NCBI RefSeq assembly: GCF_002937115.1
Contig: NZ_NHRY01000263.1
Coordinates: forward strand, 1-64,000
Direction: 5' to 3'
Source: Rhodopila globiformis
GTDB lineage: Bacteria; Pseudomonadota; Alphaproteobacteria; Acetobacterales; Acetobacteraceae
DNA: 64,000 nt
Each line of letters starts with the position of its first letter. Position 1 is the stretch's first letter. Shown one piece after another: positions 1 through 64,000 of this stretch. Under the pieces are notes generated by a model. It made no database searches and was not told where the DNA came from. It was given only the letters and a program-made list of their open reading frames with translations. The translations under genes were made by a program, and so were the position numbers.

Positions 1-1
1 C

Positions 2-307
2 ATCATGCGGACGGCGCCCAGCAATCGCCATGGCCAGCGGCTGCGAAAACGTTACGGCAGGCTGCGCAGCCACCTCTTCACCTTCCTCGATTATCCCGAG
101 GTCGGCGCCGACAACAACGGCTCGGAGCGCGAACTGCGTCCCACCGCGACCTACCGCAAGGTCACCGGCGGCTTCCGCTCCAAGTGGGGCGCTGACTTCT
201 TCGCCGCGGTCCGCTCCATCATCGGAACCGCCGCCCGCCGCGGCATCGACGCCTACCAGGCCATCAAGATGGTTGTACAGGGAAACTCCGTGCTCGCTCC
301 CACCTGA
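2..307 (+). CDS. IS66 family transposase, C-terminal fragment (5' end outside window)
   Basis: The reading frame is open from the first base and ends at 307, so only the last ~100 residues of a longer protein are seen. The stretch NNGSERELRP, followed by an RK..GGFRS-type segment, is the conserved end of the IS66 DDE transposase, where the catalytic Glu lies in the N..ER motif. It would act in cut-and-paste transposition. The element ends somewhere between 307 and 328, because immediately downstream is the tail of a permease gene it seems to have interrupted. Terminal inverted repeats could not be resolved. Family assignment is confident; element completeness cannot be judged from this window. 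Confidence 0.85.
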   Translation: MMRTAPSNRHGQRLRKRYGRLRSHLFTFLDYPEVGADNNGSERELRPTATYRKVTGGFRSKWGADFFAAVRSIIGTAARRGIDAYQAIKMVVQGNSVLAPT

Positions 308-327
308 ACACAGCGGGGGGGAGATGA

Positions 328-414
328 GCAAATACCCTGATCCTGCTGATCGTCGTCGCCATCGACCTGCTGTCCGAGCAACTGCGGCATCGCCTCATCG
401 GCGCCGCGGCATGA
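328..414 (+). pseudogene. C-terminal remnant of a PhnE-type phosphonate ABC permease, cut by the IS66 element
   Basis: Reading in frame from 328 gives a hydrophobic segment (LILLIVVAIDLLSEQ) followed by LRHRLIG and a TGA at 412-414. This is the typical last helix and tail of PhnE-like membrane permeases. No start codon is present, and the frame is closed upstream by a TGA at 325, so this is a relic. Its stop overlaps the ATG of the next permease (ATGA at 411-414), showing that two phnE-like genes were once translationally coupled. The rest of the gene lies beyond, or was removed by, the IS66 insertion. The assignment rests on a short segment plus context. Confidence 0.6.
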
Positions 415-1240
415 CCGACACGCTCGATATTGCCGCCGAACGAGCCCGCCACCCGCAAGCGTTCCGTTCCGTGGGCCTGTGGCGCGGGCTGCTGCTTGGC
501 GGCGCCCTGGCCCATCTCGCGTATCTGCTGTGGCTGTTCGACTTTGGCCGTGTCTTCTCGCAACTGCCGCGCGCCTGGGTGATCCTGCGGCTGATGCTGG
601 ACTGGTCGGGGTTTGCCGGCTGGGACCACGCGGCACTGTGGCGGTCGATGCTGGAGACCGTGGCGATGGCCTATCTCGGCTCCATGCTCGCGGCGGTTTG
701 CGCCGTGCCGCTGGGCTTCCTCGGCGCGCGTAACGTCATACCCGAGCGCCTGTTCTACTTCGTCACGCGCCGCCTGTTCGACGGCCTGCGCGGACTCGAC
801 CAGTTGATCTGGGCGCTGGCGTTCGTGCGCGCGGTGGGCTCGGCCCGATCGCCGGCATCCTTGCCATCGCCGTCGCCGAAACCGGCGTGCTGGCCAAGCT
901 GTTCGCCGAGGCGGTGGAAAACGTCGACCGCCGCCAGGTGGACGGCATCACCGCAACCGGCGCCGGCCTGCCCGGCCGCCTGCGCTTCGGCGTGCTGCCG
1001 CAGGTGCTGTCGGTGATGATCAGCCAGACCCTGTATGCCATCGAATCGAACACCCGCGAGGCGACGATCCTGGGCCTGGTCGGCGCCGGCGGGATCGGCC
1101 TGCGCCTGTCGGAGCGGATCCAGATCAACGTCTGGGATCAGGTCGCCTACGTGATCCTGCTGATCCTGGTTTCCGTTGCAATCATCGATGCGGTCTCCCG
1201 CTTCCTGCGCCTGCGCATCATCGGCGTTGCCGGACGCTGA
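411..1240 (+). pseudogene. phnE: PhnE-like phosphonate ABC transporter permease, frameshifted
   Basis: The frame beginning at 411 encodes an inner-membrane permease (VPLGFLGARNV, LDQLIWALAFVRAVG) up to about 839. The remainder (ETGVLAKLFAEAVENVD, GAGGIGLRLSERI, final helix) continues in the next frame and ends at 1240. Restoring one base next to 839-840 yields the family's AVGLGP(I/F)AGILAIA segment without a break, so a single-base deletion is the likely lesion. The intact protein would be ~276 aa, normal for PhnE, importing phosphonate or phosphite with PhnC and PhnD. Neither partner is in the window. A sequencing error is possible, but the adjacent IS-truncated sister gene argues that the locus is decaying. 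Confidence 0.8.
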
Positions 1241-1309
1241 CCCGCTTGCCCGATCACCCCGGCCATGGGACCATCCCCGGAACAGCGAACAACGCCGTGG
1301 GAGTGAGAC

Positions 1310-2050
1310 ATGATCGAGGAGATCCGCGACATCGCCACACGCGCCGGAACGATGGAAACCTTCATCGTCCATCCCGAACGCCACGGCCCGCATCCCGCGG
1401 TCTTCCTGCTGATGGACGCCCCGGGCATCCGCGAGGAACTGTACGACATGGCCCGGCGGCTCGGCACCGTCGGCTACTACGTCGTGCTGCCGAACCTGTA
1501 CTACCGCGCCGGCCGGGACACGAAGTTCGGGCCGGACGTCCTGACCAGGGACAGCGCCGAGTGGGCGCGGATGCGGGCGGTGCGCACGAAGATGACCATC
1601 CCGCCGGTGATGGAGGACATCGCCGACATGCTGTCCTTCCTGCAAACCGAGCCGGCCGCGAAGCCCGGCCCGGTCGGCGCGCACGGCTATTGCATGAGCG
1701 GTCCGTATGCGCTGGCGGCCGCTGCCCGCTATCCGGACCGCGTCGCCGCCGCAGCCTCGTTCTACGGCACCTGGCTGGTCAGCGACGCCGAGGAAAGCCC
1801 GCACCTGACGCTGGGCAAGGCCAAAGGCGAGCTTTACATAGCCTGCGCCGAACATGACGAGCTGGCGCCGCTGCAGATGGTCGCTGAACTGCGGTCATTG
1901 TTCGACGAATCCGGCAACGGCGGCGAGCTGGAGATGTATCCCGGCGTCCACCACGGCTTCGCCTTCCCGCAGCGCTGGTGCTACGACAAGCCCGCCGCTG
2001 AACGGCACTGGGAGCGTCTGATCGCGCTGTACCGCCGGCGGTTGGGGTGA
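1310..2050 (+). CDS. Dienelactone hydrolase family protein
   Basis: A 246-aa cytoplasmic alpha/beta hydrolase of normal length for the family. The nucleophile elbow reads GYCMSG, placing a cysteine (C128) where dienelactone hydrolases carry theirs. D183 (in EHDELAP) and H215 (in GVHHGFAFP) complete the expected triad. Members hydrolyse dienelactones or related esters and lactones; the substrate here cannot be told from sequence. An acceptable ribosome site (GGGAGTGA) precedes the ATG. The gene stands alone between the broken phosphonate permease and a convergent oxidoreductase, so context does not narrow its role. Confidence 0.88.
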   Translation: MIEEIRDIATRAGTMETFIVHPERHGPHPAVFLLMDAPGIREELYDMARRLGTVGYYVVLPNLYYRAGRDTKFGPDVLTRDSAEWARMRAVRTKMTIPPVMEDIADMLSFLQTEPAAKPGPVGAHGYCMSGPYALAAAARYPDRVAAAASFYGTWLVSDAEESPHLTLGKAKGELYIACAEHDELAPLQMVAELRSLFDESGNGGELEMYPGVHHGFAFPQRWCYDKPAAERHWERLIALYRRRLG

Positions 2051-2074
2051 AACCAGGGGTGGCGCTGAAGCGGG

Positions 2075-3082
2075 CTATCCCGCCTTGATCAACCCCGACG
2101 CTTCCATCTGCGCCCGCGACGCTGCCATGCTCTCGCCCACCGCCAGCGCCGCCGCCAGGGCCCGCCGCCCGACGGCCGCGTCCACCAGCACCGGCGCGCC
2201 GTCCAGGATCGACGCCACGAACGCGGCATGCTCGGCGGCGAGCGAATCGTGGTCTTCCCACGCCACGTCCTCGATGCCGTAGCCGGCGAGGCCCGGCGCC
2301 GGCTGCTGTCCGGGCGGGCCCGCGCTCTCGTCATCCGGCATGCGCCCGACCACCGTCAGGGTCCGCGCCGAGAAATCCGCCGCCATGTAGGAATCCTGGG
2401 CGAAAATCCGCATCCGCCGTTCGGTCCGCGCCGAGATCCGGCTGGCGGTGACCGTCGCCACCGCGCCGTTGCGGAAGCGCAGCCGGGCATTGGCGATGTC
2501 CTCATGCGGGCTGGCCACCGGCGCGCCGACGGCATCGACGCTGTCGATCTCGCTGTCCGCCAGCGCCAGCACGAGATCGAGGTCGTGGATCATCAGGTCG
2601 AGGATGACCGAGACATCGGTGCCGCGCGGCTTGAACGGCGCGATGCGCGTCGCCTCGATATACAGCGGCGCCCCGATGCGGCCGGCCATCGCCTGGTAGG
2701 CGGCGGAGAACCGCTCGAGATGGCCGACCTGCAGCACCAGGTTGCGCTCGCTCGCCAGCGCCGCCAGTTCGTCGGCCTGCCGCAGGGTCGCGGCGATCGG
2801 CTTTTCCACCAGCACGTGCTTGCCGGCGCGCATGGCTTGCGCCGCCAGGTCGTAATGCGCCTCGGCCGGCGCGGCGATGACCATGGCGTCGACCATGTCC
2901 AGCAGCTCGTCGAAGCCGCACTCCGGCGCGCCGGCTTCCCATCCCACGGTCTTCGCCCGCTCGAGGTCGGGATCGTACACCCCCATCAGCTGCGTGCGGC
3001 CGGAGGCGGCGATCTTCAGCGCATGGTAACGGCCGAAATGACCGGCTCCAGCCAGGCCGACACGCAGACGGGAGTCTATCAT
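2075..3082 (-). CDS. Gfo/Idh/MocA family NAD(P)-dependent oxidoreductase
   Basis: A 335-aa protein starting at the ATG at 3082, which sits directly before the Rossmann fold; the frame stays open for 29 more residues upstream but those look non-coding. The N-terminal GLAGAGHFGRYHA is the dinucleotide-binding glycine motif, and VEKPIA near residue 95 is the family's conserved EKP. The C-terminal half is the substrate-binding domain (ILDLMIHDLDL carries the usual D/H pair). These enzymes oxidise or reduce sugars, inositols or related substrates. Similar genes sit in lipid A operons of some alphaproteobacteria, but no lpx gene is adjacent here. The gene is convergent with the hydrolase. Confidence 0.85.
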   Translation of the reverse strand: MIDSRLRVGLAGAGHFGRYHALKIAASGRTQLMGVYDPDLERAKTVGWEAGAPECGFDELLDMVDAMVIAAPAEAHYDLAAQAMRAGKHVLVEKPIAATLRQADELAALASERNLVLQVGHLERFSAAYQAMAGRIGAPLYIEATRIAPFKPRGTDVSVILDLMIHDLDLVLALADSEIDSVDAVGAPVASPHEDIANARLRFRNGAVATVTASRISARTERRMRIFAQDSYMAADFSARTLTVVGRMPDDESAGPPGQQPAPGLAGYGIEDVAWEDHDSLAAEHAAFVASILDGAPVLVDAAVGRRALAAALAVGESMAASRAQMEASGLIKAG

Positions 3083-3544
3083 CGCAATTCCAACCGTGGA
3101 GGAGGGACGAACATCGAGGCTTGGCGTGCCAGACATCGCGGCAGGCTTTGTGTCAAGAGGTATCGGCAATCCGGGCCTGCGGCAACGCCCGGGGCCGCGG
3201 CATTGTCAGCCGGCGTCCCTGGCGTCATCGTTCTGGCCCTGCTGTCGCGGACGGCGAGGCCACCTGGTTCGAGCGCCTGCTGCTCGTCGGCGCGCATGGA
3301 CCGCCCGGCCTTCTGCGCGTGGTCGGGGGCCGACGTGTCCGGCGCCGCTTGACATCCGGCGTGCGGTCAACCATTTCGACGCCCAACAACACGATCCGGG
3401 CCCCTCTGGCGGGACGTCGGCGCAGGCCGGCCAACCTTGCGATGTCGGATCACCGCATGCGATCTCGCAGCGGTCGATCCCGGCCCGTTCTTCCGAGCTC
3501 GACGTTGCTTCGCATGCGTTCCCTGACAGCAGCGGAGCAAGACC
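3083..3544. other. Intergenic region with no recognised gene
   Basis: This 462-base gap separates the divergent oxidoreductase and TerB-like genes and should hold both promoters. No dispersed repeat, convincing ORF or terminator was found. A TTGACA hexamer at 3349-3354 has no good -10 partner at normal spacing, so it is not called as a promoter. Confidence 0.5.
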
Positions 3545-3991
3545 ATGTCACTGCGTGAAAGCACACGTTCCAGGCAGCCCGCCGGATTTTCCGTATCGGC
3601 CCGCCCGGGGCCCCGAGCCTTCGACAGCCTGATCACCGTCGCGGCCGAAATGGCCCTGGCCGACGGGGAGGCCCAGCCTGCCGAGCATCTGGCACTTCTC
3701 GCATTTCTTCGGCAGCACGACATGCTGGCCACGCTCGGCCGCCGTGCGACGCTGGACCGGTTTGCGGCAGCGCTTGATACCGTGGCGGCCCGGCACGCCG
3801 CCGGCGAGCCCGATGCGCCGGACCTGGCCGGGATGCTGCGTCCTGTTGCCGGGACCCAGGCTGCCCGCCTGGTCGCGCGCGCAGCCGCCCATGTCGCCGC
3901 GGCCGACGGCGCGCTGCATCCGCGGGAACTCGCGCTGCTGCACTCACTGCACGCCGCCCTCGGCTTGATCCGGGCGGAGCAACCGGCATGA
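3545..3991 (+). CDS. TerB-like (tellurite resistance/DjlA N-terminal-like) protein
   Basis: A 148-aa soluble all-helical protein. Two similar halves carry the TerB hallmark of an acidic ALADGE / AAADGA segment followed by P.E (AEMALADGEAQPAEH near residue 40 and VAAADGALHPREL near 120), residues proposed to bind metal in TerB proteins. The first ~20 residues look disordered. It begins a three-gene operon: its TGA overlaps the ATG of the ExoD-like gene (ATGA at 3988), and a TerC-family gene follows. TerB and TerC proteins recur in metal- and envelope-stress modules; the function of this copy is inferred only from family and context. Confidence 0.75.
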   Translation: MSLRESTRSRQPAGFSVSARPGPRAFDSLITVAAEMALADGEAQPAEHLALLAFLRQHDMLATLGRRATLDRFAAALDTVAARHAAGEPDAPDLAGMLRPVAGTQAARLVARAAAHVAAADGALHPRELALLHSLHAALGLIRAEQPA

Positions 3992-4620
3992 GCAATGGAG
4001 CCACCCCCACCATCCGGATCCAGGGAGAAGCCGTGGGACCTGTCGAAAAGCTGCGAGCGATGCTCGATGGGTTGCCCGACGGTTCGGTGACGCTTGGCGA
4101 CGTGATCGATGCACTCGGGTCCGCCGGCACCGGCCTGTTCCTGCTGCTGCTCAGCCTGACGGCCCTGGTTCCGGGAATCGCGCCTGTTTTCGGTGCCGCC
4201 CTCTGCGCCATCGCCGTCGGGCTGGTCCTGGGGCATGAACAGCCGCTGCTGCCGGCGCGCATGCGCCGCTGGACACTCGACCCCGGGCGCCTGCGCGCCG
4301 GGCTGGACCGCCTGGCCCCGCGCATTGCCTGGCTGCAGGCGTGGCTGCGGCCGCGCGGCGATCACCTGCTGCGCGCATCCGGCCCGCGGATGCTCGGCGT
4401 TGCCAGCCTGATCAATGGCCTGTTGATCGTGCTGCCGATTCCGTTCGGCAATACGGCGCCGGCGATTGCCATGCTCCTGCTGTCGCTCGGCCTGGTGACG
4501 GGGGACGGGATCGCCGTCGCGGCCGGACTGGCGGCAACTGTTGTTGCCCTGGCCGTTGATGCCGCGTTCGTCGGGCTTGGCTTCGCCGCTGTCGCCAGCC
4601 TGGTCAACAGCCTCGTCTGA
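3988..4620 (+). CDS. ExoD-like exopolysaccharide synthesis membrane protein
   Basis: A 210-aa inner-membrane protein of the ExoD family. After a ~40-residue cytoplasmic lead (VEKLRAMLDGLPDGSVTLGD) come hydrophobic segments containing the family's LVPGIAPVFGA-like Pro/Gly turn and a later IVLPIPFGNTAPA repeat of that turn; these paired P-rich motifs define ExoD. ExoD was named for its need in rhizobial exopolysaccharide production and alkali tolerance, and its biochemistry is not settled. The ATG overlaps the TerB stop codon, so translation is probably coupled. The TerC-family gene follows after 15 bases. Confidence 0.85.
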   Translation: MSNGATPTIRIQGEAVGPVEKLRAMLDGLPDGSVTLGDVIDALGSAGTGLFLLLLSLTALVPGIAPVFGAALCAIAVGLVLGHEQPLLPARMRRWTLDPGRLRAGLDRLAPRIAWLQAWLRPRGDHLLRASGPRMLGVASLINGLLIVLPIPFGNTAPAIAMLLLSLGLVTGDGIAVAAGLAATVVALAVDAAFVGLGFAAVASLVNSLV

Positions 4621-4635
4621 CAGGCAGAACATGCG

Positions 4636-5406
4636 ATGATGGATGTGCTCCCCGATCCGTGGCTGCTGGCCGATCCGCAACTGTGGGCCAGCCTGCTGAC
4701 CCTGACCGTCATGGAGATCGTACTTGGAGTGGACAACCTCGTCCTCCTCGCGGTCATGGCCGATCGGCTGCCGGAGCGGCGCCGGGGGGCGGCGCGGCGG
4801 ATCGGCTTGCTCGCGGCGCTTGGCACCCGCCTTGCGCTGCTGTCCAGCATCACCTGGATCATGCGGCTGACGGCGCCGGTCATCGCACTGTCATGGCACA
4901 GCTTTTCCTGGCGCGACCTGATCCTGGTCACCGGCGGCCTGTTTCTGGTCTACAAGGGCACAAGCGAGATCCACCACAGGATCGAAGGCGAGGCGCAGGC
5001 GGAAACAGCCCCGGCGCGCCACGCCGGGTTTGCCGCCACGATCGTGCAGATCGCGCTGCTGGATGTCGTGTTCTCGCTGGACAGCGTCATCACCGCCGTC
5101 GGCATGGCGAACCGCCTCGGCGTCATGATGGCGGCCGTCATCATCGCCGTCGGCATCATGATGCTGGCATCCGGGCCGGTGGCCGGCTTCATCAACCGTC
5201 ATCCAACGGTAAAAATGCTGGCCCTGAGCTTCCTGCTGCTGATCGGCATGACGCTGATCGGCGACGGGTTCGGCGCCCATATCCCCAAAGGGTATATCTA
5301 CGCGGCGATGGGCTTTTCGGCCCTGGTCGAGGCGTTGAACCAGGCCGCGGCCCGCCGCCGGCGCGGCCCGGCGAGGCCGGAAGGAACGCCGGGCGCGCCC
5401 GGCTGA
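4636..5406 (+). CDS. TerC family integral membrane protein
   Basis: A 256-aa protein with about seven membrane segments. Both hallmark acidic motifs of TerC are present: EIVLGVDNLV in the first segment and LLDVVFSLDSV near residue 150, each placing an Asp inside the membrane. Family members include Mn2+ exporters (Alx/MntY type) and tellurite-resistance TerC, so metal-ion export is the likely role. The C-terminal ~25 residues are a basic, Pro-rich tail. It is the last gene of the TerB-ExoD-TerC operon. The start could be either of two adjacent ATGs. Confidence 0.87.
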   Translation: MMDVLPDPWLLADPQLWASLLTLTVMEIVLGVDNLVLLAVMADRLPERRRGAARRIGLLAALGTRLALLSSITWIMRLTAPVIALSWHSFSWRDLILVTGGLFLVYKGTSEIHHRIEGEAQAETAPARHAGFAATIVQIALLDVVFSLDSVITAVGMANRLGVMMAAVIIAVGIMMLASGPVAGFINRHPTVKMLALSFLLLIGMTLIGDGFGAHIPKGYIYAAMGFSALVEALNQAAARRRRGPARPEGTPGAPG

Positions 5407-5958
5407 TCGTCAAACGGCACAGCCGGCACGGTCGTTTTTCGTTCCGAGGGTACGCAGGGACGCGGTGCTATCGCATGCGTGGCTCGCATATCCGGCGTGG
5501 GCATCCTGCCCATTGGGATGGGACGGGGGTGTGTTTGCCGCCGCAATCAAGCGGACACAGAGTTCCACGGCGTTTGCACGGAGGAAGTGGATATTGCGCT
5601 TCGCGCGAAGCGCCTGAAATCATCGAACGCCGCCACAGGGGCGACCATGTTGGAGGCACCCCGGACGACTCCGTGAAACTCCGTGCCAACCCCGTGTAAC
5701 TCCGTGTTCGCTTGATTGCCGTCGGTGAAACCGGCACAGGCCTTGACAGTATGAGGCATGGCTGCAGCGGACCGTTTCCGAGGTTTGTGCATCCCGTAGG
5801 GACGCGCCCGGCCATGACGGTGAGACGATGACCCTGCGGAACCGTATTTTCGTAGCAGTGTCCAGCCCGATGGATCACCGCCCGGGAAAAGCAAACCGCT
5901 GGCATCCGGCACCGCCATGTGCTGAAACACGCCCGCATCGATCGAGGGAAGGTACCAC
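5407..5958. other. Intergenic region with repeat fragments
   Basis: This 552-base gap has no convincing gene. At 5655-5710 the word ACTCCGTG recurs several times. From about 5768 to 5826 it holds pieces of repeat modules found elsewhere: a CGGACCGTTTCCGAGG..TGCATCCCGTAGGGAC module (also near 58149 and, inverted, near 61733) joined to a half-copy of the CGCCCGGCCATGACGG palindrome family. It is followed by an ACGGTTCCG..GGGTCAT-type fragment also seen inverted near 24010. The promoter of ugd should lie here but was not resolved. Confidence 0.6.
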
Positions 5959-7278
5959 GTGCGCATCACGATGATTGGCGGCGGCTATGTCGGCCTGGTG
6001 TCCGGCGCCTGCTTCGCCGAGTTCGGCACCGAGGTAACGGTGGTGGAAACCGATGCCAACAAGCTCGCCGCACTGCGCGAAGGGCGGATGCCGATCTATG
6101 AGCCTGGCCTCGAGGACCTTGTGCAGTCCAACGTCAAGGCCGGACGCCTCAGCTTCACCGGCGACCTCGCCAGCGCGGTGGCCGGCACCCAGGCGGTGTT
6201 CATCGCCGTCGGCACGCCGACGCGGCGCGGCGACGGCCATGCCGACCTCAGCTACGTCTATGCCGCCGCCGAGCAGGTGGCGCGGGCGCTGACCGGTTAT
6301 GCCGTCATCGTCACCAAGTCCACCGTCCCCGTCGGAACCGGGCGGCGCATCGAGGAGATCATCCGCTCCACCCGTCCCGACCTGGACTTCGACGTCGCCT
6401 CGAACCCCGAGTTCCTGCGCGAAGGCAACGCCATCGGCGACTTCATGCGGCCCGACCGCGTGGTCATCGGCGCGGAAACCGACCGCGCGCGCGAGGTGAT
6501 GCGGCTGCTCTACCGTCCGCTGTACCTGATCGAGGCGCCGATTGTGTTCACCGCGATCGAGACCGCGGAACTGACGAAGTACGCCGCCAACGCGTTCCTG
6601 GCGATGAAGGTCACCTTCATCAACGAAATGGCCGACCTGTGCGAGCGGGTGGGCGCCGACGTGCATGACGTCGCCCGCGGCATCGGCCTGGACGGGCGCA
6701 TCGGCCGCAAGTTCCTGCATCCGGGGCCGGGCTACGGCGGGTCGTGCTTCCCCAAGGACACGCTGGCCCTGCTGCGCACGGCGCAGGACTACGGCGCCCC
6801 GTCGCGCCTGGTGGAAGCCACGGTCGCGGTCAACGACGCCCGCAAGTCGTCCATGGCGATGCGGGTGATCAACGCCTGCGGCGGGTCGGTGCGCGGCAAG
6901 ACCATTGCGGTGCTGGGCCTGACGTTCAAGCCGGAAACCGACGACATGCGCGACTCCCCGGCGCTGGCCATCGTCTCCCGCCTGGTTGGCGACGGCGCGG
7001 CTGTCCGTGCCTTCGACCCCGAGGGGATGGAGCAGGCGCGCCCGCTGCTGCCGGACGCAGTGGTCTATTGCACCGATGCGCTGGACGCGGCATCGGGCGC
7101 GGATGCGCTGGTGCTGATCACCGAGTGGAACGAGTTCCGGGCGCTGCCGCCGGCGCGTCTGGGCGAGGCGATGCGCGGCCGGGTGCTGGTCGACCTGCGC
7201 AACGTCTATGATCCGGTGGCGATGCGGCAGTATGGGTTCACCTATTACGACATCGGCCGCTCGACACGATCCCTCTGA
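5959..7278 (+). CDS. ugd: UDP-glucose 6-dehydrogenase
   Basis: A 439-aa cytoplasmic enzyme that oxidises UDP-glucose twice to UDP-glucuronate using NAD+, feeding capsule, exopolysaccharide or lipid A modification. The N-terminal Rossmann motif is GGGYVGLVSGACFAEFG. The active site GPGYGGSCFPKD places the catalytic Cys at residue 263, and the C-terminal NAD/UDP domain follows (FKPETDDMRDSP). The start is a GTG at 5959 preceded by GAGGGAAGG; no better ATG fits, since the next one would remove part of the nucleotide fold. Its TGA overlaps the rsmB ATG (TGATG), so the two are co-translated. Nearby glycosyltransferase and heparinase-like genes support a surface-polysaccharide role. Confidence 0.95.
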   Translation: MRITMIGGGYVGLVSGACFAEFGTEVTVVETDANKLAALREGRMPIYEPGLEDLVQSNVKAGRLSFTGDLASAVAGTQAVFIAVGTPTRRGDGHADLSYVYAAAEQVARALTGYAVIVTKSTVPVGTGRRIEEIIRSTRPDLDFDVASNPEFLREGNAIGDFMRPDRVVIGAETDRAREVMRLLYRPLYLIEAPIVFTAIETAELTKYAANAFLAMKVTFINEMADLCERVGADVHDVARGIGLDGRIGRKFLHPGPGYGGSCFPKDTLALLRTAQDYGAPSRLVEATVAVNDARKSSMAMRVINACGGSVRGKTIAVLGLTFKPETDDMRDSPALAIVSRLVGDGAAVRAFDPEGMEQARPLLPDAVVYCTDALDAASGADALVLITEWNEFRALPPARLGEAMRGRVLVDLRNVYDPVAMRQYGFTYYDIGRSTRSL

Positions 7279-8516
7279 TGGCCGATGCGACGCGCGAGTC
7301 GGCGTTCGACCTGCTGACGGCGGTACTGGAGCGGCGGCGGCCGCTGGAGGAAGCCCTGGACGCGCTGCCGCCGCAGCAGAGCCGGGACCGCGCCGCGGCG
7401 CACCGCCTGGCGGCGTGCGTGCTGCGCCGCACGGGCACGCTGGATGCGGTGCTGGAGCCGTTCCTGCGGCGGGAGCCGCCGGATCCGGTGCGCCTTGTGC
7501 TGCGTATCGGCGCCGCCGGCCTGCTGTTCCTGGAAACCCCGGGCCATGCCGCCGTTGCGACCGCCGTTGCCCTGGCCAAGGCCCGCGGCCTGGCGCCGTT
7601 CGCCGGGTTGGTGAACGCCGTCCTGCGCAAGATCGCCGTTGCCGGCTCCGCGGCGCTGGCGGATCTGGATTCGCCGCGGCTCGATACGCCGGCCTGGCTG
7701 TGGTCGTCCTGGGGACCCGACGCGCGCGCCATCGCCACGGCGCACCAGGCCGAGGCGCCGCTCGACGTCACCCTGAAGCCCGGGACGGCGCCGCCGGATG
7801 GCGGGGTGCTGCTGCCGACGGGCTCGGTGCGCTTCCCGGCCGGCACCCGGGTCGCCGACATCCCGGGCTTCGAGCGCGGCGCGCTGTGGGTCCAGGATGC
7901 CGCCGCGGCGCTGCCGGCCCGGCTGCTGAACGCCCAACCGGGGGAGCGCGTGGCCGATTTGTGCGCCGCCCCGGGCGGCAAGACCGGCCAGCTCGCGACG
8001 ACGGGCGCGGCGGTCACGGCGGTGGAGCGCGATCCGGCGCGGGTGGCGCGTCTCGTCGCGAACCTGGAAAGGTGGGGCGCACACGCGGACGTGATAACGG
8101 CCGACGCGGCTGTCTGGGCCCCGCCGGCGCCATTCGATGCGGTGCTGCTGGACGCGCCCTGCAGCGCCACCGGCACGATCCGGCGCCACCCCGATGTCGC
8201 GCACCTGAAGCGCAAGCGCGACGTCGAGTCTTTGATTCGATCCCAGGACAATTTGCTGGATGCCGCGGCCTCCATGTTGCGGCCGGATGGCCGTCTGATC
8301 TACGCCGTTTGCTCGCTGCAACCCGAGGAGGGGGCGCCGCGCATTGCCGAGGCCGTCCGGAAAGGCCGCCTGCGCCATGATCCGTTCCGCCCGGAGGAAC
8401 TGGGGGGCGTGCCGGAGGCGTTGACCAGGGACGGCTTCCTGCGCACGCATCCCGGCCTCTGGCCCGGCCGCGGCGGCATGGATGGCTTCTTCGCGGCGCG
8501 ACTGATTCGCGTGTGA
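7278..8516 (+). CDS. rsmB: RsmB/NOP family RNA (cytosine-C5)-methyltransferase
   Basis: A 412-aa enzyme. Residues ~1-125 form the NusB-like RNA-binding domain typical of RsmB, and the rest is the SAM-dependent methyltransferase. CAAPGGKTGQL binds SAM; LLDAPCSATG carries the first conserved Cys (C295) and AVCSLQPEEG the catalytic Cys (C345). RsmB methylates C967 of 16S rRNA in E. coli, and the same target is expected here. The gene overlaps the ugd stop by one base. It is followed by a heparinase-like gene, an order that I recall as common in Acetobacteraceae. No active-site residue is missing. Confidence 0.92.
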   Translation: MADATRESAFDLLTAVLERRRPLEEALDALPPQQSRDRAAAHRLAACVLRRTGTLDAVLEPFLRREPPDPVRLVLRIGAAGLLFLETPGHAAVATAVALAKARGLAPFAGLVNAVLRKIAVAGSAALADLDSPRLDTPAWLWSSWGPDARAIATAHQAEAPLDVTLKPGTAPPDGGVLLPTGSVRFPAGTRVADIPGFERGALWVQDAAAALPARLLNAQPGERVADLCAAPGGKTGQLATTGAAVTAVERDPARVARLVANLERWGAHADVITADAAVWAPPAPFDAVLLDAPCSATGTIRRHPDVAHLKRKRDVESLIRSQDNLLDAAASMLRPDGRLIYAVCSLQPEEGAPRIAEAVRKGRLRHDPFRPEELGGVPEALTRDGFLRTHPGLWPGRGGMDGFFAARLIRV

Positions 8517-8733
8517 GTCGATATCCGGCGAGGCCGATGGCGGGGGATGGCGAAATTTATCCCGCCTTGTGCGGCATCGGCGCGGATGTTTACAAATCTC
8601 ATATGGTTTCCACCGAGTCGCGTCCCGTCTTCACCGCTTCAGGTCTGTTCGCTGCCAGGCGCATGCGGCCGGCCGGGCGCCGGTCTGGGGCGGGAACCGG
8701 CGGCCGCATCGTCTTTGCCGGGTGCACCAGGCC

Positions 8734-10344
8734 ATGAACAACGCCAGATCGGGACGCTGGCTGCGGGGGGCGAGGCGCGCGATGGCCCGCCTGCCGACGA
8801 TGCGCATGGGCCGGGTGCCGGATGCGCCGGCGCTGTCGGTGCGCGATCCGTGGCCGGGCGATCCCTCGCGCGGGGCCCGGCTGATCAAGGGCGAGTATGA
8901 ACACGGCGGCATGGTGATGCCGCTGCGCCAGGGCGGCTGGGGCGACCTGGCCGGCACGCCGGTCATGCTGGCCGGCGCGCACGGCTTCGCCTGGCTGCGC
9001 GACCTGCGGGCGCTGGGCACCGACGCGGCGCGGCTGCGGGCCCGGGCGCTGGTCGCCGACTGGATCACCTATGCGCCGAATGAGTCCATTGCGCATCGCC
9101 CGGATGTCGTCGGCGCGCGGATCACCGCCTGGCTCGGCCATTACGATTTCTTTGCCGCCACGGCGGACGACGCGTTCCGGCAGCGGCTGATGTCGCAACT
9201 GGTGATCGACGCGCGCAGCCTGTCCGCCGCCCTGCCGGCCGAGGAACTCGACGCCCGGGCGCTGACGGCGATGAAGGGCCTGGTCGCGGCCGCGGTCGCC
9301 TTGCGCGAGCATACCGGCTTCCTGACCCGCGCCCTGCGCCTGCTGCCGCAGGAGGTCGCCCGCCAGGTGCTGCCCGACGGCTGCCATGCCGAGCGCAGCC
9401 CGGCGGCGCAGTTGGCGGCCTTGCAGGACCTGACCGAGATACGGGCGCTGTTCCAGACCTCGCAGACCCAGCCGCCGCCGGTGCTGGGCGCGGCGATCGA
9501 GCGCATGGCGCCGGCGTTGCGGATGATGCGGCACGGCGACGGCGGGCTGTGCCTGTTCAACGGCAGCCGCGAGGAAACCCCCGCCCTGGTCGAGCTGGTG
9601 CTGACCCAGGCCGGCCGCGGCGGCCGGGGGCCGGTGTCGCTGACCGATGGCGGGTTCCACCGCATGCAGGCGGGGCGCAGCGTGATGATGGTGGATTGCG
9701 GGCTGCCGGCGCCGCCCGGACTCGACCGCTTCGCGCATGCCGGCACGCTGTCGATGGAACTGTCCGTCGGCCGCGATCGGCTGATCGTGAACTGCGGTGC
9801 CTTCCCGGCTGGGCCACCGGAATGGCGCGACGCGGCGCGGTCCACCGCGGCGCACTCGACGCTGGTGGTCGCGGATATCAACAGCAGCGAACTGAAGCCC
9901 GAGGGGCTCGGCCGCCGCCCGACCGTGGTGGAGGTGAACCGGCAGGAGGCGGCCGGCGCCCATTGGCTGGATGTGTCGCACGACGGCTGGAAGAAGCTGT
10001 TCAACGCCGTTCACCGCCGCAGCCTGTACATGGCCGAGAGCGGCGAGGACATCCGTGGCGAGGACCTCGTCGAAGCGCCCGAGCCTCAGCCGTTCACGCT
10101 GCGCTTCCACCTGCACCCGGATGTGCAGGCGAGTTTGCAGCAGGATGGCAGCACCGTGCTGCTGCGGCTGAAGTCCGGCAGCTTCTGGCGCCTGCGCGCC
10201 GACGGGGCGCGGATGAGCCTGGAGGAAAGCATCTACCTGGGCGGCCCGGAACCGCGCCGCAGCGAGCAGATCGTCCTGAGCGCCTTCGCCGACGACCCGC
10301 AGCACGTCAAATGGGCGCTGAGCAAGGTTGAGCGTGCCGGATAG
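8734..10344 (+). CDS. Heparinase II/III family protein
   Basis: A 536-aa protein. The chosen ATG at 8734 begins MNNARSGRWL; the open frame extends 55 residues upstream without protein-like content. The N-terminal half is a helical toroid, and the C-terminal half is the Hepar_II_III beta-sandwich (DGGFHRMQAG..MMVDCG near residue 310, AHSTLVV near 375). Family members are polysaccharide lyases cleaving uronic-acid polymers, but copies between rsmB and purH in alphaproteobacteria are uncharacterised. No clear signal peptide was seen, so the location is uncertain. It lies downstream of ugd, which makes UDP-glucuronate, so a uronate-containing surface polymer as substrate is a reasonable inference. 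Confidence 0.85.
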   Translation: MNNARSGRWLRGARRAMARLPTMRMGRVPDAPALSVRDPWPGDPSRGARLIKGEYEHGGMVMPLRQGGWGDLAGTPVMLAGAHGFAWLRDLRALGTDAARLRARALVADWITYAPNESIAHRPDVVGARITAWLGHYDFFAATADDAFRQRLMSQLVIDARSLSAALPAEELDARALTAMKGLVAAAVALREHTGFLTRALRLLPQEVARQVLPDGCHAERSPAAQLAALQDLTEIRALFQTSQTQPPPVLGAAIERMAPALRMMRHGDGGLCLFNGSREETPALVELVLTQAGRGGRGPVSLTDGGFHRMQAGRSVMMVDCGLPAPPGLDRFAHAGTLSMELSVGRDRLIVNCGAFPAGPPEWRDAARSTAAHSTLVVADINSSELKPEGLGRRPTVVEVNRQEAAGAHWLDVSHDGWKKLFNAVHRRSLYMAESGEDIRGEDLVEAPEPQPFTLRFHLHPDVQASLQQDGSTVLLRLKSGSFWRLRADGARMSLEESIYLGGPEPRRSEQIVLSAFADDPQHVKWALSKVERAG

Positions 10345-10423
10345 CGCTCTGTGGGCGACAGGATAAGCAGTCTGGCGGCTCAGGATAAGCGGGCTGGCGG
10401 AGCAAGGTCTTCGCCCCCACCAT

Positions 10424-10495
10424 CATGGCCGGGCGTGTCCCGGCCATCTGCGCTTCGTCGGCGGGGGGTGGATGGCCGGGACACGCCCGGCCATG
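10424..10495. repeat. Palindromic repeat, family B
   Basis: A 72-base inverted repeat between the heparinase-like and glycosyltransferase genes. The left arm CATGGCCGGGCGTGTCCC and right arm GGGACACGCCCGGCCATG are perfect complements around a G-rich loop. A second full copy is at 24046-24118, and partial copies occur near 5799, 14386 and 57730. The RNA would form a very stable stem, so it may affect read-through or mRNA stability in this operon. Confidence 0.85.
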
Positions 10496-10579
10496 ACGGT
10501 GGGGCAACGGACCAGGCACCAAATTCTTCCCCAGCCGCTTGCCCATCCTGATGCCCGCGGGTAACGCCTGGAAAGCCTG

Positions 10580-11731
10580 ATGAAAATCATCGAAATAACC
10601 AACGTGGACTTCTCCCTGCGGCACTTCCTGCTGCCGCTGATGCGGGCGATCCGGGCGGCGGGCCACGAGGTCGTCGGCGGCTGTGCCGAGGGGCCGCTGC
10701 TGGACTCCGTGCGCGCCGAAGGGTTCCGCGTCATTCCGCTGCCGTTCGTCCGCCGCCTGTCGCCGTTGGCGCATGTGCGGGCGTTCCGGTCGCTGGTGGC
10801 GATCCTGCGGGCGGAAAAGCCTGACATCGTGCATGCCCACATGCCGATCAGCGGGTTCCTGGCGCGGCTGGCGGCGCGGGTGGCCGGCGTGCCGACGGTT
10901 GCCTATACGTGCCATGGGTTCCTGTTCAATCACCGGTCGTCCTCGCTGCCGCGCCGCGCGCTGTCGTTTGTCATGGAGTGGCTCGCCGCGCGCGTGACCG
11001 ACGTGTTCCTGACGGTTTCCGAGGCCGAGGCGCGGGACGCCCGCCGGCTGGGTATCGCCGCGCGGGCGGAAGCGGTGCGGAACGGGCGTGATCCGCGTGT
11101 GTTCCGTCCTGATCCGGTTGCCCGCGCCCGCATCCGGGCGGAACTGGGCGTGCCGCAGGATCGCGTCGTTATCATCGCGGTGTCCCGGCTGGTCTGGCAC
11201 AAGGGCTATCCCGAACTGGCCGTCGCCATGCGGTCCGTGCCGGAGGCGGAGCTCTGGGTCGTGGGCGAGCGCCTGGACAGCGACCGCGGCCCCGACATGA
11301 TGGCGCTGCTACGGGACGCCGGGCTCGGCTACCGGCTGCGCCTGCTGGGCTACCGGGACGACATCCCCGCGCTGCTGGCCGCCGCCGACATTTTCACCCT
11401 GCCGAGCCGGTTCGAGGGGCTGCCGATGTCGGTGATCGAAGCGATGCTCACCGGCCTTCCGGTCGTCGCCACGGACGTGCGCGGGCCGGACGAGCAGGTG
11501 CGGCACGAGGTCACGGGCCTGAAGGTGCCGGCGGGCGATGCGGCGGCGCTCGGTGGGGCGTTCGCGAGGCTGGTGCGGGATGCGGCGTTAAGGGCTCGGA
11601 TGGGGCAGGCGGGGCGGCAGCGGGCGCTGGACTGCTATGACGAGGCGAAAGTCCTCGCGCGGACGCTGGACCTGCTCGGCTTGTCGGTTTATCCCGCCGC
11701 GCTTGCAGTATCACGGGATCGAGCGCCATGA
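10580..11731 (+). CDS. Glycosyltransferase family 4 protein
   Basis: A 383-aa GT-B fold cytoplasmic or membrane-associated glycosyltransferase. The N-terminal acceptor domain carries [19 protein letters not shown]. The C-terminal nucleotide-sugar domain begins near residue 195 ([15 protein letters not shown]) and has the E-x7-E retaining motif in [17 protein letters not shown]. Such enzymes build O-antigen or exopolysaccharide chains. Its stop overlaps the purH ATG (ATGA at 11728), so a polysaccharide gene is coupled to a purine gene, apparently inserted into the rsmB-heparinase-purH order. Substrate unknown. A GGAAAG ribosome site sits just before the start. Confidence 0.9.
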
Positions 11732-13302
11732 GCGACACTGTTTCCATCCGACGGGCTTTGATCTCCGTCTCCGACAAGACCGGGCTGGTGCCGTTCGCCC
11801 GCGCCCTGGCGGATCGGGGCGTTGAAATCCTGTCCACCGGCGGCTCCGCCAAGGCTCTGCGTGAGGCGGGCGTGCCGGTGAAGGAAGTCTCCGACCACAC
11901 CGGGTTCCCCGAGATCATGGACGGCCGCGTCAAGACGCTGGTGCCGCAGATCCACGGCGGCATCCTGGGGCGGCGGGACCTGCCGGAGCATGTCGCGCAG
12001 ATGCAGGCGCACAACATTGCGCCGATCGACCTGGTGGCGGTGAATTTGTATCCGTTCGAGGCGACGGTGGCGAAGGGCGCGCCGTTCGAGGATTGCGTCG
12101 AGAACATCGACATCGGCGGCCCGGCGCTGATCCGCGCGGCGGCGAAGAACCATGACTTCGTCACCGTGCTGACGGACCCGGACCAGTACGAGGAGGTGCT
12201 GGCCGCCCTGGCGGGCGCGGGCGGCACCTCGCTGGCGCTGCGCCGGCGCCTGGCGGGGGAGGCTTACGCGCGCACGGCGGCGTATGACTCCGCCATCAGC
12301 GCGTGGTTCGCGGGGCAGCGCGGGGAAGCGTTTCCGAAGCGGCTGAGCATCGCCGGCAGCCTGCGGCAGACGCTGCGCTATGGCGAGAATCCGCACCAGG
12401 CGGCGGCGTTCTATGCCACGGACGCGCGCCCGGGCGTGGCGACCGCGGTGCAGGTGCAGGGCAAGGAACTGTCCTACAACAACTTCAACGACACCGACGC
12501 GGCGTTTGAGTGCGTCTCGGAGTTCGAGGCGCCGACGATCGCGATCATCAAGCACGCGACGCCGTGCGGGGTGGCCTCGGCGGCGACGCTGGCCGAGGCG
12601 TGGGATGCGGCGTTCCGCTGCGACCCGGTCTCGCCCTATGGCGGCATCGTCGCGGTGAACCGTGTTCTGGATGCGGCTGCGGCCGAGAAGATCGCGGCCA
12701 TCTTCACCGAGGTGATCATAGCGCCTGACGCGGATGAGGCGGCGAAGGCCGTGGTGGCGCGGAAGAAGAACCTGCGGCTGCTGCTGACCGGCGGGATGCC
12801 GGACCCGGCCTCGGGCGGGTTGACGTTCCGCAGCCTGTCGGGTGGCTTCCTGGCGCAGACCCGCGATGCCGGGCGCGTCGGCGCGGCGGATGTGAAGGTG
12901 GTGACGAAGCGCGCGCCGACGGACGCCGAACTGGCGGACCTGCTGTTCGCCTTCCGGGTGTGCAAGCACGTCAAGTCCAACGCCATCGTCTATGCGAAGG
13001 GCGGCGCGACGGTCGGCGTAGGCGGCGGTCAGCCGAATCGCGTGGATTCGGCGCGGATCGCCGCCTGGAAGGCCGAGGAAGCGGCGAAGGCCGCCGGCCT
13101 GCCGGAGCGGCTGACGCAGGGCAGCGTGGTGGCGTCCGATGCGTTCTTCCCGTTCGCCGACGGGCTGGAGGCGGCGATCGCGGCGGGGGCGACGGCGGTG
13201 ATCCAGCCGGGCGGGTCGATCCGCGATGCGGACGTCATCGCGGCGGCGGATGCGGCTGGGATCGCGATGGTGTTCACTGGGATGCGGCACTTCCGGCACT
13301 GA
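11728..13302 (+). CDS. purH: Bifunctional AICAR formyltransferase / IMP cyclohydrolase
   Basis: A 524-aa enzyme of normal length catalysing the last two steps of IMP synthesis. The N-terminal MGS-like cyclohydrolase domain spans ~1-150 ([43 protein letters not shown]). The formyltransferase domain follows ([37 protein letters not shown] with its catalytic Lys-His pair), ending in [15 protein letters not shown]. It starts inside the glycosyltransferase stop codon. A decayed second copy of its 3' end lies ~420 bases downstream (13721-13816), a sign of an old duplication in this spot. Confidence 0.96.
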
Positions 13303-13440
13303 GGTTTGGCCCGCAGGGGTGTGATCCCTGCGGGCTCTTGCGCGGCTTTGAAATGGGCGCTGGTTCCGGCCCTGGCCGGATCAGCCGGAATCGACGTGCG
13401 GTATCGACCCGGACCGGCTATCCTGCCATCGGAGGTTCGC

Positions 13441-13719
13441 ATGGGTGTCGTTCAGGTCCGGCTGCCGGACAAAATCCGGGCAATGATCGGCCGGCAGGTC
13501 GCCGAGGGCCGTGCTGCGGACGCATCCGATTTCCTCGCCGAGGCAGCACGCCGCTATGCGGAGGAATTCGAGCTGGACGCCGAATGCGTGTCCGAGGCCA
13601 AGGCGGGCATCGCCGATGTCGAGGCCGGGCGGTTCCGGACGGTTTCGACACGCGAGGATCTGGCAGCGTTGGAGGCCGAGGTCATGGTCCGCGTGCGTGA
13701 GCGGCTTGCCAGGACCTGA
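13441..13719 (+). CDS. ParD-like ribbon-helix-helix antitoxin, orphan
   Basis: A 92-aa protein starting at an ATG six bases after a clear GGAGG; the frame is open further upstream without support. The N-terminus [20 protein letters not shown] is a ribbon-helix-helix DNA-binding arm as in ParD/CopG antitoxins, followed by [15 protein letters not shown] and a charged helical tail that would wrap a ParE-like toxin. No parE gene follows; directly downstream lies a fragment of purH. It is therefore either an orphan antitoxin or the survivor of a broken toxin-antitoxin locus. It sits within the duplicated purH tail segment, suggesting it arrived with that rearrangement. Confidence 0.72.
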
Positions 13720-13720
13720 T

Positions 13721-13816
13721 GCCCTGGCGAACGCGGACGGCACCTCGCTGGCGCTGCGCCGGCGCCTGGCGGGGATCGCGATGGTGTTCACCGGGATGCT
13801 GCACTTCCGGCATTGA
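13721..13816 (+). pseudogene. Deleted copy of the purH 3' end
   Basis: This segment joins two pieces of purH in the same reading frame. Bases ~13721-13774 match purH near 12204-12257 (encoding [12 protein letters not shown]), and bases ~13775-13818 match the end of purH near 13259-13306 (encoding [12 protein letters not shown] and the stop). About 1 kb of purH between the two is missing; the junction falls at a shared GGGG. Two substitutions in the HFRH region show some drift. There is no start codon, so it is a relic of a duplicated purH. Confidence 0.85.
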
Positions 13817-13854
13817 GGTGCGTAAGCGTTGGGAACTGCGTCAGCGTTGGCGGC

Positions 13855-14384
13855 TTACGGTCGCACGCCGCAGCGCTGCAGCAGCCTGACGGTCAGGCTC
13901 CGAAACGCCGCGTAGCATTCCAGCACTGCCTGCTGATGGCCGCCAAACGCGCCATCCGCGGGCTTCAGCAGAAACATCGGCTTCCGCGCATCCTGCGCCA
14001 GCGGCATGAGGGCGCGGAAGTCCCTGAGAACGGCAAGGCAGTTCGGATCGTCTTCGACGCTCGGGTATTGCGGAGGCCGTGACAGGATCAGGCGCGCATA
14101 GTCGCCGGGACTCCGCGACAGCCAGCGCCTGATGAGTCGGGCGATCGGTCCATGCGCGGGGAATGCCGCATGACGATATAGCCGGCAGGCGCCATTGAAC
14201 CGGTTGGCAGGTCGATGCCGGGCGGACGGCGCTGATGGCGGATACGCCGCTGGACCCGCGCTGCATTCAGGGCGCCAGCAGCATAGAACAGCCCCTGCGA
14301 CGAAGCCATATCCGCCGGCAGAGGGATGACAATACTGTCGCAGGCAAGCAAGCGGCCTGACTGGTGGCCAGACCCGTCCCCCAC
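13855..14384 (-). pseudogene. ParA-like ATPase relic (C-terminal half, frameshifted)
   Basis: Two frames on the minus strand together resemble the C-terminal half of ParA-family partition ATPases. LLACDSIVIPLPADMASSQG and MAPAGYIVMRHSPRMDR lie in one frame (about 14160-14370). RWLSRSPGDYARLIL through LMPLAQDARKPMFLLKPADG to the stop at 13855 lie in another. One frameshift near 14150 separates them. The Walker A (KGGxGKT) half is absent, replaced at about 14386 by a degraded copy of repeat family B. The family call is from memory of ParA tails and is moderately confident. Confidence 0.55.
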
Positions 14385-14385
14385 C

Positions 14386-14440
14386 GTCATGGCCGGGTCG
14401 CCGCTGTGGCGCAGATGGGCGGGACATGCCCAGCTATGAC
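14386..14440. repeat. Degraded family B palindrome
   Basis: CACCGTCATGGCCGGGTCG on the left and CGGGACATGCCCAGCTATGA on the right are imperfect arms of the family B repeat seen intact at 10424 and 24046. It lies where the ParA-like relic loses homology, so it may mark the breakpoint. The following ~60 bases to the TGA near 14496 read as YLNAGWYYAVDKF, possibly another gene's tail, which I do not recognise. Confidence 0.6.
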
Positions 14441-14509
14441 GAGGACACAACGATCTATCTCAACGCCGGCTGGTATTACGCCGTGGACAAGTTCTGATCG
14501 ACGTACAAA

Positions 14510-14546
14510 CCTAAGCCGCTGGGATTGAATAACCTAACGGCTTAGG
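14510..14546. promoter_or_regulatory. Operator-like inverted repeat before the DUF4160/DUF2442 genes
   Basis: CCTAAGCCG at 14510-14518 and CGGCTTAGG at 14538-14546 form a perfect 9-base inverted repeat with a 19-base AT-richer spacer, ending 15 bases before the ATG of the DUF4160 gene. The position and local AT content fit the autoregulatory operator of a small toxin-antitoxin-like operon. Binding by either product is inference. Confidence 0.55.
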
Positions 14547-14561
14547 CTAAAGTCACCCGCC

Positions 14562-15026
14562 ATGAAGGTCTTCGATGTTCCCGGGGTGGGCGACGCGCTC
14601 ATATTCCCCGACGATCATCCCCCGCCGCACGTGCACTTCGTGCATCGCGGTGAGGGGTGGACCGTCAAGGTTCGCTTTTCCTTCCTCAGCGACGTCGTCG
14701 GCCGCTATGGCGAGATCAGGATGGTGGGGCATCGTCCCACGGTGCGGACGGTCAACGACGTGCTGAACGAGGTCGAGGCGAACCTGCAGCGGTGCCGGGA
14801 GCGTTGGTGGTCCTTGCGGGGAACGACCGGACTTGACGGCCGCTGGGCCGAAGTGTCGCCGACGGGGATGGTCCGGCTGCCTTTGGCGCCGCCCCAGCGA
14901 CCGCGCCGGGTGGCGCGGGCGACGTATCGTGCCCAGACCAAGGAGGTTCGCCTTGTCCTGGACGACGGTTCCCGGCACGTCATTCAGGCGGGGCGCGGAA
15001 TTGAAGAGGCGGAGGAGTGGTCATGA
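14562..15026 (+). CDS. DUF4160 domain-containing protein
   Basis: A 154-aa protein. The N-terminal half shows the DUF4160 pattern: a small beta domain with FPDDHPPPHVHF, a His-rich PPPHVHV-type signature, then a helix around NDVLNEVEANLQRCRERWW. The C-terminal half (RPRRVARATYRAQTKEVRL) resembles a second beta module of the DUF2442 kind. It overlaps the next gene by four bases (ATGA), forming a two-gene unit. DUF4160 and DUF2442 genes are frequently paired and are suspected to form toxin-antitoxin-like or regulatory couples; no activity is established to my knowledge. The operator-like inverted repeat just upstream supports autoregulation. Confidence 0.75.
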   Translation: MKVFDVPGVGDALIFPDDHPPPHVHFVHRGEGWTVKVRFSFLSDVVGRYGEIRMVGHRPTVRTVNDVLNEVEANLQRCRERWWSLRGTTGLDGRWAEVSPTGMVRLPLAPPQRPRRVARATYRAQTKEVRLVLDDGSRHVIQAGRGIEEAEEWS

Positions 15027-15484
15027 CCGAGCAGTGGACGATGCCGGCCCGTCGCCGTGTCACGCAAAAAGAGATCGACCGGGCGGTGCAGGCCGATGCC
15101 GAGATCGCGCGCACGGAATTCCGTGCCGTCGCGGTTTCGTACGACGAGTCAGCCGATCGGGTGAACTTCAGCCTCCCCGGCGGCGAGGTTCTCGCGGTCC
15201 CGCGGGCTTCGATCGACGGCCTCAGTGAACTCTCGCCCGCGGACATGCATGGCCTCCGGCTCTGGCCGGACGGCGTGCTCCTGGAGATCCCCGAGCGTGA
15301 CGTCCATCTCCACGTGCCGCGGCTGCTGGCCCGTGCGATAGAGGTCATCACGCCGCCCGCGGTGTTGACCAGTATCTTCGGGCGTGTCGGCGGCTCCGTG
15401 ACGTCCGAGAAGAAGCGTCTTGCTTCGATAGCCAATGGCAAGCGTGGAGGCAGGAAGCCGAAGCCGCAGACGGCCCTCGGATGA
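15023..15484 (+). CDS. DUF2442 domain-containing protein
   Basis: A 153-aa protein. The central part (AVSYDESADRVNFSLPGGE, VPRASIDGLSELSPAD, LRLWPDGVLLEIPERDVHL) is the DUF2442 beta-sheet domain. The C-terminus (EKKRLASIANGKRGGRKPK) is strongly basic and likely disordered or nucleic-acid-contacting. The ATG at 15023, rather than the in-frame GTG at 15017, is chosen because GGAGGA ends seven bases before it and it overlaps the upstream TGA. As partner of the DUF4160 gene it is the likelier antitoxin or DNA-binding member, but this is inference. Confidence 0.75.
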   Translation: MTEQWTMPARRRVTQKEIDRAVQADAEIARTEFRAVAVSYDESADRVNFSLPGGEVLAVPRASIDGLSELSPADMHGLRLWPDGVLLEIPERDVHLHVPRLLARAIEVITPPAVLTSIFGRVGGSVTSEKKRLASIANGKRGGRKPKPQTALG

Positions 15485-15760
15485 GGTGAAGGCGCCATCG
15501 GCATCGCACAGCGTCATCGTGCACGGGCGATCACCACCTCGATCCAGCGGTCAAGGTATTCGGATCCCTCGCTGACGAACCTTGAATGACGTCGGATGAT
15601 CACCGCCGGGCGCTTCGACGGGCACCTTCACCAGGACGCCAAAGGTGGCCTGGCGGCCGTCCTCGCTCCGCGGTGCCTGCCACTGATCTCTCGGTCGTCA
15701 GGGGATCGCGGGCCCAGGGGGGAGGCCAGCCACGGCTTCGATGCCTGGATGGCACGCGGT
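15485..15760. other. Intergenic gap between convergent DUF2442 and pheT genes
   Basis: About 275 bases (315 including the tandem repeat beside pheT) with no recognised gene. Reading frames here are GC-driven and show no protein family. No dispersed palindrome family was seen. Confidence 0.4.
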
Positions 15761-15805
15761 CCCCAGCCGTTACCGCCCCAGCCCTTACCGCCCCAGCCCT
15801 TACCG
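15761..15805. repeat. Three tandem 15-bp copies covering the pheT stop codon
   Basis: CCCCAGCCNTTACCG is repeated at 15761-15775, 15776-15790 and 15791-15805; the first copy has one mismatch. On the minus strand each copy contains TAA in the pheT frame, so the stop codon is present three times in a row. Replication slippage at the gene end is the simplest origin. Confidence 0.9.
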
Positions 15806-18262
15806 CAGCGTCGCCCCCGTCGCCTTCGCCACCGCGGCGACGACCTTCTGGCACGCCGCCTCGATCTCGACGTCCGTCAGCGTCCGCTCGCGCGGCTGGA
15901 GCGTCACCTCGATCGCCAGCGAGGTCTTGCCCTCCGGCAGCTTGTCGCCGGCATAGACGTCGAACAGCGCCACGTTGGTGATCAGGCTGCGCTCCGCCCC
16001 CCGCGCCGCCCGGAGCACGTTGTCCGCCGGCACCGTCGCATCCACCAGGAAGGCGAAGTCGCGCCGTATCGGCTGGAACGCCGGCAGGTCCGCCGCGGCC
16101 TTACGGCGGCGCTTCGGATCGGGGATGGCGTCCAGGTTCAGCTCGAACGCCACCATCGGCCCGGGCAGGTCGAGCGCCAGCAGCAGCCGCGGGTGGATCT
16201 CGCCGAAATAACTCACCTCCGTCTTCGGTCCCTGGCGCACCACGCCGGAGCGGCCTGGATGCAGGAAGGCGGGTGCCTCGGCGGTCACCTGCAGCGACTC
16301 CAGCGGCATGCCCAGAGCCGTCAGCAAGGTCCACAGGTCGTTCTTGGCGTCCCACACATCCACCGGGCGCTGCGGCGTCAGCCAGTTGCGCGCGGTCGCG
16401 CCGCTGCGCAACCCGGCGGCGACCAGCTTCTGGCCCTCCGGCGCGTCAACCGCGAAAGCCGGGCCGATTTCGAACAGCGCGACATCCGAATAGCCGCGTG
16501 CCGCATTCCGCTTCGCTGCCAGCGCCAGGGTGGCCAGCGGCGTCGGCCGAAGCTGGTCCAGGTCCGCCGCGATCGGGTTGAGCAGCCGCAGCGCGTCGGG
16601 GACGGCGCCGAAGCGTTCCGCGTCGGACCGCGCCATGAAGCTGAAGGTGACGCACTCCATCAGCCCCGCCGCCGCCAGCGTCCGCCGCGCCAGGGCGGTG
16701 CGCTGCTGCCGCGGCGTCAGGGTCGTCGCCGGCACCGGGCTTTCGCGCGGCAACGACACCGGCGGCACGGCGTCGAGGCCGCGCAGGCGCAGGACTTCCT
16801 CGATCAGGTCATTCTCCGCCTCGACCTCGGCGCAGCCTGCCGCCGCGGCGGCGGCCTTGGCCGGGTCGAGCCCCGGCGACTGGTCCAGCACGATCGGGGC
16901 GGCGATGTCATTGCGCCAGGACGGCACCGCGACGGTGACGCGGGATTCGTCGCGGGCGCGGACGGCGAAGCCCAGCCGTTCCAGCGACCCGACCGCCTCA
17001 TCCGCCGGGATGTCGGACCCGCCGAACCCGGCGATCCGGGCAAAGCGCATGGTCGCGTCGCGCTGCCAGTGCGGCTCCTGGCCCGCCGCGGTGACCGTGC
17101 CGGGCTCGCCGCCGCACAGCTCCAGGATCAGCGCCGTCGCGGCTTCCACGGCATCCGGCATCAGCGCCGGGTCGATTCCCCGCTCGAAGCGCTGGCGCGC
17201 GTCGGAGACGATTTGGTGACGCCGACCGGTGCGGGCGATGCGGACCGGGTCGAACAGGGCGCACTCGACGAAGACGGTGGTGGTGGTTTCGTCGCAGCCC
17301 GTTGCCTCGCCGCCGACGACGCCGGCGATCGACTGCACGCCGGCAGCGTCGCAGATGGCGCAGTCCTCGGGATCGAGGACGTAGTCCTTGCCGTTCAGCG
17401 CCCGCATCGTCTCGCCGGCGCCGCGCCGCAGGGTCAGCACGCCGCCGGTCAGCTTGGCCACGTCGAACACGTGCAGCGGCCGTCCCAGGTCGAACGTGAA
17501 GAAATTCGTCACATCGACCAGCGCGTTGATCGGCCGAAGACCAATGTATGTCAGGCGGTCCTGCAGCCATTTCGGGCTGGGCGAGTTCTTCACCCCGCGG
17601 ATGGTGCGGCCGATGATCCAGGGGCAGGCCTCGGGGAAGGCAATCTCCCACCGCGGCCCGCCGTCGAACGCCGGCGGCACGACGGAGGGCGCGAACGGCT
17701 TCAGCGTGCCCAGCCCGGCGGCGGCCAGGTCGCGCGCCACGCCGCGCACCGAGAAGCAGTCGCCGCGGTTCGGCGTGACGCTGATCTCGATCACCGGATC
17801 GTCCAGCCCGGCCCATTGCACATAGGGCACGCCCACCGGCGCATCGGCCGGCAGCTCGATAATGCCCGAGTGGTCCTCGCCCAGGCCCATCTCGCGGGCC
17901 GAAAGCAGCATGCCGGCGCTGGTGACGCCGCGGATCTCGCCGACTTTCAGCGTCGTGCCGGTGCCGGGAATGAAGGTGCCCGGGCCGGCGAAAACCGCCT
18001 TCATGCCGGTATGGGCATTCGGCGCGCCGCACACCACTGACACCACCCCATCCCCCGCGTCCACCCGGCACGCCCGCAGCCGATCGGCGTTGGGATGGGG
18101 GGCGGCTTCCAGGACGTGGGCGATGCGGAACGGGGCGAGGGCGGCGCCGCGGTTCTCCACGCCCTCCAGTTCCAGGCCGATGTTGGTCAGGGTGTCGGTG
18201 ATCCGCTCCAGCGAGGCGTCGGTCTGAAGATGCGTCTTCAGCCAGGACAGGGTGAACTTCAT
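15800..18262 (-). CDS. pheT: Phenylalanine--tRNA ligase beta subunit
   Basis: An 820-aa subunit that with PheS forms the (alpha-beta)2 enzyme charging tRNA-Phe. It begins MKFTLSWLKTHL as usual, has the EMAP-II-like tRNA-binding domain near residues 40-150, the B3/B4 editing domain (IINALVDVTNFFTFDLGRPLH-type segment), the B5 domain, the catalytic-like domain and the C-terminal FDX-ACB anticodon-binding domain (IRRDFAFLVDATVPADNV). Length is normal. It follows pheS with three bases between them and is the last gene of the rpmI-rplT-pheS-pheT cluster. Its stop codon lies within a tandem 15-bp repeat. Confidence 0.97.
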   Translation of the reverse strand: MKFTLSWLKTHLQTDASLERITDTLTNIGLELEGVENRGAALAPFRIAHVLEAAPHPNADRLRACRVDAGDGVVSVVCGAPNAHTGMKAVFAGPGTFIPGTGTTLKVGEIRGVTSAGMLLSAREMGLGEDHSGIIELPADAPVGVPYVQWAGLDDPVIEISVTPNRGDCFSVRGVARDLAAAGLGTLKPFAPSVVPPAFDGGPRWEIAFPEACPWIIGRTIRGVKNSPSPKWLQDRLTYIGLRPINALVDVTNFFTFDLGRPLHVFDVAKLTGGVLTLRRGAGETMRALNGKDYVLDPEDCAICDAAGVQSIAGVVGGEATGCDETTTTVFVECALFDPVRIARTGRRHQIVSDARQRFERGIDPALMPDAVEAATALILELCGGEPGTVTAAGQEPHWQRDATMRFARIAGFGGSDIPADEAVGSLERLGFAVRARDESRVTVAVPSWRNDIAAPIVLDQSPGLDPAKAAAAAAGCAEVEAENDLIEEVLRLRGLDAVPPVSLPRESPVPATTLTPRQQRTALARRTLAAAGLMECVTFSFMARSDAERFGAVPDALRLLNPIAADLDQLRPTPLATLALAAKRNAARGYSDVALFEIGPAFAVDAPEGQKLVAAGLRSGATARNWLTPQRPVDVWDAKNDLWTLLTALGMPLESLQVTAEAPAFLHPGRSGVVRQGPKTEVSYFGEIHPRLLLALDLPGPMVAFELNLDAIPDPKRRRKAAADLPAFQPIRRDFAFLVDATVPADNVLRAARGAERSLITNVALFDVYAGDKLPEGKTSLAIEVTLQPRERTLTDVEIEAACQKVVAAVAKATGATLR

Positions 18263-18265
18263 CGC

Positions 18266-19336
18266 TCAGACTCCCTCGTGCAGCATGGTGGGAGCCAGCG
18301 GGTTGAACCCGTAGTGCCGCAGCCAGCGGACATCAGACTCGTAGAACGGTCGCAGATCGGCCATGCCGTGCTTCAGCATGGTGATGCGCTCGACGCCCAG
18401 GCCCCAGGCGAAGCCCTGCCATTCCCGCGGGTCGATGCCGCAATTGGCCAGCACGCGCGGATGCACCATGCCGCTGCCCAGGATCTCCAGCCAGTCGCCG
18501 CCGCGGCCAAGCTCGCCGGTGCGGCGGTTCCAGCCGATGTCGACTTCCATCGAGGGCTCGGTGAACGGGAAGTAGGAGGCGCGGAAGCGCACCGGCAGGT
18601 CGGAGATGGCGAAGAAGGTGCGCAGGAAGTCGATCAGCACGCCCTTGAGGTGCCCGAGCGTCATGCCGCGGTCGATCACCAGCCCCTCGCATTGGTGGAA
18701 CATCGGCGAATGCGTCGCGTCATGGTCCGCGCGGTAGGTCCGCCCGGTGACGATCACCCGGATCGGCGGCTCCTGCGACAGCATGGTGCGGATCTGGCCG
18801 GGCGAGGTGTGGGTGCGCAGCACCGCCGGCGTGCTGCCGCCGCGGGAGGGCGGCAGGTAGAACGTGTCGTGGTCCGCCCGGGCGGGGTGGTGCGCCGGGA
18901 TGTTCAGCGCGCTGAAGTTGAACCAGTCGCTTTCCACGTCGGGACCGTCCACCACGGTGCAGCCCATGGCGCCGAAGATGGCGGCGATTTCCTCCATGGT
19001 GCGGGCGATCGGGTGGACCAGGCCGGTATCGCGCGGGCGCGGCGGCAGGGTCGGGTCGATCCGCTCGGTCATCAGCCGGGCGTCCAGGGCGGCGTCCTCC
19101 AGCGTGACCCTGCGCGCCTCGATGGCGCCGGTCAGCGCCTCCTTCAGCTGGTTCAGCGCGATGCCGCGTTCCTTCTTCTGCTCCGGCGGGACCTTTCCCA
19201 GGTCGCGCAGCATGGCGGTCAGGCTGCCGTTGCGGCCGAGCACGGCGATGCGGACGGCATCCCAGGCGCGCATGTCGGCTGCGGCGGCCAGGGCGGCATC
19301 GGTCTCGGTCTTCAGGGCGTCAAGGTCGTCGTTCAT
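18266..19336 (-). CDS. pheS: Phenylalanine--tRNA ligase alpha subunit
   Basis: A 356-aa catalytic subunit. The start at 19336 (MNDDLDALKTE) is chosen because the upstream extension reads through the hairpin after rplT. The N-terminal coiled coil contacts tRNA. The class II core shows motif 2 as THTSPGQIRTM...RVIVTGRTYRADHDATHSPMF and motif 3 as GLGVERITML. Gly or Ala at the substrate pocket could not be assessed here. It forms an operon with pheT (3-base gap). A strong hairpin lies between rplT and this gene and could reduce or modulate read-through from the ribosomal-protein genes. Confidence 0.97.
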   Translation of the reverse strand: MNDDLDALKTETDAALAAAADMRAWDAVRIAVLGRNGSLTAMLRDLGKVPPEQKKERGIALNQLKEALTGAIEARRVTLEDAALDARLMTERIDPTLPPRPRDTGLVHPIARTMEEIAAIFGAMGCTVVDGPDVESDWFNFSALNIPAHHPARADHDTFYLPPSRGGSTPAVLRTHTSPGQIRTMLSQEPPIRVIVTGRTYRADHDATHSPMFHQCEGLVIDRGMTLGHLKGVLIDFLRTFFAISDLPVRFRASYFPFTEPSMEVDIGWNRRTGELGRGGDWLEILGSGMVHPRVLANCGIDPREWQGFAWGLGVERITMLKHGMADLRPFYESDVRWLRHYGFNPLAPTMLHEGV

Positions 19337-19358
19337 TCCATTGTCCCGGATACGGAAA

Positions 19359-19381
19359 GGGCCGCCCTGGTCAGGCGGCCC
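19359..19381 (-). terminator. Hairpin between rplT and pheS
   Basis: GGGCCGCC (19359-19366) pairs with GGCGGCCC (19374-19381) around a 7-base loop. On the minus strand it follows the rplT stop by ~38 bases and precedes TTT. The T-run is short, so it may be a weak terminator or attenuator ahead of pheS rather than a full stop. Confidence 0.6.
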
Positions 19382-19418
19382 CTGTTCGCTCGTTCTCGGT
19401 TTCGGAGAGGAAACCGCG

Positions 19419-19775
19419 CTAGGCCAGGGCGGCCTGAACCTTCTGCACGATCGCCGCGAACGATGCCGCATCATCATAGGCAATGGCGGCGAGGACCTTG
19501 CGGTCCATCTCGATCCCGGCCTTCTTCAGCCCGCAGATGAACTGGGAATAGGTGAGGCCGTGCTCCCGCACCGCGGCGTTGATGCGCTGGATCCACAGGC
19601 CGCGGAACTCGCGCTTCTTGTTGCGGCGGTCGCGGTAGGCATACTGCAGCGACTTTTCCAGCCGTTCCCGCGCTATGCGGTAGTTGGTGGAGGAGCGGCC
19701 GACGAAGCCCTTGGATTGTTCCAGGACCTTCTTGTGACGGGCGTGGGTGGTGGTGCCCCGTTTGACGCGTGCCAT
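19419..19775 (-). CDS. rplT: 50S ribosomal protein L20
   Basis: A 118-aa basic protein, standard length. It begins [18 protein letters not shown] and contains the conserved [15 protein letters not shown] and [20 protein letters not shown] segments. L20 binds 23S rRNA early in large-subunit assembly and in some bacteria represses its own operon. It lies 15 bases after rpmI. infC, which usually precedes rpmI, is not upstream here; repeats begin right after the rpmI start. Confidence 0.98.
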
Positions 19776-19790
19776 GTCCGTGCGCCTTCC

Positions 19791-19994
19791 TTATTCGAGA
19801 CCGTACGGCGCCCATTGCTTGACGGTCAGGCCGTCAGCATGGGTCAGAGTCTGGCTGCCGCGGTTGGTGCGCTTGGCCTTCTGGCTGCGCGCCATCAGGC
19901 AGTGGCGCTTCTTGCCGGGGCCGGCGAGCACCTTGCCGGTCGCGGTGATCTTGAACCGCTTCTTGACCGACGACTTGGTCTTCATTTTGGGCAT
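19791..19994 (-). CDS. rpmI: 50S ribosomal protein L35
   Basis: A 67-aa protein beginning [20 protein letters not shown], the invariant L35 start; the 32 extra in-frame codons upstream are not protein-like and are excluded. It has the [14 protein letters not shown] core and ends [12 protein letters not shown]. It is the first gene of the rpmI-rplT-pheS-pheT cluster. GAAGGAGT-like bases precede the ATG. Its promoter should lie in the ~100 bases upstream, before the repeat island. Confidence 0.97.
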
Positions 19995-21189
19995 TTCGTA
20001 CTCCTTCACATGGCGCCTGCCGCGGCGCACCGGATGGTGCACGTCAGGCGGTCGCGGCCGGGCATGCCCGTTCCAGGCCCGGTCTCGCAAACAGGGGCGG
20101 GGATATAGCGGCGGCGGCGCGGACAGGCAAGCATGTTCGCAGCGCCGCCGCCGGCCGGCGGCTCAGGCGCCAGCCCCGCTCGCCGTTTCGTCCTGGTCCG
20201 ACAGGGGGCATTGGCGGCAAGCGGCACAGCCGTGCCGGGCGGGTCAAGGCGGCGGCGGAGTCTGGATTGCCTGCCGCTTTCCAACACGGAGAACGCGAAG
20301 GACCACCGAGGACCACGAAGGGGTGTGAACGCGTCAGACAACGAAGCGCCGCAGGCCGTCCTTCAGGTACGCGGCATGGACACAGCCGGGCAAGCCTGCG
20401 GCGAGGATGCGATGCACCGCGATCGCCAGTCCCGCGATGCGGGTCGGCCGGTCCCGATCGGCCGGCAAGGTCCGGTCTTCGTGGCCCTCCGAGGTCCTCC
20501 GCTTTCTACCATGAAAATACGGTTCCGGACGCCTGGCCCCGCCGTCATGGCGGCCGCAGGGCCGCGATCCACGCCTTGCGACGCCGGTATCAGCAGAAGG
20601 CGTGGATGGTGGGCCTGCGCCCCATTGGCGTTAAAATAGCGTGGCGGCGGCACGATGCTTGCCATTCCGTCATGGCCCGGCTTGTCCGGGCCACCTATTC
20701 CAGCACTTGTGCCGCGACAGATGGCCCGGACAAGCCGGGCCATGACGATGGAGGAACGCTCTCGGCGCCCAGGCAAGCACTTGATTTTACGGTCATTTCC
20801 GACTCGTTTCCAGGATGTGTGCATTGCGTAGGGACAAGCCGGGCCATGACGAGGAGACAACAGCCAGCCCTATTTTAACGCCAATGGGGCCTGCGCCCAC
20901 CATGACGAGGTGGCACCGACCTCGCCCATTTTCCGCCATCGCGGTGCCGGCGCGCCGGCTGGCTAACTCCGTGTTGAAATTTCGGAAGGATGACCAGACA
21001 TGGACGGTCCTGGATTCCCCCGGCACCGCCCGCCGCGGAGTCAGCCCCCCTGTCCCCGGATTGGGCGCACCGGCCCCTCCACCATGACGGCATCGTCGCA
21101 GCCGGGTTCTCCATGAATGCGCCACAGGCACCGGTCATTCGTGGACGGGAACGATGAGCCAGGGCGTTTCCGACCAGGCCGGACGCGCT
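19995..21189. other. Repeat-rich intergenic island between rpmI and trmO
   Basis: Nearly 1.2 kb with no supported gene. In order it holds: an AACACGGAGAACGCGAAGG module at ~20283 (again at ~55339); a GAAAATACGGTTCCG fragment near 20513; a family C palindrome at ~20543-20625; a GGCGTTAAAATAG module at ~20628; a full family A palindrome at 20669-20746; a TTTTACGGTCATTTCCGAC module near 20782 (also near 57990 and 61893); and an inverted TTAAAATAG-linked module near 20845-20885. The tail, to 21189, showed no recognisable element. Confidence 0.7.
20669..20746. repeat. Palindromic repeat, family A (copy 1)
   Basis: The left arm GTCATGGCCCGGCTTGTCC and its complement GGACAAGCCGGGCCATGAC enclose a 30-odd-base centre containing CAGCACTTGTGCCGCGACAG. 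The same ~78-base element recurs at 23799, 26959 (truncated), 30114, 58054, 61775 and 61938 (truncated). Copies at 23799 and 26959 have the centre inverted relative to this one. Confidence 0.9.
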
Positions 21190-21627
21190 CTACGCCGGCT
21201 TGATGTCGAGCAGCGGCGTGCCGTCCACGCAGTCCAGGCCGCGCACCGTCAGCCGGGTTCCCTCCACGGCGACCAGCTCGACGATCGAGGAGGCGATCGG
21301 ATTCGGCCGGATCGGCGACCGCAGGGCAAACGTGCCACTGGTCCGTCCGGCATGGTTCGGGGTCTGTAGCACGAGGTCCCGCCGCGCCTGGTGCATCCAG
21401 TACAGCACCTGGATCTGCGGACGGCCCGCAAGCCCCTGCAGCGCCTGGGCCCAACGCGGATCGACCTCGATGACACAGTCCGGCCCGGACGAGTCGCCGC
21501 GTCGCGGACAACTCTCCCGGGTTGCCCATGGCGTGTGGATTCGTCCTATATAGTAGAGTCCGGCATCAGTTCGACACGGTAAGGTTGTGCTGACTTCTCC
21601 GGCACGAAGTAGCGTGTCATCCGACAT
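21190..21627 (-). CDS. trmO: tRNA (N6-threonylcarbamoyladenosine(37)-N6)-methyltransferase TrmO
   Basis: A 145-aa protein of the TrmO/YaeB (TsaA-like) family, which uses SAM to methylate t6A37 in certain tRNAs. The start at 21627 (MSDDTLLRAG) follows a GAGGAG; an in-frame extension of 14 codons upstream is less likely. Conserved parts are YIGRIHTPWATRESCPR near residue 27, IQVLYWMHQARRDLVL near 72 and FALRSPIRPNPIASSIVEL near 100, the family's SPxRPNPI signature. It is the shorter form lacking the extra C-terminal domain of the E. coli protein. It stands alone among repeats. Confidence 0.85.
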   Translation of the reverse strand: MSDDTLLRAGEVSTTLPCRTDAGLYYIGRIHTPWATRESCPRRGDSSGPDCVIEVDPRWAQALQGLAGRPQIQVLYWMHQARRDLVLQTPNHAGRTSGTFALRSPIRPNPIASSIVELVAVEGTRLTVRGLDCVDGTPLLDIKPA

Positions 21628-22274
21628 CAGCGGCGTTCTCCTCAGGTGGGGCGAATCCGGCAAGCGCACCGGCCGGATAGCATATCATCCGCGGGCGATT
21701 AACCCTTTGGGAGTCCGCTACCGTACACCCACGATTCCCAACACCATCCCGGGTGGCACGACAGGGACGCCGCGGCACCTGGCACCTGTGGCCGGCGACG
21801 GGCGTGGAGTCCCGGCGGCCCGTCCCGGGGATTGGTCGAGCGCTGAGTCCCGGACAAGAAATCGTGGGCGCATTTCAAGAAACGGCGTTGAAGCGGCCAG
21901 TGCAGGAGGATGCCGGTGCGCCTCACCCTGGTGTAACGCGGCCGGAAACCTTGCCCGGGAGGCCATGCCTGTTGTCGTGAAGCCCGCTTTGCGCTGCCGA
22001 CGACTGCGCCTGATCCCCATGGCCTCATATGATACTGTCTGCAGGAACTATCCTGCTGCAAGTCATTTGCCCGCAGGCCCATGCCTGCGAGCAGCAGAGA
22101 GAATCGAATTCCCAAGTCGTCACCCCCGCGAACTGGTCGAGGCGAAGTGCCGGAACAGCCGATTCGTCTCGCTGGAGACGATTTTGAGTACCCGAGATAC
22201 TACTTTGATAAAGAACATCTTGTTGAACAGCAATTTCTAATGCATAATGGTCCTACTTTCCGGGGTGGTTACAA
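21628..22274. other. Intergenic region between divergent trmO and MarR genes
   Basis: 647 bases without a supported gene or dispersed palindrome. The last ~120 bases (22180-22274) are noticeably AT-richer than the rest and probably carry the MarR-gene promoter and operator; no clear -35/-10 pair was identified. Confidence 0.45.
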
Positions 22275-22778
22275 GTGAAAGAACCAATACAGACTGATGG
22301 GAACGGCAGCGCCGAAGACTTCCGGCTCGAAGAATTCCTGCCGTTCCGGCTGGCGGTGGCGTCCGAGGGCGTTTCCCGCGTGATTGCCCGCAACTATCTC
22401 ACGCGGTCCGGGCTGGGCATGCCGGAATGGCGGCTCCTGGCGGCGGTGGGGCGATTCTCCGTCCTGTCGCCGACGGCCGCCGGTGAGCGGACCTCGATGG
22501 ACAAGGTGAAGGTCAGCCGTGCCGCGGCCAGCCTCGTCGCCCGTGGCCTGCTGCGCCAGGCCCAGGACCCGGCGGACGGCCGGGGGCGGCTGCTGCGGCT
22601 GACGCGCAAGGGCGCCAGCCTCTATGCCGGCATCAAACCGATGGCCGAGCAGATTGAAACCACTTTGGCCGCCGGCCTGAGCAGGACGGAGTGGAACGCC
22701 TTGCACAAGGCGCTGGGGCGGCTGATGGAGCACGCCCAGGCGATCAACGCCGGCAGCCCAGACAGCGACGTCGATTGA
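22275..22778 (+). CDS. MarR family winged-helix transcriptional regulator
   Basis: A 167-aa protein starting with GTG at 22275 (VKEPIQTDGN). Residues ~20-150 are a MarR fold: LGMPEWRLLAAVGRF is helix 2, DKVKVSRAAASLVARGLLRQ the DNA-recognition helix region, and QDPADGRGRLLRLTRKG the beta wing with the conserved DGR. Such dimers usually repress an adjacent gene and release DNA on binding phenolic or similar ligands. The next gene, an RraA-like aldolase 207 bases downstream, is a plausible target. The ATG-less start is supported by the absence of any closer ATG before the conserved core. Confidence 0.88.
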   Translation: MKEPIQTDGNGSAEDFRLEEFLPFRLAVASEGVSRVIARNYLTRSGLGMPEWRLLAAVGRFSVLSPTAAGERTSMDKVKVSRAAASLVARGLLRQAQDPADGRGRLLRLTRKGASLYAGIKPMAEQIETTLAAGLSRTEWNALHKALGRLMEHAQAINAGSPDSDVD

Positions 22779-22985
22779 GGCGGCACGGCCGGCGGCTGAT
22801 CCGCGCCGGCTCCGGTGTCCATCGTTGCGGGCGTGCGTCCGCAACGAGTGTCGCTGCCGGCGGTCTTCGCCGGTGGCGCGCGGCGCATCGTGATGGCACC
22901 CGGCTGGCGCCGCGCTTGCGCCGGCCGGGCCATGGCGTGTCAATGCAGCGTGACTGACTGGCCACTCTGCAGGAGACGGACCGCC

Positions 22986-23690
22986 ATGACCATCGATTCA
23001 GCCATCCTCGCCGCCCTGTCCGGCGTTTCAACCGCAACCGTCACCACGGTGCTGCTGAAGAAGGGGTTGCGAAACGTCTGGATGCGCGGCACCAGGCCGA
23101 TCCGCGCCGGCCAGCCGCGGCTGATCGGCCGCGCCTTCACGCTGCGCTTCGTGCCGGCGCGGGAGGATCTGGCAACGCCGGAATCGTGGTCGTCGCCGAT
23201 TTCGACCCGCGCGGCCATCGAGGCCATGCCAGACGGTTGTATTGCCGTGGTGGATGCCATGGGCGTCACGGATGCCGGCATTTTCGGCGACATCCTGTGC
23301 GCGCGCATGGCGAAGAGGGGCGTCGCCGGCTTGGTCACGGACGGCGTGGTGCGCGACCTTGCGGGCGTGCTCGGCAGTGGGCTGCCCGTGTGGTGCCAGG
23401 GCGCGGCGGCGCCGGCCTCGGTGGCCGGGCTGACCTTCGTCGCCTGGCAGCAGCCCATCGGCTGCGGCGGCGTGGCGGTGTTTCCGGACGACGTCATCAT
23501 GGTAGACGATGACGGCGCCGTGGTCATACCGCAGAAGCTGGTGGCCGACGTCGCCGCCGTGGCCGCGGAACAGGAGCGCATGGAGGAATGGATCATGGCG
23601 CAGGTGAACGAAGGCGCCGCGCTGCCGGGCCTGTATCCGCCCAATGCCGAGAACAAGGCGCGCTACGAGGCCTGGGCGAGGGGGCGTTAA
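22986..23690 (+). CDS. RraA family protein (HMG/CHA aldolase-like)
   Basis: A 234-aa protein with the RraA / dimethylmenaquinone-methyltransferase-like fold. GDILCARMAKRGVAGLVTDGVVRD contains the G-x20-R-D pattern that class II HMG/CHA pyruvate aldolases use to bind metal and pyruvate, so an aldolase or oxaloacetate decarboxylase activity is more likely than RNase E inhibition; the exact substrate is unknown. The C-terminus has VFPDDVIMVDDDGAVVIP, a usual family strand. The ATG at 22986 is chosen over an open extension of 57 codons without protein character. It follows the MarR gene on the same strand and is likely controlled by it. Confidence 0.82.
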   Translation: MTIDSAILAALSGVSTATVTTVLLKKGLRNVWMRGTRPIRAGQPRLIGRAFTLRFVPAREDLATPESWSSPISTRAAIEAMPDGCIAVVDAMGVTDAGIFGDILCARMAKRGVAGLVTDGVVRDLAGVLGSGLPVWCQGAAAPASVAGLTFVAWQQPIGCGGVAVFPDDVIMVDDDGAVVIPQKLVADVAAVAAEQERMEEWIMAQVNEGAALPGLYPPNAENKARYEAWARGR

Positions 23691-23798
23691 ACCCTGGCGC
23701 AGAATAACCGCTCGGCTTGCCGCCCGGACGCTCCAACCGCCATGGCGAGGGGGGCAGATCCCCATAGGCGTTAAAATAGGGCTGGCTGTTGCCTCCTC

Positions 23799-23875
23799 GT
23801 CATGGCCCGGCTTGTCCGGGCCACCTGTCGCGGCACAGTGCTGGAATAGGTGGCCCGGACAAGCCGGGCCATGAC
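23799..23875. repeat. Palindromic repeat, family A (copy 2)
   Basis: Same arms as the element at 20669, but the centre reads CGCGGCACAGTGCTGGAAT, the reverse complement orientation of copy 1. It lies between convergent genes. Confidence 0.9.
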
Positions 23876-24045
23876 GGAATGGCAAGCATCGTGCCGCCGC
23901 CACGCTATTTTAACGCCAATGGGGCAGATCCCCGCTTCCAAAGCGGCGTGTCGATCTCTCCGAGGTTCGCTGCCGCACGGGCCAGGCTGCCGTCAGACAG
24001 CCGCTGCTTCGAAAATACGGTTCCGCAGGATCATCGCCCCACCGT

Positions 24046-24118
24046 CATGGCCGGGCGTGTCCCGGCCCATCCACCCCCCGCCGTTCGTGCGCAGATGGCC
24101 GGGACACGCCCGGCCATG
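24046..24118. repeat. Palindromic repeat, family B (copy 2)
   Basis: Arms CATGGCCGGGCGTGTCCC and GGGACACGCCCGGCCATG match the element at 10424; the loop differs. Confidence 0.85.
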
Positions 24119-24486
24119 ACGGGGGCAACGGCGCCTGCCATTTTCATCCATCGTGATGGCCGCGCGCGGCCAGGGGGACTGTGTTGAAGCCAGCAGTTGT
24201 GGCGGCACGGACGGTGATCGTGGGACACGGACGGGCCCGTGCGGTTTGTTCTGTCGCTTCAACACAAAGACACGAAGCCACTAAGAACAGCGTGACCGCC
24301 AGGCTGACGGGCGTTCTCGGTACGCTCGGAATGGCGCCGGCGTGCAGAACCGGCCGAGGTGGATCGGTTATTCAGGCTCGGTCCATAGTAGTACAGCCGG
24401 CCGGGCAGCATTCGGTTGTTGAAGCAAAATTGTGTCTTTAAAAAAATAATACGAATTTCGCTTTTTTTCCTCGCTTCCTCCAGCCG

Positions 24487-26277
24487 CTACGTCCTACCGC
24501 GCGGATCCTGTCCGATCGGGGCGCAGGCCGCGACGAGCCACGCTCTCGCCGGCGGGGTCAGCGCCGGGCCGATCGTTTCCAGGACCCGCTGGTGGTAGCC
24601 ATCGAGCCAGGCCCGTTCCGCTTGCGTCATCAGCGCGGGCTCCAGCAAGCGCCGGTCGAACGGGGCCAGCGTCAGCGTTTCGAAACGCAGGAACGGCTTC
24701 GCGGCGCCGGGCAGATCGGCCGGCTGGACCAGCAGCAGGTTCTCCAGCCGGATGCCGTAATGGTCGGGGCGGTAGTATCCAGGCTCGTTCGACAGAATCA
24801 TACCGGCGGCAATGGGTACCGGCCGTGCAACCCGAGAGATGCTGACCGGTCCCTCATGCACCGAAAGATAGCTGCCGACCCCGTGGCCGGTGCCATGGTC
24901 GAAGTCCAGGCCGGCCTGCCAGAGCGCCCGCCGCGCGAGCACATCCAGGTGCGGGCCGCCGACGCCCGTCGGGAAGATGGCCGTGGCGATCGCGATATGG
25001 CCCTGCATCACCCGGGTAACCTGGTCGCGCAGCGCGGCCGGCGGCTGGCCGGGACCGGTCCAGACGGTCCGCGTGATGTCCGTGGTGCCGTCGGGATACT
25101 GCGCCCCGGAGTCGATCAGATACACCTCGTTCGCGCCGATCGGCCGGTTCGACTCCGGCGTGACCCGGTAGTGGATGATCGCGCCATGCTCGCCGGCGCC
25201 GGAGATCGCCGGGAAACTCTCGCCGCGAAAGCTGTCGACTTCCCGCCGGAAGGCCAGCAGGGTGTCGGCGGCGGACATCTCGGTCTGCCGGCCGGCCGGG
25301 GCCTCGGTGGCGAGCCAGTGGAGGAAGCGGCACACCGCGACCGCATCGCGCCGGTGCGCCGCCCGCGCGCCTTGCTGCTCGGTTTCGTTCTTGCAGGCCT
25401 TGGGCAGCAGGCAGGGATCGCTGGCCGCGGCTACGGTCGCGCCGGCGGCACGCAGTTGCTGCGCGAACCAGACCGGCGATCCGGCGGGATCGACGCGCAC
25501 CGTCCTGCCGGCGAATTTCCGCAACGCCGGCCCCAGTGCCGGCCGATCGGCGATGGCGACCGCGTTGCCGAGCCAGGTCCGGGTTTCGTCCGGCAGCTTG
25601 GCCGGGTCGATGAACAGCTCGGTCGCGCCATCCGCGTGGACCAGCGCGAAGGCGAGGGCGAACGGCGTGAACGGCACGTCGTCGCCGCGGATGTTCAGCA
25701 GCCAGGCGATGGAGGCCGGATCGGTCAGCACCGCCGCGTCCTGCCTGGCCTCCCGCAGCACGCCGGCCACCTCGGCGCGCTTGTCCTCAGACGCCTTGCC
25801 GGCGTAGCGCAGCGGATGCGGCACCGCCGCCGCCACCGGCGGGGCCGGCCGATCGGCCCAGACCGTGTCGAGCGGGTTGCTGTCCAGGGGCACCATGTCG
25901 AGCCCGGCGTCGGTGTAGCGGGCGAGGCTCTCCTGGCTGATCAGCAGCGGGTCGTAGCCGATGCGGCCGCCTTTCGGCGCGTGCTCGGCGAGCCACAGGT
26001 GCGGCGGCTGCTCGGTGACGTGCAGGCGTTGCCACAGCCGGGCATCCGTTTGCTGCGCCAGCTGTAGGACATAGCGCCCGTCGGTGAACACGGCCGCCGT
26101 CGCGGCGAGCACCACGGCGAGGCCGGCACTGCCGGTGAAGCCGGTGAGCCAGGCGAGCCGCTCGGCCGAGGCCGGCACGTATTCACCGAGATGTTCGTCG
26201 GCCCGCGGCACGATGAACCCATCCAGGCCCAGCCGTAGCAATTCCCGCCGCAATTCGGGCAGTGCTGAAACGCTCAT
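24487..26277 (-). CDS. pepP: Aminopeptidase P family protein (Xaa-Pro aminopeptidase)
   Basis: A 596-aa three-domain M24B metallopeptidase, the long form like that of eukaryotic cytosolic APP1. Two creatinase-N-like domains (~1-300) precede the pita-bread domain. All five metal ligands are visible: the Asp pair in DSGAQYPDGTTDITRT, His in HGTGHGVGSYL, Glu in SNEPGYY and Glu in ENLLLV. It removes N-terminal residues preceding proline from peptides in the cytoplasm. The ATG at 26277 follows GAGGGA by six bases and is preferred to the TTG two codons upstream. Convergent with the RraA-like gene. Confidence 0.93.
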   Translation of the reverse strand: MSVSALPELRRELLRLGLDGFIVPRADEHLGEYVPASAERLAWLTGFTGSAGLAVVLAATAAVFTDGRYVLQLAQQTDARLWQRLHVTEQPPHLWLAEHAPKGGRIGYDPLLISQESLARYTDAGLDMVPLDSNPLDTVWADRPAPPVAAAVPHPLRYAGKASEDKRAEVAGVLREARQDAAVLTDPASIAWLLNIRGDDVPFTPFALAFALVHADGATELFIDPAKLPDETRTWLGNAVAIADRPALGPALRKFAGRTVRVDPAGSPVWFAQQLRAAGATVAAASDPCLLPKACKNETEQQGARAAHRRDAVAVCRFLHWLATEAPAGRQTEMSAADTLLAFRREVDSFRGESFPAISGAGEHGAIIHYRVTPESNRPIGANEVYLIDSGAQYPDGTTDITRTVWTGPGQPPAALRDQVTRVMQGHIAIATAIFPTGVGGPHLDVLARRALWQAGLDFDHGTGHGVGSYLSVHEGPVSISRVARPVPIAAGMILSNEPGYYRPDHYGIRLENLLLVQPADLPGAAKPFLRFETLTLAPFDRRLLEPALMTQAERAWLDGYHQRVLETIGPALTPPARAWLVAACAPIGQDPRGRT

Positions 26278-26471
26278 GTTCAATCCCTCGCCGGCCGGTG
26301 CCGATGCCGCTTCATAACTCGTTTGGCTTCCATGCGCTCAACGCATGACTGCTTGTGCTTTTTGACTCTTAAACCGAATGTAATCCGCCCTATGTTGCGC
26401 TGCATCATAAACCTGGGGGCGCCTCGCCACCCCGACGTCGCGTTGGTCCCGGGTTCGTTTGGGTATTTGTC

Positions 26472-26783
26472 ATGAGCGTGCAAACCGCTGACTCGCAGTT
26501 TTCCTTCAAGCTCCCCAGCTTGAGCTATATTGATGCCAGATGGGAAGAGCCGGAGCTTCTGGCGCCGGCCGCGGCGCCGGGCCGCAGGACCGGGCTGGCC
26601 GCCTGGCTGTCCGCGCGGGTCGCCGCTTTCCAGGCGTGGCGCCGGGACCGCGAAGCCGCGGCGGAACTGGCTTCCATGTCCAGCCGCGACCTGATGGACA
26701 TCGGACTGACTCGCTCCGACCTGAGCCGGGTGTTCGATCCCGCCTGCAACGACGATCTGCGCACACGCGGCGCCCGCCGCTGA
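26472..26783 (+). CDS. DUF1127 domain-containing protein
   Basis: A 103-aa protein. The C-terminal half has the DUF1127 pattern: a helix with AAWLSARVAAFQAWRRDREA and then LASMSSRDLMDIGLTRSDL, where DIGL.R is diagnostic. DUF1127 proteins are small Arg-rich proteins of alphaproteobacteria; some influence RNA turnover and phosphate or stress responses, but this copy is uncharacterised. The N-terminal ~45 residues look unstructured. The AT-rich ~150 bases upstream, shared with divergent pepP, probably hold the promoters. Confidence 0.82.
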   Translation: MSVQTADSQFSFKLPSLSYIDARWEEPELLAPAAAPGRRTGLAAWLSARVAAFQAWRRDREAAAELASMSSRDLMDIGLTRSDLSRVFDPACNDDLRTRGARR

Positions 26784-26958
26784 TAGCGAAAATCTGAACA
26801 GGCCCCTTGGGGCCTGACGCAGACGCTTCAACCGTTATGGCGGCTATCCGGGCCGCCATTGACGCCATTCCCTGTATCGGCATCGCAAGGCGTGGATGGT
26901 GGGCCTGCGCCCCATTGGCGTTAAAATAGCGTGGCGGCGGCACGATGCTTGCCATTCC

Positions 26959-27027
26959 GTCATGGCCCGGCTTGTCCGGGCCACCTGTCGCGGCACAGTG
27001 CTGGAATAGGTGGCCCGGACAAGCCGC
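26959..27027. repeat. Palindromic repeat, family A (copy 3, truncated)
   Basis: The left arm and centre match copy 2, but the right arm stops at GGACAAGCCG and then diverges, so the palindrome is broken. Confidence 0.85.
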
Positions 27028-27070
27028 ATGGGCGCTAACCCAGGCGGCCGGGCGCCGGCCACCGCCCCGT

Positions 27071-27160
27071 CGTCATGGCGGCCGCAGGGCCGCCATCCAC
27101 GCCTTACGGTGCTGATATCGGCAAAAGGCGTGGATGGTGGGCCTTCGCCCACCATGACGG
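27071..27160. repeat. Palindromic repeat, family C (best copy)
   Basis: The core is an inner stem of ATCCACGCCTT against AAGGCGTGGAT, flanked by outer GTCATGGCGGCC and GGGCGAAGG-type stems ending CCACCATGACGG. Related copies lie at ~20543, ~26834, ~29837, ~41306, ~46660 (partial) and ~62091. Confidence 0.85.
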
Positions 27161-27417
27161 GGTAGCAACGGCCGTGCCCCTGTCCGCCTACGTTAGCGCG
27201 TATGCGGACAAGCCGGGCCATGACGAGGAGGCAACAGCCAGCCCTGCTTTGACGCCAATGGGGCCTGCGCCCACCATGACGCGGAGGGTCGGGTGCGCCG
27301 GCGCGGGAGCCCTTGCGGTTGCGCCAACCCGGACCGTTGCGCCAACCCGGGCCGTTAACGCACGGTATATCGACCGGGCGTCGCGTGCCCAGGGCCCGCC
27401 GTGGCAGTTCCGCCGTT

Positions 27418-27576
27418 TCAGACCGGCCAGTGCATCGCCGACAGCGTAGCACCGATCATGGCGGGCAGTTCCTGCCATTCCGCCAGAATCCAGTAGCAGG
27501 CTATCAGGAGGATGATCCCGACCAATGGCGCGGCAAACCCCTTTCCGCCTCGCCTCTGATTCCGGGACAACGGCAT
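27418..27576 (-). CDS. Small hypothetical single-pass membrane protein
   Basis: A 52-aa protein. A basic N-terminus (MPLSRNQRRGGKG) is followed by one hydrophobic segment (APLVGIILLIACYWILA) and a short tail. The start at 27576 is supported by GGAGG seven bases upstream on the minus strand, better than the frame's earlier start. I do not recognise a family. Its topology would place the N-terminus in the cytoplasm. It is divergent from the DUF1194 gene and convergent with DUF1127. Confidence 0.55.
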   Translation of the reverse strand: MPLSRNQRRGGKGFAAPLVGIILLIACYWILAEWQELPAMIGATLSAMHWPV

Positions 27577-27992
27577 TCCGCAACCTCCAGCCACAACAAA
27601 AAGCGGCCACACGGTTTGTGTGGACGCTACGCAGTGACTTGGTCACTGATTGCGGCCTATGTTAGGAATTCCTGTTAATTTTATGCCACAACAGAGATAG
27701 CTGATCCCCACCCGACGCATGGGTCAGGCCCGGCTGCCACGGGCACGATCCGCGCTGTCGTCTTCGGGGATCGAGGAGAGCCCGTGAGCCAGAACGCCGC
27801 CATTTCGACGTCCGGCACGGCGGCGCGGCTGGCCGCCGCCTCGCGGCTTCGGCTGCCTGTCGGCCCGGCCGCCGCGGCCCGGGGGCGCCGCGCCGGCGCG
27901 ACGGGACGCGGCACGGCCCACCAGCTGTATTCCCGCCTGCCGCCGCCCGGCCTCGAGGCCCGAAACTGACCGCCGATCGGCCGGACCTGGCC
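27577..27992. other. Region upstream of the DUF1194 gene
   Basis: An AT-rich stretch near 27640-27700 (GTTAGGAATTCCTGTTAATT) likely holds divergent promoters. Bases 27784-27969 are open in a different frame from the DUF1194 gene and read as an Ala/Arg-rich segment; neither frame encodes a convincing signal peptide. Confidence 0.45.
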
Positions 27993-28577
27993 ATGGTGCT
28001 GGCGGTCGACGGGTCCGCCAGCGTCACCTATGAGGAATTCGGCCTGATCGCCGGTGGCATGGCGACGGCGCTGCGCGACCCGGCGGTCGCGGAGGGACTG
28101 ACCGGACGCTCCATCCTGGCACTGCTGCTGTGGTCCGGCTCCGGCCAGCAGGACATCATCACGCCGTGGACCCGGATCGGCACGGCGGCTGATCTGGCGG
28201 CGTTCGCCGACGGCGTGGACAACATGCCGCGCACGGTGAGGGCCGGCACGACCGCGATCGGAGAGGCGCTGCTGGCGTCGCTGACGTTGCTCGGCCATGT
28301 TCCGGTGGCGCCGAAGCGCAGCATCGTGGATGTCATCGGCGATGGCCGCTCCAACGACGGGATCGCGCCGGGTCCCATCCGCGACCGCATGGCCGCCGCC
28401 GGCATCACCATCAACGGCCTGTGCATCCTGCATGAGGAGCCGGACCTGCTGGCCTCTTATACCAAAGAGGTGATCGGCGGTCCGGGCGCGTTCGCGGTAA
28501 CCTGCCGCACTTATGACGATTTCACCGAGGCGATGCGGCAAAAACTGACCCGCGAGGTCAAGGGATTGATCGTCTGA
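27993..28577 (+). CDS. DUF1194 (VWA-like) domain protein, apparently missing its signal peptide
   Basis: 194 aa from the first in-frame ATG. It has a von Willebrand A-like start, LAVDGSASVTYEEF, giving the MIDAS DxSxS, then RTSL-like TTAIGEALLASL and DVIGDGRSNDG, all typical of DUF1194 proteins. Family members are normally ~230-270 aa with an N-terminal secretion signal directly before the first strand. Here the frame continues upstream (PDRPDLAM..) with no ATG or GTG and no hydrophobic segment, so the start may be damaged or rely on a rare codon. Followed after 20 bases by the AI-2E permease gene. Confidence 0.72.
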   Translation: MVLAVDGSASVTYEEFGLIAGGMATALRDPAVAEGLTGRSILALLLWSGSGQQDIITPWTRIGTAADLAAFADGVDNMPRTVRAGTTAIGEALLASLTLLGHVPVAPKRSIVDVIGDGRSNDGIAPGPIRDRMAAAGITINGLCILHEEPDLLASYTKEVIGGPGAFAVTCRTYDDFTEAMRQKLTREVKGLIV

Positions 28578-28597
28578 CAGCCGCGTCCCCATCAGAG

Positions 28598-29800
28598 ATG
28601 GAAACGCACCCGATCATGACCGACAGCCAAGGGCCGGGTTCCGACGACCGGGTCGTCGCGGCGGAGACACGCAGCGAATTCGTGACCACCGGTGAGCAGA
28701 CGGTCGGGGCGGTCACCGAGAAGAAGACCTTCGCCGCCGCGGCCGAGGCGGATGAGGACATGCCCCTGCCGACTGATCCTAAGACGATCTTCCTGGGCGG
28801 GCTGTTCTTCATCGCCGCCATGACGGTGCTGTATTTCGCCGCCGAGATCGTCCTGCCGCTGGTGTTCGCGATCGTGCTGAAGCTTCTGCTGCAGCCTCTG
28901 GTCCGGTTCCTGGAGGGAATCCGCATTCCGCGGCCGATCGGGGCGCTGCTGACCGTGATCCTGGTGCTGCTGGCGTTCAGCGGCCTGATCAGCATGCTGG
29001 CCGGACCCGCCACCACCTGGGCCAGCAAGCTGCCGGAGGCGATTCCGAAGCTGCACGACAGCTTCTATCTGCTGAAGCGGCCGATTGATACCGTCCAGGG
29101 CATGATGCGCCAGCTCGATGGACTGACCGGCGGCCAGTCGGCGCCGGCGCCGGCGGTGAAGTCGATCAACCTGGTGCGCGCCGTGTTCAGCAGCACCGCC
29201 GCCGCAACGTCGGGGTTGCTGACCACGCTGCTGGTGCTGTTCTACCTGCTGAGCTCGGGCGAGACCTTCCTGCGGCGGCTGGTGGAAATCCTGCCGCGCT
29301 TCAAGGACAAGCGCCACGTTGTGGAGCTTTCGGCGGATATCGAGCACAACGTCTCGATCTATCTTCTGACGGTGACCTGCATCAACGCGCTGGTCGGCTG
29401 CGCCACCGGCTGCGTGATGTGGCTGTGCGGCGTCGCCAATCCGGTGCTGTGGGGCACGGTTGCCTTCATGGTGAATTTCGTGCCGATCCTGGGGCCGGTG
29501 GTGGGGATCGTCGTCTTCCTGATGGCGGGCATCCTGTCGCTGGGGGTCATCTGGTGGGCGCTGATGCCGGCCGGCCTGTATCTGGGCATCCACATCATCG
29601 AGGGTGAGATCACCACGCCGATGGTGCTGGCGCGCCGGTTCACCATCAATCCGGTGGCGGTGATCCTGGCGCTGATTTTCTGGTACTGGATGTGGGGCGT
29701 TGCCGGCGCGATCCTGGCGGTGCCGATGCTGGCGATCACCAAGATCATCTGCGACGACCTGCGGCCGCTGCGGGCTATCGGGCATCTGCTGGAGGGGTGA
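28598..29800 (+). CDS. AI-2E family transporter
   Basis: A 400-aa inner-membrane protein. About 65 hydrophilic residues precede the first pair of membrane segments (TIFLGGLFFIAAMTVLYFAAE and the LVFAIVLKLLLQPLVRFLE region). A large middle loop and five further segments follow, with the signature MVNFVPILGPVVGIV near residue 290 and the final FWYWMWGVAGAILAVPML. The family was named for autoinducer-2 export, but most members have unknown substrates and some are Na+/H+ antiporters. A second possible ATG lies six codons in. No partner gene indicates the cargo. Confidence 0.88.
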   Translation: METHPIMTDSQGPGSDDRVVAAETRSEFVTTGEQTVGAVTEKKTFAAAAEADEDMPLPTDPKTIFLGGLFFIAAMTVLYFAAEIVLPLVFAIVLKLLLQPLVRFLEGIRIPRPIGALLTVILVLLAFSGLISMLAGPATTWASKLPEAIPKLHDSFYLLKRPIDTVQGMMRQLDGLTGGQSAPAPAVKSINLVRAVFSSTAAATSGLLTTLLVLFYLLSSGETFLRRLVEILPRFKDKRHVVELSADIEHNVSIYLLTVTCINALVGCATGCVMWLCGVANPVLWGTVAFMVNFVPILGPVVGIVVFLMAGILSLGVIWWALMPAGLYLGIHIIEGEITTPMVLARRFTINPVAVILALIFWYWMWGVAGAILAVPMLAITKIICDDLRPLRAIGHLLEG

Positions 29801-31130
29801 GCCGCATCCGTACACCAATGGGTGGCCTGTCTCGCCGTCATGGCGGGGGCAGGGCCGCCATCTGCGCCTTGTGGTACCGGTGTATCGGCAGAAGGCGTGG
29901 ATGCTGCGCCTTGGCCCACCATCACGCCGTTGCAGCGGCCGTGCCACTGGCCGCCCAGGTCAGGGGCCGAGCCTGAATAAGCGATCCACTTCGGTGGGTC
30001 CTGCCTTCCAGCGCCCTTCTGAGCGGACGGGGAGAACGCCCGGCCTGGCCCGTGACGCTGTTCTTACAGCAGGCCGCAGGTCGCTTGAGACAGGGCGACG
30101 GCGCTCCCTCATCGTCATGGCCCGGCTTGTCCGGGCCACCTATCGCGGCCCATGTGCTGGAACAGGTGGCCCGGACAAGCCGGACCATGACGATGAGGAT
30201 AGGGGACCTCAGTGTCCCAACCGACCTGCGGTCTGCTGTAGTGGCTTAGTGTCTTTGTGTTGAAGCGGCAGAAGAAGCCGCACGGGCCTGTCCGTGTCCC
30301 GCGGGCGCCGTCCGTGCTGCTACAATCCTTGGCTTTAACACAAAGACACTAAGCCACTAAGGCTGGCGGCGTCTCGCGATGCCCGGGGATGGGCCCGTCC
30401 GCCGGGGCGATACGGTCCGCAACGCTGCGGGCAGGAACACGCTCTGCCAGCAAGACGCGAGTCGGAATAATAGAGCCGTGACACGGTTCCTGGGGAACAT
30501 TGTCGGTTTCATCACTCTTCAGGCCATCGCAGGCCGCACCAACTGTCGCGGGAAAACGGCCAGAATTTCCCAGGCGCCGTATTATTCGGGCTCGATGCCT
30601 TGGGGCCTGTGGGACAGCACCCTCGCCCGGTTGCGGCCAACACTTTGGATCCGGCGCGGCCGTTGGCCCGGGGCGCGCAGAGGCAGGGAAATGCGGCATG
30701 ACGATTCGTATGATTTCAAATTATTTCGTTGTATTCTGCTACTGAACCTCCAATCGATTCCGTTATTGGATGGATGGCGGGATAATCCGGCGGCTTGCGG
30801 AACGAGGCTGTGAATGACGGTGCCGGTGGTGAACAACGAGCTTGACGCGCGGGCACCGATCGATGGTGCCACACCGACGGTGCCAGGCTGGCCGGGTAGC
30901 TGCCGGTTGCGACCACCGGAGCGCGCGAGGCGGCGCCGGGCGAACCATATCGCCGATGCCATCCCCGCCGGTTTGGCGGGCGGCGCGGGGGATCGCCATC
31001 GGCGCGCCGGTGCCGCAACCGGCGACCAGGCAGGCCAGCCATCATTCACGGTCGGCCGGGCGAGCATCCGTGACTCCACCCCGATTCCCCACGTGGTGGC
31101 CGAATACTCCCGCATGAAGGCGCCCGGCCC
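29801..31130. other. Repeat-rich intergenic island
   Basis: 1.3 kb with no supported gene. It holds a family C palindrome (~29837-29926); a ~110-base module with TAAGCGATCCACTTCGG and CACGCTGTTCTTA-like ends (29958-30068, again at 46767-46877); a CGCAGGTCG..GACAGGGCGACGGC module (~30068); family A copy 4 (30114-30191); and an inverted pair of GTGTCTTTGTGTT / AACACAAAGACAC words (~30250 and ~30337). The AT-rich stretch at ~30700-30770 looks promoter-like. The last 300 bases are open in several frames but resemble no protein. Confidence 0.65.
30114..30191. repeat. Palindromic repeat, family A (copy 4)
   Basis: Same arms as the element at 20669; the loop reads CGCGGCCCATGTGCTGGAA and the right arm has one mismatch (CCGGACCATGAC). 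Confidence 0.9.
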
Positions 31131-31715
31131 ATGAGCGAAGCCGCGGCACTGCTGGCCATCCTCGGTGGTGCCGGGCTGGTGCTGCTGATCGTGTCCCGCC
31201 AGGCGGCCTGGCGTCAGGCGGCGGCAGCGCGACAGGCGCTCGACCTTGCCCGCCTGCGCGAGGACGAACAGCGGCGCGTGCTGGATGGCATGCCGGGCGC
31301 GGTTTACCGGATCGTGTGGCCCGGCCGCGATGCCCTGCCAATCGGCCTGTTCCGCAATCAGGTCTTTGCCACATGGTTCGGCATACCGCAGGAACGGCTC
31401 GGAAACCGCGGCGGCGACATCACCGACCGGCTCGACCCGCCGGTTTCCCGCCGTGTCACGCTGGCGGTTGCCGACAGTGGCCCCGGCATCCCGCCCGGCG
31501 TGATGCACCGGCTGTTCGATCCGTTCTTCACCACCAAGCCGTCCGGCAAGGGCACCGGCCTGGGGCTGTCGATCTGCCAGGGCATCCTGACCAAATGCGG
31601 CGGCACCATCAGCACGGCGAACGCGCCCGATGGCGGCGCCGTCTTCACCCTGGACCTGGCGTGCTGGCAGGCGGAGGGCAATGCCGCAGCCGAAGCAGGC
31701 GCGCAGGCTGCCTGA
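31131..31715 (+). pseudogene. Histidine kinase with internal deletion (no dimerisation/phospho-His region)
   Basis: A 194-aa frame that fuses the two ends of a sensor kinase. It starts with one membrane segment (LLAILGGAGLVLLIV), a linker helix (RLREDEQRRVLDGMPGAVYRI) and the beginning of a PAS-like domain (FATWFGIPQERLG). It then jumps to the HATPase end: VADSGPGIPPG (G1 box), FDPFFTTKPSGKGTGLGLS (F and G2 boxes) and a last strand. The H-box and N-box, about 250 residues in normal kinases, are absent, so it cannot autophosphorylate in the usual way. The frame is kept, so a protein may still be made. No response regulator is adjacent. Confidence 0.75.
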
Positions 31716-31798
31716 GCGGAGGCCGTTGCAATCCGGTCAGGCCGGGCGTGTCCCGGGCAGCCACCATGACCTTGCGGCGACGACCGGCGGCGGCGGGA

Positions 31799-32044
31799 TC
31801 AGGGAGTCTTCCTGCCGATCATCGCCGCAAGGTCGCCGACGCAGCGCAGGCTGTCGAGTTCGCGGGTGTTGAACTTGATGCCCCACTTCTCCTCGCTGGC
31901 CATGATGATCTCGATCTGCTTGAAGCTGTCCCAGCCCTGGACCTGTTTGGCGGTCAGTTCGGGGCTCAGCACGATGTCGTCGCGCAGGAACACGTCGTGG
32001 AAGATCTCGGTCAGCGCGCTGTAGATTTCGGCCTCGGTCGCCAT
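31799..32044 (-). CDS. Acyl carrier protein
   Basis: An 81-aa carrier protein. GWDSFKQIEII contains the phosphopantetheine attachment Ser (S40) in the DSx motif, here DSF rather than the DSL of fatty-acid ACP, which points to a specialised pathway. Acidic helices surround it. It starts 6 bases after the stop of the FkbH-like gene on the same strand, so it is the second gene of that two-gene unit. FkbH enzymes load glycerate from 1,3-bisphosphoglycerate onto such ACPs, so a glyceryl-ACP carrier is the likely role. Confidence 0.88.
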   Translation of the reverse strand: MATEAEIYSALTEIFHDVFLRDDIVLSPELTAKQVQGWDSFKQIEIIMASEEKWGIKFNTRELDSLRCVGDLAAMIGRKTP

Positions 32045-32050
32045 GCGGTT

Positions 32051-33937
32051 TTAGCCCTCGACTACGTGGATGAAGGTTTCGGCGGGGGTGAAGCTCGCCA
32101 GGTCCAGGATGTTCCGGTTGCCGCCCGCCGGGTCGGTTTCCATAACTGTGAAACCCAGCCTGGCATAGTGATCCTTCACCATGCCGTTCTTCTTGGTCGG
32201 GATGTACTCGCCGGCCAGCCGCCTCGCGCCCAGCCGGGCCGCTTCCTGCGCGATCAGGTTCAGCGTCGTCGGCTCCACCTGGCGGCCCAGCACGCGACAG
32301 CTCATGAGCCAGGTGTCGATCGTCAGGTCCTTGTTGTCCTGCAGCCGGCCGATGATGATGGCGATGATGCCGTTGTCGCCGAACCGGTCGGTCAGGCGCA
32401 GTTGCAGGCCGAACGCCGTGTCATCGGCCATCACCGCAAGGACGTCTGCCTCGGTGTAGCGGCGGGTGGTCAGGTTGAACTGGTTGGACTTGTTGATCAA
32501 CTGCACGATGCGCTGCAGGCCGATGGTGTCGAAGCGCTTCCAGACCAGCTGCATCTCCAGACTGCGTAGATACGACGGAAGGTCGGTCACCGCCGCCTTC
32601 AGCGCCTCGCGCGCCCTGTTGCCCTGGTACTGGCCGGTGCGCTCGCGGTCTTCCTCGGTGACGGACAGGCCCTCGAAATAGCCGCCGTCGGCCAGGGCGA
32701 GCGGATAGAAGGTGGGGTCGTCCGGCACCTCCGGCACCGCGACCATCGGCAGTTCCTGGCGCACCAGGTTGCGCTCGAACGGGTTGTCGTCGACGAAGCA
32801 CAGCGCGTCGAGGCCGATGTTCAGGTCCTGCGCGATGGCGCGGATGTTGTCGGCCTTGTTCTGCCAGTTGGCGACGAAGCTGGCGATGTCGCCGCGCTTC
32901 AGCACCATGTCGGGATGCTTGTCGAACGGCTCCAGCGCATTGGCCTCGTCGTTCTTCGAGCACACCGCCAGGATCACGCCGCGGCGGCCGAGTTCGCGCG
33001 CGTATTCCTGGAACGCGGTATAGGCCTCGCCGAGCGGGCTGCCCTGGCCGATGACGATGCCGTCCAGCCCGTCGTCGCCGACGACGCCGCCCCAGATGGT
33101 GTTGTCCAGGTCCAGCACCAGGCACTTGTAGGAGCGTCCCTGCTTCGCCGCCAACCAGCGGCCGACCAGGTCGCCGTAGAGCGGGCCGGCGGTGGGGGAG
33201 ACCTCCTGCTTCGAGCGGTGCCACAGCGCGGGGTCGTGCCACTTGCCGATGCCGTCGCGGGCGGCGCGGTCGTCCACCGCCAGGATGTCGACGCCGTCTG
33301 CCTCGGCCATGGCGCGGATCGCCTGGTTGAGGCGGGTGACGAACCAGGCGCGCGAGCCGGGCAGGCGGTGCTCGTTGTTGCCGAGCAGCGGCAGGTGTGC
33401 CGGCAGGATCGCCTGCTGGAGGACCGGGCAGCGGAAGGCGTCGCGCGCCAGGCGCCAGGCTTCGCGGATGCGGCCCTGCATGTCGGCCAGCGCGGCGTCG
33501 GCGCCTTCGAGGTCCAGGGTGGCGGTGACGCCGGCTGTCATGTGATAGGCGTCCAGCGCGAGCAGGGTCGCCGTCGGCTGGAATTCGTGCAGCGCCGAGC
33601 CGGGGTCTGATAGCTCCTGGCGGTACTGGCCGTAGTCGTTCTCGTAGGTGTCGATCCAGATGCCGCGGCGCAGGCCGGCGACGCGGATGGCCGGCAGCAG
33701 GTGGGTCAGGGTGGAGGAGCCGAGGACGGCGAGGCGGACCTTCCTGGTGGCCAGGGTCTCGGGACCGGCGGGCAGCACGCGGCGGAGGGTTTCGTCCAGG
33801 GCGTTGGTCAGGACGAAGTTCAGGCGGGCGTTGGCGAGGGCGACGGCGGTGTCCCAGGCGGTGGCCGGGTCGTTGGGGAGGGTGCGGAGGCGTTGACGCC
33901 AGTTGGGGACCTCGGGCAGCCAGTGGAGATCGGTCAC
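32051..33937 (-). CDS. FkbH-like HAD-IIIC family protein
   Basis: A 628-aa protein. Residues ~1-240 form the SGNH-like N-terminal domain of long FkbH proteins (RLAVLGSSTLTHLLPAIRVA). KCLVLDLDNTIWGGVVGDDG near residue 270 is the HAD catalytic loop with its two Asp. CSKNDEANALEPF and LCFVDDNPFERNLVR complete the HAD motifs. The C-terminal ~150 residues are a GNAT-like domain (RLTDRFGDNGIIAIII, MSCRVLGRQVE). FkbH proteins transfer the glyceryl group of 1,3-bisphosphoglycerate to an ACP; the ACP gene lies directly downstream. Which pathway consumes glyceryl-ACP is not shown, since no PKS or acyltransferase is adjacent. Confidence 0.9.
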   Translation of the reverse strand: MTDLHWLPEVPNWRQRLRTLPNDPATAWDTAVALANARLNFVLTNALDETLRRVLPAGPETLATRKVRLAVLGSSTLTHLLPAIRVAGLRRGIWIDTYENDYGQYRQELSDPGSALHEFQPTATLLALDAYHMTAGVTATLDLEGADAALADMQGRIREAWRLARDAFRCPVLQQAILPAHLPLLGNNEHRLPGSRAWFVTRLNQAIRAMAEADGVDILAVDDRAARDGIGKWHDPALWHRSKQEVSPTAGPLYGDLVGRWLAAKQGRSYKCLVLDLDNTIWGGVVGDDGLDGIVIGQGSPLGEAYTAFQEYARELGRRGVILAVCSKNDEANALEPFDKHPDMVLKRGDIASFVANWQNKADNIRAIAQDLNIGLDALCFVDDNPFERNLVRQELPMVAVPEVPDDPTFYPLALADGGYFEGLSVTEEDRERTGQYQGNRAREALKAAVTDLPSYLRSLEMQLVWKRFDTIGLQRIVQLINKSNQFNLTTRRYTEADVLAVMADDTAFGLQLRLTDRFGDNGIIAIIIGRLQDNKDLTIDTWLMSCRVLGRQVEPTTLNLIAQEAARLGARRLAGEYIPTKKNGMVKDHYARLGFTVMETDPAGGNRNILDLASFTPAETFIHVVEG

Positions 33938-34397
33938 GAATCCTCCGTTATGTCTTGCGGACCCGGGAATATGGTGCGGTGCCGCGGGCAGCTAACACCC
34001 ACATGCGGTGGGCGCAACGAAAAAGCCGTCGTCGCCACTTTGTTCCGCGGCCTGCGGGCTGACAGGATCAGCCTCGCGGTGCAGATGTCGTCAAACCTCT
34101 CACGCAGTCGAACCGGTTTGTCATGTGCCTGCCCCGGTTCATCCGCGGCTGCAGCCTGTGCCAAAGCCGATCGAATCGCGCCTTTGCCCGTGTCATCGAG
34201 ACTGGGAAGATTCGTGAGATACCGAGGCGAAAAAAAGTGGACGTGAGCGTATATTATATGTTGTGGGGTATAGAATGTTATTCTAGCGTATGCGACATGG
34301 TTGCTGTGGCGCTTCGATCCGCATGGAGGCGCGATGGATACGTGCCCCCTCCATCCCCGGGGGCGTTCCTGAACGTACACGATGCTGCCGGCGAGGA

Positions 34398-34414
34398 GTC
34401 GGAAAAATTTACAG
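34398..34414. promoter_or_regulatory. Upstream activator-like motif, distal copy
   Basis: GTCGGAAAAATTTACAG, identical at 16 of 17 positions to the copy at 34633. It is about 310 bases above the predicted PEP-CTERM transcription start. Confidence 0.6.
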
Positions 34415-34632
34415 CGCCGCCGTGCTCTCTGGTTCGTCGGCCGCGGCGCACCGAACAGCCAAATAATTGCTGATGTAGATCGATCAGGCGCACGCGGGCA
34501 TTGCGTAACTTGGAAAAAACCGGTTGCGTATAACCGGAAAAGGCATTGGCGATCGTAGCCGCATGCTTGTCGTCGTCCTTGACTTCTCCGGCTTTTGCCG
34601 CCGGGTCCATCGAATTCACGGCGTAGATTTCT

Positions 34633-34649
34633 GTCGGAAATATTTACAG
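34633..34649. promoter_or_regulatory. Upstream activator-like motif, proximal copy
   Basis: GTCGGAAATATTTACAG preceded by T; TGT..ACA ends and an AAATATTT centre make it nearly palindromic. It lies about 85 bases above the predicted sigma-54 start, the usual place for an enhancer-binding protein. I recall similar TGTAAA-N-CCGACA elements upstream of PEP-CTERM genes in other bacteria, where a PrsR-type activator acts with RpoN. Confidence 0.65.
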
Positions 34650-34699
34650 TACCGCCCTGACGTTTAATAAAACATGCGCTGAACCAATGGCTTATGAAT

Positions 34700-34714
34700 T
34701 GGCATCCCGTTTGC
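34700..34714 (+). promoter_or_regulatory. Sigma-54 (-24/-12) promoter of the PEP-CTERM gene
   Basis: TGGCATCCCGTTTGC matches the RpoN consensus TGGCAC-N5-TTGC with exact spacing (GG at -24, GC at -12). It is 33 bases before the ATG at 34748, giving a predicted start near 34726 and a short leader. It also shows that the in-frame ATG at 34694 cannot be the translation start. Confidence 0.8.
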
Positions 34715-34747
34715 ATCGGTGGCGGTGGCAATTGGGGAGTTAGTCTC

Positions 34748-35254
34748 ATGACGACGTTTCGTTCTTTTGTGCTGGTCGGCGCGATCGCGTCTGCCCTGAC
34801 GCTATCCGGGACCCAGGCGCACGCCAGCCTGCTGAACTTCAGTTGGACTGACACCAATGGCGACACCGCCTCCTGGACGATGGATTCCAATCCGACCCCA
34901 ATCAGCGTTAATACGGGCCAGAGCACCGAAGTAGCGGTGAACTCCGGAACCAGCAACTTGCTCGCGACCTTTTCCGCGGTTTACTTCTACATCGGGACTG
35001 TAGGAGGCGGCTTCTCGGACCCGAACGCGACGCTGAATACGGCTGGCGAACAGGTCTATACAAACACGGAGGCGGCGCCGGTGTTCTTGGTCGGCAGTTA
35101 CGCCGTGGGCCGCGCTGATCCCAACACGGACAACTTGATCTCCAACGGCACGCTGACCGTGACCGCGGCGCCGGAGCCTGCCAGCCTGGCTCTGTTGGCC
35201 GGGAGCCTGATCGGGCTGGGCGTGGCGCGCCGCCGCATGGCAATCCGCGACTGA
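34748..35254 (+). CDS. PEP-CTERM sorting domain-containing secreted protein
   Basis: A 168-aa exported protein. The signal peptide is MTTFRSFVLVGAIASALTL ending at AHA-S. A ~110-residue Ser/Thr/Asn-rich mature region with no Cys follows. The C-terminus is APEPASLALLAGSLIGLGVA then RRR, the PEP motif, membrane helix and basic tail recognised by exosortase, which cleaves and anchors or releases the protein at the surface in exopolysaccharide-producing bacteria. The start follows GGGGAGTTAG and lies just after the sigma-54 promoter. No exosortase gene is in the window. The mature domain is not one I recognise. Confidence 0.9.
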   Translation: MTTFRSFVLVGAIASALTLSGTQAHASLLNFSWTDTNGDTASWTMDSNPTPISVNTGQSTEVAVNSGTSNLLATFSAVYFYIGTVGGGFSDPNATLNTAGEQVYTNTEAAPVFLVGSYAVGRADPNTDNLISNGTLTVTAAPEPASLALLAGSLIGLGVARRRMAIRD

Positions 35255-35880
35255 TATCCCGCCCTGTATCGGCTGCCCGGCTCCAGCGGACGTCCATGCG
35301 GAGGCCGGGATCCGGTCCAAGGGGTACCATGACCGCAGAGTTGGCGGCCCATTTCTTCGTCGCTAATTCCATTGTGGCGCCGAACGGATCGCCACCGCTT
35401 CATGCGGTTGCGAAAATCGTTCCTGATCGGCCAGTTTCATCGGCCAGTTTCGAGGCTTGATACCGCGGTGCGGGAAACCTGGCGCGCCGGAGTTTCGCTC
35501 GTCGCTTGACAATGCGTGCAGCGATCGACAACGAGGCCGCGGGCCGCAGGGATTCCCCCCCCTGGGCCCGCGTGTTTCCATTCCAGCCAACAATACCCTG
35601 TCGTCATGCGCCGGCCTGTCGCGACCACACCCGCCGCCTGGCCATGGCCGGTGACCAGGTCTGGTGCAAGCGTCGCCAGATCCATGGCTCCCGTTGAACT
35701 TGGCGTGCAACGTTCGCGCTGTTGCTGCCGATCGTGTGCTTAATGTTAGTGTCTGCCCGACAAGTTTCCCTTATCTTCCAACTGGTTACGGACGACGCGG
35801 TGTCGCTCCTCGGCGGAAACCGCCGCTACTTTCGAAACCGTTCTGCTATCAACAGTGGGTTAACCACTTGATTCCATTGG
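35255..35880. other. Gap between convergent PEP-CTERM and Crp/Fnr genes
   Basis: 626 bases with no supported gene and no dispersed palindrome family. GCGGGCCGCAGG..CCTGGGCCCGC near 35538-35570 is an imperfect GC-rich hairpin that could end transcription. An AT-richer stretch at 35740-35900 follows. Confidence 0.4.
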
Positions 35881-36573
35881 CTACCTTCTCGGACAGACAC
35901 TTAGGCCGGCACAGGATCGCAGCACCGCGACGTCCCGAATAACCACGACGCCGCGCTGTGTTTCGACACCCAGGCGGCGCAGGGCCGCAAAGGCACGCGA
36001 CAGATTTTCCTGGGTACAGCCGATTTTTGCCGCGATATATCGTTTCTCCAGTGGCAGCACGAAGCGGGCCGGTGCCGAGTCCTCGCCGTCTGCCAGTCCA
36101 AGGAGATAGCGCGCCAGACGCTGTGTGGCTGGATGGCGCTTCAACTCGCAAATCTCGATCTGTAGCCGATGCAGGTCAAGCAGCGCATGGCTGAGAAAGC
36201 GGCGCGCGACTTCCGTATCCTGCTCGATCAATGTCCGCAGCGGCGCGGTGGGCACGATGACGAGCGTCACGGAACTGATCGTCCGGACGCCAAAGCGCGA
36301 TGGCAAACCCAATATGGCTTCCGGACAGGCGATTGCCGAAGGCGACTGAATGACGTCAATGAGGACATCGCCATGATCCCCGTTCGCTTGTGTGGCGACC
36401 GCGGCGCCAGACATCAGGAAAATCAGGTCCGACGGTGTACGGCCTTCCATGAGAATGTCATGGTCCGGCCCCAACCGGGCCAAGTCACCAAGTTCGTTGA
36501 GAACGTGCAGTTGCTCCGCGTTGAGGGCGGCGAAAACGTGCAAACCTCGCAGTGTTTCGACTCCTGGTCTCAT
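35881..36573 (-). CDS. Crp/Fnr family transcriptional regulator
   Basis: A 230-aa protein. Residues ~10-125 are the cyclic-nucleotide-binding-like beta barrel (DHDILMEGRTPSDLIFLMSGA), a long dimer helix follows, and the C-terminal winged helix contains KRYIAAKIGCTQENLSRAFAALRRLGV as helix-turn-helix. There is no N-terminal Cys cluster, so it is not an FNR-type iron-sulfur sensor. The cAMP-contacting RxS motif of Crp is not evident, so its ligand is unknown. It is divergent from the Hint-domain surface-protein gene across a 280-base AT-rich region with a palindrome, making that gene a likely target. Confidence 0.88.
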   Translation of the reverse strand: MRPGVETLRGLHVFAALNAEQLHVLNELGDLARLGPDHDILMEGRTPSDLIFLMSGAAVATQANGDHGDVLIDVIQSPSAIACPEAILGLPSRFGVRTISSVTLVIVPTAPLRTLIEQDTEVARRFLSHALLDLHRLQIEICELKRHPATQRLARYLLGLADGEDSAPARFVLPLEKRYIAAKIGCTQENLSRAFAALRRLGVETQRGVVVIRDVAVLRSCAGLSVCPRR

Positions 36574-36670
36574 GTTCTGCCACTCGTTTTGTGATTTGAG
36601 GTGGTCACCACAGCTTTTGGTTGTAAGCGACGGTCGGAATCTCGAACTTCGGGGCGGCGACTATCGGAAA

Positions 36671-36682
36671 TGATAATTATCA
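36671..36682. promoter_or_regulatory. Perfect palindrome in the Crp/Hint divergent promoter region
   Basis: TGATAATTATCA is a perfect 12-base palindrome in a strongly AT-rich stretch between the two divergent genes. It resembles half of a Fur box as well as a generic dimer site. A GGTGGTCACCAC near-palindrome lies 60 bases toward the Crp/Fnr gene. Which protein binds is unknown. Confidence 0.45.
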
Positions 36683-36853
36683 ATCAACGACCTGACGTAG
36701 CGCAATTCTAGATACAAGAAACGACAAGTGTGATTTTGCGTATTGCATGTCAATGCAACTCGCGTCAATCGGAAATAGTTGCAAAATCGCTTTGGAAGCG
36801 CCCTCCGGCTAATCCGGTCGGACGCTTACGCAGCAGTCGTGAGGAACGAGGCC

Positions 36854-38716
36854 ATGAGTATCGACAGTTGGGTAAAAGCAGGTAGATTGGTAGGCGGCAC
36901 TTGGAGCCAGACCGGACATTGGTCGGCGAAAGGCATTCCCGGAAGCGGGGACACCGCGGACATCAGTCGTGCCGCAAAAAGCGCCTATACCGTCATTGTC
37001 GATGGCTCGTATACGATTGCCGATCTGACAATCGGCTCCAGCTATGCAACGCTTGCCTTTAATGCAGGCACAAGTCTCACAGTCAGCGGCACAACCACCC
37101 TTTCTGCCGGCACGATCGCGCTTGGCAGCAGCGGGGCGACGCTTTCAACCGGCATCCTGGATACTTCCAACGGCACGGCCATCACGATCGGCACTGGCGC
37201 CACACTGCTCGCTGGCAGCGGCACAATCAGCGGGGCAGTCTCCGGTCCCGGCACCATCGAGGCCAATGGCGGGACGCTGGATTTCAGCGCCGGGATTGGT
37301 GCGAATACTGGGCTGAACTACGAGATCTCCAATGCGAGTTTGTCTGTCCTTCAGATCGACTCGACTGTCGGCAACAACAACACGTTCAGCTTCGCCGGCG
37401 CGGCCGGTGTGCTTGACTTCACCGCCACCAGCACCAACCTGAACCAGACCGTGTCGGGCCTGAATGTCGGCGCCAGCGACACAGCGCCTACCAACTTCAT
37501 CCAGGTTGCGGGCATCGTCACCGTCAGCGATGCCACCAACCTCTATTCCTATTCCGGCGCACCGGTAACAGTCGACTTCGGCAGCGCTGGCAGCCTGACC
37601 CTGACCAATGTCAGCGGCAGCAGCGGGTCGTTTTACGTCGATACCGTCATCACAGGCGGCAACACCGACATCTTCCTCGCCTCGACCGTCTGCTTCGCCG
37701 CCGGCACCCGCATCCTGACCGCATCCGGTGAGCAGGCGGTCGAGACCCTGCGTCCGGGCGACATCGTCCTCACGCTCACCGGCGACACGCTCACCCCCGA
37801 ACCGGTCAAGTGGATCGGCTACCGCCGGATCGACCTGACGGCGCATCCGCGGCCCGAAATGGCGGCTCCCATCCGCATCCAACGCCACGCCTTCGCCGAC
37901 AACCGGCCGCACACCGACCTGGTCGTCTCCCCCGACCACGCCCTGTTCGTGGACGGCAAGCTGATCGCCGCCCGCCAACTGGTCAACGGCAGCACGATCC
38001 GCCGGGAAACCGCCTGCAAGTCCGTCGAATATTTCCACGTCGAGCTCGACCACCACGCCATCCTGCTGTCCGAGGGCCTGCCGACGGAAAGCTACCTCGA
38101 CACCGGCAACCGCGGCTTCTTCGCCAACGGCGGCGACCCGCTGGTCCTGCACCCGGACCTGATGGACGAATCCGATTGCCCGACCCGCGAGGCGGCCTCG
38201 TGCGCGCCGTTCGCCTGGGACGAGCCCACGGTGCGGCCGGTCTGGCAGCGCCTGGCCGATCGCGCGGCGACTTTGGGCCAGCCGGCGGTCAGCCCGGAAA
38301 CCACCCGCGACACCGACCTGCACCTGCTGATCAAGGGCCGGGCCCTGCGGCCGCTGTACGCCGAGAACGGGCTGTTCATCTTCGCGCTGCCGCGCGGCAC
38401 GGCCGAGGCGCGGCTGGTGTCCCGCGCCGGCGCTCCGGCGGATGCGCGCCCCTGGCTGGACGACCGCCGCGTGCTCGGCGTCCAGGTGCAGCAGATCACC
38501 CTCCGCGATGCGACCGACGTCACCACGATCGCCCTCGACGACCCGGCCCTGTCGCAGGGTTGGTGGGACGTGGAGCGGAACGGCATGACGATGCGGCGCT
38601 GGACGGACGGAAACGCCGTTCTGCCGCTGCCTCACCTGCCGGGCGTGTCGATGCTGGAAATCCGGGCCGGCGGCCTGGACTACCTGATCGGCAACGACCG
38701 CAGCGCCGCCGCATAG
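36854..38716 (+). CDS. Hint-domain surface/adhesin-like protein
   Basis: A 620-aa protein. Residues ~1-275 are low-complexity, Gly/Ser/Thr/Ala-rich beta repeats (TLSAGTIALGSSGATLSTG, TGATLLAGSGTISGAVSGPG), an autotransporter-like passenger, with no classical signal peptide. From C280 comes a Hint_2 domain: VCFAAGTRILTASGEQAVE, LRPGDIVLTL and VSPDHALFVDGKLIAARQL carry the Cys1 and TxxH-like features of self-splicing/cleaving folds. A ~200-residue C-terminal domain follows. Such proteins are abundant in Acetobacteraceae and may self-process at the Hint Cys. The ATG at 36854 follows GAGGAACGAGG; 25 upstream codons are excluded. Confidence 0.85.
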   Translation: MSIDSWVKAGRLVGGTWSQTGHWSAKGIPGSGDTADISRAAKSAYTVIVDGSYTIADLTIGSSYATLAFNAGTSLTVSGTTTLSAGTIALGSSGATLSTGILDTSNGTAITIGTGATLLAGSGTISGAVSGPGTIEANGGTLDFSAGIGANTGLNYEISNASLSVLQIDSTVGNNNTFSFAGAAGVLDFTATSTNLNQTVSGLNVGASDTAPTNFIQVAGIVTVSDATNLYSYSGAPVTVDFGSAGSLTLTNVSGSSGSFYVDTVITGGNTDIFLASTVCFAAGTRILTASGEQAVETLRPGDIVLTLTGDTLTPEPVKWIGYRRIDLTAHPRPEMAAPIRIQRHAFADNRPHTDLVVSPDHALFVDGKLIAARQLVNGSTIRRETACKSVEYFHVELDHHAILLSEGLPTESYLDTGNRGFFANGGDPLVLHPDLMDESDCPTREAASCAPFAWDEPTVRPVWQRLADRAATLGQPAVSPETTRDTDLHLLIKGRALRPLYAENGLFIFALPRGTAEARLVSRAGAPADARPWLDDRRVLGVQVQQITLRDATDVTTIALDDPALSQGWWDVERNGMTMRRWTDGNAVLPLPHLPGVSMLEIRAGGLDYLIGNDRSAAA

Positions 38717-38923
38717 AGCGGGATCGTCCGGGGTCGGCGCGCGGCGGCGCGGCGACCTCGGGTCTCAATCGCCCGCGTCAACCAGGACGCCAGAGCACGA
38801 TCGGGTCAACCTGACCCGATCACGCGCCAGGCCACGCCGGCAGGCGGCGCCCCGATCCCTGGCCGCGCCACCCGAACCGCCGCTCCGGCTGGCCATCCCT
38901 GCGTTCCGCCGCCGGAACCGGGA

Positions 38924-39847
38924 TCAGGCTGCGGCGGGGTCGGCCCCGTTGTCTGCCCGGGCGGCGTCGGCCTGCTCCAGCCGGGCGTTCAGCTCCGCCC
39001 CCAGCAGCACGGCATAGGCGGACACATAGAACCACAGCATCACGCCGATGATGGCGGCCAGCGACCCGTAGGTCGCGCCGAAGCTGGACATGCGCGAGAC
39101 GTAGAACGACAGCGCCTCCGACGCGACCAGCCACAGCACGGTCGCCAGCGCCGCGCCGGGCGCGATGCGCGGCCGCCTTGGGACCCGCCGCAGCGGGCCG
39201 AAGCGGTACAGCAGCGCAATGGCCACAAAGAAGAAGCCAATCAGCATGGCCATGCCGGCCGCATGCACCAGGCTGCCGCCATGCCGCGTCAGGCCCAGGA
39301 AGCTGATCGCCGGCGGCAGCAGCACCAGCACCGCGATGGCCAGGATCGCGCACAGGACGGCAATCAGGGTCATCGACAGGCCGATCAACTGGAACCGCAG
39401 CAACGGGCGCCGCTCGGTGACGTCATAGGCGATGTTCACTGCGGACAGCACCGACTTGCTGCCGGTGGAACTGCTCCAGAAGGTCAGCAGGAAGCTGATC
39501 GCCAGGTGCGCGCTCAGCTCGCCGCCGCTTTTGTGGACAAGCTGGTGCACCCGGTTGGCGATCAGGCCGAATGCCTGCGGCGGCAGCAGCCCGGCCAGGG
39601 CTGCCAGATGCTGCTCGGCGGTGACCGGGGCGAGCACCAGGCCCATCATCGAGATCAGCATGCTGATGGCGGGAAACAGCGCCAGGGTGGCGTAGAACGC
39701 GCAGCCAGCCGCCGCCAGGGAAATCCGGTCGGTGGTGCTGGCCAGCAGGGTATCCCGCACCAGCCTGGCGTAGCGGGCGCGGGCCGGTTCGGCGGTGGGG
39801 CCGTCCTCGGGCACGGTCACCTCGTTTCGATCAGCTTGGGCGGGCAT
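38924..39847 (-). CDS. YihY/virulence factor BrkB family membrane protein
   Basis: A 307-aa protein from the ATG at 39847 (MPAQADRNEV). Six membrane segments are visible, with the family motif SLAAAGCAFYATLALFPA near residue 55 and the FWSSSTGSKSVLSAVNIAYDV region near 125, then LLYRFGPLRR and GSLAAIIGVMLWFYVSAYAVLLGAELNA at the end. Once misnamed as ribonuclease BN, the family is of unknown transport function. The C-terminus is acidic. It is convergent with the Hint-domain gene and divergent from the decarboxylase; no operon partner. Confidence 0.9.
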   Translation of the reverse strand: MPAQADRNEVTVPEDGPTAEPARARYARLVRDTLLASTTDRISLAAAGCAFYATLALFPAISMLISMMGLVLAPVTAEQHLAALAGLLPPQAFGLIANRVHQLVHKSGGELSAHLAISFLLTFWSSSTGSKSVLSAVNIAYDVTERRPLLRFQLIGLSMTLIAVLCAILAIAVLVLLPPAISFLGLTRHGGSLVHAAGMAMLIGFFFVAIALLYRFGPLRRVPRRPRIAPGAALATVLWLVASEALSFYVSRMSSFGATYGSLAAIIGVMLWFYVSAYAVLLGAELNARLEQADAARADNGADPAAA

Positions 39848-40077
39848 GCGGCACGACCACGGCAGAGTTGAAGCCACTCAGATATTTCCTGTTGCAAGGG
39901 AGGGAAAGCGGTCTTAAGTGGCCCCCACGCAGCAACGCACGTGCCTCTGGCCCTCTGTGGTTACGCAACGACGTCAAGCGTTCTGGCAATCGCATGGTCG
40001 CTGGTTCGTTCGACCGTTTCGTTAACTACGCTCATCGCCTGGATAGATGAGCGTTCATAGGAGGGAGGCCCGGCGCG

Positions 40078-41208
40078 ATGACCCCAAAAATCGCCCGTTT
40101 CCTGGCCCAGCATCAGCCGGCGACGCCGTGCCTGGTGCTGGACGTCGACCGCGTGGAGGAGAACTTCCGCGCGCTGAGGAACGCCTTGCCGCTGGCGCGT
40201 ATCTACTATGCCGTCAAGGCGAATCCGGCGCCGCAGATCCTGCAGCGCCTCGTCGGCCTCTCCAGCCACTTCGATGCCGCCAGTATCGAGGAAGTGACGG
40301 CGTGTCTCGACGCCGGCGCGCGGCCCGAGGCGATCAGCTTCGGCAACACCATCAAGAAGGTGTCGGCGATCCGCCAGGCGCACGAACGCGGCGTCGGCCT
40401 GTTCGCGTTCGATTCGCGTGAGGAACTGGAGAAGCTGGCCGCCCACGCGCCCGGATCGCGCGTCTATTGCCGCATCCGCGTGGAGAACGCCGGCGCCGAC
40501 TGGCCGCTGTCGCGCAAGTTCGGCACGACGATCGAAAGCGCGAAGGAGCTGATGACCGAGGCCGCAACGCTTGGGCTCGACCCGTACGGCCTGTCGTTCC
40601 ACGTCGGCAGCCAGCAGACCACGACGCAGGCGTATGAAGCCGCCATCGGCAAGGTTGCGATGCTGTTCACCGACCTGACCGAGGCCGGCGTCAACCTGCG
40701 CATGATCAACCTCGGCGGTGGGTTCCCGACCCGGTATCGCGACGAGGTGCCGGGAATCGACCAGTTCGGCAACGCGATCATGCGGGCAATGACCGAGCAT
40801 TTCGGCAACGCCCTGCCGGAGATGCTGGTCGAGCCGGGCCGCTTCATCGTCGGCGACGCCGGTCTTGTCGCGGCCGAGGTCGTGCTGGTCAGCCGGCGCG
40901 ACCGCAACGATCCGGTGCGCTGGGTGTACCTGGACATCGGGCGCTTCGGCGGCCTGGCCGAGACCGAGGGCGAGTCGATCAAGTATCGAATCACCACGCC
41001 GCATGACGGCACCCGGATGGGCCCGGTGGCGATCGCCGGGCCGACCTGCGACGGCGCCGATATCCTGTACGAGAAAACCAACTATCGCCTGCCGCTGGCG
41101 CTGAAATCGGGCGACCGGGTTGAGCTGCTGTCCACCGGCGCGTATGTCTCGACCTATGCCAGCACGAAGTTCAACGGCTTCGCGCCGCTGGCGGAGTACT
41201 ATTTGTAA
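40078..41208 (+). CDS. Ornithine/lysine decarboxylase, alanine-racemase-fold type
   Basis: A 376-aa PLP enzyme of fold III, the eukaryotic-type ODC family. YYAVKANPAPQIL places the PLP lysine at K47. The glycine-rich phosphate loop is in LGGGFPTRY, EPGRFIVGDAGL follows, and the active-site Cys is C324 in CDGADILYE. It makes putrescine (or cadaverine) for polyamine synthesis, and the family is typical of alphaproteobacteria. GGAGGGAGG sits nine bases before the ATG. No antizyme-like or other polyamine gene is nearby. Substrate choice between ornithine and lysine cannot be settled by eye. Confidence 0.93.
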   Translation: MTPKIARFLAQHQPATPCLVLDVDRVEENFRALRNALPLARIYYAVKANPAPQILQRLVGLSSHFDAASIEEVTACLDAGARPEAISFGNTIKKVSAIRQAHERGVGLFAFDSREELEKLAAHAPGSRVYCRIRVENAGADWPLSRKFGTTIESAKELMTEAATLGLDPYGLSFHVGSQQTTTQAYEAAIGKVAMLFTDLTEAGVNLRMINLGGGFPTRYRDEVPGIDQFGNAIMRAMTEHFGNALPEMLVEPGRFIVGDAGLVAAEVVLVSRRDRNDPVRWVYLDIGRFGGLAETEGESIKYRITTPHDGTRMGPVAIAGPTCDGADILYEKTNYRLPLALKSGDRVELLSTGAYVSTYASTKFNGFAPLAEYYL

Positions 41209-41305
41209 AGAGTATCGATGACGGGGCGGCCGTCGCCATCCCGTCATGCCGGGGGCAGGCCCCATAGGCGTCACTATAGGGGCGCCGGCGGTGCGACCGC
41301 TCCGT

Positions 41306-41394
41306 CGTCATGGCGGCCGCATGGCCGCCATCCACGCCTTGCGGTGCCGGTATCGGCAGAAGGCGTGGATGGTGGGCCTCCGCCCACCATGACG
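41306..41394. repeat. Palindromic repeat, family C
   Basis: CGTCATGGCGGCCGCATGG, then ATCCACGCCTT..AAGGCGTGGAT and CCGCCCACCATGACGG, matching the copy at 27071. It lies between the convergent decarboxylase and thiG genes (41209-41444), preceded by an AGGCGTCACTATAGG variant of the TTAAAATAG module. Confidence 0.85.
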
Positions 41395-41444
41395 GTGTAG
41401 GAACGGCCGTGCCGTCACCCCAGCCTGCCCGCGGCTTGCCCTCG

Positions 41445-42236
41445 TTACCGGATCAGACCCGTCAGCGGGCTGGACGGATCGGCGCCCATACGCCGCGGCA
41501 TACGCCCGGCCAGATAGGCCAGCCGCCCGGCTTCGATCGCGGCCTTCATCGCGCGCGCCATCAGCACCGGATTCCTGGCATGGGCGATGGCGGAATTCAG
41601 CAGCACCGCGTCGCAGCCCAGTTCCATCGCGATCGCCGCGTCGGAGGCGGTGCCGACGCCGGCGTCGACCAGGAACGGCACGGTGATCTGCTCCCGCATC
41701 AGGCTGATCATCGCCGGGTTCTGCAAGCCCAGCCCCGAGCCAATGGGCGCGCCCAGCGGCATGATCGCCACGCAGCCCATATCCTGCAGCCGCTTCGCCG
41801 CCAACGGGTCGTCGGCGCAGTACACCATCACCTCGAACCCGTCCTTGATCAGCGCCTCGGCCGCCTCGAACGTGCCCGGCATGTCGGGGTAGAGCAGGGG
41901 CGCCGGCCCCAGCACCTCCAGCTTTACCAGGTTCCACCCGCCGGCCTCCCGCGCCAGGCGCAGCGTGCGCACGGCCTCGTTGGCGGTGAAGCAGCCCGCC
42001 GTGTTCGGCAGGTAGGTGTATTTCTTCGGATCCACGTAATCCTGCAGCATCGGCGCGTTCGGATCCGACAGGTTCACCCGCCGCACCGCGACGGTGACGA
42101 TCTCCGCCCCGCTCGCTTCGATGGCGCGGCCGGTTTCCTCCAGGTCCTTGTAGCGTCCGGTGCCGACGATCAGCCGGGACCGGAAGGTCCGGCCTGCGAC
42201 GGTCCAGGTGTCGTCAGCCGTGCTCATTCCGTCCAT
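41445..42236 (-). CDS. thiG: Thiazole synthase
   Basis: A 263-aa (beta/alpha)8 enzyme forming the thiazole phosphate of thiamine from deoxyxylulose phosphate, dehydroglycine and ThiS-thiocarboxylate. [10 protein letters not shown] carries the Schiff-base lysine (K105). [24 protein letters not shown] and [14 protein letters not shown] are conserved motifs. It follows thiS with two bases between stop and ATG, so the pair is one operon; thiO, thiC and thiE are not in the window. The start MDGM could also be the fourth residue. No TPP riboswitch was recognised upstream of the pair. Confidence 0.96.
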
Positions 42237-42238
42237 GC

Positions 42239-42463
42239 TCAGCCTCCACCGATAAAGTGCACGATCTCAAGCGAGTCCCCGCTCGCCAGCCAGGTCTCGG
42301 CATAGCGCGAGCGCGGGACGATCTCCTCGTTCCGCTCCACCGCCACCTTGCGCGTGTCCAGGCCAAGCGCCGCGAGCAGCGCCGAGACCGACAGCGGCCC
42401 ATCCGCGGGTCCCTCGAACACCCTGCTTTCGCCGTTCAGGGTCAATGTCACAGAACTGTTCAT
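42239..42463 (-). CDS. thiS: Sulfur carrier protein ThiS
   Basis: A 74-aa ubiquitin-like protein ending in IVHFIGGG; the terminal Gly is the residue that becomes thiocarboxylated. [27 protein letters not shown] is the conserved ThiS core. The ATG at 42463 is chosen because the frame upstream runs into a palindromic repeat. It donates sulfur to ThiG, whose gene follows directly. Length and ending are standard. Confidence 0.95.
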
Positions 42464-42568
42464 GCCACCAGTATGGTGCGCCCGCCGCCCGGCGGCAATG
42501 CTGGGGAAGGGAAGGCCAGGGCTCCGCCCTGGACCCGCAAAGGGGCGAAGCCCCTTTGATCCCATGAC

Positions 42569-42638
42569 GGCGGATGAACAGGAGGGGGGCGACCGTGCCG
42601 TTGCAACGGCTGTGTTGCCCCCCTCCTGTTCATCCGCC
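42569..42638. repeat. Long perfect inverted repeat between thiS and aroQ
   Basis: GGCGGATGAACAGGAGGGGG C at 42569-42590 and its exact 22-base complement at 42617-42638 enclose a 26-base loop, itself holding GTTGCAAC. Flanking it are smaller hairpins: AGGGGCGAAGCCCCT (~42540), CCAAGGGCCGTCGGCCCTTGG (~42651) and GAGGGGCGGAGCCCCTC (~42679). It sits between divergent genes (42464-42749) with no ORF. Confidence 0.85.
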
Positions 42639-42749
42639 ATTACCGGGTTCCAAGGGCCGTCGGCCCTTGGCGGGGTCGAGGGGCGGAGCCCCTCGCCTTC
42701 CTTTCACAGTCATGGACCACAGGCGCGGCCTATGCTACGCGCGGTGGTT

Positions 42750-43211
42750 ATGCCTCATTCTGCAATCCGACCGTTGGTGGCGGTGCTGAACGGGCCTAAC
42801 ATGAACATGTTGGGCCTTGGGCAGCCGGACGTCCATGGCCGGGCCACGCTGGACGACGTGGAGGCGCTGTGCGCCGAAGCGGCTGAGGCGGCCGGGTTGG
42901 CGATCGACTTCCGCCAGACCAACGGCGAGGGGGAACTGGTGACCTGGGTGCAGGAATGTCGCGGCCGGGCAGCGGGGATCGTCATCGCTCCCGCCGGCTT
43001 CGCCACGACGTCGGTTGCCTTGATGGACGCGCTGCTGGCGACCGACCTGCCGGTGATCGAGGTACATATCAGCAACATCCACCGGCAGGAACCGTTCCGG
43101 CGCAACTCGTACGTCTCGCTGGCCGCGACCGGTGTCATTTGTGGACTTGGCGTGCGCGGCTATGCCATGGCCTTGCAGGCGATGGCAGATCTTCTGGAGG
43201 ACCTTCGTTGA
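42750..43211 (+). CDS. aroQ: 3-dehydroquinate dehydratase, type II
   Basis: A 153-aa dodecameric dehydratase of the shikimate pathway. VLNGPNMNMLGLGQPDVHG has the conserved N..NxLG loop (with Met where Leu is usual), RQTNGEGELV is the mobile lid, APAGFATTSVAL and VEVHISNIHRQEPFR carry the catalytic His. A start six codons upstream at 42732 is possible. Its TGA overlaps the TTG start of accB (TTGA), placing aroQ, accB and accC in one operon, an arrangement common in alphaproteobacteria. Confidence 0.94.
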   Translation: MPHSAIRPLVAVLNGPNMNMLGLGQPDVHGRATLDDVEALCAEAAEAAGLAIDFRQTNGEGELVTWVQECRGRAAGIVIAPAGFATTSVALMDALLATDLPVIEVHISNIHRQEPFRRNSYVSLAATGVICGLGVRGYAMALQAMADLLEDLR

Positions 43212-43666
43212 CCCGTATTCCCATCGATCCCGATGCCATCCGCGCTCTTGCCATGGTGCTGGCCGAGACCGGCCTCTCTGAGATCGAAATCGCCGACAAG
43301 GACAGCCGTATTCGCGTCGTGCGGAACGTGGCGCCGACGACGGTGCTGACCTCGGTCGCGCCGGCGGCCGCTGCCGCGCCGCTCCAGGCCGCGGCTCCGC
43401 AGGCGCCGGTGGTGCAGGACCTGTCGAACCACCCGGGCGCCGTCACCAGCCCGATGGTCGGCGTCGCCTACCTGTCGCCCGAGCCCGGAGCGCCGCCCTT
43501 CGTCACCGCGGGGCAGCAGGTCACCGCCGGGCAGACGCTGCTGCTGATCGAGGCGATGAAGACGTTCAACCAGATCAAGGCGCCGAAATCCGGCACGGTT
43601 TCGTCGATCCTGGTGCAGCACAGCGCGCCGGTCGAGTATGGCGAAGTGCTGATGATCCTGGAATAG
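43208..43666 (+). CDS. accB: Acetyl-CoA carboxylase biotin carboxyl carrier protein
   Basis: A 152-aa protein with a TTG start overlapping the aroQ stop; no ATG lies nearby before the conserved N-terminal helix (PDAIRALAMVLAETGLSEIEI). An Ala/Pro-rich linker (~45-75) joins it to the biotinyl domain, where LLLIEAMKTFNQIKAP carries the biotinylated Lys (K118) and the usual thumb precedes it (SPEPGAPPFVTAG). It shuttles carboxybiotin between AccC and the carboxyltransferase, the first step of fatty-acid synthesis. accC follows after four bases. Confidence 0.95.
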   Translation: MTRIPIDPDAIRALAMVLAETGLSEIEIADKDSRIRVVRNVAPTTVLTSVAPAAAAAPLQAAAPQAPVVQDLSNHPGAVTSPMVGVAYLSPEPGAPPFVTAGQQVTAGQTLLLIEAMKTFNQIKAPKSGTVSSILVQHSAPVEYGEVLMILE

Positions 43667-43670
43667 TCTC

Positions 43671-45011
43671 TTGTTTCAGAAAATCCTCATCGCCAACCGG
43701 GGCGAGATCGCTCTTCGCATCCAGCGCGCCTGCCGCGAGCTGGGAATTGCCACCGTGGCGGTGCATTCCACCGCCGACGCCGACGCCATGCACGTGCGCC
43801 TGTCGGACGAGAGCGTCTGCATCGGCCCGCCGCCCGCCAAGGACAGCTACCTCAACATCCCGTCCATCCTCTCGGCCGCGGCGATCACCGGGGCGGACGC
43901 CATCCATCCAGGCTATGGCTTCCTGTCGGAGAACGCCAGTTTCGCCGACATGGTCAGCGCGCACGGCCTGACCTTCATCGGCCCGTCGGCCGAGCACATC
44001 AGCATGATGGGCGACAAGATCGCCGCCAAGACGGCAATGGCGGCGGTCGGCGTGCCGCTCGTGCCGGGCTCGGACGGTGAGATGCCAGACCTGGAGACCG
44101 CGCGCAGCGTCGCGTCCCGCATCGGCTACCCGGTGCTGATCAAGGCGGCGGCGGGCGGCGGCGGGCGCGGCATGAAGGTAGCGCGCGACCCGTCGGAGCT
44201 CGAGGACGCCTATCGCCTGGCGCGCACCGAATCGCGCGCCGCGTTCGGCAACGACGCGGTCTACATGGAGAAATACCTCGACAAGCCGCGCCACATCGAG
44301 CTGCAGATCATGGCCGACGGCCACGGCAACGTGGTGCACTTCGGTGAGCGCGACTGCAGCCTGCAGCGGCGACACCAGAAGGTGCTGGAGGAGGCCGGCT
44401 CCCCGGCGATCTCGGCCGCCCAGCGGGACGCATTGGGCGAAACGGCGACGGCGGCGCTGCGCAAGCTGGGCTACCGCAACGCCGGCACGCTGGAGTTCCT
44501 CTACCAGGACGGCCAGTTCGCCTTCATCGAGATGAACACCCGCCTGCAGGTGGAACATCCGGTGACGGAAATGCTCTGCGGGATCGACCTGGTGCGCGAG
44601 CAGATCCGCGTCGCCGCCGGTGCCAGGCTCGGCTACGAGCAGCGCGACGTGACGTTCAATGGCCACGCGATCGAATGCCGGGTCACCGCCGAGGATCCGC
44701 AGACCTTCATGCCGACGCCGGGGCGGGTGATTGCGTACCACGCGCCGGGCGGCCTGGGCGTGCGAGTCGATTCGGCGCTGTATGCCGGCTACTTCGTGCC
44801 GCCGAACTACGACAGCCTGGTCGCCAAGCTGATCGTGCATGCGGCCACGCGCGAAGAGGCGATCAATCGGCTGCGCCGCGCGCTGGATGAATTCGCGGTG
44901 GTCGGCATCAAGACGACCATCCCGCTGCACCAGCGGATCGTCGATGACCCGCAGTTCCAGGCGGGTGACTACACGATCCATTGGCTGGAGAAATTTGTCG
45001 CTGGCGGCTAG
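43671..45011 (+). CDS. accC: Acetyl-CoA carboxylase biotin carboxylase subunit
   Basis: A 446-aa ATP-grasp enzyme carboxylating biotin on AccB. It starts with TTG (LFQKILIANRGEIALRI) four bases after accB; the conserved N-terminus leaves no alternative. Motifs: AAAGGGGRGMKV (ATP loop), HIELQIMADGHGNVVHFGERDCSLQRRHQK, FIEMNTRLQVEHPVTE (catalytic), and GHAIECRVTAEDP. Length and active site are normal. It is followed after 28 bases by a cupin gene that also begins with TTG. Confidence 0.97.
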   Translation: MFQKILIANRGEIALRIQRACRELGIATVAVHSTADADAMHVRLSDESVCIGPPPAKDSYLNIPSILSAAAITGADAIHPGYGFLSENASFADMVSAHGLTFIGPSAEHISMMGDKIAAKTAMAAVGVPLVPGSDGEMPDLETARSVASRIGYPVLIKAAAGGGGRGMKVARDPSELEDAYRLARTESRAAFGNDAVYMEKYLDKPRHIELQIMADGHGNVVHFGERDCSLQRRHQKVLEEAGSPAISAAQRDALGETATAALRKLGYRNAGTLEFLYQDGQFAFIEMNTRLQVEHPVTEMLCGIDLVREQIRVAAGARLGYEQRDVTFNGHAIECRVTAEDPQTFMPTPGRVIAYHAPGGLGVRVDSALYAGYFVPPNYDSLVAKLIVHAATREEAINRLRRALDEFAVVGIKTTIPLHQRIVDDPQFQAGDYTIHWLEKFVAGG

Positions 45012-45039
45012 GTTTTTTCCTTCAGGAGGAAGGAAAGCC

Positions 45040-45534
45040 TTGAGTCATCAGCACGAATCAACACCGGTACCCGGCACGGTTGACTGGAAGGTCAACGGTG
45101 TCCGGGTGATCAGAGGCGACCAGCTCGACACCAACACGCCGCAGACGCCTGGGATGAACCGGGCGGCGGCGATCAACGCGGCGCGGGTCGGCGCGCAGAA
45201 GATCTGGGCCGGCACGGTCGCCATCCATCCCAATGCGAAAACCGGCGCGCATCACCACGGCGCACTGGAGAGCGTGATCTACGTCGTCCGCGGCAAGGCC
45301 CGGATGCGCTGGGGCGAGGCGCTGGAATTCGTCGCCGAAGCCGAGGCCGGGGATTTCATTTTCGTCCCGCCCTACGTGCCGCACCAGGAGATTAACGCCA
45401 GCACCGACGAGACGCTGGAATGCGTGCTGGTGCGCAGCGACAACGAGGCGGTCGTGGTCAACCTCGACATCGAGCCGGTGGAAAAGCCCGAGGCGGTGTA
45501 CTGGGTGGACCCGATCCATCGCCAGCCGTCATAG
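45040..45534 (+). CDS. Cupin domain-containing protein
   Basis: A 164-aa single-domain cupin. TGAHHHGALESVIYVVRGKARMRWG supplies motif 1 (HHH..E) and PPYVPHQEINAS motif 2 (PxxxPH), giving a probable three-His/Glu metal site. The TTG start at 45040 is backed by a strong AGGAGGAAGG seven bases before it. Function unknown; relatives are dioxygenases, isomerases or sugar-binding proteins. It follows accC by 28 bases and may be co-transcribed, though no biochemical link to fatty-acid synthesis is evident. Confidence 0.82.
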   Translation: MSHQHESTPVPGTVDWKVNGVRVIRGDQLDTNTPQTPGMNRAAAINAARVGAQKIWAGTVAIHPNAKTGAHHHGALESVIYVVRGKARMRWGEALEFVAEAEAGDFIFVPPYVPHQEINASTDETLECVLVRSDNEAVVVNLDIEPVEKPEAVYWVDPIHRQPS

Positions 45535-45670
45535 GGGGACAGCGACTGGGGCGGATAGCGACTGGCGCTGGAGCGTTCCCGCTCTGAGCGAGCATGCTCC
45601 AACTCCTGTTTCGTGCGCCATTTCATCGGCCTGAAATCGCCCCGCGAGCTCCAGTCAGGCCGATATTGCT

Positions 45671-46156
45671 CTAAGCCAGCGCCTTCAACGCCTCGACAAT
45701 GATGCGAATGCCCTGGGCGTGCCAGCGCTGGACCGCCTTGTGATCGGCGCCGAGCGCCGCGCCCAGCCGCCGCCAGGGGAACAGATGCCGATCGGTGATC
45801 GGATGCACGAGGCTGCGGGCGCCGACGATGCGGCGCAGGACGTAGCGGTCGAGCGGAATCAGCGAAATCCAGCTCAGGGCTTCGTCCATGCGGGTGATCT
45901 TCTCCGCCGACGGCGTCACGGGACGGATGCGCGCCTCGGTCCAGCCGTAGGATTCCAGCGCGGTGCGCACGATCTCCAGGGACGAACTGCGCAACCGGGT
46001 TGACCAGCCGGTGTTCGGCAGGGCCAGCAGGGTCGCGCCGGCTTCCTCCAGGCGATAGATGACGAAATCGGCGTCGATCTCGTAGCCGTTGGTCACGACC
46101 GGGCGGATCCCCGGCCGCGCGGCAGGCTTTGATGCACGGACTGTCGGCATGCTCAT
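45671..46156 (-). CDS. DUF6362 family protein (phage-type)
   Basis: A 161-aa protein from the ATG at 46156 after GAAAGGAC. WISLIPLDRYVLRRIVGARSL near residue 100 and PWRRLGAALGADHKAVQRWHAQGI near 128 resemble the DUF6362 proteins of alphaproteobacterial phages and integrated elements; the second stretch looks like a helix-turn-helix. The start of the protein is disordered. It lies 17 bases after the GcrA/AsnC-like gene on the same strand, so the two form a unit. The role is unknown, perhaps DNA-binding or terminase-associated. Family call is from memory and moderately secure. Confidence 0.62.
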   Translation of the reverse strand: MSMPTVRASKPAARPGIRPVVTNGYEIDADFVIYRLEEAGATLLALPNTGWSTRLRSSSLEIVRTALESYGWTEARIRPVTPSAEKITRMDEALSWISLIPLDRYVLRRIVGARSLVHPITDRHLFPWRRLGAALGADHKAVQRWHAQGIRIIVEALKALA

Positions 46157-46173
46157 GTCCTTTCGTGGCCCGG

Positions 46174-46464
46174 TCAGCGGATGGTCTGCGGGATGCGGAA
46201 AGGCACGCCTTCCAGCACCGTGCCGCGGGTGATGACGTCCCAGCTTCCGCTGTGGCCGGCTGGCAGCGGCAGACGGTCGGATTCGTCGAGCGTGGCGACG
46301 GCGTTGGCCGGCGGGCGCGCCACGCCGATGACGCGGCCGCGCTCGATCACCGTCCAGCGGGCCAGTCCGAGCGTGAGGGCGATGACGTCCCAACTCGCAC
46401 CCTCGGTGCGGAGGCGGCGGATCTGGGTGTCCTGACCTTCTGTCCAGATGATTTTCTTCGGCAC
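46174..46464 (-). CDS. GcrA/AsnC-like helix-turn-helix protein
   Basis: A 96-aa protein beginning with GTG at 46464 after GAGGGAG. KIIWTEGQDTQIRRLRTEGASWD and VIALTLGLARWTVIERGRVIGV form a helix-turn-helix like the N-terminus of GcrA (W(S/T)xE...LWxxGxS). The remainder, ending WDVITRGTVLEGVPFRIPQ, is a short strand region seen in phage-borne AsnC-like proteins. It probably binds DNA. With the DUF6362 gene it looks like a phage or integrative-element fragment; neighbours on both sides are ordinary or repeats, and no integrase is present. Confidence 0.6.
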   Translation of the reverse strand: MPKKIIWTEGQDTQIRRLRTEGASWDVIALTLGLARWTVIERGRVIGVARPPANAVATLDESDRLPLPAGHSGSWDVITRGTVLEGVPFRIPQTIR

Positions 46465-46872
46465 CGGCGGCTCCCTCGGGAATGATCCTGCGGAACAATT
46501 CAGCAACACGCCGTTAGTTAGTGGAACAAACGTTCTGCGTCAATCAAAATAACAAAGAAGCAAGGAAAATTTGCCTTGTGACAGCCGCCGGGCGCCGAGA
46601 GAGACCGCGCACCCGGGTCGCGCCGGCAGCTGGGCCGTCTGGCACCGGCTCAAGCCGGTATCCTTGCGGTGCCGATCGCGGCAAAGGCGTGGAGGGCGGC
46701 CCCGCGACCGCCATGACGGTTGAAACGTTCGTGCCGCAAGTGGAGCGGTTACCCTGCATCAGGCCCTGTAGGATCCGAGCCCGAATAAGCGATCCGCTTC
46801 GGCCCATCCTGCATGCCAGGCCATTCTGAACGAACCGGAAGAACGCCCATCGGCCTGGCGGTCACGCTGTTC
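46465..46872. other. Intergenic region with repeat modules
   Basis: An AT-rich 46500-46590 stretch is followed by a partial family C repeat (~46660-46718) and a second copy of the ~110-base TAAGCGATCCGCTTCGG..CACGCTGTTCTTA module (46767-46877) first seen at 29958. No gene is supported. Confidence 0.6.
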
Positions 46873-46980
46873 TTAGGCGATCCCCAAAAACTAACGCTCC
46901 TGGTCAACAATATAAATGGCAGGGTATCGGCCGAATTTTGAATGCTGACGTGAAGCAGTTATTTTTGGGAATCGCCTTAG
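46873..46980. mobile_element. MITE-like element 1
   Basis: Imperfect terminal inverted repeats: TTAGGCGATCCCCAAAAACT on the left and, reading inward on the other strand from 46979, TAAGGCGATTCCCAAAAATA. Total length is ~107 bases, AT-rich, non-coding. The left end interrupts the CACGCTGTTCTTA end of a dispersed module, which continues differently at 30068, so insertion is plausible. A related transposase is not in the window. Confidence 0.55.
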
Positions 46981-47097
46981 TTTGACTGTGTCAAAAACTG
47001 AGGGATAGTCAATGTTATCAATGGGTTATGGCGGGCACCTAGTTTGCGAGAAAACGTCGTAATTTCAATGTGTTAGGCGGAAACTGACACAGTCAAA
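46981..47097. mobile_element. MITE-like element 2
   Basis: Perfect 13-base terminal inverted repeats TTTGACTGTGTCA (46981-46993) and TGACACAGTCAAA (47085-47097) enclose ~90 AT-rich non-coding bases. It abuts the end of element 1 with no gap. No obvious target duplication was seen. Confidence 0.6.
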
Positions 47098-47178
47098 TCA
47101 ATTGCCATCCGCCGCCGTCAGTGTCTGGCCGATCGATCTGGCGAACTATGACTTTTATCCTTCTGAATTCACTGGATC

Positions 47179-47196
47179 AGCTGACAAAGGTCAGCT
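47179..47196. promoter_or_regulatory. Operator-like inverted repeat before the XRE gene
   Basis: AGCTGAC and GTCAGCT (47179-47185, 47190-47196) are a perfect 7-base inverted repeat with a 4-base spacer, ending 12 bases before the ATG at 47209. The size and place suit self-repression by the XRE protein. Confidence 0.65.
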
Positions 47197-47208
47197 AAAC
47201 TAACATTT

Positions 47209-47541
47209 ATGAGCACATCACAGCACATCGGGACCCGCATCCGCACCCAGCGGCGCGAACGGGGCCTGACCCAGGACGACCTCGCGCATCACGTCGGCGT
47301 CTCCCGCAGCGCCGTCGCGCAATGGGAAACCGGGCGCACCGGCCAGATCACCGGCAACCTGTCACGCATCGCCGCGGCGCTCGACGTCGGCGTGGAATAC
47401 CTCGTCCACGGCGACGACAAGCGTGCCGCCGCCGAGGCGCGCCAGGGCGACGAACTGGCTCTGCTGCGCCTGTACCGGGACTGCGATCCCGAGGACCGCC
47501 AGATGTTGCTGCGGACCGCCCGGCGCCTGGCCCGCCGCTGA
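47209..47541 (+). CDS. XRE family helix-turn-helix regulator
   Basis: A 110-aa protein. Residues ~7-65 form a Cro/CI-type helix-turn-helix (IRTQRRERGLTQDDLAHHVG, VSRSAVAQWETG, LSRIAAALDVGVEYLVHG). The short tail (LLRLYRDCDPEDRQMLLRTARRLARR) is a basic helix that may dimerise. There is no peptidase domain, so it is not a LexA/CI-cleavable repressor. The upstream inverted repeat suggests autoregulation. Only three bases separate its end from the convergent Sua5 gene. The AT-rich MITE-like region upstream supplies its promoter. Confidence 0.87.
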   Translation: MSTSQHIGTRIRTQRRERGLTQDDLAHHVGVSRSAVAQWETGRTGQITGNLSRIAAALDVGVEYLVHGDDKRAAAEARQGDELALLRLYRDCDPEDRQMLLRTARRLARR

Positions 47542-47544
47542 GCC

Positions 47545-48528
47545 TCAGCCGCCCCGCGGCGCCGCCGCCCGTTGCAGCCGATCGGCGATGGCCAGGCCGA
47601 GGCCGGTGGTGGGGATGGGCATGACGGCAATGCCGCGGGCGCCCAGCCGCGCGCCCTCCGCGTCCAGCCGGCGCAGGCCCTCGAACAGCCGGGACGCCGC
47701 CTCGGTGGCATCGGTCGCAAGGCTGAGCTGGAACTGGCAGGCGGCGCCCGGCAGCGGCGGCCCGAACGCCAGCAGCGCCTCGTCCGCCGCCACCGCCACG
47801 GCGTCCAGCCGGACCGGCAGGGACGGGGCGTAGTGCGAGACCATCAGGCCGGGGGACCGCAGCCCGCTCGCCGCGTGCGCCACCGCATGCGGCACGCCGC
47901 GCTGGATCGGGCCGATGGCCGCTTCCAGCGCCTCCACCGGCACGCCGCCCGGGCGCAGCAGGACGGGGCCCGGCCCGGTCAGATCGAGCACGGTGGATTC
48001 GACGCCGACACGGCAGGGGCCACTGTCCAGCACGGCGGCGATCCGTCCCGACAGCCCCTCCAGCACATGCCGCGCCGTGGTCGGGCTCACCGCCCCCGAC
48101 CGGTTCGCTGATGGCGCCGCAACCGGACGATCGGCCTGGCGCAGCAGGGACTGGGCGACCGGGTGGTCCGGCACGCGCACCGCCAGCGTGTCCAGGCCGG
48201 CGCTGGTGAGCAGGGCGACCGGGCAATCCGCGCGGCGCGGCAGCACCAGCGTCAGCGGGCCAGGCCAGAACTGTTGCGCCACCTGCCGGGTCCGCGCGTC
48301 GGCGACGACATGCGCCAGCGCGGCCTCCACCGCGCCGTAGTGGCAGATCAGCGGATTGAAGCGTGGCCGGCCTTTCGCCTCGAAGATGGCGGCGACCGCC
48401 CGGGCATTGGTGGCGTCGCCACCCAGGCCATACACGGTCTCGGTTCCGAACGCGACCAGGCTGCCCTCGCGCAGCAATCCGGCCGCGCGGGCGATGCCGG
48501 GCGCGTCCGCGGTCAACATCTCCGTCAT
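47545..48528 (-). CDS. Threonylcarbamoyl-AMP synthase (Sua5/YwlC type)
   Basis: A 327-aa enzyme making threonylcarbamoyl-AMP from Thr, bicarbonate and ATP for t6A37 tRNA modification. The YrdC domain spans ~10-200 (LVAFGTETVYGLGGDATN, FEAKGRPRFNPL, VAAPSANRSGAVSPTTARH, GVESTVLDL). The C-terminal ~100 residues are the Sua5 domain after the PGLMVSHYAP linker, so it is the long form. t6A is also the substrate of the TrmO encoded at 21190, though the genes are not linked. Divergent from pepA. Confidence 0.94.
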   Translation of the reverse strand: MTEMLTADAPGIARAAGLLREGSLVAFGTETVYGLGGDATNARAVAAIFEAKGRPRFNPLICHYGAVEAALAHVVADARTRQVAQQFWPGPLTLVLPRRADCPVALLTSAGLDTLAVRVPDHPVAQSLLRQADRPVAAPSANRSGAVSPTTARHVLEGLSGRIAAVLDSGPCRVGVESTVLDLTGPGPVLLRPGGVPVEALEAAIGPIQRGVPHAVAHAASGLRSPGLMVSHYAPSLPVRLDAVAVAADEALLAFGPPLPGAACQFQLSLATDATEAASRLFEGLRRLDAEGARLGARGIAVMPIPTTGLGLAIADRLQRAAAPRGG

Positions 48529-48617
48529 GCCGCGCAGCCTTTAAACGTTCCATCCGGACATGGCAAAGTCGAATGGGCCGGGCTAGGGTCACCGGCAACG
48601 AACTGGAGACACCACGC

Positions 48618-50108
48618 ATGCTCGACATCGCCTTCGCCAAGCCGACCTTGCCGAAATCCGGCGCGTTCGCGTTGCTGGTTTATGAAGGCGAGAAACCCTC
48701 GGGTCTGTGGCAACAGGCCGACGAGGCGACCGGCGGCGCCGTGTCGCGTGCCTTCGAGGTGGCGGAATTCAAGGGTGCCAAGGGCAAGACCTGCCTGATC
48801 CTGGCGCCGGGCGCCGGCCTGACCCGGATTCTCGCCGTCGGCCTGGGCAAGCCCGCGGACCTGACCCGCAAGATCCTGGAGGAAGCCGGCGGCGCCATCG
48901 TCACCAACCTCGACAAGGAGCCGGCGGCCATCGTCGCCAACAGTGTCCTGACCGCCCAGCAAGCCGCCGACGTCGCCCTGGGCGCCGTGCTGCGCGCCTA
49001 CCGGTTCGACCGCTACCGCACCAAGGAAAAGCCGGAGGACAAGCCGAAGCTGTCGAAGCTGACCGTGCTGACGGCCGAGGCCGGCAAGGCCCGCACCGCC
49101 TGGGAGCCTCTGGAAGCGACCGCGAAGGGCATCTTCCTGTCGCGCGACCTGGTCAGCGAGCCTGCCAACACCCTGCATCCCGCCGAAATGGCCGATCGGT
49201 GCCGGGCGCTGGGCGAGCTTGGGGTCAAGGTCGAGATCCTCGGCCCGAAGGAAATGGCCAAGCTGGGTTTCGGCGCGCTGCTCGGCGTCGCCCAGGGCAG
49301 CGCCAACGAGCCGCGCATGGTGGTCATGACCTGGAACGGCGCGGCCGGCAACGGGCGCGGCAAGGCGAAGGACAAGCCGGTGGTGTTCGTCGGCAAGGGC
49401 GTCACCTTCGACACCGGCGGCATCAGCATCAAGCCGGCCGCCGGCATGGAGGACATGAAGTGGGACATGGCCGGCGCCGCGACGGTCACCGGGCTGATGG
49501 CCGCGCTGGCCGGGCGCAAGGCGAAGGTCGATGCCATCGGCCTGATCGGCCTGGTCGAGAACATGCCGTCCGGCTCCGCGCAGCGCCCCGGCGACGTCGT
49601 CACCAGCTACTCCGGCCAGACGATCGAGGTGATCAACACCGATGCCGAAGGACGCCTGGTGCTGGCGGATGTCATTTGGTATGCGCAGCAGAAGTATGAC
49701 CCAAAATTTATTGTCGATCTGGCAACTTTGACTGGCGCCATTATTATTGGCCTCGGGCATGAATACGCCGGTCTGTTCAGTAACGACGATGCCCTGGCGC
49801 AACGCCTGACGGCGGCCGGGCTGGCGACAGGCGAGCGCGTCTGGCGGATGCCGCTGGACGAGGCCTACGACAAGCAGATCAAGTCCGACATCGCCGACAT
49901 GAAGAACGTCGGCGGCCGGCCGGCCGGCTCGATCACCGCCGCGCAGTTCATCCAGCGCTTCGTCAACGGCAAGCCGTGGGCGCACCTGGATATCGCGGGC
50001 ATGGCCTGGAGCACGAAGGACGCGGCCGTCATTCCGAAAGGCGCAACGGCCTTCGGCGTCCGGCTGCTCGACCGCCTGGTGGCCGACAATTACGAATCGC
50101 AGGGATGA
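48618..50108 (+). CDS. pepA: Leucyl aminopeptidase (M17)
   Basis: A 496-aa cytosolic hexameric metallopeptidase. The N-terminal macrodomain-like part is ~1-170. The catalytic domain has VGKGVTFDTGGISIKPA (metal Lys/Asp), DMAGAATVTG, the signature NTDAEGRLVLADV and LATLTGAIIIGLG. It removes N-terminal residues from peptides and in some bacteria also binds DNA at xer sites. The ATG at 48618 is chosen because the long upstream open frame has no protein character. holC follows after 34 bases, a conserved pepA-holC pair. Confidence 0.96.
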   Translation: MLDIAFAKPTLPKSGAFALLVYEGEKPSGLWQQADEATGGAVSRAFEVAEFKGAKGKTCLILAPGAGLTRILAVGLGKPADLTRKILEEAGGAIVTNLDKEPAAIVANSVLTAQQAADVALGAVLRAYRFDRYRTKEKPEDKPKLSKLTVLTAEAGKARTAWEPLEATAKGIFLSRDLVSEPANTLHPAEMADRCRALGELGVKVEILGPKEMAKLGFGALLGVAQGSANEPRMVVMTWNGAAGNGRGKAKDKPVVFVGKGVTFDTGGISIKPAAGMEDMKWDMAGAATVTGLMAALAGRKAKVDAIGLIGLVENMPSGSAQRPGDVVTSYSGQTIEVINTDAEGRLVLADVIWYAQQKYDPKFIVDLATLTGAIIIGLGHEYAGLFSNDDALAQRLTAAGLATGERVWRMPLDEAYDKQIKSDIADMKNVGGRPAGSITAAQFIQRFVNGKPWAHLDIAGMAWSTKDAAVIPKGATAFGVRLLDRLVADNYESQG

Positions 50109-50142
50109 TGGGCGCGCATACGCGGCATCGCGGGGCAGGCGC

Positions 50143-50583
50143 GTGACCGAGATCGGTTTCTATCACCTGACCCGGTCAACCCTGGCTCAGGCGCTGCCGC
50201 GCCTGCTGGCGCGTACGCTTGCCTCCGGGCAGCGGGCGCTTGTCGTGGCGAAATCGGCCGCGGACCTCGATAGGCTGAGCGCGGCGCTGTGGGCGCAGCC
50301 GGCGTGGCTGCCGCATGGCTCGGCGGCCGAGGGGGATCCCGATCTGCAGCCGATCTGGCTCAGCCTGGCGCCGGAGGCGTTGAACGGCGCCCGTTTCCTG
50401 TTCCTGGTCGACGATGTGGCGGCGGACCGTCTGGACGAGTTTGACCGGGTATTTGCGATATTCGACGGCAACGATTCCGCTGTTGTCGAAGCCGCGCGGG
50501 CGCGGTGGAAGGCATCCAAGGCCGCGGGCCATGTGCTGACCTACTGGCAGCAGACCGAAACCGGCTGGCAGAAAAAAGCCTGA
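50143..50583 (+). CDS. holC: DNA polymerase III subunit chi
   Basis: A 146-aa protein with a GTG start (VTEIGFYHLTRSTLAQALPRLL). It has the chi fold: a helicase-like Rossmann domain with RALVVAKSAADLDRLSAALWA and ending in HVLTYWQQTETGWQKKA, where the W..GWxKK tail is typical of alphaproteobacterial HolC. Chi links the clamp-loader to SSB. It forms an operon with pepA. Confidence 0.92.
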   Translation: MTEIGFYHLTRSTLAQALPRLLARTLASGQRALVVAKSAADLDRLSAALWAQPAWLPHGSAAEGDPDLQPIWLSLAPEALNGARFLFLVDDVAADRLDEFDRVFAIFDGNDSAVVEAARARWKASKAAGHVLTYWQQTETGWQKKA

Positions 50584-50709
50584 CGAATTCTGCGGGCCGG
50601 GCTGGCTGTCCGCCTGGACGCGAGCGGCACGCGGCAGTGGCCGTCGCCTGGCAGTTCGTGCGCGCCGGTTTGTTCGGTCGGCCTGCCCAATCGGCCTACT
50701 TGGGGCGCT

Positions 50710-51693
50710 TTACCGTCGTTTCGCGGCAGGTTTCGTATTCAGCCACCACTTGACGGGTTCGGGTTCGGGACTGCTGTCCTCGACGACTCTGGCACGCCGG
50801 ATTTTCTTGTCGGCAGCCGGCGGTTCCGCAACCTGGCGCCCACGCCGCGCCGGCTCGGCCCGCTTCGGTTCGGCCCGCTTCGGTTCGACCGGCGCCGGCT
50901 CGGGCTGCTGCTTCGCGGCCTGCCGGCTGGCGGACGCGGCCGGGGAGCGTGTGGCCGCTTGTCCGGACAGCGTTCTGGCCCGTTCCTCCGCGGCCTTGCA
51001 GGCGGCCTGGGAAGCTGCCAGCGCCTTTTCGGCGGCGACGCGCGCCTGGCGCTCCTCGATCAATTGATTCTGGCAGTCCTGGACAGCATCTTCTGCCGCC
51101 TGAGCGCGTTCTTCCGCCGCGTGCAGACGTGCTTCCCATGCCTGCGCCTCGGCGCGCGTCTGGCCGATCGTCTCGCGTTCGCGACGCAATGCCTCGATCG
51201 CTTCATTCTTGGCGAGCTCGGCGTGACCGATCTTGGTCTGCAGGTCCTTGACGACCGCATGGCTCTCATTCAGCAGGCGCTCGGCCTTTTCCCGCGCCGC
51301 GGTTTCGGCGGTCAGGGCGGCCTCGGTCCGCTGCAGGCGGCTGCTGGTGGGGACGGCGACCGGCGCGACCACGCGGTGGGGCTGGCCGTCGTGTCCGGGT
51401 TCACGCCGCAGGACCGTGACCGGGATGTCGCCATCCTGGACGAACCGGCGGCGATGGAATCCGCCGCCATATCCGCCCCCGGACCGCGCCGGCTGTTCCA
51501 GCCGATCGGCTTCCGGGCGATGGCGCGGCGGCTCCCCGAGCAGCCCAAGCGCCCGGCGCATCTGCGACTCGGCCTCATCATTCGGACCGGCTTCCGCGGA
51601 TGTCGTCTGGCTGGTTAGCCGGGAATGCCTGTCCTGCTGACTGTCTTCCGTCGGCATGTCGAGGCGCAGTTTAACGTTTTCAGACAATTCCAT
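50710..51693 (-). CDS. Coiled-coil protein with basic, Pro-rich C-terminus
   Basis: A 327-aa protein, start placed at the ATG at 51693 (MELSENVKLR); a later ATG at 51657 (MPTEDSQQD) is possible. Residues ~15-115 are disordered with a Gly/Arg-rich patch (GGGYGGGFHRRR). Residues ~120-250 are a long coiled coil (RTEAALTAETAAREKAERLL, EAQAWEARLHAAEERAQAAE, EERQARVAAEKALAAS). The end is basic and Pro-rich with repeated EPKRAEPKRAEP, finishing VKWWLNTKPAAKRR. I do not recognise a family. It lies downstream of, and convergent with, holC. Confidence 0.65.
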   Translation of the reverse strand: MELSENVKLRLDMPTEDSQQDRHSRLTSQTTSAEAGPNDEAESQMRRALGLLGEPPRHRPEADRLEQPARSGGGYGGGFHRRRFVQDGDIPVTVLRREPGHDGQPHRVVAPVAVPTSSRLQRTEAALTAETAAREKAERLLNESHAVVKDLQTKIGHAELAKNEAIEALRRERETIGQTRAEAQAWEARLHAAEERAQAAEDAVQDCQNQLIEERQARVAAEKALAASQAACKAAEERARTLSGQAATRSPAASASRQAAKQQPEPAPVEPKRAEPKRAEPARRGRQVAEPPAADKKIRRARVVEDSSPEPEPVKWWLNTKPAAKRR

Positions 51694-52054
51694 CACCTGG
51701 AGATAGAGAGGGCCGAGACAGAAACAATGGCGCACCGTTCCGGCCCGTTGCTTGCCACGAGGACAATTGAATGCCAGAGCGCCAGTGACCGTGCAGAGTC
51801 GGCCTTGAAGTGGGTGCTAGGGAACAAATGGTTCAGGCTGTCCGCTCGGTTGCATGTGCGATACACATCATCTGCCGCATTGGCCAAGCGGCTGATCGTA
51901 TGATTCGCATCACCTTACATAGGCAACTTATCGAGTGCCACAAACAATAGCAAGTGATCAAGTGCATTCAAGGGTTAATCGCTCCAAGCCAGACGGCTAG
52001 CATATGGTGTGATCGTGACCACTTCGACCGTGGTCGAAAAAGGGGACGCATTGA
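51694..52054. other. Intergenic region between divergent coiled-coil and receiver genes
   Basis: 361 bases, AT-richer from 51880 to 52020 (CATAGGCAACTTATCGAGTG onward), likely holding both promoters. No gene or dispersed repeat recognised. Confidence 0.45.
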
Positions 52055-52426
52055 ATGGACCGGGACAGTGCGAGCATCGTGGCCGTCATCGACGATGACG
52101 ATGATGTCGGGGATGTCCTTGGCGGCCTGCTGGAAACAATGGGCTACCAGGTTGAAACCTACCGCTCGGGGATGGATTTCCTGTCGGACGCGCAGATGGA
52201 TCGGCTCGCCTGCCTGATCGTCGACCAGAACATGCCGCGCATGACGGGCCTGGAAATGATCGAGCGCCTGTCCGATCGCGGCTTGAATATTCCGTCATTA
52301 TTGATTACGGGGATTCACGATGCGGAGGTCGAGCGGAAGGCGGCCAGCCTGGGGGTGATGACCGTGCTGGAAAAGCCCATGTCGCATCATGAGCTGTTGC
52401 GGTTTATCTCCGTCACGGTGGGATAA
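52055..52426 (+). CDS. Stand-alone response regulator receiver protein
   Basis: A 123-aa CheY-like receiver with no output domain. The acidic pocket is VIDDDDDVGD, the phosphorylated Asp is D57 in LIVDQNMP, the switch Thr is T85 (LLITGI) and the Lys is K107 (LEKPMS). It closely resembles FixJ-type receivers. Such proteins relay phosphate or act by binding partners; no kinase is adjacent, although an internally deleted kinase lies at 31131. Start chosen at the only suitable codon after GGGGACGC. Confidence 0.9.
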   Translation: MDRDSASIVAVIDDDDDVGDVLGGLLETMGYQVETYRSGMDFLSDAQMDRLACLIVDQNMPRMTGLEMIERLSDRGLNIPSLLITGIHDAEVERKAASLGVMTVLEKPMSHHELLRFISVTVG

Positions 52427-52688
52427 GGTATTCGCATGCGGATGTTGCGCCGGCAAGGACGGCGCCGCGGTGGCTGGTTTCATATGTAATTAATTGATCT
52501 GTACAGCGCCTTCTGCCGGGTTTATTGGAAGATTGTTCGTTACTGCCCGGGCCGGCGAAGGCAGTTGTATGATCGCCGGCAAATCAACAACGAAACCGGA
52601 AGTATAGTCCTCGCTATCACAGGAACGATGCCGATCGGCGGCGGCGCCGTGTGCGGCTGCCGAACCGGGCCTGTCTTCTTGACGAATA

Positions 52689-54554
52689 TCAATAACCGGC
52701 AAGTTCAAGCTCTTCCGCAGCCGCCAGCCACTCGGTTTCGGCCGCCTCGGACTCCCTGGCGATTGCGGCCAGGCGGGCGTTGGCGGTGGTGATCTCGGCC
52801 GTGCGGCCGGGCGCATAAATGGCCGGATCGGCGAGCTTCGCCTCAATCAGGGTCCGCTCCGCCGCCAGGGCGGCGATCCGCTTCTCCGCCGCCTGCGCCT
52901 TCCTGCGCAGCGGCGCCAGGGCCGCCCGCGCTTCCGCGCGCTCACGCCGATCATCCTTGCGGGTCGCGGCGCCAGCCTTGGCCACCGGACGGCTGCGCTC
53001 CACCAGCAAGGCCCGGTAATCGTCCAGGTCGCCGTCGAACGGCCGTACCGTCCCGTCCGCCACCAGCCACAGCCGATCGGCGATGAGCTGGACGAGGTTG
53101 GGGTCGTGGGTGATCAGCAGTACAGCGCCCTGGAAATCCGCCAGCGCCTTGACCAGCGCATCGCGGGCGTCGATGTCGAGGTGGTTGGTCGGCTCGTCCA
53201 GGATCAGCAGTTGCGGCGCGTCGCGCGTCGCCAGGGCCAGCAGCAACCGCGCCTTTTCCCCGCCCGACAGGTTGGCGACCGGCGTTTCCGCCCGATCGGC
53301 GTCCAGCCCGAACCGGGCAAGATGCGCCCGGACCTTGGGCGGCGGCGCGTTCGGCAGCGCGCGGGCCATGTGGTCGACCGGGTTTTCGTCCAGCACCAGT
53401 TCCTCGGTCTGGTGCTGGGCGAAATAACCGACTTTCAGCTTCGGCCCGCGCCGCACCTCGCCCGCCAGCGGCGCCAGCCGATCGGCCAGGAGCTTGGCGA
53501 GGGTGGACTTGCCGTTGCCGTTGGCGCCGAGCAGGGCGATCCGGTCGTCCATGTCAATAGTCAGCGAAACGTTCCGCAGGACCGTCGTCGCGCCGTAGCC
53601 GATGTCGACCCGCTCCAGCGCGAGGATCGGCGGAGCGATGCGCGCCGGCTCGGGGAAGACGAACCGCGTCGGGGCGTCCTCGATGACCGCCTCGATCTGC
53701 GGCAGGCGCTCCAGCGCCTTGATCCGCGCCTGCGCCTGGCGGGCCTTGGAGGCCTTGTAGCGGAAGCGGTCGATGAAGGACTGGATGTGCGCCCGCTCGG
53801 CCGCCACGCGCTCGGCCGCCCGGGTTTGCTGCAGCGCCCGCTCGGTGCGGATACGGACGAATTCGTCGAAGCCACCGGGCGTCAGCGACAGCTTGCCCTT
53901 GTCGAGATGGGCGATCGCCTCCACCGCCCGGTCCAGCAGGCCGCGGTCGTGCGAGACGACCAGCGCGGCGCCGGGGAAGCGGGCGAGCCAGCCCTCCAGC
54001 CACATCGTCGCCTCGAGGTCGAGGTGGTTGGTGGGCTCGTCCAGCAGCAGCAGGTCGGGGTTGGCGAACAGCGCCGTCGCCAGCGCCACGCGCATCCGCC
54101 AGCCGCCGGAGAATTCCCGGACCGGCCGCGCCTGCGCCGCCTCGTCGAAGCCCAGGCCGGCCAGGATGGTCGCGGCGCGGGCGGGCGCGGAGTCGGCGGC
54201 GATGGCCAGCAGGCGCTCATGCACCTCCGCCAGCCGGTGCGGGTCCGCGGTTTCCGCCTCCGCCAGCAGGGCCAGCCGCTCGGGGTCGCCCTGCAGGACG
54301 ACGTCGATCAGCGAGTCCGGGCCTTCCGGCGCCTCCTGCCGGACGGTGGCGATGCGGGCGCGCGAGGCCAGGCGGATCTCACCGCCGTCGAGCGGCAATT
54401 CGCCGGCGATGGCGCGCAGCAGCGTGGATTTTCCCGCGCCGTTGCGGCCGACCAGGCCGATGCGGCGGCCCGCGTCGATGGTCAGGTCCGCTTCGTTCAG
54501 CAATGTGCGGCCGCCCATGCGGATGACGGCGCCGGAGATCACCAATAGGGACAT
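52689..54554 (-). CDS. ABC-F family ATP-binding cassette protein
   Basis: A 621-aa soluble protein with two ATPase domains and no membrane segments. First domain: GRNGAGKST (Walker A), FSGGWRMRVALA (signature) and LLLLDEPTNHLD (Walker B). Second domain: GANGNGKST, LSGGEKARLLLA and LLILDEPTNHLD. A charged inter-domain linker (~245-300) and a C-terminal coiled coil (RRKAQAAEKRIAALAAERTL) are typical of Uup/YheS-like ABC-F proteins, which act on the ribosome. The ATG at 54554 (MSLLVISG) is preferred to one three codons upstream. The translation factor subtype is not certain. Confidence 0.94.
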   Translation of the reverse strand: MSLLVISGAVIRMGGRTLLNEADLTIDAGRRIGLVGRNGAGKSTLLRAIAGELPLDGGEIRLASRARIATVRQEAPEGPDSLIDVVLQGDPERLALLAEAETADPHRLAEVHERLLAIAADSAPARAATILAGLGFDEAAQARPVREFSGGWRMRVALATALFANPDLLLLDEPTNHLDLEATMWLEGWLARFPGAALVVSHDRGLLDRAVEAIAHLDKGKLSLTPGGFDEFVRIRTERALQQTRAAERVAAERAHIQSFIDRFRYKASKARQAQARIKALERLPQIEAVIEDAPTRFVFPEPARIAPPILALERVDIGYGATTVLRNVSLTIDMDDRIALLGANGNGKSTLAKLLADRLAPLAGEVRRGPKLKVGYFAQHQTEELVLDENPVDHMARALPNAPPPKVRAHLARFGLDADRAETPVANLSGGEKARLLLALATRDAPQLLILDEPTNHLDIDARDALVKALADFQGAVLLITHDPNLVQLIADRLWLVADGTVRPFDGDLDDYRALLVERSRPVAKAGAATRKDDRRERAEARAALAPLRRKAQAAEKRIAALAAERTLIEAKLADPAIYAPGRTAEITTANARLAAIARESEAAETEWLAAAEELELAGY

Positions 54555-55907
54555 GGGCCGCATTTAGCGCCGGAGCGCGGGAGATGGAATGTCTGATTGC
54601 GCCGGCGGCGGCAGAGGGGGCGAAAGCCGATCGGCCGGATGCGGGCGGTCCGGGGCGGATGCGGCCCTGGTTGTCCGCAACTTTTGCCGTTGCCCAATGA
54701 TGGATGGCCGGATCGGCGGTGCTCGCCGGCGCAGCTTTCAGGACCCTGAGCGCGGTGTTCTGGCCGATTGCGGTCAACCGGTTGCCGCGGTACCCGGGTG
54801 CGGCTGTGCTGGTCCGCTTCGAAGGGGGCGGTCCGGCCAGCAATCGTCGCTCGGGCTTGCGGCATCGATCCACTTGCAGGCGCTGCCGAAGCCGCCCCCG
54901 GCCGTCGTGGGAGCGGGAGGGCTGCTGTCAATCCTGATAATGGTCATGGTGTCAAAATGAGATGCCGGGTCGCCGGAGAAACCTGGTTGAACATGCCGTC
55001 TTCGCAGTCGTTGAACAGCGCTCGCTTGCTTGCGGCAAGTAAATGCGCCACGACCGTAAGTCATCGCGCCTGGACGGCGACGTCCCCGTAGGCGTTAAAG
55101 TAGCTGGCCGGCGGCGCGATGGTTGCCAGCCTGTTATGGTCCGGACACGCCTGGCCATGACGAGGAGGCAACAGCCAGCCCTGTTCTTACAGATGCGGCC
55201 CTCCTCGCCCTGAATGCCAGGCCGCGCGGCGCAACGAGAACAGCTCGGCCACGGTCCCTCAGCTATTGCAACGAGCGGCGGTATCGTCCCGGGTGGGTCA
55301 AGGCGGCGGCGGAGCCTGGATTGGCGACCGATTTTTAACACGGAGAACGCGAAGAACCGCAGAGGGCCACGAAGGGTGTGAACGAGTCAGAGCCTGAAAA
55401 TCAACCGACTCCTGGCCGGAGCCGAAGTTGCTCCAGCATAGCGCAGGACGGTGGGGGGTCAGCTTGCAGGCATACAGCGGCGGCGTCGTCCGCTTCGGGC
55501 TACGGCCGGAGCGCCCGTCCGGACCACATGACGGTGCGGCCAGGGGCGTGCGGCCCTGGCATGGCCGGTGCCTGTTGCGGCCGACGATGGTTTACCACAG
55601 AGACACAGTGACACAGAGATTGCAACGAAGCCGTCGGCGGCGCGGCGATTCTGATCTCTGTGTCCCTGTGTCTCTGTGGTAGAATCCGCGGATTTTCCGC
55701 CAGTACAACATCGCCGATCGGCCCTGACGCCGCAGCCCGTTGCTGCGTGGAGGCACCCTTGCCGCGGCGCTTCGCGGTCCTCCGCTCTCTATGTATTGAA
55801 AATCAAGGAAGAACGAGCAGGCACGGCCGGTTCCCGTTTTGCCCGGTTACCCCCGCCTCACTTCCTGAGTAGGGTGCGCGCCGTGCCGTCGCACCCCGAG
55901 GAATCCA
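54555..55907. other. Large intergenic island between divergent ABC-F and GH42-like genes
   Basis: 1.35 kb without a supported gene. From ~55085 it carries repeat modules: a GTAGGCGTTAAAGTAGC variant, a GACGAGGAGGCAACAGCC module (~55160), a GGGTCAAGGCGGCGGCGGA module (~55298, also ~20240), an AACACGGAGAACGCGAAG module (~55339, also ~20283) and the long inverted repeat at 55594. The first 500 bases show no element I recognise. Confidence 0.6.
55594..55680. repeat. Long inverted repeat of ACACAGAG words
   Basis: Two 27-base arms (55594-55620 and 55654-55680) are complementary at 26 of 27 positions; the left begins ACCACAGAGACACAGTGACA. The loop is 33 bases. Related AACACAAAGACAC words lie near 24262, 30250 and 30337. 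Such ACACAGAG repeats occur in many bacterial genomes. Confidence 0.85.
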
Positions 55908-57749
55908 ATGCGTATCCGCCGAGCCCTTTGCCTTGCTGCCCTGCTGTCCACCGCCGGCACCGCCGCCCACGCCGAATCCTGGCGCGGCTTTCCCGTGATC
56001 GAGTGGCAGACCCGCCCCGCGCAGCAATTGGCGGCCATGAAGCACCTGGGCATCACCGCCGAGGCAATCATGGCCGATCGGCAACATCCTGATCAGCCAC
56101 GCCGGCAGGAGCTGCAGGCGGCGCAATCCGCCGGCACGGGTTTCTACGTCGAGAACATCGCCACCGATTTCTATTCCGCCTACCATCGCTGGTTTCCCGG
56201 CAAGCCGGTGAACTGGCGCTTTGTGGAAGCGCAGCAGCGCTACCGGGCGGACCCGGCGAACGACTCGCTGCTGTTCCGCGACCCCAGCCTGTCCGACCCG
56301 GCCTGGCAGGCGAGCATCCGCGAGCGGCTGATGGCCACGGTGCGCACCTATCACGCGGATCAGCCGCTGTACTACGACCTGGGTGATGAAAGCGGCATCG
56401 CCGATTTGTCGGCGTTCTGGGATTTCGACCTCTCGCCGCCCGCGCTGGCCGCCATGCGGCAGTGGTCGCAGCAGCAATATGGCTCGCTGGCGGCCCTGAA
56501 CGCCGAGTGGGGCACGCATTTCGCGCGTTGGGATGACGTGCGTCCGGAGACGACACGCCAGGCGATGCGCCGCACGGACGGCAACTTTGCCTCCTGGTCC
56601 GACTTCAAGGCGTGGATGGATGTCGCCTATGCGCAGGCATTGCGTGCCGGCACCGATGCGGTGCACGCGGCGGACCCGCAGGCCGTCGCCGGCATGGAAG
56701 GCGTGCAGGTTCCGGGCTGGGGCGGCTACAATTTCGAGACCCTGGCGCACAGCGTGGACCTGATGGAGGTCACCGGCGCCTACGGTGAAAGCCTGCCGCT
56801 GCTGCGGGCACTGAATCCCCGGCTGATCCCCATCATCACCTCGTTTTCGTCCTCGCCGGCCAGCCAGCGCCGCACCTGGCACGCGGTGCTGAACGGGGCC
56901 CGCGGGCTGGTGCTGTGGGACGAGAATGATGCGATCGTGCGGCCCGACGGCACGGTGGGGCCGGACGGCACGGCCCATGCGCCGCTGTTCGCCGCGCTGC
57001 CTCGCGTCGCGGCGCTGCTGCACGACAGCCAGCCGGCGCTGGATGCAGTGGCGATCCTGTATTCACCGGAGAGTTTCCGGCTGCAGTGGATGCTGGACCA
57101 GCAACCGAAGGGCGACGCCTGGATGCAGCGCAAGTCGGAAACCGAGCTGGAGGACAATGCCTGGCGCCATGCGCTGCACGGCTACATGCAGACGCTCAGC
57201 GGGCTGCATCTGCAGCCGCAGTTCGTCACCGGCGCCATGCTGGCGGAGCTGCACAGCAAGGTGCTGATCCTGCCCGACACGCTCGGCCTGTCGCAGCAGG
57301 AGGCGCAGGCGATCGCCCGGTTTGCCGCGCAGGGCGGCGTGGTGATCGCCGATCGGCCTGCGGGCGGCTATGACGGCCACGGCAAGCGGCTGCCGCAGCC
57401 GGTGTTCACGGCCGGCGTGGCCCGTATCGTGGCGCCGGAGGATGCCCCACAGATCACCCGGCTGCTCGGCCAGGCCGGGGTCAGCCAGCCGATTGGCGTG
57501 CGCAATCCGGATGGCAGCAACGCGGGGGACGTGACGCTCTACAGATACCGCCACCACGGTGACACCGTGGTGGCGCTGGAGCGGCAGGATCGCGGCGCGC
57601 AGGGCAGGGCGGTGGTGCTGGACTTGCCAGCGGCAATCGCCTCGGTGAGCGATGCGCGCACCGGCGCGGCCGTGGCGGGTGGCAGGCAGGTGACGGTTCA
57701 GCTTGACCCGGTGGTGCCGACGATCCTCTGGGGACACGCCCGGCCATGA
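55908..57749 (+). CDS. Exported GH42-like (beta-galactosidase-type) protein
   Basis: A 613-aa protein with a signal peptide (MRIRRALCLAALLSTAGTAAHA). The N-terminal half resembles the GH42 barrel: YYDLGDESGIADLSAFWDF, then WSQQQYGSLAALNAEWGTHF, the typical acceptor-side strand, and VDLMEVTGAYGESL further on. The following Rossmann-like part (VLILPDTLGLSQQEAQAIARFA, GGVVIADRPAG) matches the trimerisation domain of that family. Substrate and exact catalytic Glu pair are uncertain. The last codons WGHARP and the stop come from a family B repeat (from 57730), so the natural C-terminus has been replaced or extended. Confidence 0.75.
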   Translation: MRIRRALCLAALLSTAGTAAHAESWRGFPVIEWQTRPAQQLAAMKHLGITAEAIMADRQHPDQPRRQELQAAQSAGTGFYVENIATDFYSAYHRWFPGKPVNWRFVEAQQRYRADPANDSLLFRDPSLSDPAWQASIRERLMATVRTYHADQPLYYDLGDESGIADLSAFWDFDLSPPALAAMRQWSQQQYGSLAALNAEWGTHFARWDDVRPETTRQAMRRTDGNFASWSDFKAWMDVAYAQALRAGTDAVHAADPQAVAGMEGVQVPGWGGYNFETLAHSVDLMEVTGAYGESLPLLRALNPRLIPIITSFSSSPASQRRTWHAVLNGARGLVLWDENDAIVRPDGTVGPDGTAHAPLFAALPRVAALLHDSQPALDAVAILYSPESFRLQWMLDQQPKGDAWMQRKSETELEDNAWRHALHGYMQTLSGLHLQPQFVTGAMLAELHSKVLILPDTLGLSQQEAQAIARFAAQGGVVIADRPAGGYDGHGKRLPQPVFTAGVARIVAPEDAPQITRLLGQAGVSQPIGVRNPDGSNAGDVTLYRYRHHGDTVVALERQDRGAQGRAVVLDLPAAIASVSDARTGAAVAGGRQVTVQLDPVVPTILWGHARP

Positions 57750-58319
57750 CGGTGGAGCAACGGGCCGCTGCCATTTGCATCCATCGTGGTGGCCGCGCGC
57801 GGCCAGGGCGACGGCTACGCACATGCAGATCCGGACGCCTGGTTTACAGCAGACCGTAGGTCGGTTGGGACAGGACGACGGCGTTCCTTCATCGTCATGG
57901 CGGGCGGCGGCCCCATTGGCGTTAAAATAGGGCTGGCTGTTGCCTCCTCGTCATGGCTCGGCTTGTCCCTACGCAATGCACACATCCTGGAAACGAGTCG
58001 GAAATGACCGTAAAATCAAGTGCTTGCCTGGGCGCCAAGAGCGTTCCCCCATCGTCATGGCCCGGCTTGTCCGGGCCACCTATTCCAGCACTTGTGCCGC
58101 GACAGGTGGCCCGGACAAGCCGGGCCATGACGAAAGAGAAACGCAGCGGCGGACCGTTTCCGAGATGTGTGCATCCCGTAGGGACAAGCCGGGCCATGAC
58201 GGAATAGCAAGCATCGTGCCGCCGCCACGCTATTTTAACGCCAATGGGGCCGGCGCCCACCATGACGTGGATGGGCCGGTGCCCTGCATCCAATAACGCG
58301 GTTATTCCCTGACGGACCC
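57750..58319. other. Repeat-rich gap between convergent GH42-like and phaZ genes
   Basis: Contains the end of a half family B repeat (57730-57760), a CAGCAGACCGTAGGTCGG module (~57846), GGCGTTAAAATAGGGC (~57918), an inverted TTCCGACTCG-type module (~57985), family A copy 5 (58054-58131), a CGGACCGTTTCCGAGATG module (~58149) and an inverted TTAAAATAG module (~58228). No gene. Confidence 0.7.
58054..58131. repeat. Palindromic repeat, family A (copy 5)
   Basis: Both arms and the CAGCACTTGTGCCGCGACAG centre match copy 1 at 20669 with almost no change. Confidence 0.92.
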
Positions 58320-59552
58320 TCAGCGAACGCTTGATTGATTGGTGACCTCGATCATGGCGCGCACCCTGGGATAGACCTCCCGCGCCCAGCGCGACCCACT
58401 GAAGACGCCATAGTGGCCGACGCCGCTCTGCAGGTGGTGACGCTTCTGGCTGACCCGCACGCCGGTGCACAGGTCCAGGGCGGCCATCGTCTGGCCGATG
58501 GAGCAGATGTCGTCGCGCTCGCCCTCGACCGTCAGCAGCGCGGTGCGGCGGATCGCCTCGGGCCGCACCGGGTTGCCATGCCATGTCAGCCGCCCCAGCG
58601 GCAACTCATGGTCCTGGAAGATGCGCTGCACCGTCTGGAGGTAGAATTCCGCCGGCAGGTCCATCACGGCGTTGTATTCATCATAGAATTTCTTATGTGC
58701 CGCCGCGGCCACGACGTCGCCGCAGGCCAGCGCGCGGAACTGCGCCATGTGCGCGTTGATGTGGCGATCGAGGTTCATCGAGATGAACGCCGTCAACTGC
58801 ATGAAGCCGGGATAGACCCGCCGGAAAGCGCCGGGATAACGCCACGGCACCTTGCCGATCAGTTTCTTCTCGAACCACTCGATCGAGCGCGACTTGGCCA
58901 GGTCGTTGACCTTGGTCGGGTTCCGCCGCGTGTCGATCGGCCCGGCCATCAGGGTCAGGCTGCGCGGCTGCGCGCGGTTATGGGTCTCGGCCATGACGGC
59001 GGTGGCGGCCAGCGCGGCGACCGTCGGCTGGCACACCGCGATCATGTGGCTGCCCTCGCCGACGACCTCGAGGAACCGGATCAGGTGGTCGACATATTCG
59101 TCGAACCCGAACACGCCGTCCGACAGCGGCACGTCGCGGGCGTTCTTCCAGTCGGTGATGTAGACGTCGTGGTCCGGCAGCAGCACGGCGACGGTGCCGC
59201 GCAGCAAGGTGGCAAAGTGTCCCGACATTGGCGCCACGACCAGGGCCCGCGGCTGCACCACGTCGATTTCCTTGCGGAAATGCAACAGTGTGGCGAAAGG
59301 CGTTTCGAACCGCGATTCCTCGACGACGCCGACCGTGGCGTTGCCCACGGCGACGGTCTTGAAGCCGTAGTCCGGGCGCTTGTGGGTCAGGCCGGTCTCG
59401 GCAATCATGGTGCATGCGGCGCCGAACTGCCGCAACGGCGCCGGAGTGTATTCTCCCAGGTCGAATGCCCGCGCCAATCCGGCTCCCAGTCTGGCAAGCT
59501 GGCGGGTGGGATACAGCAGGTCGGCCTGCGCTTGGTAAAGTTTGTAAATCAT
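58320..59552 (-). CDS. phaZ: Intracellular polyhydroxyalkanoate depolymerase
   Basis: A 410-aa alpha/beta hydrolase from the ATG at 59552 (MIYKLYQAQADLLYP), the conserved family start; 15 upstream codons are excluded. The nucleophile sits in IAVCQPTVAA as a cysteine (C174), as in the intracellular PhaZ1 family, with VEGERDDI and GVGHYGVFSGSRW supplying the Asp and His region. It breaks down stored PHB granules. Without a signal peptide it is cytoplasmic. No other pha gene is adjacent. Confidence 0.93.
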   Translation of the reverse strand: MIYKLYQAQADLLYPTRQLARLGAGLARAFDLGEYTPAPLRQFGAACTMIAETGLTHKRPDYGFKTVAVGNATVGVVEESRFETPFATLLHFRKEIDVVQPRALVVAPMSGHFATLLRGTVAVLLPDHDVYITDWKNARDVPLSDGVFGFDEYVDHLIRFLEVVGEGSHMIAVCQPTVAALAATAVMAETHNRAQPRSLTLMAGPIDTRRNPTKVNDLAKSRSIEWFEKKLIGKVPWRYPGAFRRVYPGFMQLTAFISMNLDRHINAHMAQFRALACGDVVAAAAHKKFYDEYNAVMDLPAEFYLQTVQRIFQDHELPLGRLTWHGNPVRPEAIRRTALLTVEGERDDICSIGQTMAALDLCTGVRVSQKRHHLQSGVGHYGVFSGSRWAREVYPRVRAMIEVTNQSSVR

Positions 59553-59709
59553 CGCCTGCTGGATCACGCCACTTTTGTATCGTTCAGTCTGGATCATTTT
59601 TGGATAGGTGTCATTAGCATGTCACCATGTTCACATGGGGCCTCGCCATCCCACCGCGGCTACTGATATATTGCGTCGCAGCATGCCAGCAGGTTCAGGG
59701 GTTGTCACT

Positions 59710-60366
59710 ATGGCGGGAGCCACACTTCTCATTAGCAGCAAAAATTATTCCTCCTGGTCGCTGCGTGGCTACCTTCTGGTGCGCCTGGCGGGCTTGCCGT
59801 TCGAGGAAAAAGTGGTCGATCCGGACGATCCGGCGAACCGCAAGGAACTGCTGCTGCAGTCCTCCTCGATCCGGATCCCGGCGCTGATGCACGACAAGGT
59901 GGTGATCTGGGACACGCTGGCGATCGCCGAATACCTGAACGAAACCTTTCCGGACGCGCACATGCTGCCGGCCGAGCGGGTGGCCCGCGCCCGCTGCCGC
60001 TCGGTTTCCGGCGAGATGCATTCCGGATTCGCCGCCCTGCGGGAGGCGCTGCCGATGAACCTGCGGCTGTTTCGGCCCGGCTTCACGGTCTGGTCGGCCG
60101 TGCAGGAGGATATCGATCGCATCACCGAAATCTGGCGCGAATGCCTGTCGATCTGGAAGGGGCCGTGGCTGTTCGGCGCCAGCCCGACGATCGCCGACGC
60201 GATGTACGCGCCGGTGGTGACCCGCTTCCGCAGCTATGACGTCAAGATGGACAAGGTGTGCGAGCGCTACTGCCAGCAGATCATGGCCTGGCCCGACATG
60301 AAGGAATGGTTCGCCGCCGCGCAGCGCGAACCCGAGCAGATCGACGAACTGGACATCGAGTTTTGA
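59710..60366 (+). CDS. Glutathione S-transferase family protein
   Basis: A 218-aa protein. The N-terminal thioredoxin-like domain (~1-80) has SSKNYSSWSLRGYL, where the Ser/Tyr region activates glutathione, and the SSIRIPALMHD cis-Pro loop, then VVIWDTLAIAEYLNE, a typical SDSLAIxxYL-type glutathione contact. The C-terminal helical domain follows with ASPTIADAMYAPVVTRF. The ATG at 59710 is chosen over an open upstream frame. Substrate unknown. Divergent from phaZ. Confidence 0.87.
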   Translation: MAGATLLISSKNYSSWSLRGYLLVRLAGLPFEEKVVDPDDPANRKELLLQSSSIRIPALMHDKVVIWDTLAIAEYLNETFPDAHMLPAERVARARCRSVSGEMHSGFAALREALPMNLRLFRPGFTVWSAVQEDIDRITEIWRECLSIWKGPWLFGASPTIADAMYAPVVTRFRSYDVKMDKVCERYCQQIMAWPDMKEWFAAAQREPEQIDELDIEF

Positions 60367-60842
60367 GGGTTCTGTTTGACCGGGTTGGGCCTGGTGTTCA
60401 GGAGCGGTCGGCACCGGGGGATGTTCGTAAATGCGTGAGTCGGGGGGCTTGCTTCCGGCTCGGCCCGCGCGGCCCGGGATGGTGCGTCATCGGCGCGGAC
60501 AGCGTGGTCGATGGCGTATTTTTTGTTCGCACTGAGTATGGACTGAGGGCTGCGGAGGGCCGCTGAGGATCAGGGGGACATTGCGCTGGCTGGTGCGGTT
60601 GTTGCTGTTGTGGAGGGCGGGTTCCCTGATCCTGACAGGCTCCGATGCGCGGCGCCAGTTGGCCGGACCGGTGACTCTGCCCGCCATGACGGCGCCATCC
60701 GCACCGCACGGCGCAATGTCCCCCTGATCCCCTGTGGCCCTCCGCAGCCCTCAGTTCGTCTCTGTGCGAACAAAAATACGCCCTCACCCACGCTGTCCGC
60801 GCCGGGGAGGCCACCATCCCGGACCGATCCCGCCCTGCCCAC
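60367..60842. other. Gap between convergent GST and cupin genes with an inverted module pair
   Basis: A module ending GCGTATTTTTTGTTCGCAC..GGGCTGCGGAGGGCC (~60505-60562) is matched in inverted orientation at ~60730-60800 (GGCCCTCCGCAGCCCTCAG..GCGAACAAAAATACGCC). A third copy is near 62340-62400. No gene is supported. Confidence 0.7.
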
Positions 60843-61265
60843 CTACCAGGGCGCAGGTTCCGGCACCGCGACCCCACTCTCCACCTCCACCGTGCTGAAA
60901 TGCGCCGGGCCGACAACCTCCAGGTATTCCATGTCGGGGGAGTAATCGAAAAGGTAGTGGGTGATCCCCGGCCGCTGATGCACGCAATCGCCGGCCGCGA
61001 CCAGGTGCTCCCGGTCCTCGTACATGAATTTTGCCCAGCCCTTCAGCATCAGGACGATGTGGAAGTCCGCCTGGTGCCGGTGCCAGCCGGTGCCTTTTTC
61101 CGGCGCCTCCCTGGCGCGCACCAGTTGCGCGATCACTCGCCCGCCGGTGGCGTTGGCGACGCCGAGATCGCGGTACTGGAAGAACGCCCGCACCCCGTCG
61201 TCGACCCACGGCGTGTCGCCGGGTTTCACATGAGAGAATGTATTGACGCTTGGCGTTTCAGGCAT
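60843..61265 (-). CDS. Cupin domain-containing protein
   Basis: A 140-aa single cupin. GTGWHRHQADFHIVLMLKGWAKFMYEDRE gives motif 1 (HRH..DFHIV, with H in place of the usual Glu-containing pattern) and CVHQRPGITHYLFDYSPDMEYLEVV gives motif 2. The ATG at 61265 follows GGGAG. The sheet and metal site look complete. Similar small cupins bind sugars or act in aromatic metabolism; no specific role can be assigned. It lies between repeat islands. Confidence 0.8.
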   Translation of the reverse strand: MPETPSVNTFSHVKPGDTPWVDDGVRAFFQYRDLGVANATGGRVIAQLVRAREAPEKGTGWHRHQADFHIVLMLKGWAKFMYEDREHLVAAGDCVHQRPGITHYLFDYSPDMEYLEVVGPAHFSTVEVESGVAVPEPAPW

Positions 61266-61774
61266 GGGCAAGGCTCCCTTTTTCAGGCGGCCGTCCTGGC
61301 GTTCCAGGCCATGCGCGGCCGGTTGTGAAACAGGCCTGCCTTCCGGATGTCCTCCCGCCGCGCGTCCGGCCTTGAGAGCCTGCCGTTCCGCTTTGAAAAA
61401 GTGTTGCAGTGCAGCGTGACATGCGGCCGGAAGGGGAGCAATCGCTTTTTTCGTTTGTTTCGAAACGGTGTCCGGCATGCCCGGCTTTGCGGCGTGCAGG
61501 CACTGGCTGCGTTTCGGGCGGTTGAGGGTCTCTGGCGGCACGTGCGGCCGGATTGTCCAAAAATGCAACCACAGAGAAGAACGGCGGCCCGCAGCGAAAG
61601 CATGATGGCACCGCGCCCGTCGCGACCAGCACCGCCGGGCGATGCCACATAGGCGCTACAGCAGACCGCAGGCCGGTCGGGACAGGGCGGCGGCGCACCC
61701 GCATCGTCATGGCCCGGCTCGTCCCTACGGGATGCACAGATCTCGGAAACGGTCCGCCGCTGCGTTTCCCTTTC

Positions 61775-61852
61775 GTCATGGCCCGGCTCGTCCGGGCCAC
61801 CTATTCCAGCACTTGTGCCGCGACAGGTGGCCCGGACGAGCCGGGCCATGAC
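61775..61852. repeat. Palindromic repeat, family A (copy 6)
   Basis: Both arms read CTCGTCC/GGACGAG rather than CTTGTCC/GGACAAG, a paired change that preserves the stem relative to copies at 20669 and 58054. Confidence 0.9.
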
Positions 61853-61937
61853 GATGGGGGAACGCTCTTGGCGCCCAGGCGAGCACTCGATTTTACGGTC
61901 ATTTCCGACTCGTTTCCAGGATGTGTGCATTGCGTAG

Positions 61938-62005
61938 GGCTCGTCCGGGCCACCTATTCCAGCACGTGTGCCGCGACAGGTGGCCCGGACAAGCCGGGCC
62001 ATGAC
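61938..62005. repeat. Palindromic repeat, family A (copy 7, 5' truncated)
   Basis: The left arm begins only at GGCTCGTCCGGGCCACCT, fused to the TGCATTGCGTAGGG module; centre and right arm are intact. Confidence 0.85.
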
Positions 62006-62090
62006 GATGAGGACAGGCCACCTGTGCGTCCCAACCGACCTGCGGTCTGCTATAACTTAGGCGGCCAGTGGCACGGGCATTGCCACAACG

Positions 62091-62175
62091 TCATGGTGGG
62101 CGAAGGCCCACCATCCACGCCTTTGCACGGCCTCGACACCGCCAGGCGTGGATGCCGGGCCTTCGCCCACCATGA
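62091..62175. repeat. Palindromic repeat, family C
   Basis: GTCATGGTGGGCGAAGG..CCACCATCCACGCC and GGCGTGGAT..GGGCCTTCGCCCACC, the same pattern as the copy at 27071 with a different inner loop. Confidence 0.8.
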
Positions 62176-62436
62176 CGATGAAGGAACGCCATCGTCCCGT
62201 CCCAACCGACTTGCGGTCTGCTGTAGCGCCTATGGGGCGATGCCACGCCATGCGTCGCCGCGGAGCCGGATCGGCAAAACCGCCTGCCACGACAGCCCCA
62301 TCCGCACCAACCCGCGCAACGTCCCCCTAACCCCCTGTGGCCCTCCACAACCCTCAGTTCGTCTCTGTGCGAACAAAAATACGCCATCAACCACGCTGCC
62401 CCCGCCGGTGAGGCACCATCCCGGCCGCGGCACCGC

Positions 62437-64000
62437 CTACTCCCCCGACAGCTCCCGCCGCCGGCGATCGAGTTCCTCGCTGTAGCGGCGCAGCGCATAT
62501 TGCTCGGTCAGCAGGCCGATGACGTGCCGCCCTTCGGCACTGTCCACCACCACCAGCGCGTCGCTCTCGGCATTCTCGAACATCGCCACCGCTTCCTTGA
62601 TCGTCATCTGCGGCAGCAGCACGGTCTCGGCGTAGTGCACGACGTCACGGACTTTCCGCTCATCGTCGGCATCGGCATGGGCTTCCGGCAGCAGGACGAT
62701 GCCGGCGTAGCGGTCGCCTTCGTCCAGGACGATGACGCGCTGCGCGGCGCCCAGCGGAAAGTCCCGCTTGAACACGCTCAGCGGCGTATCGGCGCGGACC
62801 GTGCGCATTTCCCGCCGCATCATTCGCCCGACGGTCAGGTTGCGCATCCAGCCGATGTCGACGGCGCTGCGGATCGCCTCGCCGCGCAGGTGGAAGCGCC
62901 AGGTGGCGAACGAGTAGCCGAAGGTGCGCCGCACCGTCAGCGACGACACCACGCAGGCGGCCAGCACCGCCACCGTCATCGGCAGGCTGCCGGTCGCCTC
63001 CAGCGCCAGGAAGCCCATGGTCAGCGGCCCGCCGATGATCGCCACCGCCAGCCCGCTCATGCCGACCAGTTCGCAGACCGTCGCCGGCACGGCATGGGCG
63101 GAACTGACCTGGATCAGCGCGCCGGCAAACGCCTTTCCCAGCAGCGCGCCGAGGAACAGCGACGCGAAGAACAGCCCGCCGCGGAAGCCCGAGCCGATGG
63201 AAATTGCCGAGGCCGTTGCCTTCAGCAGCACCAGCAGGACAACCCAGCGCAACGGTTCGCGGACTTCGAACGACATCCCCAGCGCGCCGTGGCCGGACGA
63301 CAGCACGGCCGGCGTCACCAGCGACAGCAGGCCGATGGCCAGCCCGCCGATGCCGGGGCGCATCCAGGCCGGGACGCCGCTCTTGCGGAACAGCTCCTCG
63401 GTGATGGTCACGCCGCGCATGATCGAGATGCCCAGCAGCGCGCACAGCATGCCCAGCGCCAGGATCGGGATGTAGTCCAGCGCCTCGATATGCGGCATGA
63501 CCTGCGGGTTCAGGTCGAAGATCGAGCCGCCCAGCGCCTGCACCACCGCCTGTGAGACCAGGGCGGCGACGGAAACCGGAGCGAACGAGACCAGGGTATA
63601 GGTGCCGATGATCAGCTCGAACGCATAGAACGAGCCGGTCAGCGGCGCATTGAACGCGCCGGCGATCGCCGCCGCCGCGCCGCACCCGACCAGCAGGCGC
63701 ATGTCGTTGCGGCGGACCCGGAAGGCGTGCCCCACGCGCGACGCCATGGCGGAGCCGATCTGGGTGTAGCCGGCCTCCAGGCCGACCGAGGCGCCGACGC
63801 CGTTGGACATGATAGTCTGGATGACGACGATCAGGCTGCCGCTGAGGGACATCCGGCCGCCGAACAGGGCGTTCGCCTCGATCGGGTCCACCGTTCGCCG
63901 CGGCCGAAGCCGGGTGAAGCCCAGCGTCGCCAGGCCCATTGCCAGGCCGCCAAACGCCGGTACCAGCACGGTCCGGAACGGGTCGAGCACAGCCATGGCG
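62437..64000 (-). CDS. ClC-type chloride channel/antiporter with C-terminal CBS domains (5' end outside window)
   Basis: At least 519 residues are visible; the frame is open to the window edge, so the N-terminus, with the first helices and the GSGIP-type motif, is missing. Membrane helices include VGASVGLEAGYTQIG, the counterpart of the GxEGP loop that supplies the gating Glu, and IGSGFRGGLFFASLFLGALLG, the counterpart of GGxFxPxLxxGA. The C-terminal ~150 residues are a CBS pair (MRREMRTVRADTPLSVF, MTIKEAVAMFENAESDALVVVD). The Pro of the EGP motif is absent. Whether it is a channel or a H+/Cl- exchanger cannot be told. Confidence 0.88.
   Translation of the reverse strand, partial: AMAVLDPFRTVLVPAFGGLAMGLATLGFTRLRPRRTVDPIEANALFGGRMSLSGSLIVVIQTIMSNGVGASVGLEAGYTQIGSAMASRVGHAFRVRRNDMRLLVGCGAAAAIAGAFNAPLTGSFYAFELIIGTYTLVSFAPVSVAALVSQAVVQALGGSIFDLNPQVMPHIEALDYIPILALGMLCALLGISIMRGVTITEELFRKSGVPAWMRPGIGGLAIGLLSLVTPAVLSSGHGALGMSFEVREPLRWVVLLVLLKATASAISIGSGFRGGLFFASLFLGALLGKAFAGALIQVSSAHAVPATVCELVGMSGLAVAIIGGPLTMGFLALEATGSLPMTVAVLAACVVSSLTVRRTFGYSFATWRFHLRGEAIRSAVDIGWMRNLTVGRMMRREMRTVRADTPLSVFKRDFPLGAAQRVIVLDEGDRYAGIVLLPEAHADADDERKVRDVVHYAETVLLPQMTIKEAVAMFENAESDALVVVDSAEGRHVIGLLTEQYALRRYSEELDRRRRELSGE

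Follow-up and report, generated by a model that had tools for sequence, protein, structure and literature searches.

The window, a 64,000-nucleotide stretch of the Rhodopila globiformis genome, carries on its plus strand a gene for a 168-aa protein (34748-35254) preceded by a set of short elements. As the original prediction proposed, the product is a PEP-CTERM protein: it passes both PF07589 (21.7 bits; cut-off 20.7) and TIGR02595 (18.6 bits; cut-off 16), its sorting domain (22.0 bits) is encoded at 35168-35236, its C-terminal end is APEPASLALLAGSLIGLGVARRRMAIRD, and by eye it has an N-terminal signal-like segment. A possible ribosome binding site, GGGGAG (34734-34739), was also recognized by eye. 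Upstream on the same strand are a sigma-54 promoter (TGGCATCCCGTTTGCA, 34700-34715), whose -24/-12 element TGGCAT-N5-TTGCA has no mismatches to TGGCAYN5TTGCW, an IHF-like site (AACCAATGGCTTA, 34682-34694; one mismatch to WATCAANNNNTTR), and two PrsR-box-like 17-mers: a proximal box, GTCGGAAATATTTACAG, at 34633-34649 (27.2 bits on the box matrix, whose training set includes it) and a distal box, GTCGGAAAAATTTACAG, at 34398-34414 (26.0 bits, outside the training set). Both 17-mers and the exact -24/-12 element lie where they had been reported, and the claimed 33 nt between TTGC and the ATG at 34748 agrees with our measurement of 32-33 nt. One distance needed correction: the nearer 17-mer ends 98 nt above the start codon, not about 85. 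The proximal box stands about 50-51 nt from TGGC, which places it in the short spacing class (50-53) described below.

The boxes are exceptional in their surroundings. Allowing up to three mismatches, the 17-mer occurs at two sites in the 64-kb window, both upstream of the PEP-CTERM gene; shuffled versions of the window contained 0.01 matches on average, and none of 100 shuffles contained two. At up to two mismatches there are six sites in the 7.25 Mb genome (278 contigs) and none for the reversed control. A looser form, TGTCGGAAANNTTTACA, gave 48 sites at up to three mismatches against 28 for the control, so that most such sites are due to chance and only those with few mismatches (11 of the 48 have two or fewer) are informative.

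The protein's match to the PepA family is weak (31.2 bits; cut-off 80), and although it was matched in 13 other genomes among the 40 searched (best E 1.7e-6, 37% over residues 66-165), its likeness to the regulon proteins of relatives is C-terminal only, or weak. Because no ortholog of the protein body was present among the 77 downstream ORFs described below, the window promoter is not open to orthologous footprinting; by eye its spacer bears a weak resemblance to that of one relative (L177).

Other features of the region were also recorded. A terminator-like hairpin pattern on the minus strand (34411-34423) takes its T-run from the distal box; three such patterns were found in the region scanned against 2.3 expected. 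A gene remnant between the boxes was considered and rejected: a hand-read minus-strand peptide of 75 aa had no match among plasmids, and a 340-aa minus-strand ORF over the box region had no NCBIfam match and a single Pfam match at E 0.065. A Hint domain (PF13403, 149.7 bits) is encoded in a 645-aa ORF (36779-38716) downstream of the PEP-CTERM gene.

A known element and its predicted regulators

Haft et al. (2006; PMC1569441) described a 17-nt motif 1 with TTTACA at its 3' end, sometimes repeated and followed by a sigma-54 motif 2, upstream of 99 of 167 proteobacterial PEP-CTERM genes, with PrsR as the predicted activator. The spacer between the motifs averages 62.8 nt (SD 10.6, range 32-92 nt) and motif 2 lies 23-221 nt from the start codon (PMC1569441). 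The original prediction tied this circuit to floc-forming bacteria: the circuit is indeed known, but it is not confined to floc formers, since the 2006 element spans Proteobacteria, including the alphaproteobacterium Rhodospirillum rubrum, which is cited for its repeated motif 1 (PMC1569441). The window shares with that description the 17-nt motif and its repeat, a spacer within range, the -24/-12 element, a PEP-CTERM gene with a long intergenic region, and the presence of PrsR, PrsK and PrsT in the genome, and it agrees with every sequence criterion given (motif 1, a spacer of 32-92 nt, 23-221 nt to the start). Judged by its sequence, the window element is this known regulatory element, correctly read, in a new genome.

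The pepA gene of the betaproteobacterium Aquincola tertiaricarbonis resembles the window gene in being a PEP-CTERM gene with a -24/-12 promoter and a predicted upstream enhancer. Its -24/-12 start was mapped by primer extension and its expression depends on RpoN, but control by PrsR is not among the results given in the accessible text (PMC9850573); in the RN12M47 mutant, which has a transposon in epsB2, plasmid-borne prsK-prsR failed to restore flocs (PMC9850573). In Zoogloea a PEP-CTERM gene is reported to be controlled by RpoN and PrsK-PrsR (PMC9012009, citing Gao 2018), and DVUA0057, a Desulfovibrio regulator predicted to have this role, enriched five predicted PEP-CTERM targets by DAP-chip (PMC3333781). 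A literature search for Rhodopila returned no paper on the PEP-CTERM/PrsR model in this lineage.

The proposal of an RpoN plus PrsR-type circuit gains support from the genome, where PrsR, PrsK, PrsT, RpoN and the exosortase are all predicted by matches over curated cut-offs. PrsR (C40:4336-5658) scores 635 bits (cut-off 502.6) and is the sole protein over its cut-off; its contig also carries PrsK (550 bits; cut-off 300), PrsT (528 bits; cut-off 312), polysaccharide genes of the XrtA system and the genome's one exosortase. RpoN is present in one copy. The closest named relatives of PrsR are from Rhodopila, Acidisphaera and other Acetobacteraceae, in keeping with the alphaproteobacterial setting originally suggested. 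Ten PEP-CTERM domains exceed the cut-off, a few of which may be false, given that the short model also passes in two of 14 named control genomes.

The PrsR profile also has seven further strong matches below the cut-off (277-357 bits), which are probably other NtrC-type activators, and one of these could bind the boxes of an otherwise genuine sigma-54 promoter in place of PrsR. That the binding of PrsR to these boxes is itself a prediction leaves room for such a reading, as do four of 36 motif-bearing genomes with no PrsR over the cut-off (in one of them, G016, the match is cut at profile position 270). We nevertheless consider another activator unlikely: a single protein exceeds the PrsR cut-off, it is encoded on the contig of the exosortase locus, and box and PrsR tend to co-occur, as they did in 2006. 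Among 65 chosen genomes, PrsR was over the cut-off in 32 of the 36 with the motif versus 12 of 29 without a pattern match, a contrast that is support rather than proof because some of the comparison genomes were chosen by hand, the motif was sought with two patterns and one genus is over-represented.

Box-promoter pairs in related genomes

Genomes were scanned with the combined pattern TTTACA-N45..75-TGGCAY-N5-TTGC, and the longest ORF starting no more than 300 nt downstream was read. ORFs were scored by a lenient rule (the tripeptide PEP among the final 40 residues). Matches were present in 25 of the 40 genomes searched, the window's own included, and numbered 77 (74 in relatives, three in the own genome) versus two for the reversed control; the own genome gave none in the control. 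Eight ORFs are incomplete, continuing past the end of the stretch or contig (L015, L140, L150, L161, L163, L195, L202, L206). Of the 69 complete ORFs, 59 have a PEP-CTERM tail (58 by the rule, with L169 counted from another frame), nearly all of them from one genus. The genome scan thus bears out the claim that the motif pair can be used to find the regulon.

The ten complete ORFs lacking a PEP tail are varied. Three (L145, L164, L209) have a box without its left half, as does the truncated L163; L208 has a similar tail without PEP. Two encode LpxR-family outer-membrane proteins behind the box and sigma-54 arrangement (L141:759-1751, L158:753-2039). The remaining four are small proteins: L154 and L179 have no Pfam match, and in L181 and L191 the next ORF is EutB by Pfam (L181) or EutB-like by eye (L191). 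Small membrane-like proteins of about 80 aa, similar to each other, stand behind the element in L181, in L191 and, in the own genome, in C219 near 25000 (L023:4218-4469).

Within the own genome, a perfect -24/-12 element and a box precede three PEP-CTERM genes: the window gene (C263:34748), a gene on C272 with two upstream boxes of three and four mismatches, and a gene near 73100 of C263, whose box, 63 nt from TGGC, has the opposite orientation. The arrangement is therefore found at only three of the ten PEP-CTERM domains over the cut-off; the other seven have no upstream box at up to four mismatches, in a scan that left the GTAAR box variant outside. This variant, the nearly palindromic GTAAR-N6-TTTACA, replaces GTCGG-N5-TTTACA in L136, L146, L159, L172, L190, L200, L204, L208 and in C206 of the own genome. 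C206 has, at its edge, one more perfect -24/-12 element, paired with a variant box, and on C219 and C59 elements with one or two mismatches lie upstream of small non-PEP proteins. One box with a single mismatch (C263:105621-105637) lies beside a long ORF and is without a good -24/-12 site.

Short motifs can arise by chance, and four of the 77 pattern matches look like chance; the element in the window might likewise be fortuitous, and its gene read from a sigma-70 promoter. We give this next to no weight, because such sites exceed chance expectation and are linked to PEP-CTERM genes, and because a simple sigma-70 scan of 33900-35900 returned one site, on the minus strand and far upstream.

Outside the genus the plain PEP rule performs less well. 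A strict search of 398 genomes of the phylum (own included), with spacings of 42-72 nt, found matches in 13, and 16 of the matches are not from the own genome. One of the 16 ORFs is cut. A literal PEP tail closes three of the other 15, seven more end, as judged by eye, in something similar, and the last five matches stand before ORFs of another kind, including three small membrane-like proteins.

Spacing and the IHF-like site

Four matches whose box has no left half (L145, L163, L164 and L209, with spacings of 58, 51, 57 and 71) were excluded from the spacing, matrix and IHF counts. The 73 remaining spacings fall at 50-53 (14), 61-64 (58) and 74 (1), classes that were sharpened by the removal of these four. 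A search at 16-46 nt, with the left half of the box unfiltered, added spacings of 40, 42 and 43 within the genus and, beyond it, of 20, 41 and 43; the control matched once. The 16 non-own phylum matches have spacings of 43-44 (4), 52-54 (3) and 61-66 (9), the first class possibly being clipped by the lower limit of 42 in the pattern. A Rayleigh statistic at 10.5 bp, which ignores kinship, gave R 0.71, reached by two of 20,000 uniform draws, and the best period between 8 and 14 was 10.0. Spacings cluster near 43, 52 and 62-63 bp, in steps of roughly one helical turn, which suggests that boxes and promoters fit one face of the helix. L243, L244 and L245, which come from a different alphaproteobacterial family, have the 43-44 bp spacing in front of a small membrane-like protein rather than a PEP-CTERM gene.

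At IHF-assisted sigma-54 promoters such as nifH and Pu, the IHF site lies between the enhancer and the -24/-12 element. In the window an IHF-like site, inverted and with one mismatch, has the corresponding place; the predicted activator differs in being of the PrsR type, and the IHF site is putative. Among the 58 long-class promoters, YAANNNNTTGAWW occurs with at most one mismatch anywhere in the spacer of 42 (shuffles: mean 6.7, maximum 14). In 36 of the 58 it lies at -31 from TGGC (mean 0.17, maximum 3 in 300 shuffles), a position that is post hoc, since the element was first noticed in the column profile of the long class and then tested on the same promoters; this test also omitted L185 (spacing 74). 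The nine long-class phylum matches provide an independent check: the IHF-like site is at -33 to -31 in eight, and in two of these the position is exactly -31. For the combined long class the site is at -33 to -30 in 47 of 67 promoters (mean 0.74, maximum 5), and an inverted form is at -20 to -17 in nine (mean 0.72, maximum 5).

The short class, to which the window belongs, is more mixed. The forward site is present in six of 17 promoters, all of one protein family, and the inverted site lies at -20 to -17 in four, the window included (shuffles: mean 0.15, maximum 2; positions chosen post hoc). Thus ten of the 17 have an IHF-like site in either orientation and seven have neither. The window site is inverted relative to the forward sites of the long class; a forward site at -31 was looked for and is absent, the best candidate having three mismatches at another position. 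Together these counts suggest that the IHF-like site holds a preferred place between box and promoter, and that it is a probable DNA-bending site. Our literature search, from which subscription papers were mostly absent, found no paper joining PEP-CTERM and IHF; of three in which PEP-CTERM and integration host factor both occur, none concerns these promoters by title.

Additional boxes and a model for activation

A further box of at least 20 bits lies within 600 nt upstream of 13 of the 73 promoters, the window included. At 13 in 42.9 kb, this is close to the rate 300-1500 nt downstream (20 boxes in 80.2 kb), which points to clustering on either side of these genes rather than specifically upstream; other stretches of the own genome, chosen for PEP-CTERM genes or box matches, hold two in 144 kb. 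The closeness of the two rates bears on the distal box of the window, which may be a relic or serve other DNA, leaving the proximal box as the one that works. The distal box lies between the window gene and a divergent FkbH-like gene, and no minus-strand TGGCAY-N5-TTGCW site with fewer than three mismatches is present in 33700-34799. Its score is nevertheless near that of the proximal box, which suggests maintained selection, and Haft et al. noted repetition of the motif. We take the single-box reading seriously, at somewhat less than even odds.

Boxes also follow genes. Ten of the 59 PEP-CTERM ORFs have a forward box of at least 22 bits within 100 nt after the stop codon, versus none in the reverse orientation (mononucleotide shuffles: mean 0.01, maximum 1 in 100), counts to be read with the matrix having been built from upstream boxes of the same set and same-family genes not being independent. 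The boxes belong to L017 (at C272:120838-120854 in the own genome, 7 nt after the stop), L151, L152, L170, L177, L178, L186, L192, L194 and L196, and six of the ten start 6-14 nt beyond the stop codon. Hairpins with a T-rich tail come next in seven of the ten, one hairpin being weak, as scored in boxed genes only and where terminators are expected anyway. Of 22 downstream boxes of at least 17 bits, none has a -24/-12 element 35-80 nt further on at fewer than three mismatches. The window gene has no 3' box of at least 15 bits within 960 nt, and at 15 bits none accompanies the 16 non-own phylum matches: the feature may therefore be limited to the genus.

The region upstream of the window's PEP-CTERM gene is, we conclude, very probably its enhancer and promoter, under the control of PrsR and RpoN and possibly with IHF-type bending. 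According to this model, phosphorylated PrsR, an NtrC-type activator with PrsK as its kinase, would bind the 17-bp boxes; IHF or a similar protein would bend the 51-bp spacer; and PrsR, held on one helix face, would contact RpoN-RNA polymerase at 34700 and drive melting, with transcription starting near 34726. The distal box may contribute cooperative binding or act as a second enhancer. The exosortase would then sort the protein in step with exopolysaccharide output. More speculatively, and on balance doubtfully, PEP-CTERM genes of this Acetobacteraceae genus may share a three-part, turn-locked control region, with some genes bracketed by a PrsR box between stop and terminator, in which case PrsR might loop both gene ends together, or box, C-terminal sorting domain and terminator might move as an exchangeable 3' cassette; the window gene would have the 5' part only, with a second box upstream instead.

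As far as the accessible text of the cited papers extends, the helical-turn spacing, the IHF-like site and the 3' boxes go beyond them; that of Haft et al. makes no mention of discrete helical classes, an IHF-like site or 3' boxes (PMC1569441). The element supports the 2006 model in a further lineage, and turn-locked spacing combined with an IHF-like site makes the mechanism of activation open to direct testing. Should the 3' boxes prove functional, their position would be unusual for a sigma-54 activator. In this genus the scan finds PEP-CTERM promoters with good precision, and the regulon points to candidate members that are not PEP-CTERM proteins: LpxR outer-membrane proteins and small membrane-like proteins.
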